Assembly: GCA_013044295.1 (NCBI GenBank)
Contig: JABEUU010000032.1
Span: forward strand, 1 to 32,686
DNA: 32,686 nucleotides
Source: Candidatus Dormiibacterota bacterium
GTDB taxonomy: Bacteria; Chloroflexota; Dormibacteria; Aeolococcales; Bog-877
Direction: 5' to 3'
Below, piece after piece: positions 1 through 32,686 of the stretch. A program made the translations under genes and the position numbers. Within the stretch, counting starts at the first letter, position 1. Every line of letters begins with the position of its first letter. The notes under the pieces were generated by a model, which saw nothing but the letters and a program-made list of their open reading frames with translations, was not told the DNA's origin and did not search any database.

Positions 1-1
1 G

Positions 2-145
2 CCCCTGGTGGCTCAGGCCGAGGCGGCGGGGGTGCGGTTGGTGGCCTTCGGACCGCAGACTGTTCGCGCCGTCATGCATCTCGACGTCAGCGAGCCCGAC
101 GTCGAGGAGGCCGGGCGCCGACTCCGCAGTCTTTTCGCGGCTTAA
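2..145 (+). CDS. C-terminal end of a low-specificity L-threonine aldolase-like protein (5' truncated by window)
   Basis: Open frame from window start: PLVAQAEAAGVRLVAFGPQTVRAVMHLDVSEPDVEEAGRRLRSLFAA*; resembles the C-terminus of beta-eliminating lyase/threonine aldolases (V-x-A-x-GP-x-T-x-RAV-x-HLDV). Confidence 0.55.
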   Translation, partial: PLVAQAEAAGVRLVAFGPQTVRAVMHLDVSEPDVEEAGRRLRSLFAA

Positions 146-173
146 GCGGGCAGGCTGTTCGCAGGGGCGAACC

Positions 174-204
174 AAAAAGGGGTGGACCCCTGGGCCCACC
201 CCTT
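174..204 (-). terminator. Rho-independent terminator for the minus-strand gene 227..874
   Basis: On the minus strand: AAGGGGTGG-(GCCCAGGGGT)-CCACCCCTT followed by TTT; 9-bp perfect stem about 20 nt after the stop codon. Confidence 0.75.
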
Positions 205-226
205 GCTCATCTGAGGACTTCGCCGA

Positions 227-874
227 TCAGCTGCTGGCGGCTGCGCTGCTCGCAGCCAGGGTTACCCGGCCGCGGCGACGAGCGCCCCCCCGCGCCGCTG
301 ACTTCTCCGCGGCCGGAGCCGCGCTGCGGGTGCTGCGCCGTGGGTTGCTAGCCGCAGCCCGGGCGCCGGTGGCTCGTTCTGGAGCCGGACGCCTAGCAGC
401 GGTGGTGCTGCGGGCGGTGGTGCTGCGACGGGCCGGGGCCGCGCTGCGAGCGGTGGTGCTGCGGGCGGTGGTGCTGCGACGAGCCGGGGCCGCGCTGCGA
501 GCGGAGGTGCTGCGACGGGCCGGGGCCGCGCTGCGGGCGGTGGTGCTGCGACGAGCCGGGGCCGCGCTGCGAGCGGAGGTGCTGCGACGAGCCGTTACCC
601 GCACGGCGGTTGCACCCCTGGTCACGGCCGCGTCCAGCTTGCGCTCGATATCGCCCAGCCGCCGCTCCAGTGACTTCAGCTGAGCCGCCAAGCTCTTGTT
701 GAGAGCCGCGGGCGACATCCGCGCCACTGGGGTACGGGTGGTCCTCCGGGCGGTGGTCCGCTTGGCGGTTGCACTCTTTGCCGTGGTCCTTCGCGCCGCC
801 GGTTTGCGAGTCGTGCGACTGACCGTGCGCGCGGTGGTGCGCTTGGTGCCAGTCCTTCTGGTGGTTCGGGGCAT
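227..874 (-). CDS. Highly basic, low-complexity Arg/Thr/Ala/Ser protein with central coiled-coil segment; histone H1-like/nucleoid-associated candidate
   Basis: 215 aa with basic N-tail, helical segment (SPAALNKSLAAQLKSLERRLGDIERKLDAAV) and repeats ARRSTTARSAAP; followed by a terminator on the same strand. The antisense ORFs 330..683 and 696..1136 are shadows. Confidence 0.6.
   Translation of the reverse strand: MPRTTRRTGTKRTTARTVSRTTRKPAARRTTAKSATAKRTTARRTTRTPVARMSPAALNKSLAAQLKSLERRLGDIERKLDAAVTRGATAVRVTARRSTSARSAAPARRSTTARSAAPARRSTSARSAAPARRSTTARSTTARSAAPARRSTTARSTTAARRPAPERATGARAAASNPRRSTRSAAPAAEKSAARGGARRRGRVTLAASSAAASS
395..592 (-). repeat. In-frame tandem repeat (36-bp unit, ARRST[ST]ARSAAP, with shorter STTAR variants)
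   Basis: Directly visible: successive copies of ctgcgacgagccggggccgcgctgcgagcggaggtg and ...ggtggtg variants. Confidence 0.85.
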
Positions 875-1132
875 GTACGATCTCCTCGTGATTTCAGCGG
901 CGAATCCTGTCGCCGCGCTGTGGGTCCTAACCAGTGCAGGGCCGATCCCTCGAGGTGGCAGAACCGGTGCAACCAGCTTGCCGCCACTTCAATTGCATAG
1001 ATTGTTACACATGTGCGCGCAGCGCGCGTGCACTGAAGTGCGCACGCTGGTCCCGCGTGACGCTCGCTCCGCTGCGGTGAGTCGCGTGTCGGGCGTCGCC
1101 CGCACGGCGGCGATAGCCCATATACTGAGCCC

Positions 1133-2404
1133 GTGAGCGTGGCCCCGAGCGAGAGTTTGATCGAGGATCTGTACGCCACCGGGCAACACCGGGTCGACGA
1201 GGCTGCAGAGTTTCTGCATCTGGATGAGGATCTGCACGCGGTGCTGCGGGAGGTCAAGCGGGTCCTTCAGGTCCACTTTCCAGTCGTCCATGACGACGGT
1301 GCCGTCGAGGTGTACACCGGCTATCGCGTCCACCACAGCATCGCGCGCGGACCCGCCAAGGGGGGAATCCGCTACGAGCGTGACGCGACCCTAGAGGGCA
1401 CCAAAGCTCAGGCCATGTTGATGAGCTGGAAGACCGCCGTCATGTCGCTGCCCTTCGGAGGCGCGGCGGGCGCGGTGGAGGTCAACCCGAGCGAGCTGAG
1501 TGCTCGCGAGCTGGAGCGTCTCACCCGCCGATTCACGACCGAGATCGGGTTGCTGCTAGGCCCGGAGCGCGACATCCCGGCGCCCGACATTGGCACCGGT
1601 CCGCAGGTGATGGCCTGGATGATGGACACCATCTCCATGCACCAAGGGTTCTCGGTGACCGCCTCCGTCACCGGCAAGCCCCAGGCGGTGGGCGGCTCGG
1701 TGGGGCGGGTCGAGGCCCCTGGTCGGGGCTTGGCCGCGGTCTTGATGCACACCCTGCGCAACACCGGCCTCACCCTCGAGGGTGCCGCAGTGGCGGTGGA
1801 GGGCTTCGGCACAGTGGGGGCTACCTGTGCCCGCATGCTGGTGGAGGCCGGCTGCCGGGTGATCGCGGTGTCCGACCACGCCGGTGGCTGGCACAACGGC
1901 GCCGGCTTGGACATCGCGGCCTTGCAGCGCCTGAAGCTCGAGGGTGGCCATCTGGGAGACGGTGGGGTTCCCGGCGAAGCCATCAGTCGTGAGGAGTTGC
2001 TGGCGCTGCCGGTTACGGTGCTGGTGCCCGCCTCGGTGGAGAGCGTCATCAATTCCCAAAATGCCTCGCAGGTGCGGGCGCGCATTGTCGCGGAGGGCGC
2101 CAACGGACCGGTCACCCCACGGGCGGAGGCGATCTTGGCGGAGGACGGCATAGTTGTGGTTCCCGACATCCTCGCCAATGGCGGTGGCGTGACCGCGTCC
2201 TACTTCGAGTGGGTGCAGGATCTGCAATCGTTCTTCTGGGACGAAGAGGAGATCAACTCTCAGTTGGAGCGCGCCATGCTGCGGGCCAGTGACCATGTCT
2301 GGGGATTCGCCGCCCACAACCACATCTCGCTGCGTCGAGCCGCCTATGCGATTGCGATCGGCCGGGTGGCCCGCGCCGCCAGCGCCCGAGGGGTTTATCC
2401 CTGA
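1133..2404 (+). CDS. Glu/Leu/Phe/Val dehydrogenase (glutamate dehydrogenase family), with substituted catalytic lysine
   Basis: ARGPAKGGIRY, MSWKTAV, DIPAPDIGTGPQVMAWMMDT, VTGKPQAVGGSVGR, VEGFGTVG, VAEGANGPVTPRA, PDILANGGGVTASYFEWVQD are GDH family motifs; GTG start. Confidence 0.93.
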   Translation: MSVAPSESLIEDLYATGQHRVDEAAEFLHLDEDLHAVLREVKRVLQVHFPVVHDDGAVEVYTGYRVHHSIARGPAKGGIRYERDATLEGTKAQAMLMSWKTAVMSLPFGGAAGAVEVNPSELSARELERLTRRFTTEIGLLLGPERDIPAPDIGTGPQVMAWMMDTISMHQGFSVTASVTGKPQAVGGSVGRVEAPGRGLAAVLMHTLRNTGLTLEGAAVAVEGFGTVGATCARMLVEAGCRVIAVSDHAGGWHNGAGLDIAALQRLKLEGGHLGDGGVPGEAISREELLALPVTVLVPASVESVINSQNASQVRARIVAEGANGPVTPRAEAILAEDGIVVVPDILANGGGVTASYFEWVQDLQSFFWDEEEINSQLERAMLRASDHVWGFAAHNHISLRRAAYAIAIGRVARAASARGVYP

Positions 2405-2468
2405 TTCGCTGAACCTCTCCAAACCGGCGCCGCGCGCGCGGCGGCTTCGGCGGCGGGACGTCAGTGGA

Positions 2469-3266
2469 TCAGCGGACCAGGCTGAGGCGTGGGCCCATCG
2501 CCAGCTCACGTCCGGGTTGGTACTCGAAGCGATAGCCCGCGCTGATCACCACATGGATGTACTGCGGACCGTCTGAACTGCCCTGGATTTTGCGCCGCAA
2601 GCGGTACAGATGCGCATCCAGGGAGTGCACCTGGTAGGGGTCACGGCGGCGCCACACCTCGGCGATTAGTTGGGGGCGTGACACCACCCGGCCGGCGTTG
2701 CGGGCCAGGGTCATGAGAATCCCGAACTCGGTGGGAGTCAGGGGCACGGGGCGGTCGTCGCGGCGCACCTCGTGTCGTCCCAGGTCGATTGACAAGCCGG
2801 GGAATTGAAGCCGGTCCTGGCCAGCACTCTGGCGCAGCAGACGGGTGCGGCGCAGGCGGGCATTGATGCGTGCGACCAGCTCCCGGACCTCGAAGGGCTT
2901 GCGCATGTAGTCGTCAGCGCCGACCTCCAGCCCGATCACCACGTCCTCGGACTCCTGCAGGCAGGAGACCATCATCACCGTTGACTTGTAACCGGCCGCG
3001 CGCAGCCGTCGGCAAACCTCGATGCCGCTCATGTCGGGCAGCACCAGGTCCAGCAGGATGAGGTCGGGCTCACTCTCCATGGCCAGCCGCAGCCCGGCCG
3101 CGCCGCTGGCGGCGGTGGTCACCTCGTAGCCGTTTTCGGCGGCGATCAACTCCACCAGCTGCAGCATGGCCGGGTCATCATCGATGACCATCAGCTTGGC
3201 GCTGGGGTCCACGACCGTGGCGATGGGAGGCTCCCACTTGCGGTCTTCGACGTTGGCCTGTATCAC
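2469..3266 (-). CDS. OmpR/PhoB-family response regulator (orphan)
   Basis: Receiver domain MVIDDDPAML...DLILLDLVLPDMSG...YMRKPFEVRELVARI plus winged-helix PTEFGILMTLARNAGRVVSRPQLIAEVWRR...LDAHLYRLRRKI. Start set to GTG 3266; the track ORF to 3422 overextends. Confidence 0.9.
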   Translation of the reverse strand: MIQANVEDRKWEPPIATVVDPSAKLMVIDDDPAMLQLVELIAAENGYEVTTAASGAAGLRLAMESEPDLILLDLVLPDMSGIEVCRRLRAAGYKSTVMMVSCLQESEDVVIGLEVGADDYMRKPFEVRELVARINARLRRTRLLRQSAGQDRLQFPGLSIDLGRHEVRRDDRPVPLTPTEFGILMTLARNAGRVVSRPQLIAEVWRRRDPYQVHSLDAHLYRLRRKIQGSSDGPQYIHVVISAGYRFEYQPGRELAMGPRLSLVR

Positions 3267-3412
3267 ATGGCGATTGTGTCCCGGGAGTGGCTGAACTCGC
3301 AGTCCGGGAACGACAACGGCTGCGTAACAAGCTCTGCGCCTGGTGTGACGACGGGAGCAGGCGTGATGGCCGGCTGGGTTAGGATGGTGTAGGGCAGGGC
3401 GAAGGAGACCCG

Positions 3413-4072
3413 ATGAAGACACCGATGGCGGGGTGGGCGCGGCGCCGGAAGGTGGGCACGACTTTGGCCGGTCTGGGGGTGATCCTGGTCCTGGTCGGGG
3501 TCGGAGTGCTGCTGCCGCCCGTGCTCGGAGTGCTGCATCGAGGCAGCAACGATCACAAGTTGCTCAAGAGCTGGCTCGGGCCCAACGGGGCCCTGACCCA
3601 GGTCATCCCCGCCCAGAGCGAGAACCCGGCCGGCTCCTCATCTCCGGCGACCGCCCCCGCGTGCGGCAGCGGCTCGCCCAGTTCCGAGTTCGCACTGCTC
3701 GGCTTCCCCAGCCTTCCAGGGATTGAGGGTGTGGCCGGCAACGGGAACTGGTCGATGCTGACCCAGCGGTCGGTGGTGCACTACGCCGATTCACCCGGCC
3801 CGGGGCAGGCCGGCAACATGCTGATAGCCGTGCACCGGGAGCCCAACTTCGAGCCCCTGGGCACGCTCAAGGTGGGCGACCCAATCGTGGTCACCAACCG
3901 CAGTTGCCGGCAGTTCACATACACCATCACCCAGATCTGGGTGGAGAGTCCGGCCCAGGTGACCCAGCTGCAAGCCCTGAGTGGAGGTAGCTACCTGACC
4001 GTGATCACCTGCACTCCGCTCTGGATTGACACCTCCCGGATCGTGATCCGAGCCGTCCTGACCAGGAGTTGA
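3413..4072 (+). CDS. Sortase family protein (class E/F-like), N-terminal membrane anchor
   Basis: N-terminal TM (LAGLGVILVLVGVGVLLPPVL); catalytic His (IAVHREP), Cys (LTVITCTP) and Arg (TSRIVIRA); RBS aaggag. Confidence 0.85.
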   Translation: MKTPMAGWARRRKVGTTLAGLGVILVLVGVGVLLPPVLGVLHRGSNDHKLLKSWLGPNGALTQVIPAQSENPAGSSSPATAPACGSGSPSSEFALLGFPSLPGIEGVAGNGNWSMLTQRSVVHYADSPGPGQAGNMLIAVHREPNFEPLGTLKVGDPIVVTNRSCRQFTYTITQIWVESPAQVTQLQALSGGSYLTVITCTPLWIDTSRIVIRAVLTRS

Positions 4073-4238
4073 GCAGCGGTCGCCCCGGACGGCGGCCCGG
4101 GGGCGAACACCACATGACGTGTACCAGGAAGCATCTGCCCACTAGATAGGGGACCATCAGAGCTCATCTGGTATGCTCAAACCCGGGGTGGCACACGTCA
4201 GGTGGTCCCCGTGCACCCGCATACGGAGGTGGCCCTGC

Positions 4239-5399
4239 TTGGACATTGAACTGGGACGAGGTAAGCGGGCGAGGCGGGCCTACGGCTTCGACGAGGTCGC
4301 CCTGGTGCCCGGCAAGGTGACCATCAACCCCGACGAGATCGACATCTCCTTGCAAATCGGCGAAGTTGAGATTCCGATCCCGATCCTGGCCGCCGCGATG
4401 GACGGGGTGGTCGACCCCCACTTCGCCCAGGAGATGGGCCACCTGGGCGGGGTGGCGGTCCTGAATTTGGACGGGATCAACTGCCGCTACGAGGACACGG
4501 CGGCCGTTTACGAGGAGATCGCCGAGGCGCCCAGGGAGAGGATCAACACCCTCCTCCAGGAGCTCTACCGGCAGCCGGTCAAGGACCAGTTGATATCCCG
4601 CCGGATTGAGCAGATCAAGGAGGCCGGCGTCATCTGCGGGGTCTCGACCAGCCCCGCCGAGGCTGAGCACCGGCTCCCCATCGTGACCGAGGCGGGGGCC
4701 AACCTGTACTTCGTCCAGGGCACCGTGCTCACGGCTCGTCACATCTCCCGCTCCTACCGACAGCTCGACTTCAGCCATTTGGCGGCCGCGGCGACGATCC
4801 CGGTGGTGGTGGGCAACTGCGTCGAGTACTACACGGCCCTGGAGCTGATGGCGACCGGGGTCGACGGGATCCTGGTGGGGGTGGGTCCGGGCGCCGCCTG
4901 CACCACCCGTGGCGTACTCGGCATCGGGGTGCCCCAGGTGACCGCGACAGCCGACGTGGCCGCCGCTCGCAACGATCACCGCCGCACCGGCGGCAAGCCG
5001 GTCACGGTGATCACGGATGGCGGCATGCGGGTCGGCGGCGACGTCACCAAGGCGCTGGCGTCGGGGGCTGACGGGGTCATGATCGGCTCGGTATTCGCGT
5101 CGGCCCAGGAGGCACCTGGGCGCGGCCACCACTGGGGCATGGCGACTCCCGATCCCAACTTGCCCAGGGGGACCAGGATCAAGGTGGGCACCAGAGCCAC
5201 GTTGAAGGAGCTCCTGGTGGGCCCGGCGCGAGTCGATGATGGCAGTCAGAACCTGGTGGGGGCGATCAAGTCGGCGATGGGGGTGTGTGGAGCCAGGACC
5301 ATCGCGGAGTTCCAGGAGACCGAGATGGTGGTGGCCCCGGCCATCCTCACCGAGGGCAAGCTCTTCCAGCAGGCCCAGCAGGTCGGGATGGCTCGCTGA
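4239..5399 (+). CDS. guaB3: GuaB3-type IMP dehydrogenase family protein
   Basis: [25 protein letters not shown] start (TTG with ggaggt RBS), [11 protein letters not shown], catalytic-loop [36 protein letters not shown]; no CBS domains. Confidence 0.92.
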
Positions 5400-5421
5400 T
5401 GGCCGGGAGCGGGGGGAGCCG

Positions 5422-7017
5422 ATGATCGCTGCCGTCCCGCCCGCATCGGATCTGGCGTCGCAGCCGCCGCCTTCCAAGCTGGCCTTCGACAGCGTCCTGG
5501 TACTCGACTTCGGATCCCAGTACAGCCAATTGATCGCGCGCCGGATCAGGGAGTTGAAGGTGTACTGCGAGCTGGTTCCCGGAACCACCTCAGCGGCCGA
5601 GATCAGCCGCCACCGGCCGCGCGGGCTGGTCTTGAGCGGCGGACCGGCGAGCGTCTATGACCAAGATGCGCTCCATCCGGATCCCGCCATTTACGACCTG
5701 GGTCTGCCGATCCTGGGGATCTGTTACGGCATGCAGCTGCTGGCTCATGACCTCGGGGGCAGGGTGAAGCCCGCCACCAAGCGGGAGTACGGCCTGGCCT
5801 CGGTGGTGGTGGACAGCGAGGACGGGCTGTTCGCGGGACTGCCCCAGGAGATGCCGGTCTGGATGAGTCACGGCGATGTGATCGAGCAGTTGCCACCGGG
5901 CTATCGGTCTGTGGCCCACACCCTCAACAGCCCGGTCGCGGCCATGGCAGGGCCGGGTGGCCGGGTGGGCATCCAGTTCCACCCTGAGGTCGCCCACACC
6001 CCCCAGGGGGCGGCGATGCTGGCCAACTTCCTGTATCAGACCTGCGGTTGCCAGCCCAACTGGGAGGCGACCAGCTTCGTCGACCAGGCCATCGCCGAGA
6101 TCCGGGGTCGCGTCGGCGACTCCCAGGTGATCTGCGCGCTCTCCGGAGGCGTCGACTCGGCGGTGGTGGCCACTCTGGTGCATCGTGCCATCGGGGATCA
6201 GCTCACCTGCATCTTCGTGGACAACGGCCTGCTGCGGCGAGGCGAGGCAGATCGCGTCATCGACGTGCTCACTCGCAACATGCGCATGAAGATCATCCGG
6301 GTGGAGGCCGAGGCCCGGTTCCTGGACGCTCTGGCCGGCGTGGTGGACCCCGAGGAGAAACGCCGGATCGTTGGCCGCGAGTTCATCGCCGCCTTCGAGG
6401 AGGAGACCGGGCGCCTGGGGGCGGTCCCCTTCCTGGCTCAGGGGACGCTCTACCCCGATGTCATCGAAAGCACCTCGGCGGACACCTTCGGGGCCCACAA
6501 GATCAAGACCCACCACAACGTCGGCGGCCTCCCCCTGGGAATGCGCTTCCAGCTGGTGGAGCCTCTCCGCTACCTCTTCAAGGATGAGGTGCGCCGGGTG
6601 GGCCGAGCCCTGGGTCTTCCCGACGACCTGGTCATGCGCCAGCCGTTCCCGGGGCCGGGGCTGGCGATCCGGATCATCGGCGCGGTCAACCGGGAGCGCC
6701 TGGAGACGGTCCGAGGCGCTGACTGGGTCGTGATCGACGAGATCAAGCACAGTGGGCTGTACGGTCAGGTCTGGCAGAGCTTCGCGATCCTGACACCGGT
6801 CAGCAGTGTGGGGGTGATGGGTGACTTCCGAACCTACGCCAACGTGGTGGCGGTGCGAATCGTCACCTCCGAGGACGGCATGACCGCCGATTGGGCGCGA
6901 GTGCCCTACGACGTCCTGGCCGACATCAGCCGCCGGATCGTGAACGAGGTTCCGGGGGTCAACCGTGTCGTCTACGACATCAGCAGCAAGCCGCCCTCGA
7001 CCATTGAGTGGGAGTGA
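5422..7017 (+). CDS. guaA: GMP synthase (glutamine-hydrolysing)
   Basis: [70 protein letters not shown]-terminus. Start at ATG 5422 after a ggggggag RBS. Confidence 0.98.
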
Positions 7018-8297
7018 GCGCAGACCACGCCGCCCGGGGATTGCACGTCCTGGTGGTGGGAGGAGGGGGCCGGGAGCACGCCCTGGCCTGGGCCTGCTCC
7101 CGCAGCCCTCTGGTGAGCCGAGTGAGCTGCAGCCCGGGCAACCCGGGCACGGCGGCGCTGGGGTCCAACTGGAGCATCGCCGCCACTGATCCCGCCGGGA
7201 TCACCAAGCTGGCCCGGTCGGAGGCGGTTGACCTGGTCATCCTGGGTCCCGACGCAGCGGTGGCGGCCGGCGTCGGGGACGCCCTCGCGGCCGCCGGGAT
7301 CCGCCGCTTCGGTCCCACGCGGGCCGCTGGCGAGCTGGAGACCAGCAAGGCGTTCGCGAAGCGGCTGATGGCAAGGGTGGGCATCGCCACGGCCCCTTTC
7401 AAGGTGTGCCGCGAGCCTGACGAGGCGCTCCGCGAGCTCCGCCGCCGTGACGGCCCGGTGGTGGTGAAAGCGGATGGGCTGGCCCTGGGCAAGGGGGCGT
7501 TTGTCTGCCGCAGCCCGGCCGAGGCCGCGGCGGTCGTCGAGCGCCTGATGGTGATGGCGGAGCTGGGCGACGCCGGCCGGTCGGTGGTGATTGAGGACTG
7601 CCTCCAGGGGGACGAGGTCTCCCTGTTCGCCATCTGCGATGGCGAGAGGGCCGTGATGCTGCCCCCGGTCTGCGATTACAAGCGCGCTCTCGACGGTGAT
7701 CTGGGGGCCAACACCGGGGGCATGGGCGCCTACTCGCCGCCACGGGTGGCCGGCGCGGACGATTTGAACAGACGGGCCCTGGCCGAGATCGTGACCCCCA
7801 CCCTGGCGGAGATGGCGCGTCTGGGGCGGCCGTTCCAGGGCTGCCTGTACGTCGGTGGGATGCTGGTCGGGGACCGGATCAGCGTCCTGGAGTTCAACGT
7901 CCGCTTTGGGGACCCCGAGACGGAGGTGCTGCTGCCGCTTCTGGCCGACCCCGTGCCACTGCTCTGGGGGGCGGCTTCCGGTGAGCTGCCCTCGCCGCTG
8001 GCCGCGGTCGCCCCGGCGGCGTCGGTGGGCGTGGTGGCGGTCAGAGCGCCATATCCCGAAGCGGTGCATGCCGGCGGCCTGGTGGAGGGCCTGGAGGCCG
8101 CCGAGGCCCTCGGCTGTCTTATCTTTCAGATGGGTACCAGCGCGGCCGCCACCGGCGGGGTCGAGGTTGGCGGCGGCCGAGTTCTGATCTGCGTCGGCAC
8201 CGGGGTCGACCTTCCGGCCGCTCGAGGGGCGGCCTATGCGGGGCTGGGCCAGATCAACTTCGCGGGGATGCGCTACCGCTCCGACATCGCCGCCTGA
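7014..8297 (+). CDS. purD: Phosphoribosylamine-glycine ligase
   Basis: [66 protein letters not shown] overlap with guaA stop. Confidence 0.97.
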
Positions 8298-8332
8298 TTG
8301 GCGGCGGCGCCATCTGGGTACCAAACCGAGGC

Positions 8333-8713
8333 ATGACAGATCTCGAAAAGGTGGCCCAGGCCGACTCCGAATCGGCTCGGTTGAAGCTGCAGGCCAAGCT
8401 GGCGGAGCTCACATCGGAACTGGCCGACCTGAGCCTGGGCCTGGCGGTGCCGACCGCTCCGGTGCAGTACGGCAAGCGTGCCGGAGACCACATCTCGGAG
8501 GTCTCGGAGCGGCTCGCCAGGTCTCGCGCCGGGGAGGAGCTGGAGAAGCTGTCCGATCAGGTGCGAGCCGCCCTGAGCCGGCTGGACAGCGGTGGCTACG
8601 GCCGCTGTGAGCGCTGCCGAGAGGCCATCCCCGAAGGCCGTCTGGAGGCACTGCCATGGGCGATCAGGTGCGTGGAGTGCGCCCCCATCCGAGACCCGAA
8701 GCGAGGCAGCTGA
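8333..8713 (+). CDS. DksA/TraR-like C4 zinc-finger protein
   Basis: Coiled N-terminus and C-terminal GGYGRCERCREAIPEGRLEALPWAIRCVECA four-Cys zinc finger. Confidence 0.85.
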   Translation: MTDLEKVAQADSESARLKLQAKLAELTSELADLSLGLAVPTAPVQYGKRAGDHISEVSERLARSRAGEELEKLSDQVRAALSRLDSGGYGRCERCREAIPEGRLEALPWAIRCVECAPIRDPKRGS

Positions 8714-9515
8714 CCGGATCCCCGGCGGCATCAGCGGGTGAGATCACGGGACCATAAGTGCCCAGTGGTCCGGCCGAGCCTGGCCGCTGCCCTGAGTCCG
8801 GAGTCCGGAGTCCGTCCAGGATCGCGAGTCCGCGGCTGGACCCGATCCGATCGGCGCCGGCGGCGATCACCCCCAGAGCGTCCTCGGTGGTGCGGATTCC
8901 GCCACTGGCCTTGACGCCGGTCTCAGGCTTGAGCATGGACCGCAGCAGCTCGATGTCGGAGGCCACTGTGGGGCGCAGAGAGAGCCCCTTGAACCCGGTT
9001 GAGGTCTGGATCAAATCCGCCCCGCCCCGCTCAGCCGCGAGGGCGGCGTCCACCGACTCCTCGGCGTCCAACAGCGGCATCTCGATGATCACCTTGAGCA
9101 CAACGCCGACCGGGAGCGCGCCGCGGACCCCTGCCACCTCTTCGCGGATCGCGGTGTACTCGCCAGCCCTCGCCCGACCAATGTCGATCACCATGTCGAC
9201 CTCGTCGGCGCCCATGTCAGCCACGGTTCGGGCCTCTGCGGCTTTGACAGTGGGGGTGTCGGCACCGAGTGGGAAACTCACCACGGTCGCGACCTTGACC
9301 GCCGAGCCGCGGACGACCGTGCGCGCCGTGGGCACCATGTTGGGCAGGATGCAGACCGCTTTGAAGCGCTGATCGACCGCCGTCTGGACGAAGGCCCGGA
9401 TCTCAGAGCGGGTGCAGCCCAGGTCCAGGTTGGTCTGGTCGATGTATGCCGCCAGCGCGGCCGGCGTGCTCGGCAACCCAGCGTCCATCGCCAGTCCGCC
9501 GGGCGGCGGGATCAT
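8664..9515 (-). CDS. Deoxyribose-phosphate aldolase (DeoC) family protein, Schiff-base Lys replaced by Gln
   Basis: AAYIDQTNLDLGCTRSEI, VCILPNMV, VATVVSFPLG, ADEVDMVIDIG, LKVIIEMPLL, GADLIQTSTGF, GVKASGGIRTTEDAL, DRIGSSRG. Start at ATG 9515 overlaps upstream stop (ATGA). Confidence 0.9.
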   Translation of the reverse strand: MIPPPGGLAMDAGLPSTPAALAAYIDQTNLDLGCTRSEIRAFVQTAVDQRFKAVCILPNMVPTARTVVRGSAVKVATVVSFPLGADTPTVKAAEARTVADMGADEVDMVIDIGRARAGEYTAIREEVAGVRGALPVGVVLKVIIEMPLLDAEESVDAALAAERGGADLIQTSTGFKGLSLRPTVASDIELLRSMLKPETGVKASGGIRTTEDALGVIAAGADRIGSSRGLAILDGLRTPDSGQRPGSAGPLGTYGPVISPADAAGDPVSCLASGLGWGRTPRT

Positions 9516-10180
9516 GGGGCCGTCCCGAGCAGGGCCCGGGTCGAGCTGGTGGCCACCCGGTCCGCCCCCGCCGCCAGCATCGCCATCGCCTCTGGCCTGG
9601 AGTCGATCTCCCCCCACGCCATCAGGCGCAGGGCGCTGCCATAGCGCGCCCGGATGACCTCGACCTGATGACCTTCGGTTGGGCCCTGGAACCCGGAGCT
9701 GGTGATCAGGAAGGTGATTCCCGCCTCGCCGATCAGTTCGGCGGCTCGCAGCGACTCCTGGTCGGTCAGCGCGGCGGCGTAGTAAATCACCTTGATGGCG
9801 CCGGCGTCGGCCAGTCGGCGCACTGCGGTCAAGTCATCGATCACTCGCTGGTAGTCCCCTGATCGGAAGGCGGAGACGTCGAGGGCCACGTTCAGCTCGT
9901 CGGCGCCATCCTCCAGGGCCTGCTCCGCCTGAATCACCTTCGCCTGGGTGGTCAGGGCTCCCAGGGGATGGCCGATCACCGTCGCCAGGCGCTGGCCCAT
10001 GGCGGACAGGATCGGCCGGGAGGAGGTGACGTAGGCCGGCTCCACCATCACCGCGGCATAGTCCCAGCCGGCGAGTGACTTGAAGAACTCCTCGAGCTCC
10101 TCGCGGGTGGGAGCCGGGGTGGCGATTGAGGCCTCGAGCGACAACGCCAGCTCCGCGCTCCGAAGGTCCCGCACGCCCAC
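9512..10180 (-). CDS. Divergent DeoC/LacD-fold aldolase paralog, predicted to lack canonical catalytic residues
   Basis: ATVIGHPLGALTTQAKVIQAEQALEDGADELNVALDVSAFRSGDY, IKVIYYAAAL, AGITFLITSSGFQG, AAGADRVATSSTRALL align colinearly with DeoC. Confidence 0.8.
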   Translation of the reverse strand: MGVRDLRSAELALSLEASIATPAPTREELEEFFKSLAGWDYAAVMVEPAYVTSSRPILSAMGQRLATVIGHPLGALTTQAKVIQAEQALEDGADELNVALDVSAFRSGDYQRVIDDLTAVRRLADAGAIKVIYYAAALTDQESLRAAELIGEAGITFLITSSGFQGPTEGHQVEVIRARYGSALRLMAWGEIDSRPEAMAMLAAGADRVATSSTRALLGTAP

Positions 10181-10482
10181 TCCTCCCCGATGCCCAACCG
10201 TTTCCGCCCGCCGCTACCCGGCGGCCAGAACCTCACGGATCGCAGCAACACGACCCCACGTAGCGAGGATAGGTCCGGGCGGGCCGCCCGACGAGCGAGT
10301 TACCATCCGGCCTCGCTTAGGTGGGATCATGCGGATGCCGGGCGGACTCCACCGCGAGGGCCGGAATTGTGGCTGCGGCGGTGGCGGGCATCCCGGCGCT
10401 GCTCCCCCGCCTCTCGTGGGAGAGTCCTCGCCGTGCCTCAGCTCGGCAGACGACGGCCAGGGCCCGCTAACCTTGGCACGCT

Positions 10483-12315
10483 ATGCCTGCTGTCGGACTG
10501 ATCGAGAGCTGCCTCCGCCACGGGCAGCAGACACTGCTCTCCAGCCGCCTGAGGACCCGTCACATGGTCACTCTGGCCCAGGAGCTGGACGCCAGCGGTC
10601 TGGCCGGCCTGGAGGTGTTCGGGGGAGCCACCTTCGGGGTCGCCCTGAGCAATCTTCGAGAGGACCCGTTCGAGCGGCTGCGGGCGGTCCGGGCCGCCAC
10701 CTCGCTGCCCCTGTACGGCCTGATTCGGGGCCAGTCGCTGGTGGGGAGCCGGCCGGTCCCGGACGAGGTGGTCGACCTCTTCATCGCCACCGTCGCAGAG
10801 CTTGGGCTGGACGTATTTCGCTGCTTTGATCCCCTCAACGACCTGCGCAACCTGGCCCGGGTGGTGGCCGCTGTCCGGGCCTCCGGCAAGCGTGCCGAGG
10901 CCGCCCTGGTTTACACCGAAAGCCCGGTTCACTCCGCCGACGGCTTCGTGCGCCTGGGCGTGGAGCTGGCCGGGATGGGCTTCCAGAGCCTCAGCCTCTT
11001 CGATCCCGCCGGAATGCTGGGTGCCGGCAGCGCCCGGGCAATCGTGTCCGGGCTGGTCACGGAGACCGGCCTTCCCGTCAGTGTCCACTGCGCCACCATC
11101 ACCGGCCAGGCGGCGTTTGCCTACCTGGCGGCCGCCGAGGCGGGCGCCAGCTCGCTCGATGTCTGCCTGTCGCCGCTCGCCGGAGGCGCCTCGCTCCCCG
11201 GCACGGAGGGCGTCCTGGCCGCGCTGCGGGGTACCGAGATGGCTCCCCTGGTCGACCCCAGCGCAGTCCTGGCCGCCGCCGACACTCTGGATGCGCTGAT
11301 GCCCCTGTATGAGCTGGTGGCCGACCCCAGCGGCTGGCAGCTGGACTCGAGCACGCTGCGCACCCAGATGGCTCCGTCGATCCAGCAGCACCTGCTCTGG
11401 GAGTGCGCGGCTCAGGGGGTAGGGGAGCGGATCCCCGCGGTGGTGGAGGAGATCGCCCGGGTCCGGGCCGACATGGGCTATCCAGCCTTGATCAGCCCGG
11501 TGGCGGAGGTGGTGGTGAGTCAGGCGGTGGCGAACGTGGCCTCGCAGGACCGCTACCTCATCGTGGGGCAGGACTTGAAGGACTACTTCCTGGGCCTCTT
11601 CGGAGCTCCTCCCGGGCCCGCCGACCCCGAAATCCGACGCCTGGTGATCGGCACCGAGGAACCGATCACGGTCCGCCCTGGCGATGTCCTGGAGCCGATG
11701 CTCGCCGATGCCCGTCGCCGCATGGTCAAGCACCAGTTGGGGGATCCCTCAGACGAGCAGCTGCTGGAATTCGTCCTCTTCCCGGAGGCGACCGCGGCCA
11801 CCATGAGAGGAGACCTGCAGGGTGAGCGCCTCGGGGACGAGCCCGAGCTGGCGGCGGCCGAGGAGGTCCAGGTGGCGGCGGTCGTGGATGGGGGCGACCT
11901 CAGTGAGCCGATCGGGGACGCTGCCGCGATCCCGGCGCCGACCCTCCCGGCTCCCGGCCCGGTCCCGGTGGTGGAGGAGACCGTCCCCTCGCGAGAGTTC
12001 ACAGTCGAGGTCGACGGTGAGGTGTTCGAGGTCAAAGTGGTGGCCCGGGACGCGGGCTTCGCCATATCGGGCGTCGCTCCGCGGCCCCCGGCAACGTCTG
12101 GAGGCGGCGCCGTGAAGGCTCCCATGCAGGGCCTGATCGCAAGAATCCCGGTCAAGGTGGGCGACCATGTCGAGGTTGGCCAGACGGTCGCGGTCCTGGA
12201 GGCGATGAAGATGCAGAACGACATCCCCTCGGACCTCGCCGGCGTCGTCCAGGCGGTCAACGTGGCCGAGGGGCAGGTGGTGAGCCGGGGCGACTCCCTG
12301 GTGACCATCGCCTGA
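10483..12315 (+). CDS. Pyruvate carboxylase subunit B / oxaloacetate decarboxylase alpha-like carboxyltransferase domain fused to a biotin carrier domain
   Basis: GLEVFGGATFGVALSNLREDPFERLRAVR, FRCFDPLNDLRN, YTESPVHS, YLAAAEAGASSLD, DPEIRRLVIGTEEPITVRPGDVLEP (CT/PycB family) and KAPMQGLIARIPVKVGDHVEVGQTVAVLEAMKMQND (BCCP). Confidence 0.9.
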   Translation: MPAVGLIESCLRHGQQTLLSSRLRTRHMVTLAQELDASGLAGLEVFGGATFGVALSNLREDPFERLRAVRAATSLPLYGLIRGQSLVGSRPVPDEVVDLFIATVAELGLDVFRCFDPLNDLRNLARVVAAVRASGKRAEAALVYTESPVHSADGFVRLGVELAGMGFQSLSLFDPAGMLGAGSARAIVSGLVTETGLPVSVHCATITGQAAFAYLAAAEAGASSLDVCLSPLAGGASLPGTEGVLAALRGTEMAPLVDPSAVLAAADTLDALMPLYELVADPSGWQLDSSTLRTQMAPSIQQHLLWECAAQGVGERIPAVVEEIARVRADMGYPALISPVAEVVVSQAVANVASQDRYLIVGQDLKDYFLGLFGAPPGPADPEIRRLVIGTEEPITVRPGDVLEPMLADARRRMVKHQLGDPSDEQLLEFVLFPEATAATMRGDLQGERLGDEPELAAAEEVQVAAVVDGGDLSEPIGDAAAIPAPTLPAPGPVPVVEETVPSREFTVEVDGEVFEVKVVARDAGFAISGVAPRPPATSGGGAVKAPMQGLIARIPVKVGDHVEVGQTVAVLEAMKMQNDIPSDLAGVVQAVNVAEGQVVSRGDSLVTIA

Positions 12316-12326
12316 GGCAGAGCCAG

Positions 12327-13775
12327 GTGTTCGACACCGTTCTGGTGGCCAACCGAGGGGAGATAGCAGTCCGCGTGATCCGAGCCTGTCGCGACCTCGG
12401 GCTGCGCTCGGTGGCGGTCCACTCGGAGGCCGACCGTGGCGCGTTTCACACCCGCCTCGCCGACGCTGCAGTCGAGATCGGGCCCAGCCCGGCGACCCAG
12501 TCCTACCTCAACCTGGACCGGCTAATAGCCGCTGCCAAGGAGAGCGGTGCCCAGGCGATCCACCCCGGCTACGGGTTTTTGTCCGAGAGCCCGCGCCTGG
12601 CCCAGGCCTGCGTAGACAACGGCCTGACTTTGATCGGCCCCCCGGCGGATGCCATGGCCGCCATGGGCGACAAGGTCACCGCCCGGGGCAGGATGCAAGC
12701 CGCTGGGGTCCCGGTGGTGCCGGGTACGGACGCCATCTCAGATCCGGGGGCCGCCATCGAGGCCGCGCATCACATCGGTTACCCGATCCTGGTCAAGGCC
12801 TCCGCAGGTGGGGGAGGCATCGGCATGCGGGCGGCCCGGGACGAGGATGAGCTGAGGTACGCCATTCAGGTTTGCAGCGACGCGGCGGCCCGCTCCTTCG
12901 GAGACCCGAGGGTGTTCCTGGAGCGGCTGGTCGACGAGCCCAGGCACATCGAGATCCAGGTGCTGGCCGACTCCCATGGCAACACGATCCATCTCGGCGA
13001 GCGGGAGTGCTCCATCCAGAGGCGCCACCAGAAGCTGCTCGAGGAGAGCCCCTCCACCGCGGTCACAGATGAGATGCGGCAGCGCATGGGGGAGGCCGCC
13101 ATCAAGGCCGCCCGCACGGTCGGCTACGTCAACGCGGGCACGGTGGAGTTCATCGAGTCCCGCGGCTCCTTCTACTTCCTGGAGATGAACACCAGGCTCC
13201 AGGTGGAGCATCCGGTGACCGAGCTGGTCACCGGTGTGGACCTGGTGGTGGCCCAGTTGCGGATCGCGTTGGGCGAGCCCCTGCCGCTCACCCAAGAGCA
13301 GGTGCGGCAGGATGGCTGGGCGATCGAGTGCCGAGTCAACGCCGAGGACCCCTGGGAGGACTTCCTCCCCACCCCGGGCCGGGTCGTCGCCTACCACGAG
13401 CCGTCGGGGCCCGGAGTCAGGGTGGACAGCTCCCTGGCCGGGCCGGGCGTGGTCAGCCCGTTCTATGACCCCATGATCGCCAAGCTGGTGGTCCAAGGGG
13501 CGACCCGCGAGCAGGCGGCGGCGAGGGCCCGTCGGGCACTCTACGAGTACTGGATCGGGGGCATCACCACCAACATTCCGTACCATGCGGTCCTGCTCGA
13601 GGACCCCGACTTTCTGGCGGGCCGGCTCACCACGGAGTTCATCCCCACCCATCCCGACCTGATGGGCAGGGCCCGCGACTGGCAGCGGCAGCAGGCCCAG
13701 GTGATGGCCCAGTTCGGAACCGACCGGCGCCGGCTGGCGGCGATGGCGGCGGCGCTGGCGGCGGCGGGGGCGTAA
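12327..13775 (+). CDS. accC: Biotin carboxylase subunit (AccC/PycA type)
   Basis: FDTVLVANRGEIAVRVIRAC, IHPGYGFLSE, VKASAGGGGIGMR, HIEIQVLADSHGN, ECSIQRRHQKLLEESPS, YFLEMNTRLQVEHPVTELVTG, AIECRVNAEDP; GTG start. Confidence 0.96.
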   Translation: MFDTVLVANRGEIAVRVIRACRDLGLRSVAVHSEADRGAFHTRLADAAVEIGPSPATQSYLNLDRLIAAAKESGAQAIHPGYGFLSESPRLAQACVDNGLTLIGPPADAMAAMGDKVTARGRMQAAGVPVVPGTDAISDPGAAIEAAHHIGYPILVKASAGGGGIGMRAARDEDELRYAIQVCSDAAARSFGDPRVFLERLVDEPRHIEIQVLADSHGNTIHLGERECSIQRRHQKLLEESPSTAVTDEMRQRMGEAAIKAARTVGYVNAGTVEFIESRGSFYFLEMNTRLQVEHPVTELVTGVDLVVAQLRIALGEPLPLTQEQVRQDGWAIECRVNAEDPWEDFLPTPGRVVAYHEPSGPGVRVDSSLAGPGVVSPFYDPMIAKLVVQGATREQAAARARRALYEYWIGGITTNIPYHAVLLEDPDFLAGRLTTEFIPTHPDLMGRARDWQRQQAQVMAQFGTDRRRLAAMAAALAAAGA

Positions 13776-13837
13776 ACCGAGCGTCTCACCCGCCGCGATG
13801 TGCCCGCGCCTCTCGGTGCCGCCGACCTGCGGAGGCC

Positions 13838-16174
13838 TCAGCCGGCTGGTACGGCTGGCAGGGAGAGCTGGTAGGGGACGGAGAGGGGGTTGTGGTTGAC
13901 GTCAGCCAGGGGAGCGCTCACGGTGAGAACCAGCGGGCCCGCAGGCAGCTGGTTGGCGGTGACCGTCAGCTGGCGAGTTGAGGGCTGGTAGCTGATCTGC
14001 AGATTGCTCACCGCCTGGCCGCCATCGGTCAGGGTGACCGACTGAGGCCCCACCGTGACCGGGTCCAGGTCGGAGTCGAATTGGAGCAGGAAGGTGGTGG
14101 CGCCCGAGGTGCCGGTGGACGTCGTCGCGTTGAGGACCAGGGGGCCGGTCGGCAGGGTGGTCAGCTGACCCTGACTCAGAGCAGCGATGAGCGGGCTGGC
14201 GCCGCCCAGGGCGACTGTGACCTGCTCTTGCATGTAGGCCGCCGGGCTGGCCGCGGTGGCGTCTTGGACCAGCTCCAGATCCACCTGATAACTCTCGGAT
14301 CCAGCGCTGGTGGGGGCGCTGGAGACCGCATAGAAGCGGTCGAAGGACCCGGGCAGGAGCTGGGAGGCGGGGATCGACACGTTCGGCGCCAAGAGCCCCG
14401 CGATCGCGGCCGGGGCGGTTGGTCCGGCGGTCACCTGGAGCTGGGCCAGCTGACTGGCGGTGGCGATCGCGCGCGCCGCCAGCCCACCGGCGCTGGATGC
14501 CTGAGGTGGGTTGGACAGCTGCATCGAGAGGATGTCGCTGGCGCCCGACGGTGAGCTCTCCAGGGCCGAAAGCTCACTGCCAAAGGGGGACCAAACCGGC
14601 TGACTCATGCCGGTTCGCGTCGAGAGCAGGGCGCTGGTCCCGGTGGCGACATCCACCGCGCCCACCTGGCTCCCGGTTCCAGGGGTCTCAGCGACGTAGG
14701 CGATATAGCTGCCGTCCGGGCTGTAGGCGAGTTGGCTGAGTCCGACTCCGGCCGGCGCCACCAGCAGCTGGTGGGGTTGGGCGCTGGATGCGCCCGCCAG
14801 ATCGATGACCTGGTGGCCGTCCTGCTCGGCCACGTAGGCCAGCAGGGCACCGGCCGGTGACCAGGTGGGAATGCCCTGGAGCCCGGGTAGGGGCTGCGCG
14901 GCGCCGCTGCTCAGGTTGTACACGGTGGGCACCCCGGCCGGCTCGGAGAACAGAGACTGGCCATCGGGAGCGATTGAGAAGTAGCCGTTCGCGCCCAGCT
15001 TGACGAACGGGAAGACGCTGAGGGTCTGGCCGTCCAGGTTGACCTCAAAGAGGTGGCCCTCGGACGAGTAGATCAGCTCGCTGTCGTTGATCCACGCCGC
15101 CTGGGGCACAGCGTAGCCGCTGCTGGCCAGGGACAGCAGCTGGCCCTGGCCGCCGATCGGCACCACCTCCAGGGTGGCGGTCCCGGAGGTGGTGGGGGCC
15201 CAGTAGGCCAGGTTCTGGCTGTCGGGCGACGCCACCGGGCCCAGGGCGTTGCCGGCCAGCGCCGCTTGCGGGCTGGTGAGGGCATAGATCACCCCGCCCG
15301 CGGGGGCGGCGGTGAGGGCACCGGCGGTGGATGGGGCGCCGGCCGGGGGCGTGGCGGAGGTGGATCCGGGGCTGGCCGGCAGCTGGCTGCCCTGGTCCAC
15401 CACCTGCCCGGTGGCCAGCAGCAGCAGCTCCCCGTCAGGGGCGTAGCTCAAGCTCTCTGCCCCGGTGGCCGCGGCGACCCGGTCGACGGCCACCAGCGAG
15501 GGGGGGTACCCGAGCGCGGTGGAGGAAGTCGGAACTGTTCCGAAGGGGATCACGATGTTGGACAGCGCGGTGGCGCCACTCTGGGCCTTGGCGGCGTAGC
15601 GGGCAATGCTGACCACGTAGGAAACATTGGCCACCAGGTCGTGGCGGGGCGCCAGCACCAGGGTCTTGGGGTCCGGCCATCTGGCCTGAAAGGAGAGCGC
15701 GGGATCGATCTTGAGGCCATGGACCACACTCGCCTCCACCATCGGCAGATTGAAGCTCAACTGGATCGCCTGGGTGACCGGGACCCTGGGGTTCCCCTGC
15801 ACCGAGGCCTGCACCGTCACCGACCTGGCGCCCGGGGGGAGCACCACCACCGACACCAGGACCAAGGACAGCATGGCGAGGCCGGCGAGCCCCATGCCGG
15901 TGCCCAGGGCGAGGCCGAAGCGGCGGCGTCGGGGGGGCCGGGCGCGGGTGTGGAGCCGCGCCTCCTCCATCAGGCTGGCGCGCAGGTGAGCCCGGTAGCT
16001 GGGGTCGGGCTGTGGCCGCGGTCCGGATCGGACCGCCGCCTGGATCTTGTCCGCCGTTCCCAACAGGTGCTGCGCTCTGCCGCTGGGATCGAGCTCCAGG
16101 ATCTCCCAAAGTTCGGGGTCCACCCCATCGGGAGGAGTGTTGCGGCGGCGCAGCCAGCTGGGGAACTCAGCCAT
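13838..16174 (-). CDS. Single-pass membrane protein with anti-sigma-like cytoplasmic N-terminus, Big_5-like Ig domain, WD40/PD40-type beta-propeller and C-terminal Ig-like domain
   Basis: N-terminus DPSYRAHLRASLMEEARLHTRARPPRRRR, TM LALGTGMGLAGLAMLSLVLVSVVVL, repeated propeller blades (YSPDGSYIAYVAE, WSPAGALLAYVAEQDG, SYAPDGELLLLATG, IAPDGQSLFSE), Ig-like ends; start overlaps sigma-factor stop. Confidence 0.75.
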   Translation of the reverse strand: MAEFPSWLRRRNTPPDGVDPELWEILELDPSGRAQHLLGTADKIQAAVRSGPRPQPDPSYRAHLRASLMEEARLHTRARPPRRRRFGLALGTGMGLAGLAMLSLVLVSVVVLPPGARSVTVQASVQGNPRVPVTQAIQLSFNLPMVEASVVHGLKIDPALSFQARWPDPKTLVLAPRHDLVANVSYVVSIARYAAKAQSGATALSNIVIPFGTVPTSSTALGYPPSLVAVDRVAAATGAESLSYAPDGELLLLATGQVVDQGSQLPASPGSTSATPPAGAPSTAGALTAAPAGGVIYALTSPQAALAGNALGPVASPDSQNLAYWAPTTSGTATLEVVPIGGQGQLLSLASSGYAVPQAAWINDSELIYSSEGHLFEVNLDGQTLSVFPFVKLGANGYFSIAPDGQSLFSEPAGVPTVYNLSSGAAQPLPGLQGIPTWSPAGALLAYVAEQDGHQVIDLAGASSAQPHQLLVAPAGVGLSQLAYSPDGSYIAYVAETPGTGSQVGAVDVATGTSALLSTRTGMSQPVWSPFGSELSALESSPSGASDILSMQLSNPPQASSAGGLAARAIATASQLAQLQVTAGPTAPAAIAGLLAPNVSIPASQLLPGSFDRFYAVSSAPTSAGSESYQVDLELVQDATAASPAAYMQEQVTVALGGASPLIAALSQGQLTTLPTGPLVLNATTSTGTSGATTFLLQFDSDLDPVTVGPQSVTLTDGGQAVSNLQISYQPSTRQLTVTANQLPAGPLVLTVSAPLADVNHNPLSVPYQLSLPAVPAG

Positions 16175-16742
16175 GATTCCCCTCGGGCCCGTCGTCGCGG
16201 CTGGTCAGGAGGTGTTGCCGCAGGCTGGCCGTGCCTCTGAAGATCAGAAGCTTCACGGCCCCCTCCGTCTTGCCCATGATGACCCCGATCTGGGCCAGCT
16301 TGAGATCCTCCCCATATTTCAGGCTCATGGCGATCCGCTGCTGCTCCGGAAGTGCCTCGATGAGGTCCCAGATGGCCTGGGCTCCCATCCGATTGGCCAC
16401 CTCGTCGTCGACTGCGGGGGTGGGGTCGACCGGCTCGGGCACCTCGTCCAAGCTGTCCTCAGCCCGCCGACGGGAGCGGTAGTGGTCGGTGATGGCGTTG
16501 ACGGCGATCTGGTAGAGCCAGGCGGAGAAGGGATGCCCCGAGTGCTGGTAGCGCGGCAGTGCCCGTAGCGCCTTGAAGAACACCTCACTGGTGATGTCCT
16601 CGGCCAGGGGCTGGCTGCGGACCCGGGAGGCCACGTATCGATAGATCTGGGGGAAGTACTGGTCATAGAGCTCGCCGAAGTATTCCGGGTCCTCCTTGGC
16701 CCTGGCAATCAGAGCCTCCTCATGATCGCTGGGGAGACTCAT
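16167..16742 (-). CDS. ECF-type RNA polymerase sigma-70 factor
   Basis: FGELYDQYFPQIYRYVASRVRSQPLAEDITSEVFFKALRALPRY (region 2) and LIEALPEQQRIAMSLKYGEDLKLAQIGVIMGKTEGAVKLLIFRGTASLRQHL (region 4). ATG 16742 preferred. Confidence 0.92.
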   Translation of the reverse strand: MSLPSDHEEALIARAKEDPEYFGELYDQYFPQIYRYVASRVRSQPLAEDITSEVFFKALRALPRYQHSGHPFSAWLYQIAVNAITDHYRSRRRAEDSLDEVPEPVDPTPAVDDEVANRMGAQAIWDLIEALPEQQRIAMSLKYGEDLKLAQIGVIMGKTEGAVKLLIFRGTASLRQHLLTSRDDGPEGNHG

Positions 16743-16930
16743 GGTCAGGCTCTTCCTCTCTGTGCCATCAACGGAGGCGTCGACAGTCCGGTTACGGCGA
16801 GGAGCGGGCGGGCCATCCGTCAAAGGTAACCGCCAGCCACGGCTGGTCGAGGAGCCGGCCGGTCCGACCTTATACTGGCTGGAGTTGATGATCCTCGAGC
16901 CGCTCCAGCGCTCAGCCCGGGCCCTCGTGA

Positions 16931-18274
16931 ATGATCGATAGGTACGCACCCCCTGACCTGCGTGCCCTGTGGTCCGATGAGGCCAGGGTCGAGCTCTGGT
17001 TGCAGGTCGAGTTGGCGGTTTGCCAGGCGCGCGCCGACCTGGGGGAGATAGCGCCTCCGGAGATGGCCGCCCTGAAGCGTGCCACTCCGCCCAGCCTGAC
17101 CCGGCTGAGGGAGCTGGAGGCGGAGCAGGGGCACGACCTGGCCGCCTTCGTGAGCGCGGTCCAGGAACAGCTGGGGCCCGAGGGCCGGCTGCTCCACCTG
17201 GGCCTCACCAGCCAGGATGTGGTCGACACCACCCTGGCGCTCCAGCTGCGCCGGGTCGCCGAGATCCTGGCCCAGGATCTGGCCCGTCTCGACCAGGCGC
17301 TGGCGGACCTAGCCCTGCGCCACCGCGGCACACCCATGATGGGCAGGACCCACGGCATGCACGCCGAGCCACTGACCTTCGGCTTCGTGATGGCCAACCA
17401 CCTGGACGAGCTGCGCCGGGCCGCAGAGCGGCTCCGGGCCGCCACCGCCGAGGTGGTGGTGGGCAAGGTCTCGGGCACTGTGGGGACCCATGCGACCGTC
17501 TCTCCAGAGGTGGAACGCCTGGCCCTGGCCGGTCTTGGACTGCCGGCGGCGGCGATCACGACCCAGGTGGTGGCGCGGGATCGCCATGCGTTCTTCCTGT
17601 GCGCGCTGGCGTTGGTGGGCGCGTCCTGCGAGCGCCTGGCGACCACCCTGCGCCACCTTCAGCGCACCGAGGTGGGCGAGGTCGAGGAGCCCTTCGCGGC
17701 GCGCCAGAAGGGCTCCTCGGCCATGCCCCACAAGCGCAACCCGATCCGGCTTGAGCAGGTCTGCGGGCTGAGCCGCCTGCTCCGAGGCTGGGCGGTGGCC
17801 GGACTCGAGGATGTCGCCCTCTGGCACGAACGGGACATCTCCCACTCGTCGGTGGAGCGGGTGGCCCTACCCGACGCCACCATGGCCCTGGGCCACATGG
17901 TCCGCACCCTCACCTCCGTCCTGGGGGGCTTGGAGGTCGACCGCGAGGCCATGCTGGCGAACGTCGAGCGACGAGGTGGCTTGGCTCGGAGCCAGCAGGT
18001 CCTGTTGGCGCTGCTGGGCCGCGGCCAGCAGCGTGAGGAGGCCTACCGCCTGGTCCAGCGGCTGGCTCACGAGGCCGATCACGAGGGCGGGGACTTTCGG
18101 GCCGGCTGCCTGGCCTCGCCGGAGCTCAGCCGGCTGCTGACCGCGGCCGACATCGAGGAGGCGCTCGCCCTTGACCGCTACCTGGGGGGGATCGACGCCA
18201 GCTTCCACCGGCTGGGGTTGCTGCCCGCCACATCCGACGAGGCCGGCGACCCACCGGCCCAGGGGAAAAGCTGA
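16931..18274 (+). CDS. purB: Adenylosuccinate lyase
   Basis: MIDRYAPPDLRALWSDEARVELWLQVELAV, LTSQDVVDT, GRTHGMHAEP, GSSAMPHKRNPI. Confidence 0.97.
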   Translation: MIDRYAPPDLRALWSDEARVELWLQVELAVCQARADLGEIAPPEMAALKRATPPSLTRLRELEAEQGHDLAAFVSAVQEQLGPEGRLLHLGLTSQDVVDTTLALQLRRVAEILAQDLARLDQALADLALRHRGTPMMGRTHGMHAEPLTFGFVMANHLDELRRAAERLRAATAEVVVGKVSGTVGTHATVSPEVERLALAGLGLPAAAITTQVVARDRHAFFLCALALVGASCERLATTLRHLQRTEVGEVEEPFAARQKGSSAMPHKRNPIRLEQVCGLSRLLRGWAVAGLEDVALWHERDISHSSVERVALPDATMALGHMVRTLTSVLGGLEVDREAMLANVERRGGLARSQQVLLALLGRGQQREEAYRLVQRLAHEADHEGGDFRAGCLASPELSRLLTAADIEEALALDRYLGGIDASFHRLGLLPATSDEAGDPPAQGKS

Positions 18275-19152
18275 TGCCTGGCGGGGAGGGCCTGGCGGAG
18301 GCGGACCTGCCCCAGCTGCCGCTCTTCCGCCGAGGCAAGGTGCGCGACACCTTCGACCTGGGTGATCGACTGCTGATGGTGGCGACCGACCGGCTCTCGG
18401 CCTTCGACTGCGTGCTGCCGGACCTGATCCCTGACCGGGGCCGGGTGCTCACCACCATGTCCCGGTTCTGGTTTGCCCAGACCGCCGCGATGGTTCCCAA
18501 CCATCTCAGGGAGGACGACCCCTCGGCCATCCCGGCCGCCAGCTACTCGCAGCTGGCAGGCAGGATGATGTTTGTCGCCAAGGCGGACCGGGTCGACATC
18601 GAGTGCGTCGTCCGTGGTTACCTGGCCGGCAGCGGGTGGCAGGAGTACCTGGATTCCGGAACGCTCGCTGAGGAGGAGCTGCCCTCGGGGTTGGCCTTCG
18701 GCTCCCGGCTCCCCGAGCCCCGCTTCACGCCTGCGACCAAGAGCGATTCCGGCCACGATCAGAACATCTCGCGGGCCCAGCTGCGAGAGCTGGTGGGTCC
18801 CGAGCTGGCCGCCCAGCTGGAAGTGACCAGCCTTCAGCTGTACCAGTTCGGGGCGGCGCGATGCCTGGAGGCGGGCCTGATCCTGGCCGACACCAAGTTC
18901 GAGTTCGGATTCGTCGACGGACGGCTGACCGTGATCGATGAGATGCTGACTCCGGACTCATCCCGGCTCTGGGAGGCGGGCGACGCCCAAGGGTCCACCC
19001 ATGGCTTCGACAAACAACCGGTGCGTGACTATCTGCTCAGCAGCGGCTGGAACCGGCTCGCCCCCGGGCCCCGCCTGCCCAAGGCCCTGGTGAGCGAGAC
19101 CAGACTGCGGTACCTGGAGGTATGCCGACGGATAACCGGCATCGATATATAG
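18274..19152 (+). CDS. purC: Phosphoribosylaminoimidazole-succinocarboxamide synthase
   Basis: FRRGKVRDTFDLGDRLLMVATDRLSAFDCVLPD, RGYLAGSGWQEY, TPATKSDSGHDQNIS, DTKFEFGFVDG; ATGA overlap with purB. Confidence 0.97.
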   Translation: MPGGEGLAEADLPQLPLFRRGKVRDTFDLGDRLLMVATDRLSAFDCVLPDLIPDRGRVLTTMSRFWFAQTAAMVPNHLREDDPSAIPAASYSQLAGRMMFVAKADRVDIECVVRGYLAGSGWQEYLDSGTLAEEELPSGLAFGSRLPEPRFTPATKSDSGHDQNISRAQLRELVGPELAAQLEVTSLQLYQFGAARCLEAGLILADTKFEFGFVDGRLTVIDEMLTPDSSRLWEAGDAQGSTHGFDKQPVRDYLLSSGWNRLAPGPRLPKALVSETRLRYLEVCRRITGIDI

Positions 19153-19397
19153 CCGAGGTTGTGGTCACCCTCAAGCCCGTGGTGAACGACCCCCAGGGCC
19201 TGGTGGTGACCCAGGCCCTGCACGCTCTGGGCTATCCCGAGGTGGGCGCGACCAGGGTGGGCAAGTTCATCAGCCTTGACCTGGAGGGTGCCGAGGAGAG
19301 CCAGGTGCGCGCCCGGGTGGAGGAGATGTGCCGGCGGCTTCTCCGCAACGAGGTTATCGAGGACTACCGCTTCCAGCTTCGGCGGGAGGAGCCATAG
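19122..19397 (+). CDS. purS: Phosphoribosylformylglycinamidine synthase subunit PurS
   Basis: VVVTLKPVVNDPQGLVVTQALHALGYPEVGATRVGKFISLDLEG; 31-nt overlap with purC. Confidence 0.93.
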   Translation: MPTDNRHRYIAEVVVTLKPVVNDPQGLVVTQALHALGYPEVGATRVGKFISLDLEGAEESQVRARVEEMCRRLLRNEVIEDYRFQLRREEP

Positions 19398-19398
19398 C

Positions 19399-20103
19399 TT
19401 GCCGGTGCGCTTTGGCATAGCCGTCTTTCCGGGCACCTGGTCTGAGCGTGACTGCAGTCATGCGGTATCCCTGGCGGGTGGCGAGTCCACCTTCCTTTGG
19501 CACGCTGACCGAGATCTCAAGGGCAGTGACTGCGTGGTCCTGCCAGGGGGCTTCGCCCATGGCGACTACCTGCGCGCCGGGGCGATCGCGCGTTTCGCCC
19601 CTCTGATGGACGCGGTCGCCGAGCATGCCCGGGCGGGGGGTCTGGTGCTGGGAATCTGCAACGGCTTCCAGATCCTCTGCGAGGCCGGCCTGCTGCCGGG
19701 CGCGCTGCTGCGCAACCGGGGCCTTCAGTTCCTCTGCCAGCCGACCTGGCTGCGGGTGGAGACCGTCTCCACCCGGTTTCTGGCCGGGCTCGAGGTCGGC
19801 AACACCCTGGAGATCCCCATCTCCCATGGAGAGGGCCGGTACTACGCCGACCCGGCCACCCTGGCCCAGCTGGAAGCGGAGTCCAGAGTGGCCCTTCGCT
19901 ACTCCGGTCCCACCGGGGAGCTGGCTGACCAGTACAACCCCAACGGCTCCCTGCATCAGATCGCTGGCATCCTCAACGAGCAGCGCAACGTGCTGGGCAT
20001 GATGCCCCATCCGGAGCGGGCCTGCGAAGCGCTGCTGGGGTCTAGTGACGGGCTGGCGCTCTTCTCCGGAGTGGTCCGCAGCCTGGTCGCGGCGGGCCGA
20101 TGA
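19399..20103 (+). CDS. purQ: Phosphoribosylformylglycinamidine synthase subunit PurQ
   Basis: [70 protein letters not shown] 19399 start after ggaggag RBS. Confidence 0.95.
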
Positions 20104-22337
20104 CTCAGGCCGTTCCCGAGGCTCCCACCCAGGCGGAGCTGCGCGAGATCGCACTGACCCGCGCCGAGTACGAGTCGGCGTCCGCGCAGCTGGGGCGCGC
20201 CCTCAATCCTCTGGAGCTGGGCATGCTGGGCGCGATGTGGTCGGAGCACTGCTCCTACAAGACCTCCAAACCGCTGCTCCGGCAGCTGCGTTCGACGGGC
20301 GCCCGAGTGGTGCTGGGGCCCGGCGAGAACGCCGGGGTGGTGGACCTCGGAGACGACCTGCTCTGCTGCTTCAAGATCGAGTCGCACAACCACCCGAGCG
20401 CCATTGAGCCGGTCCAGGGCGCGGCCACCGGGGTGGGGGGCATCCTCCGCGACGTCTTCGCCATGGGGGCCCGTCCGGTCGCGCTCCTCGATGCGATCAG
20501 GTTCGGCGACCTGGACCAGTCGCTCCAGCGCCACCGCTTCGCCCGGGTGGTGGAGGGGATCGGCTTCTACGGCAACTGCATTGGGGTGCCCACGGTGGGA
20601 GGCGAGACCTACTTCGACTCCGCCTACTCCGACAACTGTCTGGTCAACGCCATGTGCGTGGGGCTGGCGGAGCGTTCACAGCTGGTGCGGGCGGTCGCCT
20701 CCGGCCCGGGCAACCCGGTGATGCTGGTGGGAGCCGACACCGGGCGCGACGGCATCCACGGGGCTACCTTCGCCTCGGTGCAGCTGGACGAGAGCGCCGA
20801 CGAGCGGCGGCCGGCGGTGCAGGTCGGCAACCCGTACCTGGAGAAGTGCCTGCTCGAGGCCTGCCTCGAACTGTGTGGGCATCCGGCCCTGGTGGGGCTC
20901 CAAGACTGTGGGGCGGCCGGGCTCACCAGCAGCTGCGCGGAGATGGCCCACCGGGGCGGGGTGGGAATCGAGATCGACGTGGCGCGGGTGAGCCGGCGGG
21001 AGCTGGGGATGTCCCCCTACCAGGTGATGCTCAGCGAGTCCCAGGAGCGCATGGTGCTGGTGGTGGAGAGCGGACAGGAGGACGCCGTGCGGCAGATCTT
21101 CGACCGCTGGGACCTTCACAGTGACATCATCGGCCGAGTGATCTCCGAGCCCGAGCTGCGGATTCTCGACGGCCCGGTGCGGGTGGCCACGCTGCCGCTG
21201 GGGATTCTGGTTGACGGCTTCGCGGAGCGCAGGCCACCCTCCCGCCGGCCGATCGACCTTGACTCGCGGCTGGCCGCGGACCCGCTGAGCAGCCCGGCGC
21301 CGTGGTCACTGGAGGAGTCCTGGTTGCGGTTGCTGAGCTCCCCCAACTGCGGCGAGACCCGCTGGATATTTCGGCAGTACGACCACCAGGTGGGCGACGA
21401 CACCGTGCGCGGCCCCGGCGGCGACGCCGCCGTGCTCCGGATCAAGGGCCGCAGCGACGGCCTCGCCATGACCGTGGACGGTGCCCATCGCTCGGCCGCG
21501 CTCGACCCCCGCCAAGGCACCGCGCTGGCGGTCGCCGAGGCGGTCAGGAACCTGGCCGTGGTGGGCGCCGAGCCGCTGGCTCTGACCAACTGCCTGAACT
21601 TCGGCGACCCGGACCAGCCGGAGGTCATGTGGCAGATGGAGGAGGCGGTTGGGGGCCTCGCCGAGGCCGCGCTGGCCTTTGGGATCCCCGTCGTCAGCGG
21701 CAATGTCAGCCTCTACAACGACTTCCAGGGCACCGGAATCCCGCCCACTCCGATGGTCGGCCTGGTGGGCCAGGTGCCCGCAGTCGCTGTCTCCACTGGG
21801 CTCGGGTTCCGGGCGGCCGGCGACCAGATCTACCTGATCGGGCCGGCCGGGGTCGAGCTGGCGGGGTCCGAGTACCAGCGCCTGGCCCAGGGCGCGGTGA
21901 TGGGAACGCCACCCCACCTCGACGTGGCCGCGGAACTGGTGGCCGCTGCCGCCATCAGGGACCTGGTGCGCGGTTCGGTCCTGAGCTCCGCCCATGATTG
22001 CTCCCTGGGCGGACTGGCGGTGACGCTGGCGGAGTCCTGCATCGCCGGCGGGCTGGGCGCCGTCGTGGACTTCCCGCTCGCTATCCCGAGCCAGGCTCCA
22101 ACCGGCTGGGCCTGGGGAGTGCTCTTCGGGGAAACATCTGGTCGCTACCTGGTCAGTGTCGCGCCCGATCTGATCGACCTCCTGGCTGCGGTCTGCCAGG
22201 GCCACGGGGTGCCCGTCATGAAGCTCGGAGTCGTTGGTGGCAGTTCGATCTCAATTGGAGGTCTGGCGGAGATCGCCCTGGAGGCTGCGACCAGGGCGAG
22301 CGCTGGTGGCCTGGCCGGCTTCATGGAGCGCGGCTGA
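20100..22337 (+). CDS. purL: Phosphoribosylformylglycinamidine synthase subunit PurL
   Basis: [100 protein letters not shown] overlap with purQ. Confidence 0.98.
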
Positions 22338-22380
22338 CTTGCGGCGGCATCGAGTCGAGGCCGCCGGGCCGCTGGCGGTT

Positions 22381-23883
22381 ATGCTGGCAGAGGTGATCGA
22401 CATCAACGGCCACCCGGGGTATCCCCGGGCGGAGAGCCGTGCCGCTGGCGTCGGCGACGACAAGCTGCACGAGGCTTGCGGCGTGTTCGGCGTGTACGCC
22501 CCCGGGGCCAACGTGGCCAACCTCTGCCACCTGGGCATCTACGCGCTCCAGCATCGGGGCCAGGAGTCGGCGGGGATCTGCGTTTCAGACGAGGAGCGGC
22601 TGCGGGTGCACAAGGACATGGGCCTGGTCTCGCAGGTCTTCTCCGAGGAGTCCCTGAGCCGCTTGCCGGGGTCCTGGGGGCTGGCTCACACCCGCTACTC
22701 CACCACCGGGTCGTCCCACGCCAGCAACGCCCAGCCCTTCACATTCGAGCACGGCCAGCTGGGCCCGGTCGCGATCTCCCACAACGGCAACCTCACCAAC
22801 GCTCAGGCGCTCCGCAACGCCCTTGTGGAGGAGGGCTACGCCTTCGCCACCAGCAGCGACACCGAGGTTCTGGCGGGCCTCCTGGCACGGACTCCTGGCG
22901 AGCGCTTGGAGATCGTCCTGCAGCGTTCGCTACCCCGGGTCCTCGGCGCCTACTCGCTGGGGTTCCTGACCCGCGACAGCCTGGTGGCAGCGCGGGACGA
23001 GCTGGGGCTGCGGCCGCTTTGCATCGGCCGCCTGGGCGACCTCCGCGCCCCCGGCGGGGAGGGTTACATAATCGCCAGTGAGACCTGTGCCCTGGACGTG
23101 GTGGGCGCTCGTCTGGTGCGTGAGGTGCGGCCCGGCGAGATCGTCACGATTAACGCCAGCGGGCTGCACAGCGTCAGCTTCGGGCAGCGGCGCCCGCCGG
23201 CGATGTGCTCGTTCGAGTTCATCTACTTCGCGCGTCCCGACTCCGTGATCCAGAACCGGAGCCTCTACGAGGTCCGCTTGGCGATGGGCAGGCGCCTGGC
23301 CGAGGAGTCGCCCGTGGACGGCGACGTGGTCATCCCGCTGCCCGACTCGGGAACCCCGGCCGCGATCGGCTTCGCCCAGGCCAGCGGTATTCCCTTTGCC
23401 GAGGGCATGATCAAGTCGCGCTACATCAATCGCACCTTCATCCAGCCCCAGCAGGGGATGCGGGACGCCGGGGTGAGACTGAAGTTCAACCCCATGCCCC
23501 GCGTCCTGGCGGGCAAGCGGGTGGTGCTGGTGGACGACTCGATCGTGCGGGGCTCGACATCCCGCCAGATCGTGGATGCGCTGCGCCGGGCGGGGGCGCG
23601 CGAGGTGCACATGCGGGTGGCCTCCCCGCCGATTCGCTACCCCTGCTTCATGGGGATCGACATCGCCAGCCGCAGCGAGCTGATCGCCGCCGGACGCAGC
23701 TCCGACGAGGTGGGTGCCATCATCGGGACGGACTCCCTGGCGTATCTCAGCCTGGATGGGCTGCGCATCGCTCTGCATTCCCGCCCCGAGACGGCTGGCT
23801 TCTGTTTCGCCTGCTTGGATGGCGTGTACCCGCTCCAGGTTCCCCAGCAGCTGGAGATGGACAAGCTGGCGCTCGAAGGATGA
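22381..23883 (+). CDS. purF: Amidophosphoribosyltransferase (with N-terminal propeptide and predicted Fe-S cysteines)
   Basis: KLHEACGVFGVYAPGANVANLCHLGIYALQHRGQESAGI, VVLVDDSIVRGSTSRQIV, YPCFMGIDIA, CFACLDGVYP. Confidence 0.97.
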   Translation: MLAEVIDINGHPGYPRAESRAAGVGDDKLHEACGVFGVYAPGANVANLCHLGIYALQHRGQESAGICVSDEERLRVHKDMGLVSQVFSEESLSRLPGSWGLAHTRYSTTGSSHASNAQPFTFEHGQLGPVAISHNGNLTNAQALRNALVEEGYAFATSSDTEVLAGLLARTPGERLEIVLQRSLPRVLGAYSLGFLTRDSLVAARDELGLRPLCIGRLGDLRAPGGEGYIIASETCALDVVGARLVREVRPGEIVTINASGLHSVSFGQRRPPAMCSFEFIYFARPDSVIQNRSLYEVRLAMGRRLAEESPVDGDVVIPLPDSGTPAAIGFAQASGIPFAEGMIKSRYINRTFIQPQQGMRDAGVRLKFNPMPRVLAGKRVVLVDDSIVRGSTSRQIVDALRRAGAREVHMRVASPPIRYPCFMGIDIASRSELIAAGRSSDEVGAIIGTDSLAYLSLDGLRIALHSRPETAGFCFACLDGVYPLQVPQQLEMDKLALEG

Positions 23884-24085
23884 AAGGACCATGCTGCTGG
23901 GCGCCTTTTCCCGAGCGCGGCTCTCATGGGGCCGGCGCCAACGGCTTGGCCCTGGCGGGAGCAGGCGGGAGTGGGGCGACTGGCTTGCGCCCCCGTGGTG
24001 ACCTTCTTGGCCTCTGGCGGGTCGCGGTGGTGCCGGGTTTCGCCCGGTCGCCCGGGACCGCGGCGGGTCCACTCCTGGTGACGGC

Positions 24086-24089
<4 letters not shown>
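23880..24089 (+). CDS. Possible 69-aa small ORF between purF and purM
   Basis: ATG overlaps purF stop (ATGA) and stop overlaps the likely purM TTG start (TTGA): MKGPCCWAPFPERGSHGAGANGLALAGAGG...LLVTA. No homology recognised. Confidence 0.3.
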
Positions 24090-25153
<1,064 letters not shown>

Positions 25154-25176
25154 CCGACCAGCCAGCACGACGTGGG

Positions 25177-25785
25177 GTGGGGGTGCTGGTCTCCGGGCGC
25201 GGCAGCAACCTGGCCGCCCTGGTCGCCGCCGCCAGGGTGCCCGGCTTCCCAGCCGCGGTGGTGGCGGTGGCGTCCAATCGGGCCAGCTGCCCGGCGCTGG
25301 CGGTGGCCCGGTCGGCCGGGATACCCTGCCAGGCATTTCCGGCCCGCGACTACGGCGGGGATTCCAGGGCCAGGGACGCCGCCATGGCCGGCTGGCTGGG
25401 GGAGAACAAGGTCGAGATCCTGGTCCTGGCCGGCTACGACCGAATCCTGGCAGACCCTCTCCTGAGCGCCTTCGCCGGGCGGATCCTCAACCTGCACAAC
25501 AGCCTGCTGCCCGCCTTCGCGGGCACCATGAGCGCGGTGGAGCAGGCCCTCGACTATGGGGTCAAGGTGACCGGCTGCACGGTCCACATCGTCGATCCCG
25601 AATCCGTCGACGGTGGTCCGATCGTGCTGCAGGCGGCGGTGGAGGTCAGGGACGACGACACCCCTGCCAGTCTCCTCCAACGAGTCCACGAGCAGGAGTG
25701 GCGAATCCTGCCCCGGGCGGTCGAGCTGCTGGCCAGCGATGGCCTGCTGGTGGAGGGCCGCCGGGTCCGGCGCCGGTCATGTTGA
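25177..25785 (+). CDS. purN: Phosphoribosylglycinamide formyltransferase
   Basis: VGVLVSGRGSNLAALV, VASNRASCPAL, LVLAGYDRIL, ILNLHNSLLPAFAG, GVKVTGCTVHIVDPESVDGGPIVLQ. GTG 25177 chosen; CTG 25150 possible. Confidence 0.93.
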   Translation: MGVLVSGRGSNLAALVAAARVPGFPAAVVAVASNRASCPALAVARSAGIPCQAFPARDYGGDSRARDAAMAGWLGENKVEILVLAGYDRILADPLLSAFAGRILNLHNSLLPAFAGTMSAVEQALDYGVKVTGCTVHIVDPESVDGGPIVLQAAVEVRDDDTPASLLQRVHEQEWRILPRAVELLASDGLLVEGRRVRRRSC

Positions 25786-27317
25786 AGCCTCGCCGCGCTC
25801 TGCTCGGAGTCGATGACAAGAGGGGCCTGGTGGAGTTCGCGACCGGGCTGAGCGGCCTGGGCGTCGAGCTGGTGGCGACCGGCGGCACCGCCCGCGTCCT
25901 GACCGAGGCAGGGCTCCGCGTGGTCCCGGTCTCGGAGCTGACCAAGGTGGAGGAGATGCTGGAGGGAAGGGTCAAGACCCTGCATCCTGCGGTCCATGCC
26001 GGCATCCTGGCGCGCCGAGATCGGACGGAGGACCTGGCGACCCTGGAGCGGTTCGCTTACCGGCCCATTGACATGGTGGTGGTCAACCTCTACCCGTTCG
26101 CCCGGGTGGCCGCCTCGGGAGCGGCCCTGGCGGAGGTGATCGAGGCGATTGACATCGGAGGCCCGACCCTGCTTCGGGCTGCCGCCAAGAATTGGCGCGA
26201 CGTGGCGGCGGTGTCCAGCCCCGACCAGTATCGGGAGGTGCTGGACGCGATTGGTTCTGGGGGCCTTGCTCCGGATCAGTTGCGGGAGTTGGCCTTGCGC
26301 GTCTTCCAACTCACAGCCGCCTACGACGGGGCCATCGCCGCCCATCTGGCCGGGGTCCCCCCACCAGCGCCTCAGCCCTGGCCATCGCGCCTGGCTCTGA
26401 CCGGAAGCCTGCGCCAGGTCCTCCGCTATGGGGAGAACCCCCATCAAGAGGGGGCCCTCTACGCGGCCGGCGCTGCCGCCGGCGGGGTCGCCGCCGCCCA
26501 GCAGCTCCAGGGCCCGGAGCTCTCCTACACCAACTGGCTGGACGCCGACGCCGCCTGGCGCCTGTGCCAGGCGCTCCCGACCCCCGCCGCGGTGGTGGTG
26601 AAACACACCAACCCCTGTGGAGTGGCGCTTGGCGTGACCGTCGCCGAGGCCTTCCAACGGGCTTACGACTGTGACCCACGCTCTGCCTACGGCGGGGTTG
26701 TGGGCCTCAATCAGGAGCTTGACGTCGAGGCCGCCGAGACGCTCCGGGGCCATTTCCTGGAGCTTGTGGTGGCGCCTGCGATCACCCCCGAGGCCGCCCT
26801 GGTGCTGGCCGCCAAGCCCCGTCTCAGGGTCCTGCAGGTGGCCCTGCCATCGGCCCCGGGCGACTGGGATTTTCGCAGCCTGGATGGAGGTTTTCTGGTT
26901 CAGACGCCGGACTGCGCCGCGGACCCTCAGGCCTCCTTCACGGTGCTTTCCCGACGCTCTCCCAGCCCCGCTGAGTGGTCCCAGCTGACCCTTGCCTGGC
27001 AGGTCGTGAGGGTGGTCAAGTCGAACGCCATCGTGCTCTGCCGGGACGGCACCGCGGTTGGGATCGGGGCGGGCCAGATGTCACGGGTGGAGTCGGTCCA
27101 GCTGGCGGTTGCTCGTGCCGGCGCTCGCTCCCAGGGCAGCTGCCTGGCCTCGGACGCATTCTTCCCGATGCCGGACGGCCTGCAGGTCGCCGCCGACGCG
27201 GGGGTCAGGGCGGCCATCCATCCCGGGGGCTCGAAGCGCGACCCCGAGGTTCTGGCCGTAGCCGACCAAGCTGGAATGGCCCTGGTGGCGACCGGGAGAC
27301 GTCACTTTCGCCACTGA
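25779..27317 (+). CDS. purH: Bifunctional AICAR formyltransferase / IMP cyclohydrolase
   Basis: RALLGVDDKRGLVEFATGLSGLGVELVATGGTARVL, RVKTLHPAVHAGILARR, LRYGENPHQEGALY, VVVKHTNPCGVALG, C-terminal ATGRRHFRH. Overlaps purN. Confidence 0.97.
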   Translation: MLKPRRALLGVDDKRGLVEFATGLSGLGVELVATGGTARVLTEAGLRVVPVSELTKVEEMLEGRVKTLHPAVHAGILARRDRTEDLATLERFAYRPIDMVVVNLYPFARVAASGAALAEVIEAIDIGGPTLLRAAAKNWRDVAAVSSPDQYREVLDAIGSGGLAPDQLRELALRVFQLTAAYDGAIAAHLAGVPPPAPQPWPSRLALTGSLRQVLRYGENPHQEGALYAAGAAAGGVAAAQQLQGPELSYTNWLDADAAWRLCQALPTPAAVVVKHTNPCGVALGVTVAEAFQRAYDCDPRSAYGGVVGLNQELDVEAAETLRGHFLELVVAPAITPEAALVLAAKPRLRVLQVALPSAPGDWDFRSLDGGFLVQTPDCAADPQASFTVLSRRSPSPAEWSQLTLAWQVVRVVKSNAIVLCRDGTAVGIGAGQMSRVESVQLAVARAGARSQGSCLASDAFFPMPDGLQVAADAGVRAAIHPGGSKRDPEVLAVADQAGMALVATGRRHFRH

Positions 27318-27341
27318 CTCCGTCTCCACCCGGGCTGGTGT

Positions 27342-28082
27342 ATGGTGCCCGCAGGTGGGTTTCACGTGGGGCTGAAGATGAGTTCGATGCCGAAGCGCTC
27401 CGGGCTGGTGGGATTGGCCTCCGAAGGAGTCCTGCTGGCGGGCCTGACGGCGGGCTTTTTCATCGACCTCTTCTTGCCCTGGGGCCCGAGCCCGGTCTGC
27501 CTTGCTCCCGGACCGGTGATCCGGTCCCCCTTCACGACCCACGCGGCGATCCTGCAGCCGTTCGGCTTTTGCGGTGGTGTTCAGACCGGTCTCGGTGGGG
27601 CTGGGCTGGCGGCGGCGCTCTTCGCGCTGGCGCTGCTGCTCTGGGAGGCGCTTCGGTTGGCGCGCATCAGCTTGATGCTATCGAGTGCCTACCGCAGTTT
27701 GATCTCAACTTTCCTCAGCGCCGCGCTTCTGATGTTCACCATCCTGGATCTGATACCGCACTTCGGCTCTCTGGTCTCCAATCCGGGGGATGTCCCGTTT
27801 GGAGGGGCGTTCGCCTGGGTGGGTTTGGCGCTCGCCCTCCTGATCGCCGGGCTGGGTCTGGTGCACTGGCGAATCTGGCAGACGGGAGCCCCGCCAGCTC
27901 TCGACCACCCTCGCTCCGGGGCGTCGACACGACCGTCCGGAGTGGCCAGCCCGGACTCTCAGATCTGCCCATCTTGCGGCCGGGTGCTGCTGGCTGGCGC
28001 GCACTTCTGCTCCCACTGCGGGCAGGCCGCCCCGGGCTGGACCCTGCGGCCGACCCCGAGCGACCCCCGGTCGGAGCTCTAG
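27342..28082 (+). CDS. Multi-TM membrane protein with C-terminal double-CxxC zinc ribbon
   Basis: Several hydrophobic segments (GLAAALFALALLLWEAL, FAWVGLALALLIAGLGLV) and CPSCGRVLLAGAHFCSHCGQ. True start may be ATG 27378 or 27387. Confidence 0.65.
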   Translation: MVPAGGFHVGLKMSSMPKRSGLVGLASEGVLLAGLTAGFFIDLFLPWGPSPVCLAPGPVIRSPFTTHAAILQPFGFCGGVQTGLGGAGLAAALFALALLLWEALRLARISLMLSSAYRSLISTFLSAALLMFTILDLIPHFGSLVSNPGDVPFGGAFAWVGLALALLIAGLGLVHWRIWQTGAPPALDHPRSGASTRPSGVASPDSQICPSCGRVLLAGAHFCSHCGQAAPGWTLRPTPSDPRSEL

Positions 28083-28133
28083 AGTTCGGCCCAGCCCGCC
28101 TCCCAGATCAGGTCCGTCTCCGGTCGGTCCCCG

Positions 28134-28550
28134 TCACGGCGTCGACCGCGGACGGTGGCTGGCGCTCAGTCTCCGCAGGACATCGAGGGCCTCGACAACC
28201 CGCTCCAGGGGCACCAGCAGGTGGTCGTGGTGGTAGCCGGCGATCACGTTGCAGCTGATCCCGGCGTCGGCAAGGGCGGTGCTAACCGCTGCCGTCAGGC
28301 CGATATCGCCGACCTTTGAGGGCACCCCCAAGGTGACCCAGCCGGCCAGGAAGTCGTAGGCCAGCCCCGCCGAGTCGGCATCGTCACGGGCCAGCACCAG
28401 CGAGACCCCCTCCGCCTCAACCACGCTGGCGAATGCCTCCACCTCAGGGAGCGGCTCTCCCCGGGCGACGAACACAAACACGTAGGTCCCGGGACGGCGC
28501 TGAGGAGACAGCCGCGCCAGCAATTGCTTCAGGCCAACCTCAGCATTCAC
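28134..28550 (-). CDS. ACT-domain protein of the COG3602/DUF2241 type
   Basis: VGLKQLLARLSPQRRPGTYVFVFVARG, EAEGVSLVLARDDADSAGLAYDFLAGWVTLGVPSKVGDIGLTAAVSTALADAGISCNVIAGYHHDHLLVP; GTG 28550 start. Confidence 0.85.
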   Translation of the reverse strand: MNAEVGLKQLLARLSPQRRPGTYVFVFVARGEPLPEVEAFASVVEAEGVSLVLARDDADSAGLAYDFLAGWVTLGVPSKVGDIGLTAAVSTALADAGISCNVIAGYHHDHLLVPLERVVEALDVLRRLSASHRPRSTP

Positions 28551-29032
28551 GCCGCGATTCTGCCCGATGGGCGGGCCGCGGCGCCGGCGCAACGTGCCGA
28601 GCGAAGCCACCTCCAGAAGACGACGGTCCCGGGCTCGAAGGTGCAGCGCTCCAGCGCCCAGTGGTGGCGCTTGATCCGTCTGGTCGGGAGACCCGAAGTG
28701 ACCGGCGTGACCGCCCAGTGCCAGCTCTCTGGCGCGGCGGCGACCGCAGAGCCGCTGGGCCGCCGGACGGCCGCCTGATTCCGGAGCGTGTGGGCGCAGA
28801 TCGCTGCCATCCTCACAGCGGAAGCCGGCCGCGCGGACCAAGGCGCACCCGCCCTGGTCCTGCGCCCGATGAACTGGGTCTGCTCGGCGGCGGTCAAGGT
28901 TGACCAGGGCCAGCGTTCCTACGGGCGTCCGCGGTGGCTTGGCCACGCTCTCGGTGCTTCCCTGGCGCAGCCCCGCACCAACTGCTTGGGATGCCACGCA
29001 CCGGCTCAGGACCGGAGTGGCACACTTTGACG

Positions 29033-29548
29033 ATGGCGGGCTTGTGGGGCGTCAGCCCCTGGCGCAGCGTGGCGGCGGAGTGCGCCCGGCGAGGGGAGCC
29101 GGCGGTGGTAGCTGGCTGTGTCGATCTGCTCCTGGGCCGTGAGGTCGATGATGACCTGGTTCTGGCGCTCGGTGGTCCTCACGCCACATTCGTGCTCGGT
29201 GGTGCCGAGGGAGGCAGGGGTGGTTACTGGCCGCGGGTGTGGGCCTGCCGGGGACTTCTCTATGCCTGGGAGGACTCGGCGGCGCCGGCGGTGGTTCAGG
29301 CGCTGACGGCAGACAAGTGGCGGGTTCGCGAGATGGCCGCCAGAGTGATTGCCAGGCACCGCGTAGAAGCCGCCATCGAAGCCGTGGCCAGTCTTCAGTG
29401 GGATCCTGTGGCGCGGGTTCGGGCGGCTGGCGAGCGGGCGGTGGTGGCGCTCCACGTCGAGGAGACCCGGGCGCCGCGCACCAAGAGCGCGGGCCGGGCG
29501 TCGGATCGTCCCGGCTCGTCGCTCCCTCGATCCCAACCACCGAGTTGA
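29033..29548 (+). CDS. Small HEAT-repeat-like protein
   Basis: SAAPAVVQALTADKWRVREMAARVIARHRVEAAIEAVASLQWDPVARVRAAGERAVVAL: two consecutive HEAT-type helical repeats. Confidence 0.65.
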   Translation: MAGLWGVSPWRSVAAECARRGEPAVVAGCVDLLLGREVDDDLVLALGGPHATFVLGGAEGGRGGYWPRVWACRGLLYAWEDSAAPAVVQALTADKWRVREMAARVIARHRVEAAIEAVASLQWDPVARVRAAGERAVVALHVEETRAPRTKSAGRASDRPGSSLPRSQPPS

Positions 29549-29739
29549 GGCTGGCCGATCCCGCCAGCGCCAGCTCCCGTCCCCTGTGCCCACCAGGACC
29601 TGCGGCCAGGTGCTTGGCCCAGGACCGGATGGTAGGGGCCGAACCTCAAGACGTCGACCTCTGGGTCGCCGCCCGAGTACTCTCGTGTGCCGTGTTCCTG
29701 CTCCGCTGGGGCGGTCAGGATCTCGGCACCAGCGTCCCT

Positions 29740-30171
29740 GGCCTGGCCCGGCAGGTGTCGGCGTCGGCGTAGCCGGGGAGGACCACCTTGGCGCCGGCGA
29801 GAGCCAGGAAGCTGGCGGCCCCGGCCGGGGTTCCTGCGGGCGGCTGCCTGGCGGAGGTCCCCCATGGCGATCAGGGTGACCATGTTGCGGCCGCCGCCCT
29901 CGGCGAGCAGGCGGGGGAGGACGGGCAGAGGGCAGATGGTGTCGACCGCGTCGAGGGCGTAGGCGCGGACCTTCCACGCTTGCACGGCGGCCTGCCGGTG
30001 GACTATCCAGCCATGGGTGTACCAACAGGCGGGCGCCGGGACGTCCTGGTCCTGGAGCCAGGCGACGAAGGCTTGCAGGTCGGCGTAGCGCTGGGCGAGC
30101 AGGTTGGCTGGGCAGCGCTCGAGGTCCCAGAGGGGCGGAGCCGGAGCGGCGGAAACCGTGGACCGAGGCAT
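29740..30171 (-). pseudogene. Degraded gene, N-terminal part reminiscent of DUF4913-type plasmid/actinobacterial proteins, apparent frameshift
   Basis: LQAFVAWLQDQDVPAPACWYTHGWIVHRQAAVQAWKV in one frame; protein-like GAASFLALAGAKVVLPGYADAD resumes in a different minus-strand frame, while the original frame becomes Arg/Pro/Gly-rich. Confidence 0.35.
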
Positions 30172-30383
30172 GGAGCCTCCCAGCGGCCCGTGGAGGGCGG
30201 CCGGGGGCCGCCACCAGTGGCAGGCGTGTACGCCAAAAGCGGCTGTCCAGTCAACCTCCGTTGGTCAGCCGGCTGTGAAGTCACGGTGACTGGGGCGCTG
30301 GGCCCAGGTTGGATGTCGATCCCGGCGGCACTGCATCAGCGCTCGGCCCCGTACTGCCGTAGGCTGGGCCACGGTCCGCAGAA

Positions 30384-30857
30384 GTGGGCACCCTACCGCT
30401 CACCGCCGCGATCAGCGCTGAGGTCGCCTGGCACGTAGCCCGCTGCCTTGAGGTCGAGGTCGCCAGCGACGTGGCCGGCGTTCGTGAAGCCGATCACGCC
30501 GAGACCAATCCGCAGGCCAAGGAGCTGGTCTGCGTCCCGCTCGCCTGCTCCCTCGTCGGCCAGCAGCACCCCGTCCTGATCGAGGCGGGGACCCTCGCCG
30601 CCAGGCTCTACCAGGTGGTGGAGACGGTGGAGCCCTTCTTCTGCAGCTTCGGGGTCAACCTCAGCTACCAAGGGGCACTCGAGCAGGCAGGCATGAGCTT
30701 CACCGGGTTCGACAAGAACCGTGAACCGCACATCCTCGAACTGCCCAAACACCGCTTCTTCCTCGCCGCGCTCTACGTGCCCCAGGCCGCCCACACCCAG
30801 ACCCGGCCGCCCCCGCTGCTCGTCGGCTTCGTCGCCGCCTGCCAGCGCCGAAGCTAA
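30384..30857 (+). pseudogene. C-terminal fragment of a CTP synthase-like class I glutamine amidotransferase
   Basis: GVREADHAETNPQAKELVCVPLACSLVGQ...EPFFCSFGVNLSYQGALEQAGMSFTGFDKNREPHILELPKHRFFLAALYVPQ; the N-terminal half with the nucleophile Cys is absent upstream. Confidence 0.5.
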
Positions 30858-30953
30858 CCGCCAACGATGCCTGCCTCCCGGCGTCGGTGCGGGCGGGGGA
30901 GTCACTTTGGTGCTGGTTCAGGGCCAGCGCCAGCCCGCGCGGCGGCAGCTGGC

Positions 30954-31094
30954 CTAAGCCTTGCTCCCGGCTATCGCCAGGCTAACTCCGATGCCGATCA
31001 TGGTGAGCCCGCTGGCACCGCCCACCGCTTCGAGGCGACGCGGCGATTCAGCGAACCACGACCGTCCCACAATACGGGTCCTCGATGCGACCAC
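30954..31094 (-). pseudogene. C-terminal remnant resembling a LysE-family exporter
   Basis: Minus frame VVASRTRIVGRSWFAESPRRLEAVGGASGLTMIGIGVSLAIAGSKA*; in-frame TAG just upstream, no N-terminal part. Confidence 0.35.
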
Positions 31095-31157
31095 GCTGGC
31101 CTGTGATTTGGGCTACCTCACCGGAGGGCCGTGACACTGGCCGAACGGTGCGGATGG

Positions 31158-31547
31158 TCAGCCGCCGCCCTCGCGCTCGGCGACCCGTCGCAGTGCCTCG
31201 TCCAACGTCAGAAGCCCTACCCCCAAGATCAGCGCGGTGGCGAGGGAGAAAGCGTCGGGGAGGCGCAGGGTGTTGTGGCGGGCTCTGAGCTGGGCAGCCT
31301 GGCGGGCGATCGAGCGATCGACGGGGACCACCTCGGCCCGGACCGAGTCGAGGAAGTCATCCACTGTGGCGTCGGTGCCAGCCAGCAGCGGACGGACGAG
31401 CACTTCAGCGTAGACGCTGGCGCTGATCAAGAGTCGGTCGCCAGCTGTGATCCGTGGGCGCAACTCGGTCACGGCGCGGTCGTGCTGAGCGTCCGAGGGG
31501 TCCAGGAAGCCGATGAGGACGTCGGCGTCGAGGGCTACCGAACCCAT
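31158..31547 (-). CDS. vapC: PIN-domain ribonuclease toxin (VapC-like)
   Basis: VALDADVLIGFLDPSDAQHDRAV, LLISASVYAEVLVRPL, LRLPDAFSLATALILGVGLLTLDEAL; acidic residues of the PIN site present. Confidence 0.88.
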   Translation of the reverse strand: MGSVALDADVLIGFLDPSDAQHDRAVTELRPRITAGDRLLISASVYAEVLVRPLLAGTDATVDDFLDSVRAEVVPVDRSIARQAAQLRARHNTLRLPDAFSLATALILGVGLLTLDEALRRVAEREGGG

Positions 31548-31756
31548 TCGCCGCGCAACTGCTCCAGGTAGCCGGGGGGATAGGTGCCCGGCGGGAGACT
31601 GCCAGCGTAGCGGCTGACGAGCTCGTCGGCGCGCTCCACTTCGATGCGGCCCGGAGCGCTGGCGCGAACGATCACGTTGTCACCGGAAGCAATGCCGGCC
31701 GCGCGAAGCACGCGGACGGGGATGGTGATCTGATGCTTGCGCGACACCTTGCTCAT
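31535..31756 (-). CDS. vapB: AbrB/SpoVT-family antitoxin (VapB-like)
   Basis: MSKVSRKHQITIPVRVLRAAGIASGDNVIVRASAPGRIEVERADELVSRYAG; overlaps the toxin start by 13 nt. Confidence 0.88.
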   Translation of the reverse strand: MSKVSRKHQITIPVRVLRAAGIASGDNVIVRASAPGRIEVERADELVSRYAGSLPPGTYPPGYLEQLRGEWVR

Positions 31757-31758
31757 AC

Positions 31759-31785
31759 CTTTACTACTCTACCACCGGAGTAAAG
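31759..31785. promoter_or_regulatory. Inverted repeat, candidate VapB(C) operator
   Basis: CTTTACT-N13-AGTAAAG perfect 7-bp arms starting 3 nt upstream of the vapB ATG. Confidence 0.6.
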
Positions 31786-32483
31786 CGGCGGAGTCCTGTT
31801 CTCGCGCCCCCCTCCCCTCTCCCTGTGATCGGCGAGTCCGAGGCCCCTGAGTGGCTGAGGCCACGGTTCGCCATGGCTCTTCGGCCACCTCACAAAGGCC
31901 CTGCGCTCGAAATCGACGTTGCCCGCCCAGGGGATGGCGACCCCGGTGGCAAAGGCGGTATCTGAAGGCGGTCCGCTTTCTGCTTCAGGGAAAGGCGGCA
32001 AAGTAGCTGATGAGGATGGATTTCCGCACCCTTCATTTGTGGGTGCTTACAGAGAGTGCGGAGCTGGATCCTCTGCGGGAGACTTTCCGCTATGAACTCA
32101 AGTGAGGTCGCCGACGGTGGATCACCCACCCAGGGACGGGCCCGCATCTTCAAGGTGGCGGTGTAGGCACCCGTCCGCCACCCGTATTTGTCGACCAGTA
32201 AACTCGCCGTCGTGACCAGCTGTGCCGCGGCAGCCAGTGTCGAGCTGGTCGACGTGGACGAGACGGTGCTGAGTGAGCTGGTCGAGGTCGCGACTCGCGA
32301 CGCTCATGCGAAGGTCAGGTCCCTGCTGCGCCACTTTCTGGCCATTTGCTACTAATACTTGTACTTGTAGCTGCCCATTTGCGCTCACTTTCCCGGTCGG
32401 CGCCCGCTGCAAGAACGCCGCGCAACGCGCGGTCTGGACTTTAGTGGCGTCGACTCAGGAAGCGCGGCCCTCGCCAACCGCCG

Positions 32484-32686
32484 TTGGCAATCCCACCCAC
32501 CTACGTCTCCCCCCACCAGCTCGGACCTTGGATCGTCGAGCAGGAGTCGTACGCCCTGCCGGACTCGGAGCTGGTTCGCCTGAGTCCACCCGCCGCCGCC
32601 ATGGCCGCTGGCAAGCACCGAGCTGCCCGCGAGGACTCCTGGGGTCGCCTCAAGCAGCCGAAGTTCGAGGTGGGTGGGCAACCGGC
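32484..32686 (+). CDS. Possible 5' end of an unidentified protein running off the window
   Basis: Open frame from TTG: LAIPPTYVSPHQLGPWIVEQESYALPDSELVRLSPPAAAMAAGKHRAAREDSWGRLKQPKFEVGGQP; balanced composition, no recognised family. Confidence 0.3.
   Translation, partial: MAIPPTYVSPHQLGPWIVEQESYALPDSELVRLSPPAAAMAAGKHRAAREDSWGRLKQPKFEVGGQP

Follow-up and report, generated by a model that had tools for sequence, protein, structure and literature searches.

Deoxyribose-5-phosphate aldolases (DERA, DeoC) occur as dimers or tetramers (PMC8403123), and K167 of the enzyme is not exchangeable without loss of function (PMC6244999). Enzymes that work together with a degenerate paralog have been described in other families. 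In the plant PLP synthase, PDX1.2, a paralog with an unconserved active site, joins a heteromer with PDX1.3 and supports the catalytic one (PMC6829848). Heterotetramer formation between DHSc and DHSp (prozyme) of the trypanosomatid deoxyhypusine synthase leads to an activation of ~3000-fold (PMC3663545). No paper on heteromeric or tandem DERA was found in the literature.

The window, which is the whole analysed stretch of 32,686 nucleotides from a Candidatus Dormiibacterota bacterium, contained guaB, guaA, purD, a dksA-like zinc-finger gene, a carboxylase pair with biotin domains, purB, purC, and a purL-like gene on the plus strand. Flanked by these purine, dksA-like, and carboxylase genes, two DeoC-fold genes, B and A, were located on the opposite strand. 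Both frames were open and overlapped by ATGA at 9512-9515, in agreement with the original prediction of tandem and coupled genes. An alternative internal ATG start at 9488 is possible for gene A. The surroundings of the pair showed neither a sigma-70-like promoter nor a terminator. The features of the pair are as follows:

9512..10180, minus strand: gene B, the upstream paralog, 222 amino acids, GTG start
8664..9515, minus strand: gene A, the downstream paralog, 283 amino acids from the coupled ATG at 9515
9512..9515, minus strand: ATGA shared by the stop codon of B and the start codon of A (translational coupling); the junctions of relatives are likewise tight or overlapping
9006..9008, minus strand: Q170 of A, encoded by CAG and aligned with K167 (codon read directly)
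8910..8912, minus strand: K202 codon of A (K201 position), kept (alignment and sequence reading)
9195..9197, minus strand: D107 codon of A (D102 position), kept (alignment and sequence reading)
9704..9706, minus strand: I159 of B, encoded by ATC and aligned with K167 (codon read directly)
9890..9892, minus strand: N97 of B, encoded by AAC and aligned with D102 (codon read directly)
9620..9622, minus strand: M187 of B, encoded by ATG and aligned with K201 (codon read directly)
8664..8795, minus strand: C-terminal extension of A, approximately residues 241-283, predicted to be disordered
8794..8814, strand not applicable: 7-bp repeat in three perfect copies where the conserved part of A ends

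Both proteins were aligned with other DeoCs and with E. coli DeoC, in which D102, K167, and K201 fall where expected. The alignment agreed with the residues originally proposed for D102/K167/K201, namely D/Q/K in A and N/I/M in B, and placed no lysine at the K167 position of either window protein. Gene A differed from E. coli DeoC by K167Q with the remaining active site intact, and its proton-relay residues D102 and K201 were present as D107 and K202. Gene B carried D102N, K167I, and K201M, as well as C47M, F76H, E141Y, and G205E. A survey of DeoC-fold ORFs in the fetched loci showed that 83 of 96 distinct ORFs read D/K/K, and that the D/Q/K state was limited to window A (1/96); the other deviating ORFs were all B-type, except for two that were aligned only in part. 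The alignment with E. coli DeoC and the count over 96 ORFs rule out a chance or misaligned motif.

The original prediction had proposed a search for homologous tandem pairs, and this revealed a conserved coupled unit at no fewer than 11 loci including the window (at least 10 other copies). B preceded A at all 11 loci, with an overlap or a gap of a few bases. The pair was present in 8/8 sampled genomes of genus g2, which belongs to the same family as the window, and also in G406 (L068) and G407 (L069), two MAGs labelled Acidobacteria and Acetobacteraceae, respectively, by their depositors. L070, a contig of the g2 genome G119, was labelled Candidatus Dormiibacterota. Phylogenetic analysis placed all A proteins in one clade and all B proteins in another (support 100/99). 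B-type proteins formed a sharp score class with a large score gap to ordinary DeoC. In 400 phylum genomes, 110 class genomes, and the relatives of G407 (147) and G406 (201), none was found beyond the window, g2, G406, and G407. In plasmid records, the best match to B reached ~37% identity (none exceeded 60%), and those examined were single DeoCs. The score class and the plasmid records reject a widespread B family within the sampled genomes. Because the pair is patchily spread over unlike MAGs, horizontal transfer of B-A as a unit is suggested; alternatively, mis-binned contigs may be the source of this distribution. Separately, plasmid pZ25 of Shinella oryzae harbored a DeoC-like gene with an atypical ADEIAAV motif (L098:4806-5687), which adjoins SDR-like and carbohydrate-kinase-like genes amid ABC-transporter-like genes (by ORF reading only).

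Window A scored 197.7 bits against the TIGR00126 equivalog model, above the cut-off of 117.3 bits, and the A proteins of relatives scored 167-200 bits. Window B scored 114.1 bits, slightly below the cut-off. Among the other B proteins, that of G135 scored 82.3 bits, and those of G119 (124.9 bits), G407 (148.8 bits), and G406 (154.9 bits) passed. The AlphaFold2 model of window A was a DERA (beta/alpha)8 barrel with pLDDT of at least 90 over 208 residues and TM up to 0.96 to DERA chains (by target length). The same barrel was obtained for window B, with pLDDT 89 and TM ~0.9 to 3ngj and 5dbu. By sequence, the homology of both A and B to DeoC is solid. As regards the catalytic residues that mark a DERA, window B possessed none of K167, D102, and K201, and window A had Q170 in place of the Schiff-base lysine.

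All nine relatives whose codon was read keep K167 in A (AAG or AAA), and D102, K167, and K201 were retained in every relative with readable columns; A of G239 ends at the contig end, after K167. The window codon, CAG, is separated from AAG by a single base, a transversion. At 32 columns that are invariant in ordinary DeoCs, window A differed at three, two of which are common to the A rows compared, and K167Q was thus its sole private change. The pN between window A and its nearest relative was 0.29, within the range of the others. As a private change that takes a single base and has no private companion in the 32 columns, K167Q is recent, an error, or specific to the window genome. The active site of window A bears no mark of general decay; three options are left, namely a real change of recent date, an error, or a loss of chemistry under selection. 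Since K167 is not exchangeable (PMC6244999), window A with Q170 should not be a DERA and is predicted to be catalytically dead if the base is correct.

These results divide the original claim that both proteins lack the Schiff-base lysine: it stands for the window itself and fails as a feature of the system, in which A keeps K167. Conservation of the Lys-to-Gln change in A was not borne out, as glutamine was private to the window and the nine relatives had AAG or AAA. Homologs of the pair with an intact lysine, which the original prediction had named as a counter-finding, were found for A in nine of nine cases read and, in part, for B (three other copies). A pair-wide loss of K167 is ruled out by the lysine of A in all readable relatives. 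Being private and one base away, K167Q cannot by itself carry a claim of neofunctionalisation.

The C-terminal tail of window A (~43 residues) was absent from all relatives compared, and its coding sequence runs into the 3' end of the dksA-like gene, which is convergent with A (8333-8713). It starts near the 7-bp triple repeat, where a change in copy number would shift the frame, and such slippage is a plausible origin of the tail.

In B, K201 was lost in 11/11 copies (M or V). B of G119, G406, and G407 read K/D/M at K167/D102/K201, so that only K201 was missing, and contained an altered motif, KTNPGYGNVT. In contrast to G119, the other g2 genomes had A102, R137, M167, and V201, which were identical in all six copies readable across the gene. 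The Lys-to-Ile change proposed for B was therefore matched by a loss of K167 in g2 (M there), and K167 was kept in three of ten relatives. A single loss of K167 in B was rejected on the concatenated tree (p-AU 0.0028) and was not rejected on the B tree alone (p-AU 0.22). On the concatenated tree, K167 and D102 of B are read as lost twice independently, to M/A in g2 and to I/N in the window. Window B was the longest branch among the non-g2 B copies. The dN/dS values in g2 were 0.19-0.48 for B and 0.16-0.27 for A; given the former, g2 B is kept as a protein under purifying selection, while evolving faster than A. The g2 genomes thus contain a paralog that has lost its catalytic residues and is under selection.

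The six g2 loci L035, L036, L037, L039, L071, and L034 (G119) harbored the pair between rplA and rplJ, within a secE-nusG-rplK-rplA-rplJ-rplL-rpoB-rpoC cluster whose genes were named by reading protein sequences and gene order, not by family search. This site is unusual for a sugar-phosphate aldolase and would suggest strong constitutive expression. In G119, an FGGY sugar kinase (L034:6235-7788; best model XylB, below cut-off) was located directly before B. It had no close relative in other pair-bearing genomes, and a shared sugar-kinase pathway for the pair is not supported. The G406 pair was located near a nucleoside hydrolase, an SDR, and a LacI regulator, and the G407 pair between two MFS transporters; both genomes carry further ordinary DeoCs.

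Seven g2 genomes, as well as three sister genomes from the genus of the window, contained the pyrimidine-nucleoside phosphorylase gene deoA, which was not found in G119 or in the window genome, a draft of 226 contigs that is 91% complete. In those seven g2 genomes, which have the most degenerate B, a protein search detected no DeoC other than A and B and deoA is present in each, so that A is the only candidate DERA there. The sister genomes (G301-G303) contained both deoA and an E. coli-type DeoC, within a few kb of each other in G302 and G303. Apart from A and B, the only DeoC-family protein of the window genome was a distant aldolase on contig C117; given the completeness of the genome, the absence of deoA and of another DeoC is suggestive only. 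A lone, very divergent DeoC-like protein of G301 (L051) kept D102, K167, and K201, with the TSTG motif changed to LKNASSGAV, and was among the longest branches in the tree.

The most economical reading of the pair is a heteromer with a non-catalytic B, because the coupled unit is conserved and B is maintained without the Schiff-base machinery. A would be the aldolase, and B a non-catalytic or weakly catalytic partner of DERA, like PDX1.2 with PDX1.3; the probability of the reading is roughly 0.5. The two genes would represent a tandem, translationally coupled DeoC duplicate that is inherited as a unit and probably also passed on horizontally. A is the putative catalytic subunit, a class I deoxyribose-5-phosphate aldolase with its Schiff base on K167, which would convert dR5P, the presumed substrate in these organisms, into acetaldehyde and glyceraldehyde-3-phosphate. 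B is a DERA-barrel partner that has lost the K201 relay in all copies, and also K167 and D102 on two independent occasions. Its probable role is that of a subunit without catalysis of its own, which would stabilise or tune A within a putative hetero-oligomer. It may not have begun as a helper, because three B copies keep K167 and D102; those of G119, G406, and G407 could be active aldolases with another specificity. In the window, the private K167Q of A would leave the pair without DERA activity if the base is correct. This speaks against the helper model, since the catalytic subunit itself is impaired and the model can explain this only as pathway loss or a sequence error. An intact partner paralog in the same cell was found in the readable relatives and not in the window genome (K167Q in A, no other DeoC), so that the window pair, of which the active partner is missing by sequence, is not classifiable as an enzyme-pseudoenzyme pair. 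The neofunctionalised heteromer of the original prediction is thus supported as regards the conserved unit and the maintenance of B, and loses the argument drawn from the private loss in A; a different lyase chemistry of the pair was not supported.

The other explanations are not mutually exclusive: two concern window A only (an error and ordinary decay) and two concern the function of the pair. Ordinary decay, in which the window lineage lost deoxynucleoside catabolism and both K167Q in A and the additional changes in B are drift before gene loss, is a tentative option to which we give less than even weight. The window genome lacks detectable deoA, which the three sister and seven g2 genomes possess, and has no E. 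coli-type DeoC such as that of G301-G303; the disordered extension of A directly after the 7-bp triple repeat and the long branch of window B are also consistent with drift. However, both frames are open from end to end, the remainder of the A active site is exactly kept, the pN of 0.29 lies inside the range of the others, and a missing contig could account for the absent deoA. A sequencing, assembly, or strain-mixture error, with an ordinary A in the living organism, is unlikely. It would fit a private, single-transversion change (CAG for AAG) in a draft genome of 226 contigs, where all other catalytic residues of A are intact and no other private change occurs in the 32 columns. On the other hand, single-base consensus errors are generally rare in covered contigs, the sequence flanking CAG is in frame, and the joint absence of deoA and another DeoC fits a real pathway loss.

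With respect to what the pair does, it is somewhat unlikely to be an aldolase of two subunits that acts on a phosphorylated sugar different from dR5P and in which B, with K167 and D102 kept, K201M, and the KTNPGYGNVT motif, was originally a second active site. The FGGY kinase directly before the pair in G119 where deoA was not found, the neighbours of the pair in G406 and G407, and the additional ordinary DeoCs of these two genomes point in this direction, but the kinase has no close relative in the other genomes, the three loci have no common context, and the other g2 genomes have deoA and no additional DeoC. That window A and B form a non-aldolase heteromer, which as a sensor or scaffold would bind a sugar phosphate and leave it uncleaved, is very unlikely. 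Both frames and the barrel fold are kept although K167 is missing in both, and the retention of every other active-site residue of A would fit binding without turnover; nevertheless, the state is known from a single genome, K167Q is a private change of one base, and the pair has neither an effector domain nor a regulatory neighbour. Slightly more improbable still is a window lineage in which absence of the Schiff-base lysine has become fixed in A and B alike, which would yield a DERA heteromer of two pseudoenzymes that binds and does not cleave a sugar phosphate.

DeoC (TIGR00126; E. coli DERA, 5dbu, 3ngj, 3r12) and A have the fold, length, D102/K201, and remaining active site in common, and A of all relatives is a full family member by sequence. 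The differences are K167Q in window A, and in B the absence of K201 everywhere and of K167/D102 in the window and g2. The DERA oligomers described so far, whether dimers or tetramers, consist of one type of chain (PMC8403123) and not of a coupled pair of unlike subunits. Apicomplexan DeoC-like proteins (PDB 3qyq, 4eiv) belong to the same superfamily and appear in the PDB match lists of A and B, although they do not form a bacterial tandem pair. Those of Toxoplasma have reportedly lost DERA activity. If the A-B contact is real, the pair would provide protein engineers with a naturally heteromeric DERA. Furthermore, the intermediates in living genomes (B without K201 only, and B without all three residues, twice) would allow a stepwise test of pseudoenzyme origin. 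The best-known cases of an enzyme paired with a dead paralog are eukaryotic; the present pair is bacterial, translationally coupled, and within a much-studied aldolase family. PDX1.2/PDX1.3 likewise combines a (beta/alpha)8-barrel enzyme with a paralog that has no conserved active-site residues, but in another family and pathway and with plant genes outside an operon. DHSc/DHSp likewise joins an active enzyme to a catalytically dead paralog, but with another fold and chemistry, in eukaryotes, where both genes are essential; the hetero-oligomer of A and B, and any activation by it, is putative. The conserved feature is a DERA with a coupled, degenerating paralog, which most likely works like these and other enzyme-pseudoenzyme pairs.
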